A stretch of DNA of 64,000 nt, taken from Candidatus Phyllobacterium onerii (GTDB lineage Bacteria > Pseudomonadota > Alphaproteobacteria > Rhizobiales > Rhizobiaceae). The notes beneath the pieces were generated by a model. It had not been told where the DNA came from. It worked only from the letters and a program-made list of their open reading frames with translations, and searched no databases. How positions within the stretch are numbered: position 1 is the first letter of the stretch; each line of letters begins with the position of its first letter. Where the stretch lies: positions 186,001-250,000 of the forward strand of contig NZ_JAQMHX010000007.1 in the NCBI RefSeq assembly GCF_028331445.1, read 5' to 3'. Of the stretch, positions 1-64,000 are shown one piece after another. A program made the translations under genes and the position numbers.

Positions 1-744
1 CATGAACATGTTGATGAAGTCGAGATAAAGTCGGAGTGCACCCATGATTGCCTTGCGGCCATAGGTGTCTGAGCTGTCGCCTTCGTAGTACATTTCCTTG
101 ATATTCTGTGTGTCATAGGCGGTCAGGCCGGCGAAGACCAAAACACCGATAGCGGAGATTGCGAACTGCAACGCGCTCGACTGCAGGAAGATATTGATCA
201 GCGAGGCAAGAATGATGCCGATCAGACCCATGAACAGGAATGAGCCCATCGCAGTGAGGTCACGCTTCGTCGTGTATCCATAGAGCGACAGGGCGCCGAA
301 GGATGCCGCGGTGATGAAGAATGTCTGAACGATGCTTCCGGTCGTAAACACCAGGAAGATCGAGGACAGCGAGATACCCACAAGCGCGGCATAGACCCAG
401 AACGTCGTCTGGGCAGCGGCAACGCTCATCTTCTCGATGCGGAAACTCAAAAAGAACACTGCGGCAAGCGGTGCGAGCATCACAACCCAGCGCAGGGGCG
501 AGCCATAGATGGCAACGCCAAGATTTGTCAGCATCTTGCCATTCGGCAACTGCGCTGCGGCAAGCGACGCATCATTGGTGGTTGCGAGATAAACAACTGC
601 AAGGGCGGCAAAACCGGTCACTGCAAGACCGATACCCATAAGGTTATACACCTTCAGCATGTAGCTGCGTAGACCTTGATCGATCCCCGCGTCCACACGC
701 ACTCCGGCCGATGTACGGGCCTGGATGTTGCGATAGTCAGCCAT
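1..744 (-). CDS. ybhL: Bax inhibitor-1/YccA family membrane protein (3' end outside window)
   Basis: An open frame starts at the ATG at 744 and is still open at position 1, so the C-terminus is missing. The visible 248 codons encode about six hydrophobic segments separated by short loops, the layout of the Bax inhibitor-1 (UPF0005/YbhL) family of inner-membrane proteins. The family includes calcium-leak-type channels; the role in bacteria is not settled. The start follows a purine-rich AUGAGGAAAACC stretch. The 5' leader folds into GC-rich hairpins (separate entry), as expected for ybhL genes of alphaproteobacteria. Confidence 0.88.
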   Translation of the reverse strand, partial: MADYRNIQARTSAGVRVDAGIDQGLRSYMLKVYNLMGIGLAVTGFAALAVVYLATTNDASLAAAQLPNGKMLTNLGVAIYGSPLRWVVMLAPLAAVFFLSFRIEKMSVAAAQTTFWVYAALVGISLSSIFLVFTTGSIVQTFFITAASFGALSLYGYTTKRDLTAMGSFLFMGLIGIILASLINIFLQSSALQFAISAIGVLVFAGLTAYDTQNIKEMYYEGDSSDTYGRKAIMGALRLYLDFINMFM

Positions 745-756
745 GGTTTTCCTCAT

Positions 757-812
757 TTGCTTCGTCCCGTCGGGTGTCGGGGGAATCCCGGGCGCCGCTG
801 GCGGGACCCCAG
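757..812 (-). ncRNA. ybhL-type leader RNA element
   Basis: On the minus strand the untranslated leader of the Bax-inhibitor gene holds a strong stem: GGGGUCCCG (810-802) pairs with CGGGAUUCCCC (790-780) around an 11-base GC-rich loop. A smaller CCCG/CGGG hairpin follows at 781-766. Structured leaders named ybhL have been described upstream of this gene family in alphaproteobacteria. Matching this sequence to that motif is from memory, not from a covariance search. The ligand or regulator of the motif is unknown. Confidence 0.55.
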
Positions 813-827
813 CATGCCTTGCAAAGA

Positions 828-856
828 ATTATGGTGATTTAAACGCGTCATAACAA
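828..856 (-). promoter_or_regulatory. probable sigma-70 promoter of the Bax inhibitor gene
   Basis: Minus-strand TTGTTA (-35, 856-851) and CATAAT (-10, 833-828) are separated by exactly 17 bases. Transcription would begin near 820, leaving a leader of about 75 bases that contains the hairpin element. Confidence 0.45.
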
Positions 857-934
857 GACCTGATTTGCTCAAGATCGTGTGTTGCAGTCCCAAATTGCCC
901 TGAATCCGCGCAATATTACATCGTTTTAATGAAT

Positions 935-3502
935 TCAAAGGTTTCGCAAGATCGGTGCCGCCTTCTGGCCAAGTATTCGCCATGTGCCAGCGAGTCCGAA
1001 ACCGATCGTCAGGACCAAAGCGATAATTACAGTCATCATGGCTACTTCCGGCTGGAAGGAGGCGGGCAATGTCATGACGCGCACAATCACATACCAGGCA
1101 GCCACACCACCGGCGAGCAACGCAAAAATAGCGGTCGATAGGCCGAGCAGCATATATTCAAGCGTGAAGGCCTTTATCAGCGTGCGTCTGGTCGCTCCAA
1201 GCGTTTTCAACACGACCGCATCATGGACACGCGCGCGATTTCCTGCCGCCAAAGCACCGCCAAGCACCAGAATCGATGCGATGAGTGCCACTGACGCTGC
1301 CGCGCGAATAGCAACGGCCAATTGTCCGACCAGCTCATTTGCGATGGTGATCGCATCCTTGACCCGAACGGTCGTCACCGCCGGAAAGCCGCGGGTCACA
1401 TCGCGCATGACGGTGGCTTCTTGCTGGGAGGTGGCTGCGGGGTCGGTTAGGGTCGCCAGCCATGCATGCGGCGCGCCCGTGAAGGTGTTCGGCGAAAACA
1501 CCATCACGAAGTTGATGGCAAGGGATTCCCACTGGAGTTGTCGAAAATTGGCGATCCGCGCGGTGATGTTGCGACCAAGCACATTGACCGTCACGGTGTC
1601 ACCAATCTTCAAGCCAAGATTGCCAGCCTCTTCGGCAGAGAAGGAGACGAGCGGTTCACCGGAGTAGTCAGCCGGCCACCACGAACCTTGTGTCAGCGTC
1701 GAGTTTTCCGGCACGGTCTTGGCGTAGGTGATACCGCGGTCGCCGCGCAATACCCACGCGCCCTCGGGTGGAATGGTCAATTTGGTGATATCGGTCCCAT
1801 TGAACGCGACGATACGCCCGCGCAGCATCGGTGCGCTGACGATCTTGCCATTCGGCGCCGCATTTTGCAGGAGACTGGTGAACTGATCGACCTGCTTGCT
1901 CTGAATATCGACAAAGAAAAAATTCGGTGCCCGCTCGGGCAGGTTACCCGCCAGTTGCTGACGCAAACTACCGTCGATAAGTGCAAGCGTAACGAGAAGG
2001 GTCAGTCCCAGACCCAGAGACAGGACTACGGAGGGAGTAAGGGCACCCGGCCGGTGAATATTACCAAAAGCAAGTCGCAGCGCTGTCGATCGCACGCGCG
2101 GAGCCCGTCGCGCTAGCCATTGAACCAAGCCCGAAACAGCACGCAACACGACGAACGAGAATGCAACCGCGCCAACAAAGACCATGGCGATTCGCCGGTC
2201 ATAGGCAACGATCACGGCCAGCAAACAAAGGATGCCGATTAGGACAACCGCTGCCACCACGTAGACCAGCTTAGGCCAGCCGCGCTGCTCAAACCCCTGT
2301 TCGCGGAAGAGTGCCGTCGCTGGAACGTCTCTAGCGCGCCCCAAGGGCAATATGGCGAACGCGAGTGTTGTCAAAAGACCAAACAGAGCGGCCCAGAGCA
2401 ATGCGCCAGGATAGAAGCCACCTTTGGAGGCGATGGGCAGAACGCTTTGCAACGCATAACCAGCGGCATATGGAATAAGGGCCGCAACGACTAGGCCGAT
2501 GAGAATACCGGCCAGCGCTATGATGACGATCTGTATCAGATAGACCGCGATAACGAACCAACCTGGGGCTCCAAGCGACTTGAATGTGGCAATGACGCCG
2601 CGCTTTGCGTCGAGATAAGATCTCACTGCATTGGCTACGCCAACCCCGCCAACGATCAGGGAGGTCAGCCCGACCAAGGTCAGGAATTGCGAGAACCGTT
2701 CGATATTGGCGCTGAGCGACGGCGCCGCATTGTTGCGGCCACGTATTGTCCATCCAGCTTGTGGAAATTGTTTCTGCGCTTCGTCACGTATGGCTGTGAT
2801 TGCAGCGTCTGTCGCCCCGGCTGGTAGTGCGATCTTATAGCTATGATCGACAAGGCTTCCCGGCTGGATAAGCCCGGCGGCACCGAGCCCTGCAAGTGAA
2901 ACCATGAATCGAGGTGCGAACCCAAAGCCGTCGGAAAGCAGATCCGGTTCATTGGTGATGACAGAGCGCAACTCGAACGTTGCAGTTCCAAGGAGAACCC
3001 GGTCGCCGAGCTTCAGATTAAGTCGGTCGAGAAATATCTGGGCAACGGCGGCTCCAAAGGCACCATCCCTTTCTGCGAACAGCGCCCGATGGTCAAGTGC
3101 GGGTGTCGTCTCCAGCGCTCCAAAGAGCGGATACGCGTTGTCCACCGCCTTCACTTCCACCAGCGATTGATCAGACCCATCGGCAAGCCTTGCCATCGAC
3201 CGCATGTTGGCGCTGACAGCAACGCGGCCCTTGCTGTCGAGAAAGGCCCGCTCGTCAGGGTTGACTTCACGCTGGTTGAGCTGAAGACGGATATCTCCGC
3301 CGAGGATGCTCTGGCCTTGCGTGGAGATACCCGCCGTAACAGAGTTTGCGACCGAGTTGACACCGCCAATGGCCGCCACACCAAGCGCAATACAGGCGAG
3401 AAAGATATAGAACCCTGACAGACCACCGCGCATTTCGCGCAGGGCGAAACGCAACGCCAGTTTCAGGGATGGTGAAGCGCGGGCCGGAGATATCTCACTC
3501 AT
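935..3502 (-). CDS. ABC transporter permease, FtsX/YbbP-like
   Basis: An 855-residue inner-membrane protein with one N-terminal membrane segment (about residues 37-60), a large extracytoplasmic region, and two groups of FtsX-type segments (about 275-440 and 740-845). This is the double-FtsX architecture of YbbP-type permeases (MacB/FtsX superfamily, type VII). Such proteins act with a small ATPase to extract or release envelope substrates rather than carry solutes through a channel. Its start overlaps the stop of the ATPase gene by 4 bases, so the two are translationally coupled. The substrate is unknown. Confidence 0.9.
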   Translation of the reverse strand: MSEISPARASPSLKLALRFALREMRGGLSGFYIFLACIALGVAAIGGVNSVANSVTAGISTQGQSILGGDIRLQLNQREVNPDERAFLDSKGRVAVSANMRSMARLADGSDQSLVEVKAVDNAYPLFGALETTPALDHRALFAERDGAFGAAVAQIFLDRLNLKLGDRVLLGTATFELRSVITNEPDLLSDGFGFAPRFMVSLAGLGAAGLIQPGSLVDHSYKIALPAGATDAAITAIRDEAQKQFPQAGWTIRGRNNAAPSLSANIERFSQFLTLVGLTSLIVGGVGVANAVRSYLDAKRGVIATFKSLGAPGWFVIAVYLIQIVIIALAGILIGLVVAALIPYAAGYALQSVLPIASKGGFYPGALLWAALFGLLTTLAFAILPLGRARDVPATALFREQGFEQRGWPKLVYVVAAVVLIGILCLLAVIVAYDRRIAMVFVGAVAFSFVVLRAVSGLVQWLARRAPRVRSTALRLAFGNIHRPGALTPSVVLSLGLGLTLLVTLALIDGSLRQQLAGNLPERAPNFFFVDIQSKQVDQFTSLLQNAAPNGKIVSAPMLRGRIVAFNGTDITKLTIPPEGAWVLRGDRGITYAKTVPENSTLTQGSWWPADYSGEPLVSFSAEEAGNLGLKIGDTVTVNVLGRNITARIANFRQLQWESLAINFVMVFSPNTFTGAPHAWLATLTDPAATSQQEATVMRDVTRGFPAVTTVRVKDAITIANELVGQLAVAIRAAASVALIASILVLGGALAAGNRARVHDAVVLKTLGATRRTLIKAFTLEYMLLGLSTAIFALLAGGVAAWYVIVRVMTLPASFQPEVAMMTVIIALVLTIGFGLAGTWRILGQKAAPILRNL

Positions 3503-4203
3503 GCGCTTTTCGCCAACTCCGGGGCATGCTCATCCGCTTCGATCAGGCCGGAGCGGACCCGGATTTCCCTGTCGCAACGCGCGGCAAGTGTCGCGTCATG
3601 GGTGACAAGGACCAGTGTGACGCCGAGTTCCTTCTGCTTGTCAAACAGAAGATCGGCTATCTGCCGACCTGTCGCCGTGTCGAGATTACCTGTTGGTTCG
3701 TCGGCAATAAGGATCTTCGGCGACGGTGCTAGCGCGCGGGCTATCGCGACACGCTGCTGCTCGCCGCCTGAGAGTTCACCTGGGTAATGCGTGATGCGAT
3801 CGGCAAGGCCGACTGCCGCAAGCACATTTTCTGCAATGCTGAAGGCATCCGGATTTCCTGCGAGTTCGAGCGGCACGGCAACATTTTCGAGCGCTGTCAT
3901 GTTCGGGATGAGATGAAATGATTGGAATACAATGCCGATATTGCGGCCGCGGAACGCCGCGATCTGATCTTCGCTCATGCTTTCGAGTTTCTCGCCGGCA
4001 ATCTGGACGGAACCGGAATCCACATGCTCAAGTCCAGCGAGAACCATCAGCAGGGTTGATTTGCCCGAGCCGGACGGGCCGACAATACCAACTGACTGCC
4101 CATAATTGATATTTAGAGAAATGCCTTTCAACACATGCACCGAGGAAGCACCGCTGCCAAGTGTCAACTCAATGTGATCAAGCGCAATAACGGATTTAGT
4201 CAC
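3499..4203 (-). CDS. ABC transporter ATP-binding protein, YbbA/LolD-like
   Basis: A 234-residue nucleotide-binding subunit. Walker A GPSGSGKST lies at residues 42-50, the signature LSGGEQQ at 144-150, and Walker B ILIADE followed by PTGNLD at 164-174. The GTG start at 4203 is preferred because AAGGAAG sits at the right distance; the open frame could extend to an ATG at 4269, but that would abut the divergent esterase gene. It powers the adjacent permease. The divergent esterase next door repeats the tesA-ybbA-ybbP neighbourhood of enterobacteria. Confidence 0.9.
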   Translation of the reverse strand: MTKSVIALDHIELTLGSGASSVHVLKGISLNINYGQSVGIVGPSGSGKSTLLMVLAGLEHVDSGSVQIAGEKLESMSEDQIAAFRGRNIGIVFQSFHLIPNMTALENVAVPLELAGNPDAFSIAENVLAAVGLADRITHYPGELSGGEQQRVAIARALAPSPKILIADEPTGNLDTATGRQIADLLFDKQKELGVTLVLVTHDATLAARCDREIRVRSGLIEADEHAPELAKSA

Positions 4204-4271
4204 GAAGCACTTCCTTTGCGGTATGGTCAGCACCAGATTGATTGCAGCTGGTCTGATATGGGTACCCAAGA

Positions 4272-4931
4272 ATGAGATTCAAACCATTGTTACAGTTCTT
4301 AGTTTTATCTGGTCTAGTTGCCTTGCCGTCTTTGGCCCTGGCCAATCAAAATGCCGTGTCTGACCGCCCGTTGGCGGTCGTCGGTTTCGGCGACAGCCTG
4401 ATGTCCGGTTTCCAACTGCCGATCCAGGATTCGTTCACCGCCCAGTTGGAAAAAGCGCTGAAGGATAAGGGCGTCAACGTGACGATCACCAATGCGGGCG
4501 TCGCGGGCGAAACGACCACGGACGGCGTCTCCAGGCTGGATTGGTCGGTGCCCGAAGGTACCGATTTGGTGATTCTCGAGTTTGGCGCCAATGACGCGCT
4601 TCGAGGCATCGACCCGGCTATCAGCGAGAAAAACCTCTCCGATATTCTTGAGAAACTGAAGCAGCGCAACGTTCAGGTCATTCTCGCCGGCATGCTGGCA
4701 CCTCCCAATATGGGCAATGACTATGCGCAGAAGTTCAACGCGATCTTTCCCCGCCTGGCGGAAAAATATGATGTGCCGCTCTATCCCTTCTTCCTGGATG
4801 GCGTGGCGACAGTGAAATCATTGCAACTCGCGGATGGCGAACATCCGAACACCGAGGGTGTTGCCAAGATGGTTGAAGGTTTTCTGCCACTCATGGAAAA
4901 GACCATAAGCCAGCGCACCGCATCACAATAG
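4272..4931 (+). CDS. tesA: periplasmic GDSL (SGNH) esterase / lysophospholipase, TesA-like
   Basis: 219 residues with a signal peptide (about 1-24, cleavage after ALA). SGNH blocks are intact: GDSL with nucleophile Ser42, GAND at 105-108, and the catalytic pair in DGEHPN (Asp188, His191). Members hydrolyse aryl esters, thioesters or lysophospholipids in the periplasm. It is divergent from the ABC pair, with start codons under 70 bases apart, suggesting a shared control region and perhaps shared lipid or ester substrates. The symbol follows E. coli; substrate preference cannot be read from sequence. Confidence 0.88.
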   Translation: MRFKPLLQFLVLSGLVALPSLALANQNAVSDRPLAVVGFGDSLMSGFQLPIQDSFTAQLEKALKDKGVNVTITNAGVAGETTTDGVSRLDWSVPEGTDLVILEFGANDALRGIDPAISEKNLSDILEKLKQRNVQVILAGMLAPPNMGNDYAQKFNAIFPRLAEKYDVPLYPFFLDGVATVKSLQLADGEHPNTEGVAKMVEGFLPLMEKTISQRTASQ

Positions 4932-4945
4932 GTGTTCTACGCGCT

Positions 4946-4965
4946 GTTGCCAGCTGTGCGGCAAC
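4946..4965 (+). terminator. possible weak terminator after the esterase gene
   Basis: GTTGCC and GGCAAC form a 6-bp stem with an 8-base loop. A pyrimidine stretch rather than a clean T-run follows, so termination is uncertain. Confidence 0.3.
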
Positions 4966-5094
4966 CTGTTCTGCCCCCTTTTGGATGAGCCGTGTCTAAT
5001 TTGTCGCGCCGGAGGATAATCTGAACTTATGTCTTGCTCGCGAGTTCATTCGATGATTCTCTAAAGTTACAACTCGATTCGGGGAGGATGCCTT

Positions 5095-5691
5095 ATGCCG
5101 CGTCTCTTTACTGCCCTCGAAATCCCGAGGGACGCCGCTCTCTCACTGTCGCTCTTGCGCGGTGGTCTGCCAGGTGCCCGATGGATTGATGTCGAAAACT
5201 ATCACATCACGTTACGCTTTATCGGAGATGTCGAAGGCCATATCGCCGACGAGGTCGCCAATGCGCTCGACCGCATAAGGCGGCCGGAATTTACGCTGCA
5301 ACTTTCTGGCGTGAACGCTTTCGGCTCAAAGAAGCCACATAGTCTGGTCGCAGGTGTGTCTCCTTCGCCGGACATTCAAGCGCTGCACGCCGAAATCGAG
5401 CGCATCTGCCAGCGCCTTATGCTGCCGGCCGATCAACGCAAATTTACCCCGCATGTGACGCTGGCACGGCTGCGCAATGTCCGTAATGAAGAAGTCGCGC
5501 ACTATCTCTCCTCACGCGGAAACTTCTCCACAGCACCGTTTACGATCGGGCGTTTCGTGCTGATGTCCTCGCGCGATTCCATCGGTGGCGGACCTTACAT
5601 TGTCGAGGAAGCCTGGCCACTCGAAGCCCCGCGTTCTTTCTACCCGAACCGTGCGGAGAGACCTTTGGAGGCCGCCAGGATCATTCGGTAG
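5095..5691 (+). CDS. thpR: RNA 2',3'-cyclic phosphodiesterase (2H family)
   Basis: 198 residues with both HxT signatures of the 2H superfamily: HITL at His37 and HVTL at His120. This matches ThpR/LigT, which opens 2',3'-cyclic phosphates on RNA ends and was historically called 2'-5' RNA ligase. The start at 5095 follows GGGGAGGATGCCTT, a good ribosome-binding site. The last 52 bases overlap the 3' end of the convergent phosphatase gene, so the two transcripts would be antisense there. Confidence 0.9.
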   Translation: MPRLFTALEIPRDAALSLSLLRGGLPGARWIDVENYHITLRFIGDVEGHIADEVANALDRIRRPEFTLQLSGVNAFGSKKPHSLVAGVSPSPDIQALHAEIERICQRLMLPADQRKFTPHVTLARLRNVRNEEVAHYLSSRGNFSTAPFTIGRFVLMSSRDSIGGGPYIVEEAWPLEAPRSFYPNRAERPLEAARIIR

Positions 5692-6113
5692 ACGCGTTCG
5701 AAATCGACATTCGTGCCGTAATACGGATCCGGGATCTGTGTGGCGTCTCCAAGCGCGAGTTCATAGAACATTCCGACTTCCGCTGTGGCAAGGCTAGGTC
5801 GGCGCGCTTTGATGGTCGCGACATTCTCCCGGTCCATGCCGATGATCAGGTCAAACCTGGTGAAATCGTCCGCGGTGAGCTGGCGGCACCTTTGGGCTGA
5901 AATGTCGATGTCGTGTCGGCTGGCGACGGCAATGGAACGTTCGTCCGGCAATTCTCCCGTGTGATAGCCATTGGTACCGGCGGACTCTATGAGGACACCA
6001 TTCCCTTTCCCCTCTGCCACCAGCACCGATCGGAATACACCCTCGGCCAGGGGAGAGCGGCAGATATTACCGAGACAAACGAACAGAACGGAATGGAGTG
6101 GCTGTGATGTCAT
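5640..6113 (-). CDS. low-molecular-weight protein-tyrosine phosphatase
   Basis: 157 residues from the ATG at 6113. The P-loop C(X5)R reads CLGNICRS at residues 13-20, and the general acid lies in DPYYG (Asp129). These are all the catalytic elements of the cytoplasmic LMW-PTP family, usual length about 155. The frame extends upstream to 6356, but that part would cover the start of the divergent YkvA gene and resembles no family. Targets could be kinase-controlled polysaccharide synthesis or, as in arsenate reductases, small anions; no such genes are adjacent. Confidence 0.9.
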   Translation of the reverse strand: MTSQPLHSVLFVCLGNICRSPLAEGVFRSVLVAEGKGNGVLIESAGTNGYHTGELPDERSIAVASRHDIDISAQRCRQLTADDFTRFDLIIGMDRENVATIKARRPSLATAEVGMFYELALGDATQIPDPYYGTNVDFERVYRMILAASKGLSARFG

Positions 6114-6232
6114 GCAAGCACTCTGGTTTGGACGAGGACGCGCTAACGAATTCCGCAACAATTTCACCGAAACTCTTGCAGCACGCCGCCGTTCTTCCCA
6201 TGTTGTCACGGAATGGTTTTGAAGGAAAAGGG

Positions 6233-6625
6233 ATGAACGACGCAAAGATTGGCGAAATTCTGGAACCCGGAAGTGAGGATCAGCAGCGCTCCCGCGAGGA
6301 ACGAGTTCGTGCGCGCTTCTGGAAAACGGCACGCAAGGCGGCGAAATCCATTCCATTTCTGGATGAAGTCGTTGCCGGTTATTTTTGTGCGCTCGATCCT
6401 GCGACGCCGACGAAAGTGCGCGGCATTCTTCTTGGTTCGCTTGCCTATTTCGTATTGCCCCTCGACTTCATTCCGGACTTCCTCTTCGGTCTCGGCTTCA
6501 CCGACGACGTCGCCGTCCTGATGGCAGCATTGACCGCCATTCGCAGTCACATCACACCCGCGCATCGGGCGGCCGCACAAACGGCGATCGAAAACCTCGA
6601 CCGCGATCCTTCGCCGGCCAATTGA
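6233..6625 (+). CDS. YkvA family protein (DUF1232)
   Basis: 130 residues. The core region KVRGILLGSLAYF-VLPLDFIPDF, then TDDVAVL, is the DUF1232/YkvA hallmark: a hydrophobic hairpin with a conserved P-DxIPD turn. The ATG at 6233 follows GAAGGAAAAGGG. Function is not established; members are small membrane-associated proteins. It is transcribed divergently from the phosphatase gene. Confidence 0.85.
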   Translation: MNDAKIGEILEPGSEDQQRSREERVRARFWKTARKAAKSIPFLDEVVAGYFCALDPATPTKVRGILLGSLAYFVLPLDFIPDFLFGLGFTDDVAVLMAALTAIRSHITPAHRAAAQTAIENLDRDPSPAN

Positions 6626-6879
6626 TTTCGATTCATCACAAGGATGTGAAACTGCGAAACGTCAAAGTCTCGCCGCTTTTGTTTGGCTGGAGTTCACTGG
6701 TGGGACGTTAACGAGGATGCGATATTCGTAGCTCTGAAAATTTGCTCTATCTTCACCGTTTGGTAACCCAGATTAAGTCAAATTAAGGGAAGCGAACTGG
6801 ACAATGCGGCATCCGGAAATCTTCCGGGCCATTGCCGGTTCGCTAGTTATGAAATACGCGAGAAAAACTGGTAGGTAAA
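6626..6879. other. intergenic region upstream of the IalB gene
   Basis: 254 bases without a convincing gene. It holds an AT-rich promoter-like stretch around 6740-6790 and a perfect 6-bp inverted repeat CCGGAA/TTCCGG (6813-6818 and 6822-6827), about 50 bases before the start codon, which could be a leader hairpin or an operator. Confidence 0.4.
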
Positions 6880-7383
6880 ATGTTTGGAAAATCAATCGTA
6901 GCGATCTCTGTGCTCATGTTTGGGCTGACGGGAACAGCTCTTGCCCAGACCCCAAGTCAGATCAGCCAGTACAACGCGTGGGGCGCTTACAGCTACCAGC
7001 AGGGCAATGGTAAAGTCTGCTACGTCCTTTCTGTTCCGATCGACAAGCAGCCTGCCAAGATCGATCATGGCGATAACTTCTTCATGGTGAGCCAGAAGCC
7101 AGGTCAGAACGTCAGTTATGAGCCGCAGTTCAAGGCCGGTTACGATCTGCAAGCAAATTCGAAGGTCGTTGTGAAGATCGACGAGCGCTCTTTCTCCATG
7201 TTTACGAGTGGCAGTCATGGCTGGATGGAAAACGCCGCCGAAGAACCGCAACTCGTCGCTGCGTTGCGCGCGGGACATCAGATGTCAATTAACGCTGTCT
7301 CGAAACGTGGTACGAAGACGAGTTATGCGTATTCGCTGAAGGGTGTTTCGGCTGCTCTGAAGGCCATCGCGACCTGCAAGTAA
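6880..7383 (+). CDS. invasion-associated locus B (IalB) family secreted protein
   Basis: 167 residues with a clear signal peptide (cleavage after ALA at about residue 22). The mature protein begins near a W-G-AYSY stretch and has cysteines near positions 47 and 166, as in IalB-family proteins of Rhizobiales. Bartonella IalB is linked to erythrocyte invasion, but homologues are widespread in non-pathogens, so no virulence role should be inferred. A hairpin terminator follows directly, so it is probably monocistronic. Confidence 0.85.
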   Translation: MFGKSIVAISVLMFGLTGTALAQTPSQISQYNAWGAYSYQQGNGKVCYVLSVPIDKQPAKIDHGDNFFMVSQKPGQNVSYEPQFKAGYDLQANSKVVVKIDERSFSMFTSGSHGWMENAAEEPQLVAALRAGHQMSINAVSKRGTKTSYAYSLKGVSAALKAIATCK

Positions 7384-7407
7384 CAATTCGAACAGATGTC
7401 GTCATAA

Positions 7408-7433
7408 GGGCCGAGCACTGTTTCGGCCCTTTT
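7408..7433 (+). terminator. rho-independent terminator after the IalB gene
   Basis: GGGCCGA (7408-7414) pairs with TCGGCCC (7423-7429), followed by TTTT. Confidence 0.85.
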
Positions 7434-7504
7434 GCATGTGGAGGTGACGCGCGGGCTGGAACGTGGTATGAGCCCCGCTTCCGATTAGAACGATAGAAAA
7501 CTCC

Positions 7505-8743
7505 ATGTCCGTATCGCTAGACCTGACACATCCTGTTGCCCGGGACAAATCCCGTGATGCCATACGAACCGCGATGGTTGAAAAGCCATCGTTGATTGGC
7601 TTGTCGCGAGCAGAAATTGGCGAGGTGTTGGTTGCCATCGGTGTCCCGGAACGTCAGATAAAGATGCGCGTCGCGCAGCTCTGGCATTGGCTCTACGTGC
7701 GAGGCGTTTCCGATTTCGCCGATATGCTGAACATTTCCAGGGACATGCGTGAATTGCTGGATCAGCATTTCAATATTGCGCGCCCGGAGATCGTCGAGGA
7801 ACAGATCTCCAATGACGGCACACGCAAGTGGCTGTTCCGCTTTCCGCCACGCGGGGCCGGACGTCCCGTCGAGATCGAAACGGTTTATATTCCGGAAGAA
7901 GGCCGCGGTACCCTGTGTATTTCCAGCCAGGTCGGTTGCACCCTCACCTGCTCCTTCTGCCACACGGGCACCCAGAAGCTCGTCCGCAATCTGACCGCTG
8001 AAGAGATTCTGGCTCAGTTGCTGATCGCCCGGGACCGCCTCGGGGATTTCCCTGATCGCAATACGCCGGACGGTGCCATTGTACCGGCTGAGGGCCGCAA
8101 GGTTTCCAACATCGTGATGATGGGAATGGGCGAGCCGCTTTATAATTTCGAAAACGTCAAGAAGGCTCTGCTGATCGCCTCCGATGGTGATGGCCTGTCG
8201 TTGTCCAAGCGCCGGATCACATTGTCGACTTCAGGCGTCGTGCCGGAAATTTATCGCGCAGGCGAAGAGATTGGCGTCATGCTGGCAATCTCGTTGCATG
8301 CGGTTAACGACGATCTGCGCGACATGCTCGTGCCTATTAACAAGAAATACCCGCTGAAGAAATTGCTCGATGCTTGCCGGGCTTATCCGAGCCTCTCCAA
8401 TTCGAAGCGCATCACCTTTGAATATGTCATGCTCAAGGGCGTCAATGACTCGCTCGACGATGCCAAACAGCTTGTAAAACTGCTCAGGGGAATCCCGGCG
8501 AAGATCAATCTGATCCCGTTCAATCCCTGGCCGGGTGTGAACTATCAGTGTTCCGACTGGGAACAGATCGAGAAGTTCGCCGATTACGTTAACAATGCCG
8601 GCTACGCCTCGCCGATACGCACCCCGCGCGGACGTGATATTCTGGCGGCCTGCGGTCAGTTGAAATCAGAATCGGAACGCATGAAGAAGACGGACCGTCT
8701 GGCGTTCGAGGCGGCCATGATCGCCGGGCACGGCGAAGATTGA
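7505..8743 (+). CDS. rlmN: dual-specificity RNA methyltransferase RlmN
   Basis: 412 residues. The radical-SAM motif CTLTCSFC (Cys145, Cys149, Cys152) binds the 4Fe-4S cluster, and a C-terminal Cys in ILAACGQL matches the methyl-transfer cysteine. RlmN methylates C2 of A2503 in 23S rRNA and A37 of some tRNAs, which affects decoding accuracy. Length is slightly above the E. coli enzyme (384) because of the N-terminal arm. The stop overlaps the start of the next gene by 4 bases. Confidence 0.95.
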
Positions 8744-9168
8744 GCCGGATCCTGGCCTACTTGCTACGTTTTGCCCTGATCACGTTTGGCTTCGTATGCG
8801 CGATTTTCGCCGCATCGCTGTTCCTTAACCTGCTGCTGCTTGGCAGTTCTGAGCTGATCGGCTCTGAGGGTCCATTTCTCTATCTGACCGTTCCGGCTTT
8901 TGCGGCGGCGATTGGCTACAGCATCTTCTTTCCGGCGGCGATTCTTATTCTTTATGCCGAGCTGACCGCTTGGCGCGATTGGCTATTCTATGCGCTCGGC
9001 GGCGCTGGCATTGCCGTCGTCATCATTGTCTGGAAATGGCGACCGCAAGCGGAAGACACAAGCACGTTCGCTGCAATCCTCGCCACCGGTGTTGTCGGTG
9101 GTTTTGTATACTGGCTGATTTCAGGACGCAGTGCAGGCGTGATCGCCAAGCTTCCGAAAGACCTATAG
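8740..9168 (+). CDS. small integral membrane protein, unknown function
   Basis: 142 residues with four predicted membrane segments (about 5-30, 42-70, 78-96 and 105-135) and few charged residues. I do not recognise a named family. The only plausible start is TTG at 8740, overlapping the rlmN stop as TTGA. TTG starts are rare, but the coupling and the hydrophobic N-terminus support it. It probably belongs to the rlmN transcript. Confidence 0.65.
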
Positions 9169-9176
9169 CTGGAGCG

Positions 9177-9818
9177 CTACTTCGCTTGCGCCATCAAGAT
9201 CTTTGCCGCGAACGCGGAAAAAACGCCCGCGAAAAGCCAATCTGTGATCCGAGTGACGGTCGGGTTTTTCTTGAGCAGTTTGGAAAACTTGTCCGCCGCG
9301 ATAATCATCGGCGCGACCACAGGCAGGGCGAGCGGGATAAACAGCACACCTAGAAAAAACAACTTTCCGGGTGCGTGAGGATCCGAGGCCGAGACGAACT
9401 GCGGCAGGAAGGTCATGAAAAACAGGATGATTTTCGGATTGAGCAGATTGATTCCGAAGCCAGTCAGCCAGTTTTGAAACAATGTATGCGATTGGCCGAC
9501 CTGCTTTTCTGGCGAGAACGCTGAACCATGACGGATTGCCTGATAGGCAAGCCATACCAGGTATCCCGCGCCGACAATCTTGAGCGCAAGAAACGCGCTC
9601 GGTGATGCAACAATCAACGCCGAAAGGCCGATAGCCACCATCGTAGTGTGCACCACAATGCCGCTGCTTGCACCCGCCAGACAGGCAAAACCCGCGGCCT
9701 TGCCTTCCGACAAAGCGCGGCCCACGAAAAGCGTCATGTCAGGCCCGGGGGTGATTGAAAGAACAAAGGTCGCAACAGCAAATTGCAGGATAATCGACCA
9801 TTCAGGAATGAAGTTCAT
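9177..9818 (-). CDS. LysE/RhtB family amino-acid exporter
   Basis: 213 residues with six hydrophobic segments and the N-terminal family signature SITPGPDMTLFVGRAL. LysE/RhtB proteins export lysine, arginine, homoserine, threonine or related metabolites across the inner membrane. It is divergent from argG, which hints at arginine but does not prove it. Its end lies 8 bases from the convergent membrane-protein gene. Confidence 0.88.
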   Translation of the reverse strand: MNFIPEWSIILQFAVATFVLSITPGPDMTLFVGRALSEGKAAGFACLAGASSGIVVHTTMVAIGLSALIVASPSAFLALKIVGAGYLVWLAYQAIRHGSAFSPEKQVGQSHTLFQNWLTGFGINLLNPKIILFFMTFLPQFVSASDPHAPGKLFFLGVLFIPLALPVVAPMIIAADKFSKLLKKNPTVTRITDWLFAGVFSAFAAKILMAQAK

Positions 9819-10067
9819 TTACAAGCTCCGCAACGAATTTGACGGAAGCTAACGCGACTATCGGATTTTAACCACCCGCTTTCGACGCCTGCCGCCTGTT
9901 TTATGCGATGCATTTTTCGAATGTTGTTCTCGAACGGCTGTCTTCTCCGGTTCCCCAGCGACACGAGACCTGCACGGGGGAGCTGTCGGTCTCCGATACC
10001 AGCCTTGCCAACAGCACCGCACCTGCTAAAAGACCTGCAAGAAATGGCCGATATGCAGGAAAACAGA

Positions 10068-11291
10068 ATGAACAAGTGGAAAGACGTCAAGAAGGTCGTG
10101 CTCGCCTATTCGGGCGGGCTCGACACATCCATCATCCTGAAGTGGCTGCAGACGGAACTCGGCGCTGAAGTCGTCACCTTCACCGCGGATCTTGGCCAGG
10201 GCGAGGAACTCGAGCCGGCTCGAAAAAAAGCCGAAATGCTCGGCATCAAGGAGATTTATATCGAGGACGTCCGCGAGGAATTCGTTCGCGATTTCGTCTT
10301 TCCGATGTTCCGCGCCAATGCCGTCTACGAAGGCGTCTATCTGCTCGGCACTTCGATTGCCCGCCCGCTGATTTCAAAGCATCTCGTCGAGATCGCAGCC
10401 CGTACGGGCGCTGACGCAATTGCCCACGGCGCGACCGGCAAGGGCAACGATCAGGTCCGCTTCGAGCTTTCCGCCTATGCGCTCAATCCGGATATCAGGG
10501 TGATCGCCCCCTGGCGTGACTGGACCTTCAAATCGCGCACGGATCTTCTGGAGTTTGCGCGCGAACATCAGATTCCGATCGCCAAGGACAAGCTTGGCGA
10601 GGCCCCGTTCTCCGTGGACGCAAACCTTTTGCACTCTTCGTCGGAAGGCAAGGTGCTTGAAGATCCGTGGGTAGAGGCTCCAGAGTATGTCCACCAGCGC
10701 ACGATCTCGCCGATGGAAGCGCCCGATAAAGTAACGGAAATCGAAATCGCTTTCGAAAAGGGCGATGCAGTTGCCATCGACGGCAAGCCGCTCTCCCCTG
10801 CAACATTGTTAAAAGCGCTCAATGACCTTGGCCGCGACAATGGTATCGGCCGTCTTGATCTCGTCGAAAACCGTTTCGTCGGCATGAAGTCACGCGGTGT
10901 TTATGAGACGCCCGGGGGCACAATACTTCTTGCCGCACACCGCGCAATGGAATCGATTACGCTCGATCGCGGCGCGGCCCATCTCAAAGATGAATTCATG
11001 CCGCGCTATGCCGAGCTAATCTACAACGGCTTCTGGTTCTCGCCGGAGCGGGAAATGCTGCAGGCCATGATCGACAAAAGCCAGGACGATGTAGAAGGCT
11101 CCGTTCGTTTGAAGCTATACAAGGGCAACGTCATGGTTTCCGGCCGGAAATCGAAGAAGTCGCTCTACTCGGACGCTCTCGTAACTTTCGAGGACGACCG
11201 CGGCGCTTATGACCAGAAGGACGCCGCTGGATTTATCCGCCTCAACGCGTTGCGGCTGCGCACGCTTGCCGCCCGCAAGCGCAACAGCTGA
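10068..11291 (+). CDS. argG: argininosuccinate synthase
   Basis: 407 residues. The N-terminal ATP pyrophosphatase loop is SGGLDT (15-20), and family blocks such as [13 protein letters not shown] and [10 protein letters not shown] are intact. It joins citrulline and aspartate using ATP in arginine synthesis. The ATG at 10068 is chosen for its AGGA site 7 bases upstream and because homologues begin with a short lead into the [14 protein letters not shown] block. An in-frame ATG at 9903 would add 55 residues unlike the family. Confidence 0.95.
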
Positions 11292-11311
11292 TATTTCCGA
11301 ACACGAAACGA

Positions 11312-11336
11312 AGCGGGGCCCTGCCCCGCTTTTTGT
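11312..11336 (+). terminator. rho-independent terminator of argG
   Basis: AGCGGGGC (11312-11319), a CCT loop, then GCCCCGCT (11323-11330), followed by a T-rich run. Confidence 0.9.
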
Positions 11337-11442
11337 TTTCAACGATGCTGCTACTTTCTTGACGACGCGGCTTGTGGCTGCACCGTCTCCGTCTTAGATG
11401 TTAGAACCTTGTTGTTCTTCCCACCTGACGGAGCGCGCGCCG

Positions 11443-13491
11443 ATGTCCTCAACGAAACCGTCCATAAACGCAGCACTGACAGAGTGGACAGGGGCCCTTG
11501 GGCTGCCCGACTTTACCGCTTTCAAGGATGACGACTTCGCCGCTGCCTTTGACGCCGCCCTTGCGGCCGACCTCGCCGATATCGAGGCCGTGGTTAATCA
11601 GCACGACGTCCCGACGATTGAGAACACGCTGAAAGCCTTGCAACTTTCCGGCAAGGACCTGGATCGTATCTCCGCAATCTTCTGGCTGCGGGCCGGTGCC
11701 CATACCAATGAAACGATCCAGGCGCTTGAACGGGTCATCGCACCGAAGATGTCACGCCATTCTTCCTCGATCATGATGAACCCGTTGCTTTTCTCGCGTA
11801 TCGATTCGCTTTACGAGCAGCGCGATCTGCTCGGCCTCGATCCCGAAACAGATCGTGTGCTTGAAAAAACCTGGAAAGGTTTTGTGCGCAGCGGCGCGCG
11901 GCTCGATGAACAAGGCAAGGCACGGCTTGCCGACATCAATGAAAGGTTGGCGAGCCTTGGCGCACAATTCGGGCAGAATGTGCAAAAAGACGAAGCGGAC
12001 TGGGCACTGTTCATCACGGACGAGACGGAACTAGCCGGTTTGCCAGATTTTGTGCGTGATGCGATGCGCGGCGCCGCCGAAGAACGTGACCGACCCGATG
12101 CGTGGGCCGTCACACTATCCCGCTCCATTATCGAACCGTTCCTGTCCTTCTCCGAGAACCGCCCCCTGCGCGAAAAGTCGTTCCGTGCCTGGGCAGCCCG
12201 GGGCGAAAATGGCGGCGAAACGGACAATACAAACATCGTTGCCGAAATGGTGAAGCTGCGTGCGGAAAAAGCCATTCTGCTCGGCTATAAAAGCTTCGCA
12301 GCTTACAAGCTCGATGACACGATGGCCAAAACGCCCAAAGCGGTTATGGACTTGCTGGAGCCAGTCTGGGACAAAGCCAAGGCGCGCGCCGCCGAAGAAG
12401 AGACCGATCTGCAGCGACTTATTACCGGCGAAGGCCGCAATCACAAAGTCGAACCCTGGGACTGGCGCTACTATGCCGAGAAACTGCGCAACGAACGTTT
12501 CGCTTTCGACGAGGCCGAACTGAAACCTTACCTGCAACTGGAGAAGGTCATTGAGGCCTGCTTCGACGTCGCGACACGTCTGTTCGGAATTACGTTCGAG
12601 GAGAAACAGGGCATTCCGACCTGGCACCCCGATGTCCGCGTCTGGGAAGTTTTCAATGCGGATGGCAGCCAACGCGGTCTTTTCCTTGGCGACTACTTCA
12701 ATCGCCAATCGAAGCGGTCTGGCGCATGGATGAGTGCGCTACAGTCGCAGGACAAACTCGATGGTGAACATAAGCCAATCATCTACAACGTCATGAATTT
12801 CGCCAAGCCGCCCAAGGGTGAGCCTGCTCTGCTATCGCTTGATGGTGCGAAAACGCTGTTTCATGAGTTTGGCCATGCGCTGCACGGACTTTTGTCTGAC
12901 GTCACCTGGCCAGCCGTTTCCGGCACATCCGTATCGCGTGACTTTGTCGAATTGCCATCTCAACTCTACGAGCACTGGCTGACCGTGCCGGCCATTCTAG
13001 AGAAATATGCGATTCATTACCGCACCGGCGAAGCGATGCCGAAGGCCTTGCTCGACAAGGTGCTCGCGGCCAATACATTCAATGCGGGGTTCACCACCGT
13101 GGAATTCACCTCGTCTGCGCTGGTTGACATGGCGTTTCATGCGGACGGTACCCCGCCCGTCGATCCGATCAAATTCGAGGCCGATACATTGAGGCAACTG
13201 GAGATGCCCGACGCCATTATCATGCGCCATCGCACCCCACACTTCACGCACGTTTTTTCCGGGGATGGTTATTCGGCCGGCTATTATTCTTACATGTGGT
13301 CGGAGGTACTGGATGCAGATGCGTTCAAGGCATTCGAGGAGACCGGCGATGTGTTCAACAGTGATCTCGCTGCGAAGCTGAGACAACATATCTACTCAGC
13401 GGGTGGAAGCCGTGATCCGGAAGATCTCTATAAGGCGTTTCGCGGCAAGATGCCCACGCCCGATGCCATGATCGAAAAGCGTGGGCTTTGA
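11443..13491 (+). CDS. M3 family zinc metallopeptidase (oligopeptidase A / Dcp type)
   Basis: 682 residues. The zinc site HEFGH lies at 474-478, with the third ligand probably Glu503 in RDFVELPSQ. The large helical N-terminal half matches the thimet-oligopeptidase fold. Cytoplasmic M3 enzymes degrade short peptides, including cleaved signal peptides. There is no signal sequence. I chose the ATG at 11443 (GGAG 9 bases upstream) over 11398, because the extra 15 residues look unlike the family. PrlC and Dcp cannot be separated with confidence from sequence alone. Confidence 0.9.
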   Translation: MSSTKPSINAALTEWTGALGLPDFTAFKDDDFAAAFDAALAADLADIEAVVNQHDVPTIENTLKALQLSGKDLDRISAIFWLRAGAHTNETIQALERVIAPKMSRHSSSIMMNPLLFSRIDSLYEQRDLLGLDPETDRVLEKTWKGFVRSGARLDEQGKARLADINERLASLGAQFGQNVQKDEADWALFITDETELAGLPDFVRDAMRGAAEERDRPDAWAVTLSRSIIEPFLSFSENRPLREKSFRAWAARGENGGETDNTNIVAEMVKLRAEKAILLGYKSFAAYKLDDTMAKTPKAVMDLLEPVWDKAKARAAEEETDLQRLITGEGRNHKVEPWDWRYYAEKLRNERFAFDEAELKPYLQLEKVIEACFDVATRLFGITFEEKQGIPTWHPDVRVWEVFNADGSQRGLFLGDYFNRQSKRSGAWMSALQSQDKLDGEHKPIIYNVMNFAKPPKGEPALLSLDGAKTLFHEFGHALHGLLSDVTWPAVSGTSVSRDFVELPSQLYEHWLTVPAILEKYAIHYRTGEAMPKALLDKVLAANTFNAGFTTVEFTSSALVDMAFHADGTPPVDPIKFEADTLRQLEMPDAIIMRHRTPHFTHVFSGDGYSAGYYSYMWSEVLDADAFKAFEETGDVFNSDLAAKLRQHIYSAGGSRDPEDLYKAFRGKMPTPDAMIEKRGL

Positions 13492-13509
13492 TTTGACGCA
13501 AGGTTCAGA

Positions 13510-14331
13510 TCAGGCCTTGGCGAAATCCAGAAGGTCCTTGTTGAGCTGATTCTTGTGCGTCGTCGCAAGACCGTGAGGCGCACCTGGATAGACCTTCAGG
13601 GTAGCGTCCTTCACGATCTTCACAGCCTTGCGTGCCGCATCGTCGATCGGCACGATCTGGTCGTCATCGCCATGGATGAACAAGGTCGGAATGTCGAACT
13701 TCTTCAGATCTTCCGTAAGGTCGGTCTCGGAAAATGCTTTGATGCAGAAGTAGGAGGCGGGCATCCCCGCCATCATACCTTGCAGCCAGAAGAAATCTCT
13801 GACGCCTTCGGAAATTTTCGCGCCAGTACGGTTATAGCCATAGAACGGTAGCGACAGGTCTGTGAAGAACTGCGACCGGTCAGCGAGGACCCCATCGCGC
13901 AGACCATTGAAGACGTCTATAGGCAAGCCTTCGGGATTGGCCTCGGTTTTCAGCATCAACGGGGGAATGGCCCCGACAAGCACTGCTTTGGCAACACGTT
14001 TTGTGCCATGCCGTCCGATATAACGGGCAACTTCACCGCCGCCCGTCGAATGGCCGATCATGATTGCATCCTTCAGATCGAGCTTTTCAAACAGTTCCGC
14101 CAGATCATCCGCATAGGTATCCAGATCATTGCCATTCCAGGGCTGGCTGGAGCGTCCATGACCGCGGCGGTCATGCGCAATGACGCGGTAGCCATTTGAG
14201 GCGAGGAAGAACATCTGATCTTCCCAGGCATCCGAAGAGAGCGGCCAGCCATGGCTGAAAACCACCGGCTGTCCCTTGCCCCAGTCCTTATAGTAGATTT
14301 CGGCACCGTCTTTTGTGGTGATCGTAGGCAT
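13510..14331 (-). CDS. alpha/beta hydrolase, non-heme chloroperoxidase / arylesterase type
   Basis: 273 residues of cofactor-free haloperoxidase-like hydrolase. The nucleophile elbow is GHSTGG (Ser95), the acid lies in [10 protein letters not shown], and the base is His in GAPHGL near residue 253. HGWP near residue 28 forms the oxyanion site. Family members hydrolyse aryl esters and show perhydrolase side activity. It lies downstream of ohr in the same direction with 182 bases between; a TTGACA-like box at 14517-14512 suggests its own promoter. Confidence 0.88.
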
Positions 14332-14513
14332 GGCTATATCCTTTCGCTGGTTGGTTTGATTTCCGGTTGCACGGCATCTGGGCAGCTAACCCACCGCTCG
14401 TTGCAGCAACATCACATGCTGATGGTCGGAAAGGGAGCGGGGACGTCGTATGTAGCGGGATATCGCTCTCGGTGTAACTTCCTCTGATAACCCTAGTACG
14501 ACAACCCCGGGTG

Positions 14514-14936
14514 TCAATTAATCGATATACGTACGTTGAGGTTGCTGCGCGTGGCTTCCGAATAAGGGCAAACAACGTGCGCGGCATCGACGAGTTCCCG
14601 AGCCTGTCCAGCTTCCACGCCCGGCAGGGTGACGGCAAGCGCAACATCAAGCCCAAAGCCCTTGCCGTCATCGCGCGGACCAATGCCAACTGTTGCAGTG
14701 ACAGTGCTCTCCTCGGATAGCTTCACTTTCTTCTGGCCGGCCACGTATTTGATTGCGCTGAGAAAGCAGGCAGAATAGCCGGCTCCAAACAGCTGTTCCG
14801 GATTGGTGCCATCACCACCATTGCCGCCGAGTTCCTTTGGCGTTGAAAGTGTAATTTGCAAGCGGCCATCTTCACTTGCCGCACGGCCCTCACGGCCACC
14901 GGTTGCTGTCGCCTTCGTAGTGTAGAGAATGCTCAT
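14514..14936 (-). CDS. ohr: organic hydroperoxide resistance protein Ohr
   Basis: 140 residues with the two redox cysteines of Ohr: Cys57 in YSACF and Cys123 in VVCPYSEATR. The catalytic Arg lies in GREGR near residue 18. Ohr reduces fatty-acid and other organic hydroperoxides, taking electrons from lipoylated enzymes. The ATG at 14936 has AAGGA upstream; the longer frame to 14966 adds ten unconserved residues. It is divergent from ohrR, with two palindromic operators between them. Confidence 0.95.
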   Translation of the reverse strand: MSILYTTKATATGGREGRAASEDGRLQITLSTPKELGGNGGDGTNPEQLFGAGYSACFLSAIKYVAGQKKVKLSEESTVTATVGIGPRDDGKGFGLDVALAVTLPGVEAGQARELVDAAHVVCPYSEATRSNLNVRISIN

Positions 14937-14979
14937 AGCTTGTTCCTTAGGTTGGTTGTTCGGCACGTATTAACTTGCA

Positions 14980-14993
14980 TACAATTAAATTGT
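14980..14993. promoter_or_regulatory. OhrR operator 1 (ohr side)
   Basis: TACAATTAAATTGT is an AATT-based inverted repeat of the type bound by OhrR repressors. It lies 44 bases upstream of the ohr start. Confidence 0.7.
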
Positions 14994-15033
14994 GCGCAAT
15001 GGGTATTTTGAGTGACGAAAAATTTAATGATGC

Positions 15034-15046
15034 GCAATTCAATTGC
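15034..15046. promoter_or_regulatory. OhrR operator 2 (ohrR side)
   Basis: GCAATTCAATTGC is a perfect 6-1-6 palindrome 39 bases before the ohrR start, consistent with autoregulation. It shares the AATT half-sites of operator 1. Confidence 0.6.
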
Positions 15047-15084
15047 TTTTGCTATCTTGCAATGCCCTAGAAGGACGATGAACA

Positions 15085-15555
15085 ATGAACGCAACATCAG
15101 GAAATGCACCGGACTCGCTCCTCAAACTGGAAAACTTCCTGTGCTTCGCCATCTATTCGACCGCCAACGCTGTGACTCGTGCCTACCAGCCGCGCCTGGC
15201 GGCACTCGGCCTGACCTACCCGCAATATCTTGTGATGGTGGTGCTCTGGGAGCGGGAAAACCAGACGGTTAAATCGATCGGCGACAAGCTCAGTCTCGAT
15301 TCAGGCACGCTAACGCCGCTTCTAAAACGTCTGGAAAGCGCGGGCTTGATCACACGCCGCCGCGATACTGTGGATGAGCGTCAGGTTCTGATCGGACTTA
15401 CGGATGAAGGCCGCGCCATGCGAAAAAGCGCAGAGGCCATACCCATTGCAATCGGACGGGCATTTGGCTGCACCCTGGGCGAGGCAAAAGACTTGCGCGC
15501 CGAATTACTGACCGTGCGCGATAATCTCATCGCCAGTATCGACGATGCCAAATAA
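15085..15555 (+). CDS. ohrR: MarR-family organic peroxide sensor/repressor OhrR
   Basis: 156 residues with a winged-helix MarR fold; the wing is around [10 protein letters not shown] (91-100). The peroxide-sensing Cys20 is in [12 protein letters not shown] second cysteine, Cys129, sits where 2-Cys OhrR proteins such as the Xanthomonas one form the inter-subunit disulfide, so this is probably a 2-Cys type. It represses the divergent ohr gene and itself until oxidised by organic peroxides. Confidence 0.93.
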
Positions 15556-15556
15556 A

Positions 15557-15580
15557 AAGGGCGCAGTTTTCCGCGCCCTT
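15557..15580. terminator. terminator between ohrR and asd (probably bidirectional)
   Basis: AAGGGCGC (15557-15564) pairs with GCGCCCTT (15573-15580). A-rich sequence lies on the left and TT on the right, between convergent ohrR and asd. Confidence 0.75.
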
Positions 15581-15603
15581 CTGTAGTTCACTAGGCCAGA
15601 TAG

Positions 15604-16638
15604 TCAGGCCGCGATCTTTTTCGGCTGAATGAGGCCGCGCGCAACCAGAAGCTCGGCGATCTGGATCGCATTAAGCGCCGCACCCTTGCGCAGGTTATCG
15701 GAAACGATCCAGATAGAGAGACCGTTTTCGACCGTGATATCTTCGCGGATACGTGAAATATAAGTCGCATCTTCGCCGGCGGCCTCGTAAGGCGTGATGT
15801 AGCCGCCATCTTCGTGGCGATCAACAACCAGGCATCCGGGCGCATCGCTCAGGATCTCGCGGGCTTCCTCGGCGCTCATGGGGCTTTCGAATTCGATATT
15901 TACCGCTTCCGAGTGACCGATGAATACCGGTACGCGGACGCAGGTCGCCGTGAGCTTGATCTTCGGATCGAGCATCTTCTTGGTCTCGGCGACCATCTTC
16001 CACTCTTCCTTGGTCGAGCCATCTTCCATGAAGACGTCGATGTGCGGAATGACATTGAAGGCAATGCGCTTGGTAAACTTCTTGGCTTCCACCGGATCGG
16101 CGACAAATACCGCGCGCGACTGCTGAAACAGTTCGTCCATGCCGTCCTTGCCGGCGCCCGACACGGATTGATAGGTCGCGATCACCAGGCGCTTGATCCT
16201 GGCCTTGTCATGCAACGGCTTCAGTGCGACCACGAGCTGCGCCGTCGAGCAGTTCGGATTGGCGATGATATTCTTCTTGGTGAAGCCGACAATTGCATCG
16301 GGATTAACTTCCGGGACGATCAGCGGTACGTTTGAATCGTAGCGCCACGCGGAAGAGTTATCGATGACAACGCAACCCTGCGCGCCGATCTTCGGTGACC
16401 ATTCCTTCGAGATATTACCGCCTGCAGACATCAGGCAGATGTCTGTATCGGAAAAATCGTAATTATCGAGGTTTTTGACCTTGAGCGTCCGGTCGCCAAA
16501 GGACACCTCGGTTCCCTGTGAACGGCGCGAGGCGAGCGCCACGACTTCGCTGACCGGAAAGCCACGCTCCTCCAGTATTGTAAGCATTTCGCGGCCCACA
16601 TTGCCTGTGGCACCAACAACCGCAACCTTGAAACTCAT
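15604..16638 (-). CDS. asd: aspartate-semialdehyde dehydrogenase
   Basis: 344 residues. The NADP loop is GATGNVGREM (9-18), the active-site Cys130 is in ANPNCSTAQ, and the base His lies in FIGHSEAV. It reduces aspartyl phosphate to aspartate semialdehyde, the branch point to lysine/diaminopimelate, threonine and methionine. AGGAGATATTACAG precedes the ATG at 16638. Upstream on the same strand is a 43-codon frame rich in Thr and Lys codons, then two hairpins, a layout that suggests leader control. Confidence 0.95.
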   Translation of the reverse strand: MSFKVAVVGATGNVGREMLTILEERGFPVSEVVALASRRSQGTEVSFGDRTLKVKNLDNYDFSDTDICLMSAGGNISKEWSPKIGAQGCVVIDNSSAWRYDSNVPLIVPEVNPDAIVGFTKKNIIANPNCSTAQLVVALKPLHDKARIKRLVIATYQSVSGAGKDGMDELFQQSRAVFVADPVEAKKFTKRIAFNVIPHIDVFMEDGSTKEEWKMVAETKKMLDPKIKLTATCVRVPVFIGHSEAVNIEFESPMSAEEAREILSDAPGCLVVDRHEDGGYITPYEAAGEDATYISRIREDITVENGLSIWIVSDNLRKGAALNAIQIAELLVARGLIQPKKIAA

Positions 16639-16671
16639 CTGTAATATCTCCTGTCCCTCTCTGCTGTATAA

Positions 16672-16720
16672 ACCCGCTGGCCACTGCGGGTCTTCTCCCC
16701 CGGGCCGGACCCGGGAGGGG
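16672..16720 (-). promoter_or_regulatory. tandem hairpins in the asd leader, candidate attenuator
   Basis: Hairpin B pairs 16720-16710 with 16704-16695 (CCCGGG core, 5-base loop). Hairpin A pairs ACCCGC with GCGGGT (16691-16686 with 16677-16672) and is followed on the minus strand by TTATA. The segment CCTGCT (16729-16724), just after the upstream small ORF, could instead pair with AGCGGG in the 3' arm of hairpin A, giving a competing fold. The U-run is short, so it may act on translation rather than termination. Inferred from base pairing only. Confidence 0.45.
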
Positions 16721-16739
16721 GCGAGCAGGCCAAGGGAAA

Positions 16740-16871
16740 TCAGACCGTTTTGGTGGTCGTTTTCGCAGTCTGTTTGGCCGAAATTTCAAGGGCAAGAGCG
16801 CGCGCGTCAATTTCTCCGGCAAGCTTGCCGGAACCGTTCGTCGAAAACAGCGCTGTTGATTCGTCACCCAT
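16740..16871 (-). CDS. 43-residue peptide with Thr/Lys-rich end, upstream of asd
   Basis: Starts at the ATG at 16871 with AAGGAG 8 bases upstream, and stops 101 bases before asd. The last dozen residues read AKQTAKTTTKTV: five Thr and three Lys codons. An in-frame ATG at 16943 would give 67 residues but lacks such a ribosome site. It could be a leader peptide sensing Thr/Lys-tRNA charging for asd, or simply a small conserved protein. At 43 residues it is long for an attenuator peptide. I recognise no family. Confidence 0.5.
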   Translation of the reverse strand: MGDESTALFSTNGSGKLAGEIDARALALEISAKQTAKTTTKTV

Positions 16872-17207
16872 GCGGGCATCTCCTTGTCCGCCTGTGCTTG
16901 TACGCGGTTTCGGTAAAGAGTCAATTGTCTCGGCAAATGACAAGAATATGTCATGTTACGCACAATTTTCGCCAATTGACGTAAGATGCGGGCTTTGCTT
17001 TGATCAATATATGGTGAACACTTCATCCGTATATCGGGTGCGTGACCTTTGGGGGGAAGAATTCCGGGGGACATTCACCGGCGCGTGGTCAACAGCGGCG
17101 CAATAGGCTCCGCCGATGACCAAGCGTAGTGTCGACAGTCGAGAACATGGCAAAGGGGTTACCGGTCATGTTCTTGGCTCAACTGCTGTTTTCTGGGAGG
17201 AAATGAG
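16872..17207. other. control region between the small ORF and the MHS transporter gene
   Basis: About 335 bases without a convincing gene. It holds nested inverted repeats at 16920-16980: outer arms GTCAATTG/CAATTGAC, inner arms ATGACA/TGTCAT around AGAATA. A second inverted repeat, AGAACATG/CATGTTCT (17142-17149 and 17167-17174), lies in the transporter leader. The divergent promoters of the asd leader and the transporter should lie here. Confidence 0.5.
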
Positions 17208-19094
17208 ATGGCAACCACTTCTGTGGCCGACACTTCTAGTCGGGGTATGACGAGAGAGGAAAAGAAGGTTATCTTCGCTTCTTCGCTCGGAACGGTTTTT
17301 GAATGGTACGATTTTTACCTTTATGGCTCTCTGGCCGCTTTTATCGGCGCAGCCTTTTTCAGCGAGTATCCGGAAGCCACACGCAACATCTTTGCGCTGC
17401 TTGCCTTCGCGGCGGGCTTCCTGGTTAGACCTTTTGGTGCACTGGTCTTTGGCCGTATCGGCGATCTGGTTGGCCGCAAATATACATTCCTCGTCACCAT
17501 CATGATCATGGGCCTGTCGACCTTCCTTGTAGGTATTCTTCCAGGTTCGGGAAGCTGGGGCATCGCCGCGCCGATTATCCTGATCGCCCTGCGCATGCTG
17601 CAGGGCCTTGCGCTCGGCGGCGAATATGGCGGTGCCGCGACGTATGTCGCCGAACACGCGCCCGACAACAGGCGGGGCTATTACACGTCCTGGATCCAGA
17701 CCACGGCAACGCTTGGCCTTTTCCTTTCCCTGATCGTTATTCTGGTCATCCAGAACTGGCTCGGTAAGGACGCATTTGCTGCTTGGGGCTGGCGTATTCC
17801 GTTCATCCTTTCCTTCGTTCTTCTAGGGATTTCGGTGTGGATTCGACTGTCCTTGAGTGAGTCACCCGCCTTCCAGCGCATGAAGGACGAAGGCAAAGGT
17901 TCAAAGGCTCCACTATCCGAGGCTTTCGGTCAGTGGAAGAATGCCAAGATTGCGCTCCTGGCCCTATTTGGCCTTACCGCCGGTCAAGCCGTTGTATGGT
18001 ACACAGGACAGTTCTACGCGCTGTTCTTCCTGCAGAACGTGCTGAAGGTCGACGGGCAGGCGGTTAACATCATGATCGCCATCGCCCTTCTGCTTGGCAC
18101 CGGCTTCTTCGTGTTCTTCGGCTGGCTGTCGGACAAGATTGGCCGCAAGCCGATCATCATGGCTGGATTGGCGCTTGCTATCCTCACCTACTTCCCGCTG
18201 TTCAAGGCGCTGACCTGGGCGGCAAATCCCGCACTTGCCGCTGCACAGCAGAACGTTCGTGCGACCGTGACCGCCGCGCCTGGCGATTGCAAGTTCCAGT
18301 TCAACCCTACTGGCACCGCAAAGTTCACCACTTCCTGCGATATCGCGACATCGTTCCTCACCCGGAACTCGGTGCCATACGATGTCGTGGCAACCGCTGC
18401 ACCTGGTACAGCGGCCACGGTGAAGATCGGTGAGGAGACAGTGGAGTCTTACGACGCTGTCGCAGCCGGGGCTGATGCAAAGGCCAAGGAAACCGCTTTC
18501 GCCAAGAGCGTGAACATCGCACTCCAGGACGGCGGCTATCCCCTCGTCCGCGACCCGGTGAAGGTCGTCGACTCAAAGCTGGATGCTCTCGTCGCAGCCA
18601 ATCCGAAGCTAGCGCTCGATGCGGCTGCTATCCGCGCTGGCGCAAAGACCACGGTTCCGGTCGATCAGGCTATCAAGGATAAGCTGATCACCGCGGAAGA
18701 GGCGGCTGGAGCCACTGAAGTTGCGGTGTACACGGTTCCTGGCGCTGGTGCGTTCAAGATGGTGGCTGATCCGGCTGCCGTCAATTGGACCAAGGTCATC
18801 GCGATCCTCTTCGTGCTCGTGATCTATGTGACGATGGTCTACGGCCCGATCGCAGCGATCCTTGTCGAGATGTTCCCGACGCGCATCCGTTATACGGGCA
18901 TGTCCTTGCCCTACCATATCGGTAACGGCTGGTTTGGCGGGTTGCTTCCCGCGACCGTCTTCGCAATGAGCGCATTCAAAGGCGATATCTACTATGGCCT
19001 CTGGTACCCGATCATTGTTGCGGCAATGACCCTTATTATCGGGCTCTTGTTCGTACGTGAAACGAAAGGCACCGATCTTCACGACGTGAAGTAA
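17208..19094 (+). CDS. MHS-family MFS transporter with large inserted domain
   Basis: 628 residues. The N-terminal half has the metabolite:H+ symporter (ProP/ShiA-type) signatures FEWYDFYLYG (about 32-41), GRIGDLVGRK and LRMLQGLALGGEYGG. About 185 residues (roughly 340-524), polar and Ala/Thr/Val-rich with two cysteines, are inserted late in the second half, before the final membrane segments. Ordinary MHS proteins are about 430-500 residues. Substrates of the family include proline/betaine, alpha-ketoglutarate and citrate; this one is unassigned. GGGAGGAAATGAG precedes the ATG. Confidence 0.88.
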   Translation: MATTSVADTSSRGMTREEKKVIFASSLGTVFEWYDFYLYGSLAAFIGAAFFSEYPEATRNIFALLAFAAGFLVRPFGALVFGRIGDLVGRKYTFLVTIMIMGLSTFLVGILPGSGSWGIAAPIILIALRMLQGLALGGEYGGAATYVAEHAPDNRRGYYTSWIQTTATLGLFLSLIVILVIQNWLGKDAFAAWGWRIPFILSFVLLGISVWIRLSLSESPAFQRMKDEGKGSKAPLSEAFGQWKNAKIALLALFGLTAGQAVVWYTGQFYALFFLQNVLKVDGQAVNIMIAIALLLGTGFFVFFGWLSDKIGRKPIIMAGLALAILTYFPLFKALTWAANPALAAAQQNVRATVTAAPGDCKFQFNPTGTAKFTTSCDIATSFLTRNSVPYDVVATAAPGTAATVKIGEETVESYDAVAAGADAKAKETAFAKSVNIALQDGGYPLVRDPVKVVDSKLDALVAANPKLALDAAAIRAGAKTTVPVDQAIKDKLITAEEAAGATEVAVYTVPGAGAFKMVADPAAVNWTKVIAILFVLVIYVTMVYGPIAAILVEMFPTRIRYTGMSLPYHIGNGWFGGLLPATVFAMSAFKGDIYYGLWYPIIVAAMTLIIGLLFVRETKGTDLHDVK

Positions 19095-19105
19095 TCAGAC
19101 AGACA

Positions 19106-19139
19106 AAAAGCCCGGCGCAAGCGATCGCGCCGGGCTTTT
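19106..19139. terminator. bidirectional terminator between the MHS transporter gene and leuB
   Basis: AAAAGCCCGGCGC (19106-19118) pairs perfectly with GCGCCGGGCTTTT (19127-19139) around 8 bases. The A-run and T-run make it usable from both strands. Confidence 0.92.
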
Positions 19140-19158
19140 GTTTGTCCGGAATTGCGGT

Positions 19159-20271
19159 TCAGGCAGCGAGTGCCTTGAACTTGGCGAGAATTGCATCACC
19201 CATTTCGACAGTCCCGATTTTGGTCTTTCCTTCCGACATTATATCCCCAGTGCGAAGGCCATCCTCGAGCACGCCGGCTACGGCCGTCTCCAACCTGTCA
19301 GCTTCGGCGATCATATTGAACGAGTACCGCAGACACATTGCGAACGACGCGATCATGGCGATCGGGTTGGCTGCGCCTGTGCCGGCAATGTCCGGCGCCG
19401 AGCCGTGCACCGGCTCATAAAGCGCTTTGCGCTTGCCAGTCTTGGCGTCGGGCGCACCGAGTGAAGCCGACGGCAGCATGCCGAGCGAGCCAGTGAGCAT
19501 TGCGGCAATATCGGAGAGCATGTCGCCGAACAGATTGTCGGTGACGATGACGTCGAACTGCTTGGGCCAGCGAACGAGCTGCATGCCGCCGGCATCGGCC
19601 AGCATATGTTCGAGGTTCACATCTGAATATTTCGCCTTGTGAGTAGCCGTAACCACTTCGTTCCACAAAACACCCGACTTCATGACGTTGCGCTTTTCCA
19701 TCGACGTCACCTTGTTACCGCGCGTGCGCGCCAGCTCAAAGGCAACGCCAGAGATGCGCTCGATCTCATAGGTGTCATAGACCTGTGTATCGATGCCGCG
19801 CTTCTGGCCGTTGCCAAGGTCGCGAATTTCCTTGGGTTCGCCGAAATAGACGCCGCCGGTCAGTTCGCGGACGATCAGTATGTCGAGACCTTCGACGATT
19901 TCCTTTTTCAAGGACGATGAATCGGCAAGCGCCGGATAGCAGATCGCCGGCCGCAGATTGGCAAAGAGCTCCATGTCCTTCCGCAGACGTAGAAGACCCG
20001 CCTCGGGGCGCACATCATAGGGGACGCTGTCCCATTTTGGTCCGCCGACGGCGCCAAACAGGACCGCATCGGCGGCCAGGGCTTTTGCCATATCGGCCTC
20101 GGAGATCGCCTTGCCGTGCGCATCGTAGGCACAGCCGCCAACGAGCCCCTCCTCCAGCGAGAAGTCACTCTTCAATTCCGCATTCATATAGGCAATGATC
20201 TTGCGGACTTCGGCCATTGCCTCGGGGCCGATACCATCCCCCGGAAGGAGGAGAAGCTTTTTTGCTGCCAT
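19159..20271 (-). CDS. leuB: 3-isopropylmalate dehydrogenase
   Basis: 370 residues. [11 protein letters not shown] near the N-terminus, the substrate-binding [12 protein letters not shown] block and the metal site in [10 protein letters not shown] identify LeuB, which oxidises 3-isopropylmalate with NAD in leucine synthesis. It lies downstream of leuD on the same strand, but a strong hairpin with a T-run separates them, so it may have its own promoter or depend on read-through. Confidence 0.95.
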
Positions 20272-20298
20272 TGTAGAACCTCACATAAGACGCAGAAA

Positions 20299-20320
20299 AA
20301 AGCCCGGAAAACCGGGCTTT
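20299..20320 (-). terminator. terminator between leuD and leuB
   Basis: On the minus strand AAAGCCCGG, a TTTT loop and CCGGGCTTT are followed by TTTTTCTGCG. It would stop most leuD transcripts before leuB. Confidence 0.85.
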
Positions 20321-20338
20321 CAGATTAGGAGACTGGTT

Positions 20339-20944
20339 TCAGGCCCAAGGATGCTTCTCGGCATTGGCCGCTTCGAAATTGTCGATCTTCGTCGCCTTTT
20401 CCATGGTCAGGCCGATATCGTCGAGACCATTGAGCATGCAGTAGCGGCGGAACTCATCAAGTTCGAACGTGATCGTGCCGCCATCCGGGCCCTTGATCGT
20501 CATTTCTTCGAGATCGATGGAAATTGTCGCATTTGCACCGCGCTGCGCGTCATCCATCAGCTTGTCGAGATCTTCCTGGCTGACCCGGATCGGTAAAATG
20601 CCGTTCTTGAAGCAGTTGTTGTAAAAAATGTCGGCAAAACTGGTCGAAATCACACAGCGGATGCCAAAATCCAGAAGTGCCCACGGCGCATGTTCACGGC
20701 TTGAGCCGCAACCGAAATTATCGCCCGCGACGAGAATCTGCGCCTTGCGATAGGCCGGTTTGTTAAGAACAAAATCGGGGTTTTCCGAACCATCCTCATT
20801 ATAACGCATTTCAGCAAAAAGACCGGTACCAAGACCCGTGCGCTTGATCGTCTTCAGGTAGTCCTTCGGGATGATCATGTCGGTGTCGACGTTGATAATT
20901 GGCAGCGGAGCTGCGACGCCAGTGAGCTTGGTGAACTTGTCCAT
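20339..20944 (-). CDS. leuD: 3-isopropylmalate dehydratase small subunit
   Basis: 201 residues. The aconitase-swivel signature [19 protein letters not shown] marks the small subunit that pairs with LeuC to isomerise 2- to 3-isopropylmalate. leuC is not in the window, the usual split arrangement in this order. Upstream (20945-21102) is the divergent promoter region shared with the CitE-like gene; I found no run of leucine codons there. Confidence 0.95.
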
Positions 20945-21102
20945 GATATCTGCCTGTAGATATTGGGTAATGACTTTGCGTTTCGCTTTACACCAGCTTT
21001 ACCTCGAATCAAAGCTTTTCGCCTGTGGCACTTTGAGCCGAAGTCCCTCAATCCCTTGTGATTGCCCTTGTCTTGACTGTCTGATCAAGGCAAAACAGGG
21101 GA

Positions 21103-21975
21103 ATGATCCGAACTTTCCGCCCTCGCCGGTCTGTGCTGTACGTTCCCGCATCGAACAACCGGGCACTGGCCAAAGCGGCATCGCTTGATGCCGACGCGAT
21201 CATCTTCGATCTGGAGGATGCCGTAGCCCCAGACGACAAGGAGGACGCGCGCGAGGCATTGCGGGAATATTTCCTTGCTCCTCCCAAAAGCAAAGCCGAA
21301 CGCATTGTCCGCGTCAATGGTCTTGCGAGTGAATGGGGCGCCGAGGATTTGCTTGCTGCTCGGGCCTGCAGACCTGACGCTATACTCCTCCCCAAGGTGG
21401 AGACTCCGCAGGATATCACCGGCGTTGCCGAAATTCTCGAAGAGACCGATGCTTCCGAGGGTATTCGTCTCTGGGCGATGATCGAAACGCCGCGTGGGAT
21501 CCTCAACGCCGATGAAATCGCCGAGCTTGGATTGCGATCAACGGCGCGGCTCGACTGTTTTGTTATCGGGACCAACGATATTTCGAAGGAAACCGGCACG
21601 AAAGGGCGCGGCGCTCTAGTGCCATGGCTCATGCAAGTTCTGTTGTGTGCCAAAGCTGGCAAGCTTGATATCATCGACGGCGTATACAATGATTTCTCCG
21701 ACCTCGACGGGTTTGCGACCGAATGCACTGAGGCCGTGCAGATGGGTTTCGACGGAAAGTCCCTGATTCATCCATCACAGATTGAAACAGCCAATACGTC
21801 CTTCCTTCCCGACGCGACTTCAGTCACAGAGGCCCGGTTGATTGTTGAGGCATTCTCCAATCGGGAGAACCTTGATAAGGGTGTCACTTCACTGAATGGC
21901 AGGATGGTGGAACGCCTGCACCTCGAAATGGCAAAAAAGCTACTGGAAAAATTCGACATTATCGGCGAAAAATGA
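21103..21975 (+). CDS. HpcH/HpaI-type CoA ester lyase (CitE-like)
   Basis: 290 residues of the citrate-lyase beta / malyl-CoA lyase superfamily. RSVLYVPASN near the start contacts CoA, FDLEDAVAP holds acidic metal ligands, and MIETPRGILNA and IHPSQIE are later family blocks. Members cleave citryl-, malyl- or methylmalyl-CoA; some are thioesterases. No citD or citF is adjacent, so true citrate lyase is unlikely. The substrate is uncertain. Confidence 0.85.
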   Translation: MIRTFRPRRSVLYVPASNNRALAKAASLDADAIIFDLEDAVAPDDKEDAREALREYFLAPPKSKAERIVRVNGLASEWGAEDLLAARACRPDAILLPKVETPQDITGVAEILEETDASEGIRLWAMIETPRGILNADEIAELGLRSTARLDCFVIGTNDISKETGTKGRGALVPWLMQVLLCAKAGKLDIIDGVYNDFSDLDGFATECTEAVQMGFDGKSLIHPSQIETANTSFLPDATSVTEARLIVEAFSNRENLDKGVTSLNGRMVERLHLEMAKKLLEKFDIIGEK

Positions 21976-22022
21976 AATCGGCATTGGCTGATCTTGGCGT
22001 AGATTAGGGAAAAGAACCTCAC

Positions 22023-22229
22023 ATGAAATTGTACCGGATTTTAACTGGTCCCGATGATGCAAGCTTCTGTCACAAGGTGACTGCAGCCATAAACAAGGGC
22101 TGGCACATTTATGGTTCGCCTACCTATGCGTTCAATTCGGCGACAGGCGTGATGCAATGCGGTCAAGCTGTTGTCAAGGATATCGATGGCGTCGACTACG
22201 AACCAGGGATCAAGTTAAGCGATTACTAG
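22023..22229 (+). CDS. DUF1737 small protein
   Basis: 68 residues with the DUF1737 pattern: an YRILTGPDD start, a helical VTAAINKGWHIYGSP stretch, then short strands. Function unknown. It sits 47 bases after the CitE-like gene in the same direction, so the two are probably co-transcribed. Confidence 0.78.
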   Translation: MKLYRILTGPDDASFCHKVTAAINKGWHIYGSPTYAFNSATGVMQCGQAVVKDIDGVDYEPGIKLSDY

Positions 22230-22237
22230 AGCAAACA

Positions 22238-22663
22238 CTATTCTACGCTTGCCTCTATGCGCTCCATATCCTCATCCGACAGACCGAAATGATGGCCGAT
22301 TTCGTGGATGAGAATGTGAGTCACGATGTCGCCAAGCGCTTCCTCATATTCTGCCCAGTAGTCCAGAACGGCACGGCGGTAGATGGTGATCCGGTTGGGC
22401 TGCTCGCCAGTTTGCAGGGAAAACCGCTCCCCGATACCAGTCCCTTCAAAAAGGCCAAGCAAATCGAAGGGCGATTCGAGTCCCATATCCTCGATAATCT
22501 GATCGTCGGGAAATTCGGATACCTGAATTGTAATGTCGCCGCATAGCGCACGGAACGTTTCAGGTAGATGTGCATAAGCCTCGATCGCCAATGATTCGAT
22601 CTCGCCCAGCGATGGTGACAGGCGGTTGGTCCAGTCGGCGGTTTGATTACTTCTGGCCATCAT
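22238..22663 (-). CDS. minimal zincin metallopeptidase family protein
   Basis: 141 residues. The C-terminal motif HEIGHHFGLSDED is an extended HExxHxxG zincin site with a downstream acidic ligand, typical of the short metallopeptidase family (COG3824) found next to housekeeping genes. No signal peptide, so probably cytoplasmic. The start could be 22663 or the next ATG at 22660. Peptidase activity is assumed from the motif only. Confidence 0.82.
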   Translation of the reverse strand: MMARSNQTADWTNRLSPSLGEIESLAIEAYAHLPETFRALCGDITIQVSEFPDDQIIEDMGLESPFDLLGLFEGTGIGERFSLQTGEQPNRITIYRRAVLDYWAEYEEALGDIVTHILIHEIGHHFGLSDEDMERIEASVE

Positions 22664-22732
22664 GACTCCTGGAGAGCTTTTCTGGCTTCATATAGGGCCT
22701 TTACCCCACAGATGCGAGTGGCGTTATCGTGG

Positions 22733-23311
22733 TCAGGAGCGAGGCGGCCCTGCGACCAACAATCGTTCCATCCGCCGGAAACTTTCGACCAGAACAGCCG
22801 GATCGTTCAAACCATGGGCAAGCATGATTCCACCTTGCCATTCCGCCACCGCATTGCGCGCTATGCCCAAGGCGCTCGAAGGGCGAATACCTGAACGGCC
22901 GAGCTCCCTCCCTATGAAACCAATGAGCAAACTGAACGTCTCGGCGGCCCGCCCCGCAGCTTCAGGCGATTCATGTCTGAAGTCCCGAATTCCCAGAGCA
23001 ATCGGACATCCATGCGCCACCCGACTTTTGAGTGAGTGAGCAAGTTTCTCGATAAGGAGCTTTAAACGTGTACGCGGATTCTGGTCGGCGTCTGTGATTT
23101 CCTCCAACATACCTTCAGTCTCGGTCACGAAGATATCGGCGACACCAAGCGCCAGTTCGGCCTTGCTCTTGAAGTAATAGTAGATATTCCCAAGTGGCAC
23201 GCCAGAATCCGTTGCTATATCAGCCAGACTAGTCGTCGCATAACCCTGCCGCCAGAATAATCCAGCGGCCGTAGCAATCAGAATTTCGCGTTTGTCATTG
23301 CGCTTTGTCAT
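22733..23311 (-). CDS. TetR/AcrR family transcriptional regulator
   Basis: 192 residues. The N-terminal helix-turn-helix (about 8-55; GYATTSLADIATDSGVPLGNIYYYFKS spans the helices) is classic TetR, and the C-terminal half is a helical ligand domain. The target is unknown: the nearest genes on either side, the metallopeptidase and the Trm112-like protein, are not typical TetR targets. Confidence 0.9.
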   Translation of the reverse strand: MTKRNDKREILIATAAGLFWRQGYATTSLADIATDSGVPLGNIYYYFKSKAELALGVADIFVTETEGMLEEITDADQNPRTRLKLLIEKLAHSLKSRVAHGCPIALGIRDFRHESPEAAGRAAETFSLLIGFIGRELGRSGIRPSSALGIARNAVAEWQGGIMLAHGLNDPAVLVESFRRMERLLVAGPPRS

Positions 23312-23387
23312 ATTCGCAAGCCAGTCAGTTGCACAACTGACTAAGATTATGCCGCAAACGATCCTGTATGAAAAGCCTTGGTGGAAC

Positions 23388-23582
23388 TCAGTCCTCGATT
23401 GGGCGCGCTTCCGATGGCAGCATGATCGGAATACCGTCTCTCACCGGATAGGCCAAATGTGCTGATTTGGAAATCAGTTCTGACCGTTTCTGATCGTAAA
23501 CGAGCGGGCCTTTGGTCAAAGGGCAGACCAACAGCTCAAGCAACTTGCGATCGATCACTGTTTCGCGTTTCTCTTCAGTCAT
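23388..23582 (-). CDS. Trm112-like protein (UPF0434/YcaR)
   Basis: 64 residues. [16 protein letters not shown] and a C-terminal [10 protein letters not shown] are the signature of the small Trm112-like domain. The first Cys is kept but the full zinc quartet is absent, as in many bacterial members. Related eukaryotic proteins activate methyltransferases; the bacterial role is unclear. It follows the LON-domain gene by 18 bases on the same strand. Confidence 0.85.
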
Positions 23583-23600
23583 GCCTCTTCCCTGAGTATC

Positions 23601-24263
23601 TCACTGGAGGCTGCCTTCATAATCGTCCTGATCCTTGGCGAGCGCAATCTCAGTAATAGCAATCAACGTTTCGGCTCGCGTCTTTAAATCCGCGGCCTCC
23701 AGGAGCGCCTGTTTTTCCGCAGCACCAAAGGGCGACATCATCGCCAGCGCGTTGACCAGCGTCTCATTGCCTGCCCGCGAGATGCCGTCCCAATCAGCTT
23801 CAAGGCCGTTGGCGTCGAGATAAGCACGAAATACACGCAGCAATGCGAGCCTGTCTACTTCTGAATCATCCGGTTCGTCGAGATCGGCACGGAGTGGCGC
23901 GATCTTGCATTGGCGAAACGGAGTGCGCGTAGAGAGTTCCTTGATGACCCGGAATCGGCATATGCCCTGAAGCGTTATCAGCAAACGGCCATCGCCGGTT
24001 TCAGCGAAAGACGTGATCCGGCCGAGGCAGCCAACCTCACACAGTTCGCCGCCATCCCCATTATCCTGATCGAAACGCGGTTGGATCATGCCGATTATTC
24101 GCTTGCCGCTGAGCGCGGCGTCCACCATAGCTAGATAGCGCAGTTCGAAAATGTTGAGCGGCAGCTGCCCGCCAGGAAGCAGCAGCGCACCCGAGAGGGG
24201 AAAGATCGGCACGTTTTCAGGAATATCATTCAACGTCCGATAACGAACATTTCCAGCTTGCAT
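23601..24263 (-). CDS. LON substrate-binding domain protein
   Basis: 220 residues that match only the N-terminal substrate-recognition domain of Lon protease: IPIFPLSGALLLPGGQLPL-type opening and a GCLGRI block in the middle. The AAA+ and protease domains are absent, so it cannot degrade proteins itself. It lies between a CnoX chaperone gene and a Trm112-like gene on one strand, a common Rhizobiales arrangement that suggests a proteostasis role. Confidence 0.87.
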   Translation of the reverse strand: MQAGNVRYRTLNDIPENVPIFPLSGALLLPGGQLPLNIFELRYLAMVDAALSGKRIIGMIQPRFDQDNGDGGELCEVGCLGRITSFAETGDGRLLITLQGICRFRVIKELSTRTPFRQCKIAPLRADLDEPDDSEVDRLALLRVFRAYLDANGLEADWDGISRAGNETLVNALAMMSPFGAAEKQALLEAADLKTRAETLIAITEIALAKDQDDYEGSLQ

Positions 24264-24316
24264 TGCCTACTCCGGCCCGAAAAAATCGTGGTCTCGGCTA
24301 TTGTGCCTGATTTCTC

Positions 24317-25297
24317 TCAAGAGAACAGCAGGGAAGATAATTTGCGACGTGCAGTGACCGAAGCTTCATCCGCCGCTCCCCAGGCGTCAAAAAACTGCAA
24401 CAGCTGTTTGCGGGCGCCATCGTCGTTCCATGCGCGATCAGCCTTCATGATTGCAAGAAGCTGATCGGCGGCTTCGTGGCGCTGGCCTTTGGCATTCAGA
24501 ATCATCGCAAGGTCGAAACGTGCCCTGTAATCCTTGGGGTTTTCCTGCACCCGCGCCTCCAACGCCACCGGATCGCCAAGTTTTGCCACCTGCTCAGCCA
24601 ATGCAATCTTGGCCTCGGCGGCACGGACACCCGCATCGTCTTTGTTGACGGCAGGCACTTGCTCCAAGGTGGCTTTGGCCTTTTCAAGATCACCGAGCTC
24701 GATTAAACAATTGGCTAGGCCTGCAAGTGCCGCCACATGGTCTGGTACTTCGCCAAGGACGGCAGAATAAACTTGGGCTGCCTGTTCGACATCACCGGCT
24801 TCTACAGCATGAGCCGCTGCGTCGAGTGCTGACTGGATCGCCGCATCCCTGCCCCCATCGGGTGACGCAATACGATCAATGAATTCTGTCACCTTCGATT
24901 CCGGGAGCGCTCCCATGAAACCGTCCAGCGGTTTGCCGTCAGCGAAGGCGATGACAGCGGGAATCGACTGGATTCCAAGCTGACCGGCGATAGCCGGATG
25001 GTCGTCGATATTCATCTTGACGAGCTTGACTCGTCCGCCAGCTGCGCGAACTGCCTTTTCGAGAACAGGCGTGAGCTGCTTGCACGGTCCGCACCATGGT
25101 GCCCAAAAATCCACAAGAACCGGCTGGTTTTTCGATTCGGCAATCACATCTTTGGAGAATGCCGCCGTGGTCGTTTCCTTGATGAGGTCGCTGGCGCTAG
25201 GCGCAGCTCCGTTTGGTGATGGCGTTCCATAGGACACAGTCTGGGCGCCGGCGGCTGCACCATAGCCGCTGCCGAACGGGTTATCTGTTTTGCTCAT
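24317..25297 (-). CDS. cnoX: CnoX-type thioredoxin-TPR chaperone
   Basis: 326 residues: a low-complexity N-terminus (1-35), a thioredoxin domain (about 38-150) with intact WCGPC (Cys69, Cys72), then TPR-like helices (about 160-320). This is the CnoX/YbbN architecture, which holds unfolding or oxidised proteins for GroEL. E. coli CnoX lacks the first active-site cysteine, whereas the Caulobacter type keeps both and is redox-active; this protein is of that second type. Confidence 0.9.
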   Translation of the reverse strand: MSKTDNPFGSGYGAAAGAQTVSYGTPSPNGAAPSASDLIKETTTAAFSKDVIAESKNQPVLVDFWAPWCGPCKQLTPVLEKAVRAAGGRVKLVKMNIDDHPAIAGQLGIQSIPAVIAFADGKPLDGFMGALPESKVTEFIDRIASPDGGRDAAIQSALDAAAHAVEAGDVEQAAQVYSAVLGEVPDHVAALAGLANCLIELGDLEKAKATLEQVPAVNKDDAGVRAAEAKIALAEQVAKLGDPVALEARVQENPKDYRARFDLAMILNAKGQRHEAADQLLAIMKADRAWNDDGARKQLLQFFDAWGAADEASVTARRKLSSLLFS

Positions 25298-25367
25298 GAA
25301 ATTCTCCCGTCATCTGCCGCTCCATTCAACCACAACCTCTTGTAATCGCCAACTCATGTAACGGCTA

Positions 25368-25877
25368 TCAGTTTGGGGTTGCCACATCGATTTTCAAGAT
25401 GAGAGGTTCATGTCCGGTCATCTTGAGGAACGTCAGCAGGTCTTCACGCCGGATCGATGTCGTGGCCTCATTCGTCAAAGGATGCGCATTGATAATGTCA
25501 TGCTGCATGAGCTTTTTGTCCAGCACCACACGGACGTGGCGCTGCGTGTCATTGATCAACCCGAACACACTGACGGCTCCGGGTGTCAGACCAAGATACT
25601 CCAGCAGTTTTTCCGGCTTGCCAAACGATACACGGCTCGAAGCGCCGATCTTGCCATGAATTGTCTTGAGATCGACCTCAGCGTCCTCGTCCACCGTCAC
25701 GAGAAAGTAATTGTCTTTCTTGTCCTTGAGAAAGAGATTTTTGGTGTGAGCGCCGGATACCTGCCCACGCAGGTTCTGTGCCTCGGCTACCGTAAACACA
25801 GCGGCATGACGAATCGTCGACACCTCGATGCCCATGTCGCCGAGATATTGCATCAACTCATCAAATGTCTTGCCCAT
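25368..25877 (-). CDS. prolyl-tRNA editing protein, YbaK/ProXp-like
   Basis: 169 residues of the YbaK/INS editing fold: HAAVFTVAEA near the start, then GAHTKNLFLKDKK with the lysine that recognises the mischarged tRNA, and FGLINDTQRHVRVVLD late. It hydrolyses wrongly charged prolyl-tRNA (usually Ala-tRNA-Pro). It is a free-standing editing domain, as usual when the prolyl-tRNA synthetase lacks one. Confidence 0.88.
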   Translation of the reverse strand: MGKTFDELMQYLGDMGIEVSTIRHAAVFTVAEAQNLRGQVSGAHTKNLFLKDKKDNYFLVTVDEDAEVDLKTIHGKIGASSRVSFGKPEKLLEYLGLTPGAVSVFGLINDTQRHVRVVLDKKLMQHDIINAHPLTNEATTSIRREDLLTFLKMTGHEPLILKIDVATPN

Positions 25878-26018
25878 GACGGCCTTTTCGCTGGTCTTTC
25901 GCGTAGTAGCTGTGTGTTCTCGTAATGGTTCAGAGGCTCTTCCTCAAGCGGAAAGCCGCATCCGACAAATGTTCATGACCGATTTCCATCATATCTCGCA
26001 GAAGGCGAAATTTCCTTG

Positions 26019-26047
26019 TTGCAATTAGCCAGCGCTTAGGCCATATA
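26019..26047 (+). promoter_or_regulatory. probable tRNA-Gly promoter
   Basis: TTGCAA (26019-26024) and CATATA (26042-26047) are 17 bases apart. They would start a transcript with a 5' leader of about 25 bases before the tRNA. Confidence 0.5.
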
Positions 26048-26078
26048 GGCCCCGCTTCGCAAGACTTAACTGGCATAT

Positions 26079-26153
26079 GCGGGAGTAGCTCAGGGGTAGA
26101 GCACAACCTTGCCAAGGTTGGGGTCGAGGGTTCGAATCCCTTCTCCCGCTCCA
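26079..26153 (+). tRNA. tRNA-Gly (anticodon GCC)
   Basis: A 75-base cloverleaf including the encoded CCA end. The acceptor arms are GCGGGAG and CTCCCGC, the anticodon stem CAACC/GGTTG encloses loop TTGCCAA with anticodon GCC, and the T-loop is GGTTCGAATCC. It reads the glycine codons GGC and GGT. Confidence 0.97.
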
Positions 26154-26171
26154 GTTGTCCGAAGTTCAAAA

Positions 26172-26195
26172 GGCCCGGTTTCACCGGGCCTTTTT
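26172..26195 (+). terminator. terminator of tRNA-Gly
   Basis: GGCCCGG (26172-26178), loop TTTCA, CCGGGCC (26184-26190), then TTTTT. Confidence 0.92.
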
Positions 26196-26276
26196 GCTGT
26201 TTGGATGCATAACAGTCGACGCTCGCGGACCACGTTGCAATTGCAATCCTGGCTGAAATGGGTAAACCGATGGGCC

Positions 26277-27326
26277 ATGGCACAAAAGAAAGCGCACGAA
26301 GTCGACTCTTTCCTGAAACGGCTGGATCGCGCCTACCCGATCGTTCTGCTTTACGGACCGGACAAGGGCCTTGTGAGCGAGCGAGCCGACCTGTTCATCA
26401 AGCTCACCGGCCTCGCGAAAGACGACCCCTTTGCAATCATTCGACTTGATGCGGACGATATCAATGCCGAGCCAGGCAGGCTTTCTGACGAGGCAAACAC
26501 GATTTCCATGTTTGGTGGCGAGCGTTTGATCTGGGTGCGCAGCGCGGCAGGCCAGAAAGGATTGGCAGACGCCCTTGGGTTTCTTGCCAAAAACCCGCCC
26601 ACTGACACGTTTATCCTGGTCGAGGCCGGGGACCTGAAGAAAGGTGCGGGCTTGCGTGGCATCGTCGAGCAGAGCTCCAGCGCTATGGCCCTTCCCTGCT
26701 ATAGCGATGATGCACGTGGGATCGATGGCACTATTGACGATGTTCTCACGAAGAACCGGCTGCAGATCGCGCTGGATGCCCGCAATCTTCTCAAGGAAAG
26801 CCTTGGTGGTGATCGTCTCGCCACACGAGCCGAGCTCGACAAAATCTGCCTTTACGCATACGGCAAAGAGCGCATCTCTATTGACGATGTGCGCGAGATC
26901 ATCGGGGACGTCAGCGCCGTCTCCTATGAGACAATTGTCGATGCGATAATGGTTGGCAACATCATCGATTTCACTCACGCATTTGATCGCGTCATCGGGA
27001 CCGGTTCATCAAGTTTTCTTGTCCTCAGCGCTGCAATCCGCCAGTTTCAGTCGTTACAAACGTTACGTTACGGCATGGAAAACGAAGGAAAAAATGCGAG
27101 TCTCGCCGTTACGGCTGCTAGACCTCCGATTTTCTTTGCACGGAAAAAACTTGTAGAAACTGCTCTTCGGTATTGGACGACGCAATCATGCGCGCGTGCT
27201 CTCGAGCGGTTGCAACGAACGGTCCTTGAGAGCCGGCGCAACGCAGCGCTGGCCGTCCCGATCATCCGGCAATCCATGATTGCCCTCGCGGCCGAGGCAG
27301 CGCGTGGAGCGCGCAACAGCCGTTGA
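26277..27326 (+). CDS. holA: DNA polymerase III delta subunit
   Basis: 349 residues. It begins MAQKKAHEVDSFL as HolA proteins do, followed by LLYGPDKGLVSERAD, the degenerate nucleotide-binding loop of this non-ATPase clamp-loader arm. Delta opens the beta clamp. The ATG at 26277 is preferred; an in-frame ATG at 26109 lies inside the tRNA. It ends 9 bases from the convergent parB, inside the origin-proximal cluster. Confidence 0.92.
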   Translation: MAQKKAHEVDSFLKRLDRAYPIVLLYGPDKGLVSERADLFIKLTGLAKDDPFAIIRLDADDINAEPGRLSDEANTISMFGGERLIWVRSAAGQKGLADALGFLAKNPPTDTFILVEAGDLKKGAGLRGIVEQSSSAMALPCYSDDARGIDGTIDDVLTKNRLQIALDARNLLKESLGGDRLATRAELDKICLYAYGKERISIDDVREIIGDVSAVSYETIVDAIMVGNIIDFTHAFDRVIGTGSSSFLVLSAAIRQFQSLQTLRYGMENEGKNASLAVTAARPPIFFARKKLVETALRYWTTQSCARALERLQRTVLESRRNAALAVPIIRQSMIALAAEAARGARNSR

Positions 27327-27335
27327 AAAATTTCA

Positions 27336-28244
27336 TCAGGCAAGACCGCCCCACTTCGCACGATTTTGAAGGCGCTGGCAGATCTCATCAAGCTGCTCCA
27401 GCGTCGTATAATGGATGCGGACATCGCCACCATTGTTCACGTGATTGACCGATACGCGCATTCCCATGACATCTGAAAGCAGCTTCTCCAAGGCCTTGGT
27501 ATCCGCGTCCTTTCCCTCCCCGGCCTCGGCTTTCGGCTTGACAGCTGACGGCTTGCCACCATCCTGCGCAAGCGCTTCAGCCTGGCGTACTGATAAGCCA
27601 CCCTTGATGATTTTTTCCGCAAGCCCAGCTGGATCTTCCGTAGTGATGAGGGTGCGGGCATGACCAGCCGACAACGAACCATTTGTAATCATGTCGCGCA
27701 CTGAGTCAGGTAGTTTGAGCAGCCGCAGCGTATTGGCAACGTGACTACGGCTCTTGCCGATCACCTGTGCCAGGTCGGCTTGGGTATACTCGTGATCATC
27801 GATAAGCTGTTGATATCCCATACCTTCTTCGATGGGATTGAGGTCGGCGCGCTGCACGTTTTCGATGATTGCGAGTTCAAGCGCGACGCGATCATCAACT
27901 TCGCGGATAATGACCGGGACTGTCGCAAGCCCGGCGCGCTGGGCCGCGCGCCAGCGGCGTTCACCCGCAATCAATTCGTAATGGCCAGCGGAATCCTTTG
28001 CCGGACGAACAACCACGGGTTGGACGATGCCATGCTCCCGAATCGACTGTGTCAGGTCTTCGAGATCGCCTTCTGTAAATTGGCGGCGTGGATTGCGCGG
28101 ATTTCGTGTTATGAACTCGATAGGGATTTGGCGGTCCAGATTCCCCACAGACTGTGGGCTCGCTTCATCAGGCACACGGTCCATCTCGCCTATCAGGGCT
28201 GCCAGACCGCGGCCCAAACGTTTTTTCGACAGGTCTTCATTCAT
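27336..28244 (-). CDS. parB: chromosome partitioning protein ParB
   Basis: 302 residues. RLGRGLAALIGE at the N-terminus interacts with ParA. The CTPase/clamp domain includes IRENGIVQP-type and GERRWRAAQ blocks (about 90-125), and the helix-turn-helix (about 150-190) contains GKSRSHVANTLRLL. ParB loads on parS sites and spreads as a CTP-dependent clamp. It follows parA by 42 bases. Four parS-like sites in this window are its likely targets. Confidence 0.95.
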   Translation of the reverse strand: MNEDLSKKRLGRGLAALIGEMDRVPDEASPQSVGNLDRQIPIEFITRNPRNPRRQFTEGDLEDLTQSIREHGIVQPVVVRPAKDSAGHYELIAGERRWRAAQRAGLATVPVIIREVDDRVALELAIIENVQRADLNPIEEGMGYQQLIDDHEYTQADLAQVIGKSRSHVANTLRLLKLPDSVRDMITNGSLSAGHARTLITTEDPAGLAEKIIKGGLSVRQAEALAQDGGKPSAVKPKAEAGEGKDADTKALEKLLSDVMGMRVSVNHVNNGGDVRIHYTTLEQLDEICQRLQNRAKWGGLA

Positions 28245-28286
28245 TGCAATAGGGCTCTCATAAATGTTTCGTATACGAATTGATCA

Positions 28287-29081
28287 CTACGCTGCACGCA
28301 AATGGCGCTCTCTCTGAATAACTTCGGATGCGAGCTGCAGATAAGCCTGGCTGCCCGCACATTTCAGATCATATAAAATCGCCGGGATTCCGTAGGATGG
28401 CGCCTCGGAAACCCGAACATTGCGCGGTATAACTGTCCGGTACACCTTATCGCCCATAAAGGATCGTACATCATCGACGACCTGTGTAGCGAGATTGTTA
28501 CGCCCATCGAACATAGTCAGTACGATTCCCTGGATCGTCAGATTCGGATTGAGCGCCGTCCTGACCTGATTAACCGTCTCCAGAAGCTGACTTAATCCTT
28601 CAAGCGCGAAGAACTCGCACTGCAATGGAACCAGCACCGAATCGGCTGCAGCCATCGCATTCATGGTCAATAGATTGAGCGACGGAGGGCAGTCGATCAA
28701 GATGTAAGTGAAGGGAGACGCCTTCACACCGCCACGAAACGCCTTGCGGAGCCGCGTAGCGCGGTCAGACGCGTTCGAGATCTCCATTTCGACGCCAAGA
28801 AGATCCAGCGTGGATGGAATTAGCGACAAATTTGGCACCGCCGTCGGAACAGCGGCCTCCTCGACGGAAGCGGCCTGCATCAGGACATCGTAGGACGATA
28901 TCGTTCGATTCTTTCGATCGATCCCAAGACCGGTGCTCGCATTGCCTTGGGGGTCAAGATCGACAATCAGAACCGTCTCGCCAATAGCCGCCAGTGCCGT
29001 GGCCAGATTGATCGCGGTTGTGGTTTTACCCACTCCGCCCTTTTGATTGGCTATAGTAATGATGCGAGTCTGGCTGTTCAT
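28287..29081 (-). CDS. parA: chromosome partitioning ATPase ParA
   Basis: 264 residues. The deviant Walker A KGGVGKTT lies near residues 15-22, with Walker A' DLDPQGNAS and switch IDCPPSL further on: a Soj/ParA chromosomal type without the N-terminal helix-turn-helix of plasmid ParAs. It drives origin segregation with ParB. The ATG at 29081 has AGGAAG 7 bases upstream; the frame could extend to 29132 but those residues are unlike ParA. Confidence 0.95.
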   Translation of the reverse strand: MNSQTRIITIANQKGGVGKTTTAINLATALAAIGETVLIVDLDPQGNASTGLGIDRKNRTISSYDVLMQAASVEEAAVPTAVPNLSLIPSTLDLLGVEMEISNASDRATRLRKAFRGGVKASPFTYILIDCPPSLNLLTMNAMAAADSVLVPLQCEFFALEGLSQLLETVNQVRTALNPNLTIQGIVLTMFDGRNNLATQVVDDVRSFMGDKVYRTVIPRNVRVSEAPSYGIPAILYDLKCAGSQAYLQLASEVIQRERHLRAA

Positions 29082-29135
29082 CGCTTGGCTTCCTGAGCAA
29101 AACGTTGATCGGGGCCGATCAAGCGAATGCAAATT

Positions 29136-29780
29136 CTATACGTTCGTGCCGTTCCGTCTCAAATTGCTGATTTGCAGGACTACAGAATCTTTGTCGACGG
29201 CACTTTCACGTTCTACCAGATCAAACGACCACGCGTCACGGCTTTCCTCGATTTCCCTGCGGTAATCCCGTCCTTTTTGAAAAAGCGCGGCTGCACCCCG
29301 GGTCAACCAAGGCTCCGCAAGCGTAAATAAGCTGGTCAACGAGGCAAGAGCGCGGGCAGTTACGATATCCGGAGGAGCTATTTTGTTCCATGCAGCATCG
29401 ATTCGCATAGCATGGACGGTCCCTGGGGCTGAGAATTGCCCAATCGCGGTGCGCAAAAAAGCAGCCTTCTTGCCGTTGCTTTCGACCAGATCGATACTGC
29501 TCGCCGGTCTTTGTTTCAGAAGAATTGCCAGTATAATACCTGGAAACCCACCGCCGGAGCCAAGATCCAGCCACTTCAGGGCATTTGGTGCCATGTCGAA
29601 AAGTTGAGCACTATCGACAATATGCCGTTCCCAGAGCTGATCGAGTGTTGAGGGCGACGCCAGATTAATTGCCGTTGACCACTTACGGAAGAGCTCTTCA
29701 AAGCCATTAAGATTATCCATTGTTTCACGTGAAACAGTGGATACAACCTCTTTCAGGCGTCTTTCACGGGCAGAACTCAC
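29136..29780 (-). CDS. rsmG: 16S rRNA 7-methylguanosine-527 methyltransferase RsmG (GidB)
   Basis: 214 residues. The SAM-binding motif is [16 protein letters not shown], preceded by the LWERHIVDS block typical of GidB. It methylates N7 of G527 in 16S rRNA; loss gives low-level streptomycin resistance in other bacteria. It overlaps the mnmG stop by 4 bases. A perfect parS site is embedded in codons 15-20, where it reads as Val-Ser-Arg-Glu-Thr. Confidence 0.93.
29721..29736. other. parS site 1 (inside rsmG)
   Basis: TGTTTCACGTGAAACA is a perfect 16-bp palindrome identical to the consensus bound by ParB of most bacteria. Confidence 0.93.
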
Positions 29781-31642
29781 GCCACATCACGCCTGGCAGT
29801 CCGGCGTATCTGGGTGATGATGAGCGCCACTGCTGCGGGAGTCATGCCATCAATACGCTGCGCTTCCGCAATTGATCGCGGCTGCCGCTGCTTCAACTTT
29901 TGCTTTAGCTCATTTGACAGGCCAGGTGTCGTGGAAAAATCAATCGACTGCGGAATTAGCAAGGATTCTTCGCGCTCCATGGCGGCTACGTCGGCTTTCT
30001 GTCGGTCAAGATAGACCGCGTATTGTGCTTCGATGGCCAGCGCATCAGCAATGCGACCATCGATCTCGCTTAGCTCCGGCCAAATTTGCTGGAGACGCAC
30101 GAAATCGATATCCGGAAACGCCAACAGGTCATAGGCCGAACGCCGGATACCATCCTGGTTCAAATGGAGATCCGCCCGCGCTGCCGCGTTGGGGGTAATC
30201 GTTAGACCTTTTGTAAGTGCGCGCGCTGCATCAAGATCACGCGCCCGGTCAGCAAAGCGTTCCTTGCGGGTCGCGCCAAGAATGCCAAGTCGTTCAGCCA
30301 TCGGAGTCAAGCGTTCATCAGCATTGTCAGCCCGAAGCGACAACCGGAATTCCGCCCGGGATGTAAACATGCGGTATGGTTCGCTCACGCCGCGGGACGT
30401 AAGATCGTCCACCATGACGCCAATATACGCCTCCGTCCGTTGAATAATGACAGGGTCGGAGCCGGCAGCGAGACGAGCAGCATTGAGACCCGCAAGCAGA
30501 CCTTGTGCAGCGGCTTCCTCATAACCTGTGGTTCCGTTGATCTGGCCCGCCATGAATAGGCCCGAAATACGGCGCGTTTGCAAGGCGCGATCGAGTTCGC
30601 GCGGATCTACAAAATCATACTCGATGGCGTAGCCAGGCTGCAACATAATAGCCTGCTCCAGACCCGGTATCGTTTTCAAGAGATCGAGCTGGACCTCCTC
30701 CGGCAGCGAGGTCGAGATGCCGTTGGGATACACCGTGTCGTCGTCGAGGCCTTCCGGCTCAAGAAATATCTGGTGTCCATCACGATCGCCAAACTTTACA
30801 ATCTTATCTTCGACGGACGGACAGTAACGCGGCCCGATACCTTCGATGGAACCGGAATACATGGCCGATCGATGCAAGTTCGCCCGAATAATTGCATGTG
30901 TTTCCGGCGTCGTTCGCGTAATCCCACAATCTATCTGTGGGTTTCGGATGGAATCCGTCATCAGTGAAAACGGCAAGGGGTCCGCATCGGCGGACTGCAC
31001 ATCCAGGTTCTGCCAATCGATCGAACGCCCGTCAAGCCGTGGCGGCGTACCAGTCTTCAGGCGCCCGAGCGCGAACTCATGCTTCGTCAAAGTGTCCGAG
31101 AGGCCGAGGGCAGGGGCTTCGCCGATACGTCCAGCAGGGATCTGCTTTTCCCCAATATGAATGAGACCACGCAGAAATGTTCCCGTTGTTAGAACCACTG
31201 ACGCGCAGGATAGCACACGCCCATCCATCAATTGGACTCCCACAACCCTGCCATTCTTAATAGCGAGGTCACTGGCACCGCCCTCAACGACAGTTAGATC
31301 GCTTTGCTCGGCAATTGCCTGTTGCATGGCTACCCGATAGAGCTTGCGATCCGCCTGGGTGCGCGGACCGCGCACGGCAGCGCCCTTTCGCCTATTGAGC
31401 AGGCGAAACTGAATGCCGCCAGCGTCGGCCACACGGCCCATGAGCCCATCAAGTGCATCGATCTCGCGGACGAGATGACCCTTGCCCAATCCCCCGATTG
31501 CCGGATTGCACGACATGACTCCGATGGTGTCAGCACGATGGGTGATCAGCGCCGTCCTGGCGCCAGAGCGTGCGGAAGCTGCCGCTGCCTCACAGCCGGC
31601 GTGACCACCACCAATAATGATGACATCAAAAGCGTTTTCCAC
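29777..31642 (-). CDS. mnmG: tRNA uridine-34 5-carboxymethylaminomethyl enzyme, FAD subunit
   Basis: 621 residues. The Rossmann motif [12 protein letters not shown] (9-20) binds FAD, and [24 protein letters not shown] is the family's second block. With MnmE it adds cmnm5 to the wobble uridine of several tRNAs, helping reading frame maintenance. First gene of a coupled mnmG-rsmG-parA-parB series; a parS site lies 80 bases upstream of its start. Also known as GidA. Confidence 0.95.
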
Positions 31643-31721
31643 GTGCCAGAACTTTCAAAGATTCGAATCGTGCCTTGATGGGCAAAACCGCGCTGTGAGT
31701 CAAGTACAAGCGAGTATGACA

Positions 31722-31737
31722 TGTTTCACGTGAAACA
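31722..31737. other. parS site 2 (upstream of mnmG)
   Basis: TGTTTCACGTGAAACA, a perfect consensus palindrome in non-coding DNA. Confidence 0.93.
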
Positions 31738-31814
31738 ATTTGGCGTTATCACGATTCGCGCCAGTCCTCACCACGCCCTCATCTTGAGTCTGGCCATTGT
31801 TTGCATGCTGGGAA

Positions 31815-31875
31815 GACGGGCGGTCGTCGAAGCGCGTCTTTGTAGAATTAAAATGCGATCCGAAGACCGCCCGTC
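31815..31875. repeat. long imperfect inverted repeat
   Basis: The left arm 31815-31835 (starting GACGGGCGGTC) and the right arm 31855-31875 (ending GACCGCCCGTC) match at about 17 of 21 positions, with a 19-base AT-rich loop. As RNA it would be a long stable hairpin. It could be a palindromic intergenic repeat, a small structured RNA or a transposon-end remnant. Confidence 0.7.
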
Positions 31876-32059
31876 CGGCGTCTTTTGATCCCGTCCGTTC
31901 CGCTTGGGAGGCCTCGACTTTGAGTGAATTGCTTCGCCCACTGCCGAAAGCCCCTTTCGAAGTGCTCGTCCAGCACACGCCAGTCGTAGTACCGGCAGGG
32001 GAACCCTTGGACAGAACTTTCCCGGACAGCGGGTCCGTTACCCGCCATCGGAGGCGCCG

Positions 32060-32107
32060 ATCCTCTCCCCACTTCGAACGGCTCCGGAAGCAGTTCCCGT
32101 GGAGAGG
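32060..32107. repeat. inverted repeat with CCTCTCC/GGAGAGG arms
   Basis: CCTCTCCCCAC (32062-32072) opposes GTGGAGAGG (32099-32107). Such arms are common in REP-like intergenic palindromes of alphaproteobacteria. Confidence 0.5.
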
Positions 32108-32224
32108 ACGGGGATAGAATAAGTGAGGTTTGGAGGTGTTGGATAAATGGCCACGATTATTTTGATCCGCAAGTTTGATCGGAGCGCCTTCAAGGCAGCA
32201 GATCTGCCGGATGGGAATGCCGCC

Positions 32225-32254
32225 GTGCGTGGTTCGACAAGCTCACCATGAGGG
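32225..32254. repeat. dispersed intergenic repeat fragment
   Basis: The stretch around GGTTCGACAAGCTCACCATG translates on the opposite strand to HGELVEPR, a peptide I recognise as a frequent artefact of a repeat family scattered through alphaproteobacterial intergenic DNA. The copy number in this genome cannot be seen from one window. Confidence 0.55.
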
Positions 32255-32385
32255 AAATGGGTTGATTGCAGCAATAAACAGTCTTCGGAATCGTCTACCA
32301 GCGCTGACCCTAACGTGGAGGCCGGGGCTTTAGACGCATTGCCGACGCCTTAACCCATCGGAAACTTTATCCCTGCCTCGGAGTA

Positions 32386-32401
32386 TGTTTCACGTGAATC
32401 A
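32386..32401. other. parS-like site 3 (end of mnmE)
   Basis: TGTTTCACGTGAATCA differs from the consensus at one base. It overlaps the mnmE stop codon region. Confidence 0.8.
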
Positions 32402-33736
32402 TTTGCCGATACAAAATTGCGAGAAGACAACATCCAAGATATCCTCGACATCAACATCGCCGGTAATCCGGCCCAGCGAATGCGATGCGCGACGCAAATA
32501 TTCAGCCCGAACCTCCAGAGGCGCCGTCTCTTCACGAATGGCAGCACCGATCTCCCTGTCGGTTTCCACCAGGAGTTCCATGTGCCGGCGGCGCGTGGGC
32601 AACGGGTCCGAGAGATTACCAGCAGCAAGCTCTGCCCGTTTAGAGAGCGCCTCCAACAAATCATCCAGTCCTTCCCCTGTTCGGGTGGAGATGACTAGAT
32701 CATACTTGGCAGCCGCCGAAGAAGGCAGCACGAGATCACATTTCGTGCCAAGACGGAGTGTTACGTTATCTGCAACATCGTCCAACGCAGGCGCAACCGG
32801 GTTCGATAGATCGGTTAAGGTAATTACCAAATCCGCCACGGACGCTTGTTCTCGAGCGCGGTCGATCCCTATTCTCTCGACCTTGCCCTCCGTTTCGCGC
32901 AAGCCAGCCGTATCAGTAACCAGCACAGGAAGTCCGTTCAGATCGAGCTTTATCTCGATCAGATCCCGCGTTGTACCAGGCTCGTCGGACACGATGGCAA
33001 CGTCGCGACCCGCCAGCGCATTGAGAAGGCTGGATTTGCCCGCATTCGGCGCCCCGACGATAACCACGCGAAAACCGTCCCGGACCGTCGCACCGCGTTT
33101 TCCGTCTGCAACATGCTTGTCCATGCGGTCCGCCAAATCGCGCATCGACCTCCAGACTTGATCGGAGACGGATCCTGGGACATCCGATTCGTCGGCAAAA
33201 TCGAGCTCGGCTTCGATTAAAGCTCGCGCGCGTATCAGTTCAGTGCGCCACGACGCATAGAGAGTGGCTTGGGTTCCCGAAGAAATCTGTAGCGCAAGCC
33301 TGCGTTGGCCGTCGGTCTCCGCCGCTATCAAGTCGGCAAGGCCCTCGGCAACTGTCAGATCAAATTTGCCATTGGCAAAAGCCCGGCGGGTAAACTCTCC
33401 CGCCTCGGCCAACCGGCAGCCTTCAAATTTGTACAACGCGGTAATCATAGCGTCCACAACGGCCTTGCCTCCGTGAAGATGGAGCTCAGCGCAATCCTCG
33501 CCAGTAAAGCTCGCCGGCGCTGGAAAGAACAGTACCAGTCCACGATCAATGGGACTGTTGTCTGAATCCCTGAAGGATCGCAAGGCGGCAATCCTCGGCT
33601 CGGGAAGGCCTCCGGATATCGTTTCGATCACGAATCGAGTCTGTGGTCCGGAGATGCGCATGACAGCAACGCCAGAGGGAAGCCTGCCGCTGGAGAGGGC
33701 GAAAATCGTTTCGCCAAAAACATGGTTCTGTTTCAT
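32399..33736 (-). CDS. mnmE: tRNA modification GTPase MnmE (TrmE)
   Basis: 445 residues: an N-terminal formyl-THF-binding domain (1-120), then a G domain inserted in helices with G1 GAPNAGKSS (228-236) and DTAGLR (275-280), and the C-terminal FCIGK (441-445) with the catalytic Cys. It works with MnmG on wobble-uridine modification. The ATG at 33736 starts MKQNHVFGETIFALSSG; the open frame to 33826 runs into the divergent gene. Confidence 0.95.
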   Translation of the reverse strand: MKQNHVFGETIFALSSGRLPSGVAVMRISGPQTRFVIETISGGLPEPRIAALRSFRDSDNSPIDRGLVLFFPAPASFTGEDCAELHLHGGKAVVDAMITALYKFEGCRLAEAGEFTRRAFANGKFDLTVAEGLADLIAAETDGQRRLALQISSGTQATLYASWRTELIRARALIEAELDFADESDVPGSVSDQVWRSMRDLADRMDKHVADGKRGATVRDGFRVVIVGAPNAGKSSLLNALAGRDVAIVSDEPGTTRDLIEIKLDLNGLPVLVTDTAGLRETEGKVERIGIDRAREQASVADLVITLTDLSNPVAPALDDVADNVTLRLGTKCDLVLPSSAAAKYDLVISTRTGEGLDDLLEALSKRAELAAGNLSDPLPTRRRHMELLVETDREIGAAIREETAPLEVRAEYLRRASHSLGRITGDVDVEDILDVVFSQFCIGK

Positions 33737-33809
33737 TTCATTCAATCCGCGCCTACACTGGGCCTTGATAGACTGTCGTGTTGCATTCGAAAAGGGTGTT
33801 GCAGTTTCG

Positions 33810-35817
33810 ATGTTTGAGAAAGCCAATCTGCTCGGCTACGAGTCCAGCCCCTATCTCCGCCAGCATGCGGCAAACCCTGTCCACTGGCGGCCCTGGGGCA
33901 AGCGCGCTTTGGACGAGGCTCGCGAAACCGGAAAGCCCATTCTGTTATCCGTCGGCTACGCTGCCTGCCATTGGTGCCATGTCATGGCGCATGAGTGTTT
34001 CGAAGACGCTGAAGTCGCTGCACTGATGAACGATCTGTACGTCAATGTGAAGGTGGATCGCGAAGAGCGGCCTGACATCGATCAAATATATATGGCCGCT
34101 CTCGGAGCTATGGGCCAACAGGGCGGCTGGCCGCTGACGATGTTCCTGACGCCGGAGGCAAAGCCCTTCTGGGGAGGAACGTATTTCCCAAAGCATTCCA
34201 AGTATGGCAGGCCGGGCTTCCTTGACGTGCTACCTTCGATCAACTCAGCCTGGCTTCAGGATCGGACGCGCGTCGAGCAAAATGTCCGTCTGATTACCAA
34301 CCACGTGAGCGGGCGGCTTAACGCCCAAGCAGAGTCCACCCCGATTGATAAAGATCTGTTCGATCAATTTGCCGCCGATGTCTACAGCTTGATCGATCTA
34401 TCAAAGGGAGGCCTGTCTGGTGCCCCCAAATTTCCAAACGCTCCCTTCATGGACACCTTGTGGCTATCCTTGCTCCGAAATGGCGACATAGCACATCGGG
34501 ATGCATTTCTAACCAGTCTGAAAACAATGCTTCAAGGCGGGATTTACGATCATCTGGGCGGCGGACTATCGCGCTATTCGGTCGATGATAATTGGCTGGT
34601 GCCGCACTTCGAAAAGATGCTCTACGACAATGCGCAGCTCATACGCCACGCCACATACGCATATGGCCGGACCCAAGATGAATTGTTGCGTAACCGAATC
34701 GAAGAAACGGTCGGGTGGCTGCAGCGCGAAATGCTTATAGACGGACGCTTTGCATCCAGTCTTGACGCTGACAGCGAAGGGGAGGAGGGTCGCTTCTACG
34801 TCTGGGAGGCTGCCCAAATCCCTGATGAACCAGAACTCCAGACTTTCCGCCAAGTCTATGACGTGCACGAGGAGGGGAACTGGGAGGGAAAGACGATCCT
34901 CAATCGCCTCCACGCTCTCGACAGCCTCGATGCCGACGTTGAACGACAACTGGCCGGCGCAAGGCAGAGGCTCTTTTCCATACGGGAGAACCGTGTTCGC
35001 CCCGGACGGGATGATAAAGCATTAACCGATTGGAAACGGTCTGATGATCCGCGCGCTTGCGGAGGCTGCACGCGCATTCGATCGACCGGATTGGTTGCAA
35101 CTAGGCGCAACAGCTTATCGTTCCATATCCGAATCGACTGTGGATGGGCGGCTTCCACATTCGGTCCTCGGTGAGTCGCGACTGTTTCCAGGGCTATCAT
35201 CAGACTATGCCGCGATGATCAACGCCGCTCTGTCGCTCTATCAGGCGACGCAGGAAAAGCCATATATCAAGGATGCGGAGCATTGGCTGACAATGCTGGA
35301 TAAATGGCATAAGACCGAGGACGGTAATTATGCCCTTAGCGCCTCTGACAGTGCGGATGTTATCATTCGCGTGCGCGGCGATCAGGATGAGGCGATACCC
35401 AGCGCGACCAGCCAGGTCATAGAAGCAATGACGCGCCTGGCGACGATAACCGGGGATGAGGAACTTCGGCAAAATGCGGAAAACATTGCTGAGAATGCGC
35501 TGGGCCGGGTGCTTCAACAGCGTTACGGACAGGCTGGGGTTTTCAACAGCGCCAGCCTTCTGCTTGAGCCGTTGAAACTGGTTATCGTTGCGCCGGAGTT
35601 AGATCATCCCCTTATGAAACTGGCGGCTCACACACCTGACCCACGCCGTACCGACATATGGATTGCGTTTCGCAAAGGCGAAAAGATGAAACTCGTTCCA
35701 GGCGCCGGCGAGGTCACAATAAACAAACCCGCAGCCTATTTGTGCCGCGGGTTCGTCTGTCTTGCACCAGTGGAGACAACCGAAGAGCTTCAAGCACTGC
35801 TTCGGCCAAATCCTTAA
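33810..35817 (+). pseudogene. thioredoxin-domain protein YyaL (DUF255 family), frameshifted
   Basis: Two adjacent frames together encode one full-length DUF255/YyaL protein (about 668 residues). The first part has the thioredoxin-like start with ACHWCHVM, then the (alpha/alpha)6-barrel region with LSLKTMLQGGIYDHLGGG-like and HFEKMLYDNAQL blocks. Near 35034-35036 the sequence reads GGAAACGG; removing one A restores the family motif DWNGLM and joins to the second frame at 35035-35817. It is either a real inactivating insertion, a programmed slip, or a sequencing error in an A-run. The family role is uncertain. It diverges from mnmE and converges with rho. Confidence 0.85.
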
Positions 35818-35820
35818 CCG

Positions 35821-37086
35821 TTACGTATTCATCGAATCGAAGAATTCACCATTGGTCTTGGTCTGCTTGAGCTTGTCGATAAGGAACTCGATGGCATCTG
35901 TCGTGCCCATGGGAGCGAGAATACGGCGCAGAACGAAAATCTTCTGCAGATCCTGGCGTGGCACGAGAAGGTCTTCCTTACGCGTCCCGGATTTCAGAAT
36001 ATCCATAGACGGGAAGATACGCTTGTCGGCGACCTTGCGGTCGAGCACGATTTCGGAATTGCCGGTACCCTTGAACTCTTCGAAGATGACTTCATCCATA
36101 CGGCTGCCCGTATCGATCAGCGCTGTTGCGATAATCGTCAGCGAACCGCCTTCTTCGATATTGCGCGCAGCACCAAAGAAACGCTTTGGCCGCTGCAGGG
36201 CATTGGCATCGACACCACCGGTCAATACCTTACCGGACGACGGCACCACGGTATTGTAGGCCCGGCCAAGCCGGGTAATGGAATCGAGCAGAATGACAAC
36301 ATCGCGGCCATGTTCGACAAGACGCTTTGCCTTCTCGATAACCATCTCCGCGACCTGTACGTGGCGTGACGCGGGCTCATCGAAAGTAGACGACACGACT
36401 TCGCCCTTCACCGAGCGTTGCATGTCGGTCACTTCTTCCGGACGTTCGTCGATCAGAAGCACGATAAGATAGCATTCCGGATGATTGGCAGTGATCGAAT
36501 GCGCAATATTCTGCAAGAGGACGGTTTTACCCGTGCGGGGCGGCGCAACAATCAGTCCGCGCTGGCCTTTGCCAAGTGGCGCGACCAGATCGATGACGCG
36601 AGCGGAAAGATCCTTGGTAGTAGGATTCTCCAGTTCCATCTTGAAGCGCTCATTTGGATAGAGCGGCGTCAGATTGTCAAAATGGATCTTGTGGCGGATT
36701 TTTTCCGGATCTTCGAAGTTGATGGTATTGACCTTGAGAAGGGCGAAATAACGCTCACCTTCCTTCGGTCCGCGGATAGGGCCTTCCACCGTATCGCCTG
36801 TCTTCAGCGAAAAACGCCGGATCTGCGATGGTGAAATGTAGATGTCATCGGGGCCCGGCAGATAATTGGCATTGGCGGAGCGCATGAAGCCGAAGCCATC
36901 CTGCAAAATCTCGACCACGCCTTCGCCGATGATTTCTACCTCCTGCGAGGCCAGTTTTTTCAAGATCGCAAACATCAATTCCTGTTTGCGCATGACGCTG
37001 GCGTTTTCAACTTCAAGCGATTCGGCAAAGGCGAGAAGGTCAACCGCGGTCTTGTTCTTGAGTTCTTGTAGTTTCATTTCCTGCAT
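35821..37086 (-). CDS. rho: transcription termination factor Rho
   Basis: 421 residues. The RNA-binding N-domain has GFGFMRS and [16 protein letters not shown] (about 70-105), the P-loop is APPRTGKT (about 180), and [15 protein letters not shown] is the Walker B region. The hexameric helicase ends transcription. Length is standard. It is third in the series hemE-hemJ-rho, reading away from the origin, with 197 non-coding bases before it that may carry an autoregulated leader. Confidence 0.97.
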
Positions 37087-37283
37087 GTGTGCGGAACTCT
37101 TAATTCTATTGGTGTGAAATGGGAAAGGGAAATGACGATGCCTGAATGCAGTGCCACTAAAAATGGCCGAAGATTGCTGTGGCGGTATTTCCGGAGAGGA
37201 GGCCCTTGTCTAGCCAATCATGGCCATAAGGGCAAGAGATTTCATCAGTGGTATTGATCACTGACTAAAATTTTTATTATCAA

Positions 37284-37823
37284 TCAAAATGGCTTTATGA
37301 TGACCATGATCACAATAATGACCATCAGCACGGTCGGTACCTCATTCATCATACGCCAGAAGCGAACCGTCTTCACGTTTCGATCCTCTGCAAATAGCCG
37401 TACCGCCTGGGAAAAATACCCATGCACGCCCGAAAGAATGAGAACAGATAGAAACTTGACGTGAAACCACCCATCCATGTAAGCGGCCGATTGCCAGGCA
37501 AGCCACAGCCCCGCGAGCCAGGTCACACCCATGGCGGGATCGATGATCGCCTTCAACAGGCGATTTTCCATCACCTTGAAGGTTTCGGATTGGACTGAAC
37601 CCAGTTCGGCAGCGCAGTGATAAACAAACAATCGCGGCAAATAGAGCATGCCAGCCATCCACGAGATAACGGCTATGACATGGATCGCTTTAACCCATGG
37701 ATAGGCACCGCTAGGATATAGGAAAACCAGCGTGATGACACAAAGCGCCACAGCCGCAGCGATCAACCGCGGCAGAACTGGAATTTTCTTCGATTCCGTA
37801 TTGGTCAATTTGATATCGCCCAT
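37284..37823 (-). CDS. hemJ: protoporphyrinogen oxidase HemJ
   Basis: 179 residues with four membrane segments. The conserved block KAIHVIAVISWMAGMLYLPR holds the heme-ligand His48; NEVPTVLM is also typical. HemJ (UPF0093) oxidises protoporphyrinogen IX to protoporphyrin IX in bacteria lacking HemG and HemY. It is 21 bases downstream of hemE, so the two heme genes form an operon. Confidence 0.92.
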   Translation of the reverse strand: MGDIKLTNTESKKIPVLPRLIAAAVALCVITLVFLYPSGAYPWVKAIHVIAVISWMAGMLYLPRLFVYHCAAELGSVQSETFKVMENRLLKAIIDPAMGVTWLAGLWLAWQSAAYMDGWFHVKFLSVLILSGVHGYFSQAVRLFAEDRNVKTVRFWRMMNEVPTVLMVIIVIMVIIKPF

Positions 37824-37844
37824 ATTGCCTGCTTCCCTTGAGAA

Positions 37845-38879
37845 TCAGGTCCGGATAGTTGCCTGACGTACGCGGTTTACCATCTGCTCGACATGAGACA
37901 CCGGCGCATCCGGTGTAATGCCATGACCCAGATTGAAAATCAGTGGTCCCTGACCCAACGCATCCAGAATAGCATCGATACCCTCATCCAGAGCCCGACC
38001 ACCGGCAACGACGCGCAAGGGATCGAGATTACCCTGAACGGCCCCACCACCCTGCAATGAAGAGGCCATGGAAAGCGGCACCGACCAATCCAGTCCGAGT
38101 GCGGTGACACCGGTACGTTCCCGATAGTTCACATAAAGCCCACCCGCACCTTTGGGGAAACCGATGATCGGAACATCCGGATGGACTTCGCGAACCTTTT
38201 TAACGATTGCCGCAACAGGCGCCACGCAAAACTGCTCGAAACAGGCTTCATCGAGAACACCAGACCAAGAATCGAAAATCTGCACCGCATCGGCACCCGC
38301 ATCGATCTGACGGATGAGGTATTCAGCGGACACATCCGCGAGCTCGTCCAACAGCTTTTGGAATGCTTCCGGGTTGCGATAGGCAAAAAGCCGAGCGGGA
38401 GCCTGATCCGGTGTGCCGTGTCCGGCAATCATATAGGTCGCCACCGTCCAGGGCGCCCCACAGAAGCCAAGCAAGGTTGTTTCCGTAGGGAGTTGCTGCC
38501 GTAACAGCCGCACCGTCTCGTAGACTGGCTCCAGGCGATCGGCAGCACCTTTCGATTCCAGCCAGAATATCCCGTCCTTGTCGATCGGGGTCATCAGGGG
38601 CCCACGTCCTTCCTCAAAGCGAAGATCGCGGCCGAGCGCGTGCGGGACAACCAGAATATCAGAAAACAGGATCGCCGCATCGAAACCAAAACGGCGAATA
38701 GGCTGCATGGTTACTTCGACAGCCAGATCTGGCGAATAGCACAGGTCGAGAAAGCTGCCTGCGTTCTTTCGCACTTCTCGATACTCGGGAAGATAGCGCC
38801 CCGCTTGGCGCATCATCCAGATTGGTGGAGGAAAGACAGTCTCGCCTCCAAGGACTTTCATCACTTTGCGAACCATCAT
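37845..38879 (-). CDS. hemE: uroporphyrinogen decarboxylase
   Basis: 344 residues. The signature [17 protein letters not shown] (about 17-33) holds substrate-binding arginines; [13 protein letters not shown] is the second family block. It decarboxylates uroporphyrinogen III to coproporphyrinogen III in heme synthesis. In Caulobacter and Sinorhizobium the chromosome origin lies immediately upstream of hemE, and the same holds here. Confidence 0.96.
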
Positions 38880-39274
38880 TGGTCACTCCGGTCTATCTTA
38901 CAAAAAAGAAATTTAGATCTATTTGGATTTTCTGATTCTTAGAGTCTGTTTGTAATGGGAATTACCACATTGCCAGAATTTTCCCACAACGAACAATTCC
39001 GGGTCAAATCCAGAATAACTACACCCAAGTTTCCAAGGGTAGTGGTAAAAACCAAGATAGGTCAATGATATCAATAATTTAACTTAGTATCAATTGTGGA
39101 TAGTCCTGTGAAAGCCATGGGAAAACAGACGAAAAGTCGCAATAGTCCACAGAATTGCAAACGGTCGGAAGAAATTCCCACAGGTAGGCTCGCTGTGGAT
39201 GACTTGCCAACAATTCACATGGCTGCCATCAGTTGTGGACGCGCTGGCACTTTGTCCCCAGTCATCAACAAGAC
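38880..39274. other. oriC: probable chromosomal replication origin (oriC)
   Basis: An AT-rich 395-base gap between divergent hemE and ppsR, the place of the origin in other alphaproteobacteria. DnaA-box-like 9-mers (consensus TTATCCACA): 39095-39103 (8 of 9, reverse), 39194-39202 (8 of 9, reverse), 39143-39151 (7 of 9) and 38980-38988 (7 of 9), with weaker ones at 39174 and 39234. An A/T-rich stretch at 38897-38940 could be the unwinding element. Two GANTC (CcrM) sites lie at 38934 and 38942. Flanking genes read away in both directions. Confidence 0.8.
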
Positions 39275-40108
39275 ATGGAATTTTCTGTGACGAAACCGAT
39301 AAACTACTTTCATCTTCATATGATCTCTGATGCGACGGGAGAGACTCTCATCGCAGCCGGTCGTGCCGCCGCGGCACAATATGCCCATGCGCGGGCGATT
39401 GAGCATGTCTATCCACTGATAAGGACCGAAAAGCAGATCAAAAGAGTGCTGGAAGGCATAGATGCCGAGCCGGGTATCGTCCTTTACACGATCGTCGATC
39501 AGCGGCTTGCTGCCATGATCGACGACACTTGCGCGGCAATCGGTGTTCCGTGCGTCTCCGTTCTCGAGCCGGTCCTCACGTTGTTCCAATCCTATCTGGG
39601 TGCTCCGGCGGGGCGGCGCGTCGGCGCCCAGCACGTTCTCAATGCAGAATACTTCCAACGGATTGACGCGCTCAATTTCACAATGGAGCACGATGATGGC
39701 CAGCTTCCCCCGGATATCGAGGAAGCGGATGTCATTCTGATCGGCATTTCGCGCACGTCGAAAACGCCAACCAGTATCTACCTCGCCAATCGCGGTATCA
39801 AAACCGTCAATGTTCCCATCGTTATCGGGGTGCCTATACCAGACGTTCTTGTGAAATCCGAACGGCCACTAATTGTCGGACTGGTCGCCTCAGCAGAACG
39901 TATTTCACAGGTACGTCAGCACCGTGTTCTGGGCGCGGCACTCAGCTTCGACGCCGATCATTATCTCGATCGTGCCAATATTATAGAAGAACTCACCTAT
40001 GCACGGCAGATTTGCCACCGGCATAACTGGCCGATGATCGATGTTTCTCGCCGTTCGATTGAAGAAACCGCGGCGGCGGTTCTTGCCCTGCGTTCGCAGG
40101 GACGGTAA
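39275..40108 (+). CDS. ppsR: pyruvate, water dikinase / PPDK regulatory protein (DUF299)
   Basis: About 277 residues. [15 protein letters not shown] near the start and the P-loop-like GISRTSKT (157-164) identify the bifunctional Ser/Thr kinase-phosphorylase that switches PpsA or PPDK on and off by ADP-dependent phosphorylation. Starts at 39275 (ATG) or 39287 (GTG) are both possible; 39233 seems too long. It is first of a plus-strand series ppsR-maf-aroE-coaE-dnaQ leading away from oriC. Confidence 0.9.
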
Positions 40109-40136
40109 CGCATCGCTGGTCAAGGGAGAACCAAAC

Positions 40137-40730
40137 ATGGATATCATTCTCGCCTCCAAAAGCCCTTTCCGTGCCACATTGTTGAAAAACGCTGGTATTG
40201 CTTTCACCGTTCAGTCAGCTGACATCGATGAGCGTGCTGTGGAGGCGCCCTTATATGATAGCGGCGCAACGCCAGACGATGTCGCTCAGATTCTGGCGGA
40301 GGCAAAAGCTCTGGATGTCAGTGAGCGCAACCCTTCCGTACTAGTGATCGGTTCCGATCAGACCCTTTCCCTGGGCGATGAGATAGTGCACAAGGCGGAA
40401 GACATGGAGGCTGCGCGCCGGCAGTTACTGAAACTGTCTGGAAAAACGCATCACCTCAACAGCGCGGTCGTTCTCGCCAAGGATGGCCAGACATTGTGGC
40501 GGCACGTGTCGGTCGCGCGCATGACTTTGCGCGATCTTGATCCGGGCTTCATTGGTAGATACCTGTCGCGCGTTGGAACTATCGCTTTGCAAAGTGTCGG
40601 CGCCTACCAAATCGAGGGCGAAGGCGTTCAGCTGTTCGAAAAGGTCGATGGCGACTATTTCACCATAGTGGGTTTACCGCTTTTACCGTTGCTCGCCGAG
40701 TTACGCCGTGAGGGCGCGATAGATGGCTGA
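40137..40730 (+). CDS. Maf-like nucleotide pyrophosphatase
   Basis: 197 residues. [17 protein letters not shown] at the start and SDQTLSL in the middle are Maf/HAM1-type nucleotide-binding elements; members hydrolyse non-canonical or modified NTPs (dTTP, UTP, m7GTP). AGGGAG precedes the ATG at 40137. The stop overlaps the aroE start by 8 bases. The exact substrate is not readable; YceF-like specificity is possible. Confidence 0.88.
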
Positions 40731-41580
40731 TCATCCAAAGGCATTTGTGACGGGATTCCCTATCCGCCACTCGCGTTCGCCGTTGATCCACGGCTATTGG
40801 CTAAAGAAGTATGGCCTGGAAGGCTCGTATCAGGCCATCGAGATTGCGCCGGAAGGCTTTACTGATTTTGTCCGGAGCCTGCAGAACAATGGTTACACCG
40901 GCGGCAACGTTACAATACCGCACAAGGAGACGGCTTTTGCGTTGTGCAAAAAACGCGACAGTGCCGCAGAAGATATCGGCGCTGTCAACACGCTGTGGTT
41001 TGAGGATGGGGAGTTGTGGGGTGGTAATACCGATGCCTATGGTTTCCTCGCCAATCTGGATGCCCTCGGCCCGGGCTGGGACAATGGCGATAAAGCGCTG
41101 GTTCTCGGCGCCGGCGGCGCCAGTCGTGCAGTCGTTTATGCGCTGAAGCAGCGAGGATTTAATGATATCCGCATAGTTAATCGCACGGTGGACCGAGCGC
41201 AGGCCCTTGCGGATCGCTTTGGGCACGGGGTTAGCGCGCACGGATGGCGGGCAATTCCCGAGTTGCTGCAAGACGCCACATTCATTGTCAACACGACGTC
41301 ACTGGGCATGGAAGGCGAGGATGATCTGACCATTGATCTTTCGTCCGCAAATGCAAATCCCTTGTTGACCGACATTGTCTATGTTCCGCTGGAAACACCG
41401 CTGCTGAAGGCCGCGCGGGCGCATGGGCTGAGAACCGTGGACGGTCTTGGCATGTTGTTGCACCAGGCTGTTCCCGGTTTCAAACATTGGTTTGGTGCCA
41501 CACCGGAAGTCACACCGGAACTGCGTGCAATCATTCTCGCCGATATGGACAGATCAAACCATAGTGGGCAATCCAGATGA
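40723..41580 (+). CDS. aroE: shikimate dehydrogenase
   Basis: 285 residues. [11 protein letters not shown] near the start binds shikimate, [10 protein letters not shown] carries the catalytic lysine, and [13 protein letters not shown] binds NADP. It reduces 3-dehydroshikimate in aromatic amino-acid synthesis. Coupled by overlap to maf (8 bases) and coaE (4 bases). Confidence 0.95.
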
Positions 41581-42158
41581 TCGTGCTTGGCCTGACGGGT
41601 TCAATCGGCATGGGCAAGTCAACATCCGCTCAAATGTTCATTGACGAAGGAATACCGGTTTACTCGGCCGATGAGACTGTGCATCGGCTTTATTCTGGTG
41701 CGGCCGCTGCATTGATCGAAGCGGCGTTTCCTGGAACGACCGAAGACGGCAAGGTGGATCGCACGAAACTTTCCGCCGCGGTCATGGGAAATCCCGTGGC
41801 CCTGAAAAAGCTCGAAGCGATTGTCCATCCGCTTGTTCGGGCCGAGGAAAACCGATTTCGAGATGACGCGCGCGCCAGCGGTGCGAAACTGATTGTCGTC
41901 GATATTCCTCTGCTCTTCGAAACAGGCGCTGAAGACCGGGTTGACAAGATACTCGTCGTTACCGCGCCTGAAGAAGTGCAACGAAAACGGGTTCTCGAAC
42001 GTCCCGGCATGACGGCCGACAAGCTGGACGCCATTCTGGCACGCCAGACTCCGGATGCGGAAAAGCGCGCCCGCGCCGATTTCATCATCGACACACGCCG
42101 TAATTTTGTCGTCACCCGAGATGAAATTCGCAGGATTATCAGTGTGCTCACAGTATAG
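41577..42158 (+). CDS. coaE: dephospho-CoA kinase
   Basis: 193 residues. The P-loop is GSIGMGKST (8-16), with DIPLLFETG as the substrate-side block. It adds the 3'-phosphate in the last step of coenzyme A synthesis. The start overlaps aroE (ATGA). Another CoA gene, coaA, lies later in the window. Confidence 0.95.
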
Positions 42159-42227
42159 AGGGGAAACATCCAGTCCCCACTTGCCCGCATTGGCCAATTC
42201 GTGGAACTTGGGCAAAGGGGTGATTCC

Positions 42228-42938
42228 ATGCGCGAAATCATATTTGATACAGAAACAACCGGCCTCGACCGGCTTGATGACCGGGTCATAGAGATCGGTG
42301 GCGTTGAGCTTATCAACCGGTTCCCTACCGGACGGACATTCCACGTCTACATCAATCCCGAAGGGAAGGTCATCCATCCTGATGCGCTGGCCGTGCACGG
42401 TATCAGCAATGACAAGCTGGCCGATAAGCCGCTTTTCGCCGGGATACTCCATGACTTTCTCGATTTTATCGATGGGGCGAAATTGATTGCCCACAATGCG
42501 ACATTCGATATGGGCTTCATAAATGCGGAGCTCAACCGGCTCGGCCATCCGCCAATCCACAATGACCGCGTCGTGGATACACTGGCGCTGGCGCGGCGAA
42601 AACATCCGATGGGGCCGAATTCGCTCGACGCCCTCTGCAGGCGCTATGGTATCGACAACAGCCACCGCACGATGCACGGCGCTCTGCTGGATTCGCAGCT
42701 CCTGGCCGAAGTCTATATTGAGCTTATCGGCGGCAAACAGGCTGCACTTGGCCTTACGATTGCCGAACAGGCAGACAATCGGCAGCCTGGCGATGTTTCC
42801 GGAACAATTATCATTTCCCGCCGACCAATACCGCTTCAACCTCGTTTGACCGAGGCTGAGAAAATGGCCCACGCGCACCTGGTTGAAAAGATTGGCGACA
42901 AGGCCATCTGGAACGAACGCATAGCTTCTGCTGCTTGA
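42228..42938 (+). CDS. dnaQ: DNA polymerase III epsilon subunit (proofreading exonuclease)
   Basis: 236 residues. Exo I is FDTETTG (Asp7, Glu9), Exo II HNATFDMGFIN, and Exo III lies in MHGALLDSQLLAEVY. The C-terminal part is the alpha-subunit-binding tail. AAAGGGG precedes the ATG at 42228. dnaQ downstream of coaE close to oriC is conserved in Rhizobiales. Confidence 0.94.
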   Translation: MREIIFDTETTGLDRLDDRVIEIGGVELINRFPTGRTFHVYINPEGKVIHPDALAVHGISNDKLADKPLFAGILHDFLDFIDGAKLIAHNATFDMGFINAELNRLGHPPIHNDRVVDTLALARRKHPMGPNSLDALCRRYGIDNSHRTMHGALLDSQLLAEVYIELIGGKQAALGLTIAEQADNRQPGDVSGTIIISRRPIPLQPRLTEAEKMAHAHLVEKIGDKAIWNERIASAA

Positions 42939-42941
42939 ATA

Positions 42942-42968
42942 AAAAACCCGGGCGAGACCCGGGTTTTT
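42942..42968. terminator. bidirectional terminator between dnaQ and secB
   Basis: AAAAACCCGGG (42942-42952), loop CGAGA, CCCGGGTTTTT (42958-42968): a perfect stem with A and T runs. Confidence 0.92.
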
Positions 42969-42988
42969 CAACTTTAGTTAGCCTTGGC

Positions 42989-43495
42989 TCAGCTGACTTG
43001 CGCCTTGGCCTGCTCTTCGGCCATGCGCTGCTGGAACATTTGCGCGAAATCGATCGGGTCGATCATCAGCGGGGGGAACCCGCCATTGCGTGTGGCTTCT
43101 GCAATGATCTGGCGGGCGAACGGGAACAGCAGGCGCGGGCATTCGATGAACAGCAGCGGCAGGAGGTGTTCCTGCGGGAAACCGACAAGCCTGAAAACAC
43201 CGCCATAGACGAGTTCGGCATTGAAAAGGACATCCTTGCCTTCGCTCGCCTTTGCTGACAGCGTGAGAACGACATCAAAATCGTTTTCGGCGATCGGATT
43301 GGCATTGACGTTGACATTGATGCTGATACCGGGTGCATTTTCGCGCGGACGGAGCGACAAAGGAGCGCCGGGGCTTTCGAAAGAAAGGTCCTTTACATAC
43401 TGCGCCAGAATATTCAGCGTCTGCTGTTGAGCGGAACCGTTGCCATTTGTCGCTTCATTGCCGTTCTCGGCCTTTTCATCAGGCTTTTGAGCCAT
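42989..43495 (-). CDS. secB: protein-export chaperone SecB
   Basis: 168 residues. After a Gln/Asn-rich N-terminus, [16 protein letters not shown] opens the SecB fold and [22 protein letters not shown] closes it. The tetramer keeps preproteins unfolded and hands them to SecA. Convergent with dnaQ across a shared terminator. Confidence 0.95.
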
Positions 43496-43623
43496 TGTCT
43501 GGAAACCTTCTTCTGTTACGTCCGCTTTGCACGGTCATCGAATGAATGCAGGGTCGCTAGCATGTGTGTTTCAACGAGGCAAGGCTTTCGCACTAGTCTC
43601 ATAGTTCAATGGCACGCCGAATT

Positions 43624-44106
43624 CTACTGTTTGGGGTTCCACGGCGAGTCCGGATCTGGCTTGCTCGAGTAATCTTCCGGATCGAGCTCGATGACCCGGT
43701 CCTTGATGCGCGATGTGTCGGGGCGGCCACGACGGTGCTGGCCAGAATCGACAACGACCACACGATCACTGATGCAACGCCAGCCAAAGTCACGAACGGC
43801 GGGGATGAAAAGCAGCAGGCCTATTATGTCGGTGATGAATCCAGGTATGATCAGCAGCAACGCCGCGAAGACCAGCATGACACCATGCACCAGTTCGCGT
43901 TTTGGTGTGCGGCCAGCGGCTGTTTCTTCGCGGATTTTCTGGATGAGGCCGAGGCCTTGAAAGCGTAGCAGGAATACGCCGACAAAAATCGACAGGATTA
44001 TCAGACCGAGTGTCGCTAGAACACCGATCTTGCTGCCGACTACAATGAAACCGGCGATTTCAAGAAATGGCAAAGCCAGAACGAAAAGGGGCACAAGAGA
44101 TCGCAA
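43624..44106 (-). CDS. fxsA: FxsA family membrane protein
   Basis: 160 residues with two long membrane hairpins (about 4-48 and 70-105) and a hydrophilic tail. PLFVLALPFLEIAGFIVVG is the FxsA opening. E. coli FxsA lessens F exclusion of phage T7 when overproduced; its normal role is unknown. Divergent from the Tim44-like gene. Confidence 0.87.
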   Translation of the reverse strand: MRSLVPLFVLALPFLEIAGFIVVGSKIGVLATLGLIILSIFVGVFLLRFQGLGLIQKIREETAAGRTPKRELVHGVMLVFAALLLIIPGFITDIIGLLLFIPAVRDFGWRCISDRVVVVDSGQHRRGRPDTSRIKDRVIELDPEDYSSKPDPDSPWNPKQ

Positions 44107-44284
44107 ACTAATTTACCTTTCAAAGGACATATCCGGATATTATCCATAGCCGGTGTCAATTTCATGCCTATATAGGATAGCGTGAAGAGTATTTGTATGA
44201 TTGCACTTGGCAATCTATATGTTTTTGGTATTTCGACGGAAGATTGAAAGCCGTAAACGAACATTAGGACGAATGGCAGGCGAC

Positions 44285-44980
44285 ATGGAATATCTGGACT
44301 TCGGAACGATTTTCTTTTTCGTGGCAGCAGTGGTGATTTTCCTGCAGCTGCGCAAGGTCCTTGGTCGCCGCACTGGCAGTGAACGCCCGCCATTCAACCC
44401 CTATACACGTACCGCCGATGCCGATGACAAGGCCAAGTCTGGCGACAATGTCGTTTCGTTGCCACGACGCGGCGACGTGAAGGAAAACAGCTTCGAAAAG
44501 ATCGATGCCATTTCCAAGCCGGGTACGCCATTGAATGACGGCCTGCGCGCCATCCAGGACGCAGATCCTGCATTCGAGCCTGCGAAGTTCCTCGAAGGTT
44601 CGAAAATGGCCTATGAGATGATCGTCATGTCGTTTGCCGATGGTGACCGCAAGACGCTGAAGACGCTTCTGTCGCGCGAAGTCTTCGATGGTTTTGTTTC
44701 TGCCATTACCGATCGCGAAGCGCGGGGCGAGAAAGTGCAGTCATCATTCGTCGGGATCAACAAGGCGGAAATCATCGGCGCGGAAATGAAGGGCACTGAG
44801 TCCCATGTTACGGTGCGCATCACCAGCGAACTTATTTCGGCAACGCTCGACAAGGATGGCGTCGTGATCGATGGTGACAAGGAAGCGGTTGCAGAGGTCA
44901 AGGATGTCTGGACCTTTGCGCGCGATACGCGGTCGAAAGACCCGAACTGGAAGCTGGTCGCGACTGAAGCCGAAGACTAA
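44285..44980 (+). CDS. Tim44/TimA-like membrane-anchored protein
   Basis: About 231 residues: one N-terminal membrane anchor (about 6-24), a charged linker, and a C-terminal Tim44-like domain (about 95-228). Mitochondrial Tim44 recruits Hsp70 to the import channel; bacterial relatives are inner-membrane proteins of unclear role. An alternative ATG lies 12 bases upstream at 44273. It leads a tight operon with mltA, an Smr gene and an HTH gene. Confidence 0.85.
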   Translation: MEYLDFGTIFFFVAAVVIFLQLRKVLGRRTGSERPPFNPYTRTADADDKAKSGDNVVSLPRRGDVKENSFEKIDAISKPGTPLNDGLRAIQDADPAFEPAKFLEGSKMAYEMIVMSFADGDRKTLKTLLSREVFDGFVSAITDREARGEKVQSSFVGINKAEIIGAEMKGTESHVTVRITSELISATLDKDGVVIDGDKEAVAEVKDVWTFARDTRSKDPNWKLVATEAED

Positions 44981-44982
44981 AC

Positions 44983-46083
44983 ATGTTGTCATCCCTCTTC
45001 AAACCGGTGGATTTCGCTGACTGCCCCGGTTGGCGGGATGACCAGCACCTCGAAGCGTTTCGCGCTTTCGTTCGGTCGGCAGAACGGGTCCAGGAAAAGC
45101 CCTACAAATCCGGATCGCTCGGGATCAGTTTCGAAGCCCTTGCACCGATCTTTGCTGATTCACGTGAAACAATCGTCGAATCCGACGGCGAAGCAAGGAT
45201 CTTCTTCGAGAAATGGTTCCGCCCGGCGCTCATAGACAATACCGAAGCAGTCAATGGTTTTGTGACCGGCTTCTACGAACCGGAAGTGGTTGCCTCGCCG
45301 GTTCGCACAGCGAGGTTTACCGTTCCATTCCTGCGCCGTCCCGCGGATTTGGTCGATATCGACGACAACAACCGGCCTGAGGGCTTTGATCCTTATTTTG
45401 CCTTTGCGTGGCAAACTCCGGCGGGGCTCGTCGAATATTTCGACCGGCCAGCCATCGAAAGCGGGGCGCTCGAGGGACGAGGACTGGAGATCGCTTATGT
45501 GGAAAGCCAGATCGATGCTTTTTTCATCCACGTGCAGGGCGCTGCACGGTTAAAGATGACCGACGGTCGCTTGCACCGCATCACCTATGCGGCAAAGACC
45601 GGACATCGGTTCACCGGCATTGGCAAGATCCTGCTCGAAAGCGGTGAAGTCGCGCCGGAAAGAATGTCTATGCAATCCATCCGTAGCTGGCTTGCCGATC
45701 ACCCGGACAAAGCTCAGGCACTGATGTGGAACAACCGCTCTTACATCTTCTTTCGCGAAGCCGACGTTGACGATGCAACGATGGGGCCAATCGCTGCTGC
45801 GAAAGTCCCCCTGACGGGCGGCCGGTCGCTTGCAGTCGACCGGCTCCTGCACACATTTGGCACGCCGTTCTATATTCATGCACCGGATTTAAAGGCTTTT
45901 GGTGGGGAACGCTTTGCGAGGCTGATGATCGCGCAGGACACAGGCTCGGCCATCGTCGGTTCGGCACGTGGCGATCTCTTTGCCGGTTCTGGCGATGTGG
46001 CGGGCGAAATCGCTGGGGGTATCCGCCATAAGGCGGATTTCTATGCGCTGGTTCCCCGTGTCCTTCTGGCAGCAGACCGATGA
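44983..46083 (+). CDS. mltA: membrane-bound lytic murein transglycosylase A (MltA/3D domain)
   Basis: 366 residues. The MltA barrel includes VNGFVTGFYEPEV and DAFFIHVQGAARL, and the C-terminal 3D domain ends with catalytic Asp in QDTGSAIVGSARGDLF. It cleaves peptidoglycan glycan strands with formation of anhydro-muramic ends. No signal peptide or lipobox is visible at the N-terminus, which is odd for a periplasmic enzyme. A one-mismatch parS site lies in codons 58-63. The stop overlaps the Smr gene (ATGA). Confidence 0.9.
   Translation: MLSSLFKPVDFADCPGWRDDQHLEAFRAFVRSAERVQEKPYKSGSLGISFEALAPIFADSRETIVESDGEARIFFEKWFRPALIDNTEAVNGFVTGFYEPEVVASPVRTARFTVPFLRRPADLVDIDDNNRPEGFDPYFAFAWQTPAGLVEYFDRPAIESGALEGRGLEIAYVESQIDAFFIHVQGAARLKMTDGRLHRITYAAKTGHRFTGIGKILLESGEVAPERMSMQSIRSWLADHPDKAQALMWNNRSYIFFREADVDDATMGPIAAAKVPLTGGRSLAVDRLLHTFGTPFYIHAPDLKAFGGERFARLMIAQDTGSAIVGSARGDLFAGSGDVAGEIAGGIRHKADFYALVPRVLLAADR
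45156..45171. other. parS-like site 4 (inside mltA)
   Basis: TGATTCACGTGAAACA differs from the consensus at one base. It sits on the other side of oriC from sites 1-3. Confidence 0.75.
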
Positions 46084-46634
46084 AGAAGAAGTCAGCAAAG
46101 GACGAATTCGCCACTTTGGAGGACCGGATCCTCTGGGAAACGGTGGCCAAGACTACCCGCCCGCTCAAGGGCAAGGAGAAGCCCATTTTTCTGATCGATG
46201 AAAAGAAAGAGCCGGTTTCGATGCATCCATCTGCACCGGAAAATCCGAGGCCGCTCGCCGCAGTGGCGGAGGCGAAGCCGGCGCCGGCACATCGCCTTCA
46301 TCCAATCGATCGGCCAACACACAAGAAGATCGCCAAGGGTCGGGTTGTCATAGAAGCGAGGATCGATCTGCACGGCCTGACCCAAAGCGAGGCCTATGGC
46401 TTGCTTCTCGGGTTCCTGCAACGCGCCCATCTGCGCAAGCTTCGGCATGTTCTTGTCATCACCGGAAAGGGCTCATCCATGGGCAGCGATGGCGTGCTAC
46501 GTCAAGCGGTTCCCATGTGGTTCATGACGCCGTCGTTTCGCATCCTGGTCAATGGCTATGAAGATGCTGCTCGCAATCATGGCGGCACAGGTGCGATCTA
46601 TGTTCGTATGCGCCGTCAGCTGGAGGCACTGTGA
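46080..46634 (+). CDS. Smr/MutS2-type domain protein
   Basis: 184 residues. A charged N-terminal part (1-85) precedes an Smr domain with DLHGLTQSEAY (about 96-106) and VLVITGKG (about 122-129), the hallmarks of Smr nucleases. Stand-alone Smr proteins bind or cut nucleic acids, in some cases stalled-ribosome mRNA. Coupled to mltA and the next gene by 4-base overlaps. Confidence 0.87.
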   Translation: MKKKSAKDEFATLEDRILWETVAKTTRPLKGKEKPIFLIDEKKEPVSMHPSAPENPRPLAAVAEAKPAPAHRLHPIDRPTHKKIAKGRVVIEARIDLHGLTQSEAYGLLLGFLQRAHLRKLRHVLVITGKGSSMGSDGVLRQAVPMWFMTPSFRILVNGYEDAARNHGGTGAIYVRMRRQLEAL

Positions 46635-47002
46635 CGCCTTTTGGTGCAAAATTGCGCGATCTGCGCTCGGAACGCGGCATCTCGCAAAAGGATATGGCCA
46701 AGTCGATCGGAGTATCGGCTGCCTACCTGTCAGCTCTCGAACACGGTCGGCGCGGTCAGCCAACATGGGACAAGCTGCAGCGCATTATCCAGTATTTCAA
46801 TATTATCTGGGACGAGGCCGAGGAACTGCAGCGGCTGGCGATGATCTCGGACCCGCGCATCGTCATCGACACCGGGGGGCTTTCACCCGCCGCAACGGAA
46901 CTTGCCAACGTTCTTGCCACAAAGATCGGCGATATCGACGAAAAAACGGCCCGTCTCTTGATCCGGACAATGGAAGCAGTGCCGGAAAAGCGAAAACGCT
47001 AG
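46631..47002 (+). CDS. XRE-family helix-turn-helix regulator
   Basis: 123 residues from a GTG start overlapping the Smr stop as GTGA. The helix-turn-helix lies at about 7-60: LRDLRSERGISQKDMAKSI, then SAAYLSALEHGRRG. The C-terminal half is helical without a known ligand domain. Last gene of the Tim44-mltA-smr operon; it may control that operon. Convergent with the DUF1402 gene. Confidence 0.88.
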   Translation: MTPFGAKLRDLRSERGISQKDMAKSIGVSAAYLSALEHGRRGQPTWDKLQRIIQYFNIIWDEAEELQRLAMISDPRIVIDTGGLSPAATELANVLATKIGDIDEKTARLLIRTMEAVPEKRKR

Positions 47003-47970
47003 AAAAGTGCCCTCAGCTGGTTGATTTTGTCGTTGACCAGCCAGCCATAATAATTTTCTTCCGGCAGCTGCGGCTGTTCGCCATTGGCCATGCGCGCTGC
47101 ATTAGACTCGGCTAGCGCCCGTGCTCGGCTGTCGGCGCCACCCGTATTGTAAAGTGTCGCCGTAATACCCGGATTTTTGGAAATGTCGAAGTCGGCAACG
47201 CGGCGGTAGACATCGATCGAGTGTTTTAACGTTGCCGCCATGTAGGGCAGCGTCAGATCCGGATCCATAATGGTCTTGTAAACATCTGCAGCGTGGTCGG
47301 CATCAAGCCTTGGCAGGCCTGAATAGCGGTTGACCATGTCGGTCATCTGCAGCGCAATCAAGGGGCTCAGTTGCCCAAGGCCAAAACTTTGCCCTGCGTA
47401 GAATGGTTGGAAGAATACGGCACTGAAGCGATTGTTGGGGAAACGCTTGCCGCCAACAGATTTGCCACGGAAATCCGCTTCCCAGACATTTTCGCGACAT
47501 GTCCAAAGGCGCAAACTATCTTTGAATTGTACACAAGAAGAAAATTGCGGACGTCTGACGAAGTCGCCAATTGTTTCGCCCTGGTAATCGAAACTCAGCC
47601 CTTGCTGTACGTAGGAAATAGCCTTGACGTAATAGGTCTGGAGCCGGTCATAGGCATCGACATTATAGGTATGCTCGCCAACAAGTGCGCCAACGATATG
47701 AACCGGATCAATACCATAAGTGCGCGCAACGCTAGCGATCTTCGATCGCAGTTTGGAGTCGGTTTTCAGCAGGTTGTAGATTTTCTGATATTTTGCCTCA
47801 TAAGTGGTGTTCAACTCGCGCGTCCGCTTGGCGGATGCGGCTGGAACACCCGGCTGGGTCGCGTTGCGGTTGCCTTCGGGAACAACGGTCACAGCCTCGG
47901 CCGGTTGCAAAGTGACCAGCAACAGCGAAAGACAGCTTGTCGCGAAAAGGATCAGGTGGCGGTTCATCAT
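46999..47970 (-). CDS. DUF1402 family secreted protein, transglycosylase-like
   Basis: About 323 residues from ATG-ATG at 47970/47967. The signal peptide is about 1-26 (cleavage near AEA|VT). The mature part has ASVARTYGIDPVHIVGAL-like and GQSFGLGQLSPLIALQMTD blocks, resembling lysozyme-like lytic transglycosylase signatures, in the Rhizobiales family DUF1402. A wall-active role is plausible beside mltA but unproved. The frame is open up to 48012. Confidence 0.83.
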   Translation of the reverse strand: MMNRHLILFATSCLSLLLVTLQPAEAVTVVPEGNRNATQPGVPAASAKRTRELNTTYEAKYQKIYNLLKTDSKLRSKIASVARTYGIDPVHIVGALVGEHTYNVDAYDRLQTYYVKAISYVQQGLSFDYQGETIGDFVRRPQFSSCVQFKDSLRLWTCRENVWEADFRGKSVGGKRFPNNRFSAVFFQPFYAGQSFGLGQLSPLIALQMTDMVNRYSGLPRLDADHAADVYKTIMDPDLTLPYMAATLKHSIDVYRRVADFDISKNPGITATLYNTGGADSRARALAESNAARMANGEQPQLPEENYYGWLVNDKINQLRALF

Positions 47971-48053
47971 CGGTCCAGAAATTGATTGGACGCTCCGAAT
48001 AGCGCCTTGCACCCTCGAAAGCCAGAAAAACCTCTACTATTGGGGTCAGATCG

Positions 48054-48473
48054 TTAGTGTGCCGGTACGGGACAGCTTAGGTCACCTTCCTCACATTTGA
48101 GATAGGACTTGAAATCATCGATCCGTTTGCTCGTGAGGCCGTCGAGGCAAATGGATTGAATCATGGGATAGACGCTGCCTTGGGCACTCGCGGACGTTGA
48201 GAAGTTGCACTCGGCATCACGAAACGCAACCCAGGCTTTCTGCGCTGTTACGAGCAGCTTCGTCGTTGCCGCATCGTCCTTCAAACGCGTCGTGATCTGC
48301 TTGTAAAGCCCGTTCAATTCGTCATCGGACTTCTTGTAAGCCTTGCCGTAGCATTCGTTGAGGTCCGCCTGACTACTGCTGGCGGTATCGCAAGGCTCAG
48401 CTGCACTGGCGCCCGTTGCTCCGGAATGAACAATCACCACAGTCAGTAGAAGGAAGATGGGCAAAAGGCGCAT
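48054..48473 (-). CDS. LprI/DUF1311 family periplasmic protein
   Basis: 139 residues with a signal peptide (about 1-24). The DUF1311 pattern includes Cys in ECYGKAYKKSDDELN and AQKAWVAFRDAECNF, and a C-terminal Cys pair. Named after Mycobacterium LprI, a lysozyme inhibitor; the function here is not known. It lies between hslU and the DUF1402 gene. Confidence 0.85.
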   Translation of the reverse strand: MRLLPIFLLLTVVIVHSGATGASAAEPCDTASSSQADLNECYGKAYKKSDDELNGLYKQITTRLKDDAATTKLLVTAQKAWVAFRDAECNFSTSASAQGSVYPMIQSICLDGLTSKRIDDFKSYLKCEEGDLSCPVPAH

Positions 48474-48579
48474 GGGAGTACTCCGATTGGTGCGATTCGA
48501 CCCATTAAACGAGAAATCCAGGCAATTGTCAGTGCCTGGACTCTGTACTGGTTAATCCCCGGCCTCAACGGCTGATGCT

Positions 48580-49887
48580 CTACAGTATGAACCGAGAGAG
48601 ATCCGCATTCTTGGCGAGGTCTCCGACAGTCTCCCGTACATATTTGGCGTCTATCGTGTGTTCGGCGCCCGATTTGTCAGGTGCGTTGAACGAAATGTCA
48701 TCGAGCACCCGCTCCATGACCGTTTGCAGACGACGTGCACCGATGTTCTCGACAGTCGAGTTCAGATCGACTGCGATATCGGCCAAAGCGTCGATGGCGT
48801 CATCGGTGATATTGAGCGTGACCTCTTCGGTCGCCATCAACGCGATATATTGCTTGAGCAGACTGGCTTCCGGCTCGGTCAGAATGCGGCGCATGTCATC
48901 GCGGGTCAGAGCGCTAAGCTCCACCCGGATCGGCAGACGGCCCTGCAGCTCCGGCAGTAGGTCAGAGGGCTTCGAAACATGGAACGCACCAGATGCGATA
49001 AACAGGATATGGTCTGTCTTGATCGGACCGTACTTGGTGGCAACGGTCGTCCCTTCCACCAATGGCAGCAAGTCCCGTTGCACGCCTTCGCGTGAAACAC
49101 CGGCACCCATGCCGCCATCGCGTGCGGCAATCTTATCGATCTCGTCGAGGAATACGATGCCGTCATCCTCGGCAGACCGCAAGGCTTCCTGGGTGATCTG
49201 ATCTTGATCGAGGAGCTTGTCGGATTCGTCATTGATCAGGACACCGTACGACTCCTTGACCGTCGTCTTCACCGTCTTTGTGCGACCGCCCATCGCTTTG
49301 CCCAGCATGTCGCTGAGGTTGAGCACGCCGATGTTTGCGCCGGGCATGCCCGGCAGTTCGAAATTCGGCATGCCTGAACCGGTGTCCGCAACCTCGACCT
49401 CAATCTCCTTGTCGTCGATCAGACCGTCGCGCAGTTTCTTGCGAAAGCTGTCGCGTGTTGCCGGGCTTGCGGTCTTGCCCACCAATGCATCGAGAACGCG
49501 TTCTTCTGCATTGACATGCGCCTTGGCCTTCACATCCTCGCGCTTCTTTTCGCGCACGAGACCGATGGCGACTTCGACGAGATCGCGAATGATTTGTTCG
49601 ACATCGCGGCCGACATAGCCAACCTCGGTAAATTTGGTTGCTTCCACCTTGATGAAGGGTGCACCGGCAAGCTTGGCGAGGCGGCGGGATATTTCCGTCT
49701 TGCCGACGCCGGTTGGTCCAATCATCAGAATATTCTTCGGCATCACCTCTTCGCGCATCTGGCCTTCCAGCTGCTGACGGCGCCAGCGGTTACGCAGGGC
49801 GATAGCGACGGCACGTTTGGCGTCGTTCTGGCCAATAATATAGCGGTCGAGTTCGGAGACGATCTCGCGAGGGGAAAATGTTGTCAT
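48580..49887 (-). CDS. hslU: ATP-dependent protease HslVU, ATPase subunit
   Basis: 435 residues. Walker [10 protein letters not shown] (58-66), Walker [12 protein letters not shown], then the I-domain and the C-terminal SRFIL tail that inserts into HslV. It unfolds substrates for HslV. It sits in the same direction as hslV, but an acetyltransferase gene lies between the two. The start overlaps that gene's stop by 4 bases. Confidence 0.96.
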
Positions 49888-50441
49888 TGTAATCTCGTTT
49901 CCTGCCCGTCGTCGGGCGATTGTTCAAACACGAGGTCAGGGTTGTCTCGTGCCATCATGAGGGCTGGACCGTAAATGGATGTCCGGGTATCGAAAGCGAC
50001 GAAGCCCGCCTTTTCGTATGCCTTGATTGCCTGGCTGTTGGCGGGGTCAGGATCGACGATGACGCGAGGCACGCCTTCTTCGAAGAGCAGCGACACGAAC
50101 TCATCAAGCAGATGCGGACCGTGGCCCTGACCGATCAGATCCGGTTCGCCGATGAACTGGTCGAGCCCGAGCGTCCCGGTCGGTTGATCCTGGTAAGGGT
50201 GATCATCCTCCAGGTGTGGATCGTAGGTCTGCAGATAGCCAATCGCTTCATCGCCGAGCATGATGATGAACGGCTCCACGGACACGCTGTCCATGTGTTC
50301 CGCGATCGATGCCATCTCTACGTCGGCATCTTCATTCCACCATTTCGCCACATGCGGCTCCGCCAGCCATTCCGAAATCATGTTCAAATGGCGGGGTTCC
50401 ACCGGAATGAAGCGGTACCGGAAGGTTGGCTCATTCGGCAT
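49884..50441 (-). CDS. GNAT acetyltransferase, AAC(6')-like
   Basis: 185 residues. [41 protein letters not shown] and [21 protein letters not shown] match the order of motifs in AAC(6')-type aminoglycoside acetyltransferases, including the acetyl-CoA loop (Q/R-x-x-G-x-G) and the YEKAGF end. Chromosomal relatives often modify other amines. Its gene lies between hslV and hslU, overlapping both by a few bases, so it is made with the protease. Resistance activity is unproved. Confidence 0.88.
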
Positions 50442-50985
50442 CGAGGCTCTCAAGTGTGACGCTCGAATTCGTATAGATGCAAATGTCGGCGGCGATCTGC
50501 ATGGCACGGCGGGCGATCTCTTCGGCGCTCAAATCCGTATCGGCAAGAGCGCGTGCAGCGGCAAGCGCATAATTGCCGCCGGAGCCGATGGCCATGACGC
50601 CGTGTTCGGGTTCAAGCACGTCGCCAGTGCCGGTCAGCGCAAGCGTGACCGATTTGTCGGCGACAAGCATCATGGCCTCAAGCCGGCGCAGATAGCGATC
50701 GGTGCGCCAGTCCTTGGCGAGTTCGACACAGGCGCGCGTCAATTGATCCGGATATTGCTCGAGCTTGCTTTCCAGCCGCTCAAGCAGGGTGAATGCATCG
50801 GCGGTGGCACCGGCGAATCCGGCGATGACATTGCCTTTGCCAAGTCGGCGTACCTTGCGCGCGTTGCCTTTCATGACCGTATTGCCAAGGCTGACCTGCC
50901 CGTCGCCGGCAATGACGACCTTGCCATCCTTGCGGACAGTGACAATCGTGGTTCCATAGATGGTTGAGGGATTGTGTTCTTGCAT
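50431..50985 (-). CDS. hslV: ATP-dependent protease HslVU, peptidase subunit
   Basis: 184 residues. The nucleophile Thr12 is exposed by cutting after Gly11 in [16 protein letters not shown] and [15 protein letters not shown] are family blocks. AAGGAG lies 5 bases before the ATG at 50985; the longer frame to 51081 would overlap the hisB leader. First gene of hslV-GNAT-hslU. Divergent from hisB. Confidence 0.95.
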
Positions 50986-51201
50986 TCGATTCTCCTTCAA
51001 GCAAATTCGATTATGCCCCAAATGGCAGCAGATCGAACCCCTTCTGTTCCATTTATGTATGACGCGCTCGCAGAATTGCAAATGCTGCTCAGGTCAGGAC
51101 CTCGGTCTGCGCCATCAAAGCATTTGGAGATTCGCCATTCGTGTTTTAGAAGGCCTCATTTGGAACGGCTTTCTACAGAACTCCTGTGGCGGGAAACAGT
51201 A

Positions 51202-51810
51202 ATGACAAGCGTCAACACACGCACCGCGAAGATCGAGCGAAGCACCAAGGAAACCAGCATTGCCGTATCGGTCAATCTGGATGGCACCGGGGCATTCGAT
51301 ATTTCTACTGGAGTCGGCTTCTTCGACCATATGCTGGAGCAGCTCTCCCGTCACTCCCTGATAGACATGGACGTCAAGGCCAGGGGTGACCTGCATATCG
51401 ATGATCACCACACCGTTGAAGATACGGGTATCGCCATCGGCCAGGCTATTGCCAAGGCGCTGGGTGATCGCCGCGGCATCACCCGTTACGCCTCGCTGGA
51501 TCTCGCCATGGATGAAACGCTGACTCGCGCTGCCCTCGATATCTCGGGCCGCCCGTTTCTCGTATGGCAAGTTGAGTTCTCCGCGGCAAAAATCGGCACT
51601 TTCGATACGGAACTTGTCCGGGAGTTCTTCCAGGCGCTGGCGCAGAATGCCGGAATAACATTGCATGTCTCGAACCTTTATGGCGCCAACAATCACCATA
51701 TCGCCGAGACCTGCTTCAAGGCGGTCGCCCGCACTTTACGGCACGCCATGGAAACCGATCCACGGCAGAAGGATGCCATTCCATCCACCAAGGGTACTTT
51801 GAAAGGCTGA
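51202..51810 (+). CDS. hisB: imidazoleglycerol-phosphate dehydratase
   Basis: 202 residues. The two manganese motifs [10 protein letters not shown] (about 72-81) and [11 protein letters not shown] (about 171-181) are intact. It dehydrates imidazole-glycerol phosphate in histidine synthesis and is the monofunctional form without the phosphatase domain. It starts at the ATG at 51202 after GGGAAACAGTA. First gene of the his operon here; no His-rich leader peptide was seen upstream. Confidence 0.95.
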
Positions 51811-51813
51811 AAC

Positions 51814-52296
51814 ATGGCCAGTTTCATTGTGTTGGCACCTGAGCTGGACGGCCAGCGTGACGATGACAAAACCGTCTTCGTCAGGGACGGCTTTGCCTTG
51901 CTTGCCTTTATCCTGACTGTTCCCTGGCTGCTGGTGCAGCGGCTATGGTTTGAAGCTGCAGTCGTTTTTGGATCGATGGTCGTGATTTCTGGAGTGGGCA
52001 CCTATACTGGCCACGAAGACATGGCCGGGTTTATCACGGCGCTACTTTCGCTCCTCGTCGGCTTTGAAGGTAATAACTGGCGCATCACGGCCCTCGAACG
52101 TCGCGGCTTCAGCGAGCTCGGTGTTGTCGATGCGCGCAATGCGGACGATGCCGAAACGGCCTGGTTCCTTGGCGAAAACTTCGTTTCATTGCCTGAAGTA
52201 TCTGTCAGCGTCGCCCCGGTACCTTCTCTGCAAGTCAGTCACAAGCCGGTGCTCAGCGGCATGGTCGGTCTCGTCAGCCACCGCGGAGAAAACTGA
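51814..52296 (+). CDS. DUF2628 membrane protein
   Basis: 160 residues. [24 protein letters not shown] and two further hydrophobic stretches (to about residue 90) match DUF2628, followed by a soluble tail. Function unknown. It sits three bases after hisB and two before hisH, so it is co-expressed with histidine genes in a position that is conserved in Rhizobiales. Confidence 0.82.
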
Positions 52297-52298
52297 GC

Positions 52299-52949
52299 AT
52301 GCGCGTCGCCATCATCGATTATGGGTCGGGCAATCTCCGCTCGGCAACAAAGGCATTCGAGCGCGCCGCGCGGGAAAGTGGCGTCGATGCGTGCATCGAC
52401 CTGACAGCCGACGCTGACCGGGTCCGTACGGCCGATCGCATCGTCCTCCCTGGCGTTGGCGCCTATGCCGATTGCCGCCGTGGGCTCCATGCGGTCAACG
52501 GCATGGTCGAGGCCATCCATGAAGTAGCCGTGGAAAAAGCGCGGCCGTTTCTCGGGATTTGCGTGGGCATGCAGCTTATGTCGTCGCGCGGGCTGGAAAA
52601 GACCATTTCGACCGGTTTTGACTGGATCAAGGGCGACGTTCGCGAGATGGTGCCATCAGACCCGGCGTTGAAAATTCCGCAGATCGGCTGGAACACGATC
52701 CGGCTTACCCGTCCGCATCCATTGTTCGACGGAATTAAGACCGGGCCGCAAGGTCTTCATGCCTATTTTGTCCATTCCTACTTTCTCGATGCCGAGATGG
52801 AAAATGATGTCGTCGCCGTCACCGACTACGGCGGGCCGGTTACCGCTGCCGTAGCCAATGACAACATGGCGGGGACACAGTTTCATCCAGAAAAGAGTCA
52901 GGCGCTGGGCCTCGCTCTCATCGCCAATTTCTTAAGGTGGAATCCGTGA
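52299..52949 (+). CDS. hisH: imidazole glycerol phosphate synthase, glutaminase subunit
   Basis: 216 residues. The class-I amidotransferase nucleophile is Cys88 in GICVGMQL, with His and Glu in QFHPEKSQ near residue 200. It makes ammonia from glutamine for HisF. The stop overlaps the GTG start of hisA by 4 bases. Confidence 0.95.
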
Positions 52950-53689
52950 TCCTTTTCCCGGCAATCGATTTGAAAGACGGCCAGTGCGTGCGGCTGAAGC
53001 TTGGCGACATGGATCAGGCGACCGTCTACAACACTGACCCCGCTGCTCAGGCCAAAGCCTTTGAAGATCAAGGGTTTGAGTGGCTGCATGTGGTTGATCT
53101 TAACGGCGCTTTTGCCGGCCAATCGATCAACGGCGCTGCTGTCGAAGCGATCCTGAAGGCGACGAAAAATCCTGTACAGCTTGGCGGTGGCATCCGCACA
53201 CTCGATCATATCGAAAGTTGGCTGACGAAAGGCCTGTCGCGGGTCATTCTCGGCACCGTTGCCGTGCGCGATCCGGCGTTGGTGATCGAGGCCTGCAAAC
53301 GTTTTCCAAGCAAGGTCGCCGTCGGCATCGATGCCAAAGGTGGCAAGGTTGCCGTTGAAGGCTGGGCCGAGGCGTCTACATTGGGTGTGGTCGAGCTGGC
53401 GAAGAGGTTCGAGGGCGCCGGTGTCGCAGCGATCATCTACACGGATATCGACCGTGACGGCGTGCTTACGGGCATCAATTGGGAATCGACACTGCAACTT
53501 GCCGAAGCTATCTCGATCCCGGTCATCGCTTCCGGCGGCCTTGCGTCCATCGCCGATGTCGTTCGCATGACCATGCCCGACGCACAAAAGCTCGAAGGCG
53601 CGATTTCTGGCCGCGCGCTCTATGACGGGCGTATCGATCCCGCGGAAGCATTAAAGGTGCTTCGCGATGCAAGGGAGCGCGCTGCATGA
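52946..53689 (+). CDS. hisA: phosphoribosylformimino-AICAR phosphate isomerase
   Basis: 247 residues from the GTG at 52946, overlapping the hisH stop (GTGA), with AAGGTGG upstream. The TIM barrel has catalytic Asp8 in PAIDLKDG and Asp in [11 protein letters not shown], plus phosphate loops GGGIR and SGGLASI. It performs the Amadori isomerisation before HisFH. An alternative GTG at 52937 is less likely. Confidence 0.95.
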
Positions 53690-54471
53690 CCCTTAAAGCC
53701 CGCGTCATACCCTGCCTCGACGTCAAGGATGGACGCGTCGTCAAAGGCGTAAACTTCGTCGATCTCATCGATGCCGGTGACCCAGTCGAGGCGGCGAAGG
53801 CCTACGACGCTGCGGGGGCAGATGAACTCTGCTTTCTCGACATCACGGCTTCTTCCGACAATCGCGAGACAATCTTCGATGTAGTAGCTCGTACCGCCGA
53901 GCAATGCTTCATGCCGCTGACAGTCGGCGGGGGCGTGCGCACGGTTGGCGACATCCGCAAGCTCTTGCTGGCGGGTGCCGACAAGGTATCGATTAACACC
54001 GCTGCCGTGGACAATCCTGACTTTATTGCCGAGGCCGCCGACAAGTTCGGCAATCAATGCATCGTCGTCGCCATCGATGCCAAGAAGGTATCCCGCGAGG
54101 ACGAGGCCGATCGCTGGGAAATCTTTACCCATGGTGGAAGGCGGGCGACAGGCATCGATGCCGTCGCGTTTGCACGGACGGTCGTTGATCTTGGTGCGGG
54201 CGAAATTCTGCTGACCTCGATGGATCGGGATGGCTCGAAGATCGGCTACGACATTCCCGTCACGCGGGCGATTGCCGATGCGGTTCGTGTCCCGGTTATC
54301 GCTTCCGGCGGTGTCGGCAATCTCGACCACATGGTTGAAGGCATTCTCGAAGGCCACGCTTCGGCAGTGCTGGCCGCTTCCATTTTTCACTTTGGCACCT
54401 ATACGATCGCGCAAGCGAAAGCCTATATGGCAGCGGCGGGTATCCCGATGCGCCTAGACCCTGTCGGCTGA
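53686..54471 (+). CDS. hisF: imidazole glycerol phosphate synthase, cyclase subunit
   Basis: 261 residues. Catalytic Asp12 is in [14 protein letters not shown] and the second acid in [27 protein letters not shown] forms the ammonia channel side. With HisH it makes imidazole-glycerol phosphate and AICAR. Start overlaps hisA by 4 bases. Confidence 0.96.
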
Positions 54472-54487
54472 CTGGAGATCTAATCTT

Positions 54488-54811
54488 ATGAGTTCATTCA
54501 CCCTTGCTGATCTCGAGCGCATTATCGCAGAGCGCGCAGCCACCGCTGACACTAAATCCTATACGGCCAGCCTTTATGCCAAGGGTATTGGCAAGGCCAG
54601 CCAGAAGCTGGGAGAGGAAGCGATTGAAACAGTCATTGCCGCCGTCTCCAGGGACAGGCAGGGTGTTATTTCGGAAAGTGCAGATTTGCTCTATCATCTT
54701 GTCGTCGTTCTCGGGATATCCGGCATAAAACTCGGAGAAGTGCTGGAAGAGTTGGAGCGGAGAACGGCGCAGACCGGACTTGAAGAAAAAGCGGCGCGAG
54801 GACATGACTGA
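54488..54811 (+). CDS. hisE: phosphoribosyl-ATP pyrophosphatase
   Basis: 107 residues. [22 protein letters not shown] and [11 protein letters not shown] carry the acidic metal ligands of the MazG-like HisE fold. It removes pyrophosphate from phosphoribosyl-ATP, the second step in histidine synthesis. The HisI step is encoded elsewhere. It lies 16 bases after hisF. Confidence 0.94.
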
Positions 54812-54813
54812 TC

Positions 54814-55815
54814 ATGTTTAAAGCTCCGGCTCTTGAACGGCAGACGGGAGAGGATGTCGTGGATCAGTTGGCACCCAGCGAGTTTTCACCTTATCGGTTT
54901 TACAGTGCCGAGAGATGGGCTGAGTTTCGCGCCGATACGCCATTGACGCTAACCTATGATGAGGTCAAGCGGCTGCGCTCTCTCGGCGATCCGATCGATC
55001 TCGATGAGGTGAGCAGAATTTACCTATCGCTGTCGCGGCTGTTGTCGGCGCATGTCGAGGCGAGCCAACTGTTATTCTATCAGCGCCGCCAATTCCTCAA
55101 TACCGGAGACGCCTTCAAGACACCGTTCATTATCGGTATTGCGGGCTCGGTAGCCGTTGGCAAATCTACCACTGCGCGCGTTCTGAAAGAACTGCTCGCC
55201 CGTTGGCCATCGAGCCCTAAGGTCGATCTGGTTACCACGGACGGCTTTCTTTATCCGAACGAGGTCCTTCGAGCCAAAGGTTTGATGGAGCGCAAAGGTT
55301 TTCCCGAGAGCTACGATGTCGGCATGGTGTTGCGGTTCCTCTCGCAGATCAAGGCCGGCCAGCGCAACGTCAACGCGCCGCTTTATTCGCACCTGACCTA
55401 TGATGTGCTGCCGGGTCGCTATCAGACCGTCGATGCCCCGGACATCCTGATTTTCGAAGGGATCAATGTGCTTCAGGTCCGTGATCTGCCCGAAGACGGC
55501 AAAATGGTGCCATTCGTGTCGGATTTCTTCGACTTTTCGATCTATATCGACGCCGATGAAGAGCAGATACACAAATGGTACATCAGCCGCTTCATGCGCT
55601 TGCGGGAGACAGCGTTCAAGGATCCGAGCTCGTTCTTCCATCGCTATTCGACGATTTCGGATGATTCCGCGCTGGCCATCGGCGAAAGCCTTTGGGCAAA
55701 CATCAATCTGAAGAATCTGCGGGAGAATATTCTGCCCACACGGCCGCGCGCTGATCTCATTCTACGCAAGGGCGACAATCATCTGGTCGAGGAAGTAGCG
55801 CTCAGGAAGCTGTGA
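54814..55815 (+). CDS. coaA: pantothenate kinase (type I)
   Basis: 333 residues. The P-loop GSVAVGKST lies at 111-119, and [14 protein letters not shown]-like and HRYSTIS blocks follow the E. coli CoaA fold. It phosphorylates pantothenate, the usual control point of CoA synthesis, and the type-I enzyme is feedback-inhibited by CoA. It is two bases after hisE, a conserved pairing in Rhizobiales. Overlaps alkB by 14 bases. Confidence 0.95.
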
Positions 55816-56419
55816 CCCTTCTCAGCGTCAGGTTTATGCGGCCCGTACTTTTCAACAGCGTCGAAGTGCCGGGATAAATGCGATCGACGCCGTGAAACGC
55901 CATACGGCCTTCCCCGCCAAGCACGATTACGTCGCCGCTGGATAGCTTAATCGACTGCGTCTTGTCATTGCGGTTCGTGCCGCCAAAGCGGAACAGGCAC
56001 GCATCTCCGAGCGAGACTGAAACAACCGGCGCGTTCAGATTTTGCTCATCGCGATCCTGATGCAAGCCCATTTTCGCTGTGTCGGAATAGAAATTGACGA
56101 GGCAAGCCTCCGGAAGAAGCGGGAAATCGCCGACTTCCCGCCAGAGTTCGAGCAAACGCTGCGGGATAGAAGGCCAAGGTTTTCGCGTCTCAGGGTGGAC
56201 TGCCTGATAACGATAGCCGCCTTCCTTGTCCGTAACCCACCCGAGCACACCGCAATTCGTCATGCGGACGCTCATTTCCTTGCCGGTTTTCGGCATGGCA
56301 GGAACGTAAAGCGGTGCTTCAATGACGACAGCCCGTATGTCCTCTACCAGCGCAGCCTGTTCGGCCGGATCAAAATGTTCAGGGAAGTAGCGAATGCCGG
56401 GCGCCAGCAAAAGCATCAT
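55802..56419 (-). CDS. alkB: AlkB-type alpha-ketoglutarate-dependent dioxygenase
   Basis: 205 residues. The iron triad is His120, Asp122 (LHQDRDE) and His176 (FHGVDR); Arg194 and Arg200 near the C-terminus bind alpha-ketoglutarate. It removes methyl groups from damaged DNA or RNA bases by oxidation. Convergent with coaA, with a short antisense overlap. Confidence 0.92.
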
Positions 56420-56437
56420 CTATCCAACTATCTAAAT

Positions 56438-56472
56438 CAAAGGCCCGGCCGCAATAGGGAGCCGGGCCTTTG
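56438..56472 (-). terminator. terminator downstream of the BON-LysM gene
   Basis: CAAAGGCCCGGC (56438-56449) pairs with GCCGGGCCTTTG (56461-56472). It lies just after the BON-LysM stop and before alkB, both on the minus strand; the T-run is short. Confidence 0.6.
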
Positions 56473-56483
56473 GCAAGTGCAGG

Positions 56484-56942
56484 TCAGCCGAGTTCGGGAA
56501 TCCTCAGCACCTGACCTGGATAAATCTTGTCGGGGTGAGTAAGCATCGGCTTGTTGGCCTCGAAGATGAGAGTATTCTTCGCGCCCTTGCCCTTGCCATA
56601 CTGCGACTCGGCGATCTTCCACAAATTGTCGCCCTTCTTTACGGTGTAGAACACCGGTTCCTTGGCGACGGAGCCGGTGGTGACTTCATCGACCTTCAAC
56701 CCTTCGGTCTCGACCTTGGAGATGCCAAGTGAATTTCCAACGGCGATAATCGCCTTTTCGAGGATTTCCTGATTGGTGACATTGCCCTTCAGAACTGCTT
56801 TGTCGCCTTCAACCACCACCTGGACATTCTCGGTACCAAGCTTGTGGGAATCGAGCTCTTTCTTCAGCGCATCGGCACTTGGCTCGTCGTCGCCGATGCC
56901 GATTTTCTTGCCTACGGATTTAACGAAATCAAATAGTCCCAT
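56484..56942 (-). CDS. BON-LysM domain protein (Kbp/YgaU-like)
   Basis: 152 residues. A BON domain (about 30-95) is followed by a C-terminal LysM (about 103-150) with YTVKKGDNLWKIAESQYG. E. coli YgaU (Kbp) with this architecture is a cytoplasmic potassium-binding protein, consistent with the absence of a signal peptide here. AGGAG lies upstream of the ATG at 56942; the longer frame to 57011 is not supported. Confidence 0.88.
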   Translation of the reverse strand: MGLFDFVKSVGKKIGIGDDEPSADALKKELDSHKLGTENVQVVVEGDKAVLKGNVTNQEILEKAIIAVGNSLGISKVETEGLKVDEVTTGSVAKEPVFYTVKKGDNLWKIAESQYGKGKGAKNTLIFEANKPMLTHPDKIYPGQVLRIPELG

Positions 56943-57058
56943 GTCTGGCTCCTGTTGATTGTTCAAACCGAAATAGTGTTGTGGCATTACGTGAAGCAGT
57001 TGAAAAGCCAAGATTAATACCTGCGGTTAATATTCGTTTCTATTAACAGGTCCTGACT

Positions 57059-57496
57059 CTAATCTCCCTTCACCTTGCCGCGCATCTTTTTGACATCGGC
57101 GCGTCCTGATTTCTCCTTGAGACGGCGCTCGATCGATCCCTTCGTTGGCCTGGTTTTCTTGCGCGGTGGCGGTGGCGGCTCTGCGGCCTTCGCAATCAGT
57201 GCAATCATGCGCTCGCGAGCGTCCTGCCTGTTGCGCTCCTGCGTGCGAAAACGGTTGGCCTCGATAAGCACATCGCCGTCTTTGGTCGCTCTTTGGCCCG
57301 CAAGTTTGATGAGGCGCGAAAAAACATCGTCTGGTAAACCTGCACGTGCCGCCAAGAATCGCAGTTGTACAGCCGTCGAGACTTTGTTGACATTTTGTCC
57401 GCCGGGGCCGGCAGAGCGAATGAAGCTTTCCTCCAGATCGTCCTCGTCGATCCAGATTCTATTGCTTATTCTGATCCGGCTGCGGCTCTCTTCCAT
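57059..57496 (-). CDS. arfB: peptidyl-tRNA hydrolase ArfB (ribosome rescue)
   Basis: 145 residues. GGQ in SAGPGGQNVNKV (about 28-40) is the release-factor catalytic motif, and the basic C-terminal tail (about 115-145, Arg/Lys-rich) enters the empty mRNA channel. ArfB rescues ribosomes stalled on non-stop mRNA. The codon-recognition domain of RF1/RF2 is absent, as expected. It lies after pckA and its terminator. Confidence 0.93.
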   Translation of the reverse strand: MEESRSRIRISNRIWIDEDDLEESFIRSAGPGGQNVNKVSTAVQLRFLAARAGLPDDVFSRLIKLAGQRATKDGDVLIEANRFRTQERNRQDARERMIALIAKAAEPPPPPRKKTRPTKGSIERRLKEKSGRADVKKMRGKVKGD

Positions 57497-57562
57497 AGGA
57501 AGATTGGTAGCCTAATCTTCGATTCGCGGAAAGCGCCACTCAGTGCCGCAAAAAATGCAAGA

Positions 57563-57591
57563 AAACCTCCGCTGGACACCAGCGGGGGTTT
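57563..57591 (-). terminator. terminator of pckA
   Basis: AAACCTCCGCTGG (57563-57575) and CCAGCGGGGGTTT (57579-57591) pair with one mismatch around ACA, 21 bases after the pckA stop. Confidence 0.85.
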
Positions 57592-57611
57592 GAGTTGAAA
57601 AAATGAGGCGA

Positions 57612-59225
57612 TTATTCCGCAGCGACCGGCGTATGCGGAGCTGCCGCCCTGACGTCACCGTCAACGTGGCCCTCGAACTTGCCAAAGTTGCGAATAAACA
57701 TATCAACCAGCTTTGTTGCCTGGGCATCATAGCCAGGCTTATCCGCCCAGGTCGAGCGGGGATCGAGGATCGCATCATCTACCCCTGGCACCGCAACAGG
57801 GACTGCGAAACCGAAATTCGGGTCCGTCCGGAACTGCGCGTTCTTTAGCGAACCGTCGAGCGCCGCTGCAAGTAGCGCCCGCGTTACCTTGATGGGCATG
57901 CGCTTGCCTATGCCATGAGCACCACCGGTCCAGCCTGTGTTTACCAGCCAGCAATCAACGTTGTGATCGGCGATTAGCTGCCGCAGCAGATTGCCATATT
58001 CCGACGGATGACGCGGCATGAAAGGCGAACCGAAACACGTCGAGAACGTTGCCTCGGGTTCGGTCACACCGCGCTCCGTACCGGCGACTTTTGCGGTGTA
58101 GCCGGAGAGGAAGTGATACATCGCCTGTGCCGGCGTAAGTTTGGCGATGGGCGGCATGACGCCGAAAGCATCCGCGGTCAACATGATGATGTTCTTCGGA
58201 TGGCTTGCCTTGCCCGTCTTCGATGCATTCGGGATGAAGTCGAGAGGATATGCGCAGCGCGTATTTTCCGTCAGTGAACCATCGTTGAAATCCGGCTCCC
58301 GGTTTTCATCGAGAACGACATTTTCAAGCACAGTGCCGAAACGCTGGGTCGTCGCGTAGATTTCGGGTTCCGCCTCAGCGGAAAGGCGAATGGTCTTGGC
58401 GTAGCAACCGCCTTCGAAATTGAAAACACCGTGCTGGCCCCAGCCATGCTCATCATCGCCGATCAGTGTACGGCTAGGATCAGCGGAGAGCGTGGTCTTG
58501 CCCGTACCCGATAGACCGAAAAAGACGGCAGTATCGCCGTCCGGGCCCTCATTGGCCGAACAATGCATCGGCATGACGCCCTTGGCGGGGAGAATATAGT
58601 TGAGCGCCGTGAAGACGGACTTTTTCATCTCACCGGCATAGGCCGAGCCTCCAATCAGCACGATCATGCGATTGAGATCGACAGCGATTACCGTTTCCGA
58701 GCGCGTGCCATGCCTTGCGGGATCGGCGCGGAAGGACGGAAGGTCGATGATCGTCATCTGCGGCACGAAATCAGGCAGGGCGGCACGATCCGGGCGGATC
58801 AGCAAATTGCGGATGAACAGTGAATGCCAGGCAAATTCAGTGACGACGCGCGTGTTGAGTCTGTACTCTTCATCGGCGCCGCCGATGAGATCCTGGACAA
58901 ACAGTTCCTTGCCCTTTGCCTGCTCAATAAAATCTGCATAGAGCAGCTCAAATGCCTCAGGTGACATTGGCGCGTTATTGTCCCACCAGACGTGAGCGTC
59001 GGTTGACGTGTCGCGCACGACGAATTTGTCCTTTGGCGAGCGCCCGGTATGTTGGCCGGTACGAGCAACAAGCGCACCTTGCGCCGTCAGCTCCGCTTCG
59101 CCTCTGCGCAAGGTCTCCTCGTAGAGTTCCGCGGCTCCCAAATTATAATAGACCGCCGAAACATCCTTCAAGCCTGAGGTGCCGAGCGCGATCGTCGCGT
59201 TGTGAATACCGGTCTCTCTAGTCAT
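57612..59225 (-). CDS. pckA: phosphoenolpyruvate carboxykinase (ATP)
   Basis: 537 residues. The kinase loop is [11 protein letters not shown], followed by DDEHGW and [11 protein letters not shown], with RSPKDKF near the N-terminus: all ATP-type PEPCK signatures. It makes PEP from oxaloacetate in gluconeogenesis. Divergent from chvI; in Brucella the BvrR/BvrS system (the same two-component system) controls pckA, consistent with this arrangement. Confidence 0.96.
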
Positions 59226-59532
59226 GTGTCCGCCATTGTTTAAGAATGCGTTGAGGGGTCAAGTTAACACGTGCTGCTTCCTGCATCTTCCAGCATGAAT
59301 GCGGCTACCCATGCTCAAAAGCAGAAATACTGAATAGTATCAAATGTTTAATCGATTTAAAGAATTTAAATTTTTTTAAATCGTTTTAGATAACGGAAAT
59401 TTTGGCCATCCTTCCGTAAGCGTAAAAGCAGGTGAATCCTGCAGGGATGACACGACTAGCGATCTGTGCCACATTTTGTACCTAATTTGTCCGGCACAAG
59501 CACAGTTGTTTTGATGACATGAAAGGCAGGGC
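59226..59532. other. 307-base divergent control region between pckA and chvI
   Basis: No gene seen. It contains an AT-rich inverted repeat, CGATTTAAA/TTTAAATCG (59353-59361 and 59375-59383), and a smaller one, GCAGG/CCTGC (59428-59442). These are plausible binding sites for a regulator of either promoter. Confidence 0.5.
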
Positions 59533-60252
59533 ATGAGGGAAGTACCCGCAATGCAGACTATTGCGCTCGTCGACGACGATCGCAACATTCTGACATCCGT
59601 ATCGATCGCGCTTGAATCGGAGGGCTATCGTGTCGAAACCTATACAGACGGTGCCTCTGCACTCGATGGTTTGATGGCCCGTCCGCCGAATCTCGCCATT
59701 TTCGACATCAAGATGCCGCGCATGGATGGGATGGAACTTCTGCGTCGTCTGCGACAGAAGTCCGACTTGCCGGTCATTTTCCTGACCTCCAAAGACGATG
59801 AAATTGACGAATTGTTCGGGCTCAAGATGGGTGCCGATGACTTCATCACCAAGCCGTTTTCGCAGCGCCTCCTTGTCGAGCGGGTAAAGGCGGTCCTGCG
59901 CCGTGTCGCGGCGAGGGAAAGCGCAGCAAAGCCCGGCAGCCCCCAGACGAAATCGCTTGAGCGCGGCCAGCTTGTCATGGACCAAGAGCGTCACACTTGC
60001 ACGTGGATGGGTGAACCGGTGACGTTGACCGTGACCGAATTTCTGATCCTTCACTCGCTGGCCCAGCGCCCAGGCGTCGTCAAAAGCCGTGATGCGTTGA
60101 TGGATGCAGCCTATGACGAGCAGGTTTATGTGGACGATCGCACCATCGACAGTCACATCAAGCGCCTGCGCAAGAAGTTCAAGGTCGTCGACGATGATTT
60201 CGACATGATCGAGACGCTTTACGGCGTTGGCTATCGCTTCCGCGAAACCTGA
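59533..60252 (+). CDS. chvI: response regulator ChvI (BvrR)
   Basis: 239 residues: a receiver domain with Asp-Asp pair in VDDDRNIL and phospho-Asp58 in [12 protein letters not shown], Lys in TSKDD and KPFSQR, then an OmpR-type winged helix ending [10 protein letters not shown]. With ChvG it senses acid or envelope stress and controls surface, motility and metabolic genes; in Brucella it is needed for virulence and in rhizobia for symbiosis. A start at 59551 is also possible. Confidence 0.94.
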
Positions 60253-60396
60253 TCACCAGACTGGTTCCTCTCAAGGGGACTTCAGTGCGAAAACGTACCT
60301 GCGCTTTCAAAGCTACGTGATCCGCTGTAAAACAAGGTTGTCTCGTCGCTGCATGAATGCGATGAGCCAACCGAATCATGATGTTCTGAGGCAAAG

Positions 60397-62184
60397 ATGG
60401 TAGCCGAACTGCAAGGCGGCAATATCACGCGCAAAAGCGCCGTTATGCGCCGCAAGCGTTCGCTGGCTTTGCGCCGTTTTTTTCGTCCGCTGAACCGCGT
60501 CTTTGGCAACTATCTGTTCTCAAGCCTGACCAGGCGCATTCTTTTTCTCAATCTGGCCGGTCTTGCTGTGCTTCTGTCCGGCATCATGTACCTCAATCAG
60601 TTCCGCGACGGATTGATCGATGCTCGCGTTGAGAGCCTGATGACGCAGGGCGAGATCATCGCTGGTGCCATAGCGTCATCGGCAACGGTCGATACGAATT
60701 CCATTGCCATCGATCCTGAGAAGTTGCTGGAATTGCAGGCTGGTCAGAGCATTACGCCGTCACCCGACGTTCTGGACAATCTCGATTTCCCCATCAATCC
60801 GGAGCGCGTGGCGCCAGTTCTGCGCAGGCTCATTTCACCCACGCGTACGCGTGCTCGCATCTATGACCGGGATTCCAATCTCCTGCTGGATTCCCGCCAT
60901 CTTTATTCGCGCGGCCAGGTTTTGCGGTATGAACTTCCGCCGATCGATGGCGAGGAGCCGAGTTTTTTCGAACGCCTGACGAATCGGATGACACGGCTTT
61001 TGCGCCGTAGCGACCTACCGGTTTATCAGGAACAGCCTGGTGGCAATGGATCCTCTTATCCCGAAATCATGAAGGCGCTGACCGGTTCGCCGGCAACCGT
61101 TGTTCGTATGACCGAAAAAGGAGAGCAGATCGTCTCGGTCGCAGTGCCGATCCAGCGGTTTCGTGCCGTGCTCGGCGTGCTGCTTCTTTCCACCGAAGGC
61201 GGTGACATCGACAAGATCGTTCAAGGCGAACGTTATGCGATCATCCGCGTATTTACGGTTGCCGCGCTGGTCATGGCTATTTTGTCGCTCTTCTTAGCGT
61301 CGACAATTGCCAATCCGCTTCGGCGTCTCGCTGCCGCTGCCGATCGCGTCCGGCACGGGGTGAAGAATCGCGAGGAAATACCGGATTTTTCCGAGCGGCA
61401 AGACGAAATCGGCCACCTTTCGACATCGATCCGCGACATGACCAACGCTCTTTATGCCCGCATCGAATCGATTGAGAGTTTTGCCGCCGACGTGAGTCAC
61501 GAACTCAAAAATCCACTAACTTCGTTGCGAAGCGCCGTAGAGACGTTGCCGCTTGCCAGAAACGAAGAGTCGAAGAAACGGCTCATGGATGTGATACAAC
61601 ATGATGTGCGCCGCCTCGATCGCCTGATCACCGATATCTCTGACGCCTCGCGACTGGACGCTGAATTGGCTCGCGAGGATTCCGAGCACGTCGATCTCAA
61701 ATATCTGTTGGGCAACCTCGTGACGGCCGCGCGCGAGGTCCGGCGAAACAAGAAGGACACCCGTATCGAATTGGTAGTCGGTAAGTTGCCGAACAACAGG
61801 AAGGGTTTCTTTGTCGCCGGCCATGATCTGCGGCTCGGCCAGGTCGTCTCCAATCTGATCGAAAATGCGCGGTCGTTCGTTCCCGTCGAGGACGGCGTTA
61901 TCACGGTGACGCTGGAGCATATGGGTGACCGCATCAGAATTACCGTCGAGGACAACGGGCCAGGTATCCGGGTAGAACAGATCGACCGGATTTTCGAACG
62001 GTTTTATACGGATCGGCCGTCCGGAGAGGCCTTCGGCCAGAACTCGGGGCTGGGATTATCCATCAGCCGTCAGATAATCGAGGCCCACGGTGGCACGTTG
62101 AATGCCGAGAACATCATCGACCCTAAAGACCCCGGCAATTATCTCGGTGCGAAGTTCATCGCCATTATTCCAGTCGAGGTGTGA
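60397..62184 (+). CDS. chvG: sensor histidine kinase ChvG (BvrS)
   Basis: 595 residues: a basic N-terminus, a first membrane segment (about 46-66), a periplasmic domain of about 220 residues, a second segment (about 285-305), HAMP, H-box with His368 in DVSHELKNPLTSL, and ATPase motifs NLIENA, DNGPGIR and GLGLSIS. In S. meliloti its periplasmic partner ExoR inhibits it; exoR is not in this window. It is separated from chvI by 144 bases. Confidence 0.94.
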   Translation: MVAELQGGNITRKSAVMRRKRSLALRRFFRPLNRVFGNYLFSSLTRRILFLNLAGLAVLLSGIMYLNQFRDGLIDARVESLMTQGEIIAGAIASSATVDTNSIAIDPEKLLELQAGQSITPSPDVLDNLDFPINPERVAPVLRRLISPTRTRARIYDRDSNLLLDSRHLYSRGQVLRYELPPIDGEEPSFFERLTNRMTRLLRRSDLPVYQEQPGGNGSSYPEIMKALTGSPATVVRMTEKGEQIVSVAVPIQRFRAVLGVLLLSTEGGDIDKIVQGERYAIIRVFTVAALVMAILSLFLASTIANPLRRLAAAADRVRHGVKNREEIPDFSERQDEIGHLSTSIRDMTNALYARIESIESFAADVSHELKNPLTSLRSAVETLPLARNEESKKRLMDVIQHDVRRLDRLITDISDASRLDAELAREDSEHVDLKYLLGNLVTAAREVRRNKKDTRIELVVGKLPNNRKGFFVAGHDLRLGQVVSNLIENARSFVPVEDGVITVTLEHMGDRIRITVEDNGPGIRVEQIDRIFERFYTDRPSGEAFGQNSGLGLSISRQIIEAHGGTLNAENIIDPKDPGNYLGAKFIAIIPVEV

Positions 62185-62642
62185 TGGTTGTCGAGCCGGA
62201 CGGGCATGTGCACGCGACTGCGGTCCTCGTCGGAGATCGCGGCATCCTGATTTCGGGCCCCTCAGGATCGGGAAAATCATCGATTGCCAATGAACTGATG
62301 CGTCGAGCGGCTGGCAGAGGCGCATTTGCCGCTCTGATTTGCGATGATCAGTGTCTTTTGCAAGCCATGTCCGGCCGCTTGATTTGCGCGGCGCCTGCCT
62401 CGTTGCGGGGCGGGCTGGAGGTACGTGGCTCAGGCTTGCATACGCTTGATTTTGAGACTTACGGGGTGGTCCATCTTGCCGTTGAACTTGCCAAGCCCGA
62501 GCAAGCCATTCGATTTGCGAGTGACGCCAGGATCGTGCTCGAAGGCGTCGCCATCCCACATCTAATTCTCCCTGAACGGGAGGTGGAAGCCGCTTGCCGG
62601 GCCGTGGAGGCAAGGCTTTTCCAGGCGTTTTGGAAGAAATAG
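62181..62642 (+). CDS. hprK: HPr kinase/phosphorylase, short alphaproteobacterial form
   Basis: 153 residues, only the C-terminal kinase half of Gram-positive HprK: P-loop GPSGSGKSS (about 26-34) and a C-terminal LPEREVEAAC block. It phosphorylates a serine of HPr. Starts at GTG 62181 or ATG 62184 both overlap the chvG stop. Its place after chvG suggests PTS signalling is tied to envelope sensing, as noted in Brucella. Confidence 0.9.
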   Translation: MMVVEPDGHVHATAVLVGDRGILISGPSGSGKSSIANELMRRAAGRGAFAALICDDQCLLQAMSGRLICAAPASLRGGLEVRGSGLHTLDFETYGVVHLAVELAKPEQAIRFASDARIVLEGVAIPHLILPEREVEAACRAVEARLFQAFWKK

Positions 62643-62826
62643 GCTAACTGATTCAAATGGTTGCAATGCTGCACTGCGATAAAATGACTGACTGTCTTGC
62701 TTAGGCCATTTTTCCGCTTGCCTTCACGATTCGTCCTGCCAAAATGCGACACCTGCCAAACGGGGCATTCAATGCGCAGTAAAAAGCCCAAACCCAAGGG
62801 GCTGGCGCGACAGGAGCAGTTTCAGA

Positions 62827-63228
62827 ATGATCGGACTCGTGCTTGTGACGCACGGAAGACTGGCTGAAGAATTTCATCATGCCGTGGAGCATGTGGTCGG
62901 CCAGCAGGAATATTTGGAAACCGTCTCGATCGGTGCGGATGACGATATGGAGCAGCGGCGGCGTGACATTGTCGATGCTGTTGCCCGTGCCGACAACGGT
63001 TCGGGCGTTATTATCCTGACAGATATGTTTGGTGGTACGCCTTCAAACCTGGCCATCTCGGTGATGGAATCGGGACGGATCGAAGTCATTGCCGGGGTTA
63101 ATTTGCCAATGCTCATCAAGCTATCCAGTGTGCGCGTCACCAACGACATGGCAGCTGCATTACGCGAAGGTCAGGATGCCGGACGGAAGTATATCAATGT
63201 GGCCAGTCAGGTGCTGACAGCCAAATAG
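62827..63228 (+). CDS. PTS EIIA component, mannose (ManX) type
   Basis: 133 residues. His9 in LVTHG is the phosphorylation site and DMFGGTPSNLAI is the family block. In Rhizobiales this EIIA works in a regulatory, not sugar-transporting, phosphotransfer chain; no EIIB or EIIC genes are here. It is 184 bases after hprK. Confidence 0.92.
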   Translation: MIGLVLVTHGRLAEEFHHAVEHVVGQQEYLETVSIGADDDMEQRRRDIVDAVARADNGSGVIILTDMFGGTPSNLAISVMESGRIEVIAGVNLPMLIKLSSVRVTNDMAAALREGQDAGRKYINVASQVLTAK

Positions 63229-63252
63229 GGCTTATGCTCAAAGAGGAAATAG

Positions 63253-63567
63253 ATGCGCCTGACTGCCGAAACAACCGGTACGTTTGACCCGGATAACGCA
63301 CTTGTCGAGGAATTCGAGATCGTCAACCGGCGTGGTCTACACGCACGCGCGTCTGCCAAGTTCGTCCAACTCGTCGATGGCTACGACGTGCATGTCCGCG
63401 TCGAAAAGGATGGAATGACCGTCGGTGGCACTTCGATCATGGGTCTGATGATGCTTGCTGCGTCTCCTGGCTGCTGCATCAAGGTCAGCGCCTCCGGTGT
63501 ACAGGCGCGCGAACTGATGAAGGCGCTGGGCACGCTCATTGCCGACAAGTTCGGCGAAGAAGCCTGA
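63253..63567 (+). CDS. ptsH: phosphocarrier protein HPr
   Basis: 104 residues, slightly long because of an acidic N-terminal extension of about 15. His30 in RRGLHARASAKF is the EI-dependent site, and Ser61 in GGTSIMGLM is the HprK-dependent site, so both regulatory phosphorylations are possible. It is 24 bases after the EIIA gene. EI (PtsP-type) must be encoded elsewhere. Confidence 0.94.
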   Translation: MRLTAETTGTFDPDNALVEEFEIVNRRGLHARASAKFVQLVDGYDVHVRVEKDGMTVGGTSIMGLMMLAASPGCCIKVSASGVQARELMKALGTLIADKFGEEA

Positions 63568-63602
63568 TTGATGCAACTCCCATTGTCGAATCATATGCAC
63601 GC

Positions 63603-63618
63603 ATAAGGATTTCTTTAT
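63603..63618. promoter_or_regulatory. candidate SahR-type operator upstream of ahcY
   Basis: ATAAGGATTTCTTTAT is an imperfect palindrome that matches 14 of 16 bases of ATAAAGATATCTTTAT, which I recall as the site inferred for the ArsR-family SAH-responsive regulator SahR in Rhizobiales. It lies about 100 bases before the ahcY start. The consensus is from memory and unchecked. Confidence 0.5.
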
Positions 63619-63642
63619 ATCCCATTGTGCGGCGGGGTCTAA

Positions 63643-64000
<358 letters not shown>

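Follow-up and report, generated by a model that had tools for sequence, protein, structure and literature searches.

The asd gene lies on the minus strand of the window (the whole 64,000-nucleotide stretch of DNA that was analysed) and encodes an aspartate-semialdehyde dehydrogenase that is 99% identical, over the best segment, to the Asd of Phyllobacterium trifolii, which makes the organism probably a member of Phyllobacterium or a near relative. The product of the enzyme is the shared precursor of Thr, Lys, Met, Ile and DAP, a building block of the cell wall, and for this reason control of asd matters centrally for how rhizobia and their plant- and animal-dwelling relatives grow. Upstream of the gene we find a short reading frame and a series of RNA segments, which are listed here from promoter to gene together with the evidence for each.

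16897-16924, minus strand: probable promoter, with a -35 box TTGACT (16924-16919) and a -10-like TACAAG (16902-16897); sequence
16880-16885, minus strand: Shine-Dalgarno AAGGAG of the leader, 8 nt 5′ of its ATG; sequence
16740-16871, minus strand: leader peptide frame, 43 codons, C-terminal AKQTAKTTTKTV followed by the stop; sequence and conservation
16743-16758, minus strand: S1, a small stem GACC / GGUC within the control codons; covariation
16727-16739, minus strand: segment b, pyrimidine-rich, immediately 3′ of the stop; pairing tests and composition
16715-16720, minus strand: segment c, the loop of the b:c′ helix, with e as its partner; pairing tests
16693-16714, minus strand: segment c′ (broad), which pairs with b and includes the 3′ arm of P2; pairing tests
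16697-16717, minus strand: P2, the first hairpin, exclusive with b:c′; covariation
16670-16693, minus strand: P3, the second hairpin, whose sequence varies by clade; fold and alignment A1
16655-16659, minus strand: segment e, core GAGGG in AGAGAGGG, which pairs with c, just 5′ of the asd Shine-Dalgarno; pairing tests
16648-16652, minus strand: asd Shine-Dalgarno AGGAG; sequence
15604-16638, minus strand: asd, aspartate-semialdehyde dehydrogenase, 344 aa; Pfam PF01118 (Semialdhyde_dh) and PF02774 (Semialdhyde_dhC)

The full leader peptide, MGDESTALFSTNGSGKLAGEIDARALALEISAKQTAKTTTKTV (43 aa), runs from the ATG at 16871 to the TGA ending at 16740 and closes with the codons AAA ACG ACC ACC AAA ACG GTC TGA (KTTTKTV and stop), the peptide end being AKTTTKTV. 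An earlier note on this DNA had described a 43-codon frame with a good ribosome site and five Thr and three Lys codons at its end, followed by two GC-rich hairpins and asd. All of this is borne out: the five Thr and three Lys fall within the last 12 residues, and the 101 nt between the leader frame and the asd start (16638) contain the two hairpins, at 16717-16697 and 16693-16670, and then AGGAG. In the closest relative (L002) a 1-base insertion is found just 5′ of the ATG and the frame is still open, suggesting that the ATG at 16871 fits as the start better than an upstream TTG. The KTTTKT codon pattern has a single match in the 6.0 Mb assembly, which is the asd leader. We also considered a coordinated leader ahead of hom and rejected it, because hom is only 72 nt from its upstream frame in this genome, a gap too short for such a leader.

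Conservation of the Thr/Lys tail ahead of asd

A Thr/Lys-rich frame, defined by at least five Thr or Lys within an 8-residue window of the frame's tail, precedes asd in 52 of the 89 genomes sampled from the order Rhizobiales, spread over 27 of its 49 families sampled, and in 5 of 60 genomes from the rest of the class. The order sample took one to four genomes per family from 146 with an Asd match among 150 searched, and the class sample took one genome per family, mostly the better Asd matches, from 114 with a match among 133 searched. That is 57 of 149 genomes, compared with 0 of 149 on the reversed upstream strand, where the top score was 4. No leader was found in 22 of the 49 order families sampled, nor upstream of asd in a Bradyrhizobium locus (L078). 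Among the best 80 of 588 asd loci, the top 57 of the list (L002-L058) carry without exception a frame whose last 12 residues include six or more Thr or Lys and whose end lies 77-162 nt 5′ of asd; the remaining 23 are mixed. The leader keeps its place ahead of asd throughout the loci examined.

The leader peptides range from about 10 to more than 40 residues, with conservation confined to the tail, and they are otherwise divergent (MRTMIKKTTTI, MTGTAKTKTR, ...TTKTTKTT and ...AKTTTTTTL among them). As the peptides differ freely, the conserved property is codon content and not a protein. The length of the window's peptide, which had been counted as a weak point, is accordingly no longer a concern. 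In 38 distinct leaders, Thr and Lys account for 42% and 16% of the last 14 residues versus 8.6% and 3.4% of the body, an enrichment that is partly by construction since leaders were selected on these residues. Minor-allele counts at positions 1, 2 and 3 of the control codons are 8, 8 and 97 in 53 aligned leaders, which are partly related, so that the changes are not independent events.

Of 114 leaders, 110 carry a TTGAC box 15-230 nt 5′ of the stop codon of the frame; on the opposite strand the figure is 14 of 114. The underlying set of 120 leaders comprises the window, 62 of the 80 listed loci and the finds of the two censuses (52 in the order, 5 in the rest of the class); the promoter count omits those five and one leader whose upstream sequence is too short. 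Left out of the set were L002 (a near copy of the window), L070 (a spurious frame) and loci scoring below 6, and L059, L061 and L062 were added by hand despite the cut-off. The 120 leaders are non-independent, with L040/L050 and L083/L084 identical after the stop and L077 and L146 apparently on the same contig. A background scan of 499 small frames in 81 sequences gave 19 hits with a Thr/Lys tail, one of them off the asd leader position; this control is rough, because much intergenic sequence was masked, the window's own frame among it.

In five Bartonella loci (L063, L065, L068, L070 and L074), inspected by eye, the Thr/Lys codons are apparently lost and b and c seem to be kept, along with a complement to b in c′ and a pair resembling CCCUCUC/GAGAGGG. 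Upstream of asd in Bartonella, the RNA pairing may therefore persist after loss of the peptide.

Pairing alternatives between the leader stop and asd

Alignment A1 contains 53 rows, 52 of them distinct. Within the control codons, S1 is paired in 98.6% of cells and double-changed in 32, levels that none of 500 shuffles reaches, with the third bases of Thr and Val codons changing together (G-C to C-G; C-G to G-C or A-U). Shifting the partner sharply reduces the support for S1, and two of five measures, namely how many pairs vary and how many pair types occur, are not above shuffles (490/500 and 196/500). P2 is paired in 95.9% of cells and its covariation score is likewise reached in 0 of 500 shuffles. 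Alignment of asd upstream regions had been suggested as a check on the attenuator idea; in A1, both S1 and P2 covary. A further hairpin, within the frame and 5′ of the control codons, had been seen by eye in several genera; it was rejected as a conserved element after testing against mononucleotide shuffles (mean z -0.2 over 34 representatives, with 2 of 34, or 5.9%, below -1.64). At the asd leader Rfam has no gathering match, and a relaxed threshold returns three unrelated families (E 0.8 to 3.9).

Pairing between b, c, c′ and e was tested in fixed windows by comparing each genome's own partner with partners swapped between genomes, the reversed partner serving as a control for composition. 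Representatives were reduced from 45 to 38 (<70% ungapped identity) and then to 32 (gapped-identity filter). For b:c′, own partners pair better than swapped ones (p = 0.0017, reversed p = 0.27, difference p = 0.025 for n = 38; p = 0.0076, 0.35 and 0.044 for n = 32), and the same holds for c:e (p = 0.0001, 0.086 and 0.025 for n = 38; p = 0.0005, 0.15 and 0.027 for n = 32). Across windows and filters the corrected p values are 0.025, 0.027 and 0.044 for b:c′ and 0.025, 0.027, 0.034 and 0.088 for c:e, a moderate significance obtained with windows chosen after sequence inspection. The uncorrected values are to be read with care as base composition alone inflates them: a control window pair (b versus the next 20 nt) gave an uncorrected p of 0.0027 and a corrected p of 0.44, and reversed e gave p values of 0.0006 to 0.0037 in the same test round. 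A first test had used automatic hairpin detection and was weak (mean z -0.62 for b:c′ and -0.90 for c:e); because the detection picked the wrong hairpin in many sequences, it was replaced by the fixed windows and partner swapping.

The loop of the b:c′ helix is usually 5-12 nt long, typically CUCUCC-like, and binds the purine tract e of the same species, with a c:e energy of -8 kcal/mol or better in 33 of 38 representatives. The c:e pair types vary at every position, the pairs being those chosen by the folding program. In A1, a nine-pair b:c′ helix is paired in 93.3% of cells, mostly via C/U and G/A exchanges, with one of the nine pairs mismatched in 29 of 52 rows. Only 2 cells are double-changed, compared with 17 when the partner is slid by +2 columns, indicating a conserved helix with little covariation. 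As b:c′ and c:e cross, they would jointly form an H-type pseudoknot. The b:c′ helix and P2 are mutually exclusive, and since P2 is a stable local hairpin, b:c′ has to compete with it. By a rough estimate (summed duplex terms and a flat penalty), the energies of the pseudoknot and hairpin states are no more than about 10 kcal/mol apart, with either sign, in 34 leaders. These 34, and the 35 used for the Shine-Dalgarno overlap below, are what is left of the 38 representatives after weak, short-loop and overlapping cases were dropped.

The alternative fold supported by comparison is not the one that the earlier note had proposed, in which CCTGCT, 3′ of the stop codon, would have the second hairpin's 3′ arm as its partner. 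In the folded window, CCTGCT pairs with AGCAG just past P3 as part of a b:e pairing, and this minimum-free-energy solution found no support in the comparison (own versus swapped p = 0.50 for 38 representatives and 0.41 for 32). With moderate significance, the ~18 nt that directly follow the stop are instead predicted to pair with the first hairpin's 3′ arm. The two exclusive states would then be P2 and b:c′.

A candidate leader-peptide attenuator and its possible outputs

Comparison between genomes shows, ahead of asd, a promoter box and a short frame whose Thr/Lys tail is conserved, followed by an RNA with mutually exclusive predicted pairings. The core of the earlier proposal, a candidate Thr/Lys attenuator of asd, is strongly supported by the order-wide conservation of these elements. 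We consider it likely that the locus carries a leader-peptide attenuator in which the position of the ribosome would select either P2 or the pseudoknot, and this predicted regulation is well supported by the census, the third-position bias and the wobble covariation of S1. With charged Thr- and Lys-tRNA available, translation would run on to the stop codon, where the ribosome would cover b and leave c′ free for the P2 hairpin. A ribosome covers up to 12 nt past the stop codon, according to a passage of PMC4833913, so that most of b would be hidden. Under Thr or Lys shortage, a ribosome stalled earlier on the control codons would leave all or most of b free and b:c′ would form, with loop c then pairing with e just 5′ of the asd ribosome site to give the H-type pseudoknot. 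We take the pseudoknot as the 'on' state, as asd is required for Thr and Lys synthesis. Such a leader, present in many nitrogen-fixers and related bacteria, would very probably let the cell match asd to its supply of threonine and lysine by way of an unusual RNA fold.

Tentatively, we suggest that the attenuator may operate across the order by the choice between hairpin and H-type pseudoknot, without recourse to a U-run terminator or to Shine-Dalgarno occlusion, and through an undescribed readout such as Rho, mRNA decay or an effect of the pseudoknot on initiation. This has to be weighed against two more familiar outputs. In a translational attenuator, one fold would hide the asd Shine-Dalgarno and the other expose it, which we regard as rather doubtful. 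While e is indeed near the asd ribosome site (its paired part ends a median of 20 nt 5′ of the AUG), it overlaps the Shine-Dalgarno in only 3 of 35 representatives (L045, L103 and L139), the 32 others including 5 where no Shine-Dalgarno was recognised; in the window, c:e pairs without overlap. When 66 leaders were folded in the non-pseudoknot mode, the predicted accessibility of the ribosome site did not switch, nor did it change significantly once the pseudoknot state was modelled (Wilcoxon p = 0.22 and 0.29). Shine-Dalgarno occlusion is hence unsupported.

The other familiar output is that of a classical transcription attenuator, with the second hairpin (or P2) acting as an intrinsic terminator and a stalled ribosome giving rise to an antiterminator. 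Such a mechanism would account for the 15 leaders of the Mesorhizobium/Aminobacter type in which the hairpin is followed by UUUUCUCC, and for L209 and L215, two of the five leaders outside the order, which have GC-rich hairpins with U-rich tails. Yet a hairpin with a U-rich tail was found in just 22 of 120 leaders, these 15 included, so that most of the order probably does not use a classical terminator as its output, and the reading as a whole is unlikely. The window is not among the 22, and a simple scan of 16500-17300 on both strands found no terminator-like site. The Rhizobium and Sinorhizobium leaders of A1 are C-rich, not U-rich, 3′ of the hairpins; one of them, L057, came up in the U-tail count through a U-run inside its second hairpin. 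The scan of the window agrees with the short U-run mentioned in the earlier note, which is no local flaw given how few leaders have a U-tailed hairpin at all. As for L209 and L215, where the hairpin stands between a Thr/Lys leader and asd, these may be classical terminator-type attenuators of asd.

With U-run terminators scarce and the Shine-Dalgarno free, Rho-dependent termination or mRNA decay is favoured as the readout in the order. Rho prefers C-rich sequence nearly free of A, and the first 18 nt after the stop are 49% C, 26% U, 5% A and 20% G (38 representatives). Because segment b is C-rich and nearly A-free, Rho-dependent termination is our leading guess, with translation or decay close behind.

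It is highly improbable that the frame instead encodes a working small protein or a trans-acting peptide, comparable to peTrpL of S. meliloti, with an incidental link to asd. There is some precedent in the sources, as the tagged S. meliloti peptide SEP5 was detected in the soluble fraction in the account given in PMC10117765, and a trans role is claimed for peTrpL in PMC7298713. Against it, the peptide body diverges freely and varies widely in length while the tail keeps its Thr and Lys, the position upstream of asd does not change among the loci examined, and no match was found in Pfam for the window's peptide or in NCBIfam for four leader peptides. Finally, chance occurrence of Thr/Lys codons and GC hairpins in a GC-rich intergenic region can practically be set aside: the window fold by itself is just mildly unusual (z -1.65, with 6 of 200 shuffles equally good), but the census with its reversed-strand control contradicts chance, as do the third-position bias and the wobble covariation.

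Relation to known leader peptides

In the enterobacterial thr operon, a Thr-rich leader peptide controls aspartate-family genes (thrABC) by ribosome stalling on Thr/Ile codons and an intrinsic terminator. The asd leader is similar in linking a Thr-rich peptide to aspartate-family genes, and it differs in that the Rfam families do not match it. We did not find its order-wide conservation and RNA architecture in the literature searched; asd leaders of this group might be listed in one of the main comparative surveys of attenuators, Lopatovskaya et al. 2010 or Vitreschak et al. 2004. The word 'asd' is absent from the main texts of Corbino et al. 2005 on alphaproteobacterial RNA motifs (PMC1273637) and of Naville and Gautheret 2010 (PMC2965389).

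The leader idea itself is already in print for one genus. In the passages on SEP5 of S. meliloti, Hadjeras et al. 2023 (PMC10117765) show its translation by Ribo-seq and tagged Western blot, call it 'possibly a leader peptide' conserved only in Sinorhizobium, and describe a frame, located in the 5′-UTR of an "aspartate dehydrogenase" gene, that has six Thr and three Lys codons toward its 3′ end. The Sinorhizobium leaders upstream of asd (L044 and L053) end in SKTTAKTTTKTV, with six Thr and three Lys as in SEP5, and we infer that SEP5 is probably the same element and its downstream gene asd. The window's peptide, with five Thr and three Lys among the final 12 residues, would then be a relative. 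Whereas those passages report SEP5 as Sinorhizobium-only and give no RNA architecture, the present analysis describes the leader in much of the order together with its RNA folds, which are new as far as we found. For the leader idea, SEP5 is a precedent to set beside the earlier statement that no such control of asd was known in Rhizobiales.

Among the papers compared, the nearest architecture is the LEU element of leuA in Actinobacteria, which Seliverstov et al. 2005 (PMC1262725) describe, in the part concerned, as a leader peptide with a conserved pseudoknot and an alternative hairpin, with other attenuator elements missing and the mode of regulation unknown. Both systems have a leader peptide with codons for a pathway product, and the pairing tests on the asd leader are consistent with a pseudoknot that, as in the LEU element, would exclude a hairpin. 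The LEU element differs in amino acid (leucine), gene (leuA) and phylum, and it has a base stem linking the codon run to the Shine-Dalgarno; in the asd leader the control codons, tested for a local stem, fold on themselves (S1), and e lies mostly 5′ of the Shine-Dalgarno. The same part of that paper presents conserved leader peptides of Mycobacterium cys operons without an obvious terminator, for which its authors raise Rho-dependent termination; these concern cysteine and are described there with no pseudoknot. The trpL attenuator of S. meliloti offers leader-peptide attenuation within the same order, for a different amino acid and gene, as far as the relevant passages go (PMC10117765; PMC7298713).

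The asd leader accounts for a translated small frame earlier called Sinorhizobium-specific and would bring a pseudoknot-type architecture to leader-peptide control, the sole parallel found in the papers compared being the actinobacterial LEU element. If its readout were Rho-dependent or post-transcriptional, it would widen the known leader-peptide repertoire in Alphaproteobacteria.

Elsewhere in the window, a 628-aa MFS transporter is encoded divergently from asd on the plus strand (17208-19094); its Pfam matches end near residue 340 and are followed by a long Ala/Val-rich stretch and a final membrane-like part. Rfam places a tRNA gene at 26079-26150 on the plus strand, and a ybhL leader (RF00520) at 760-820 on the minus strand scores 50.1 versus a gathering score of 50.
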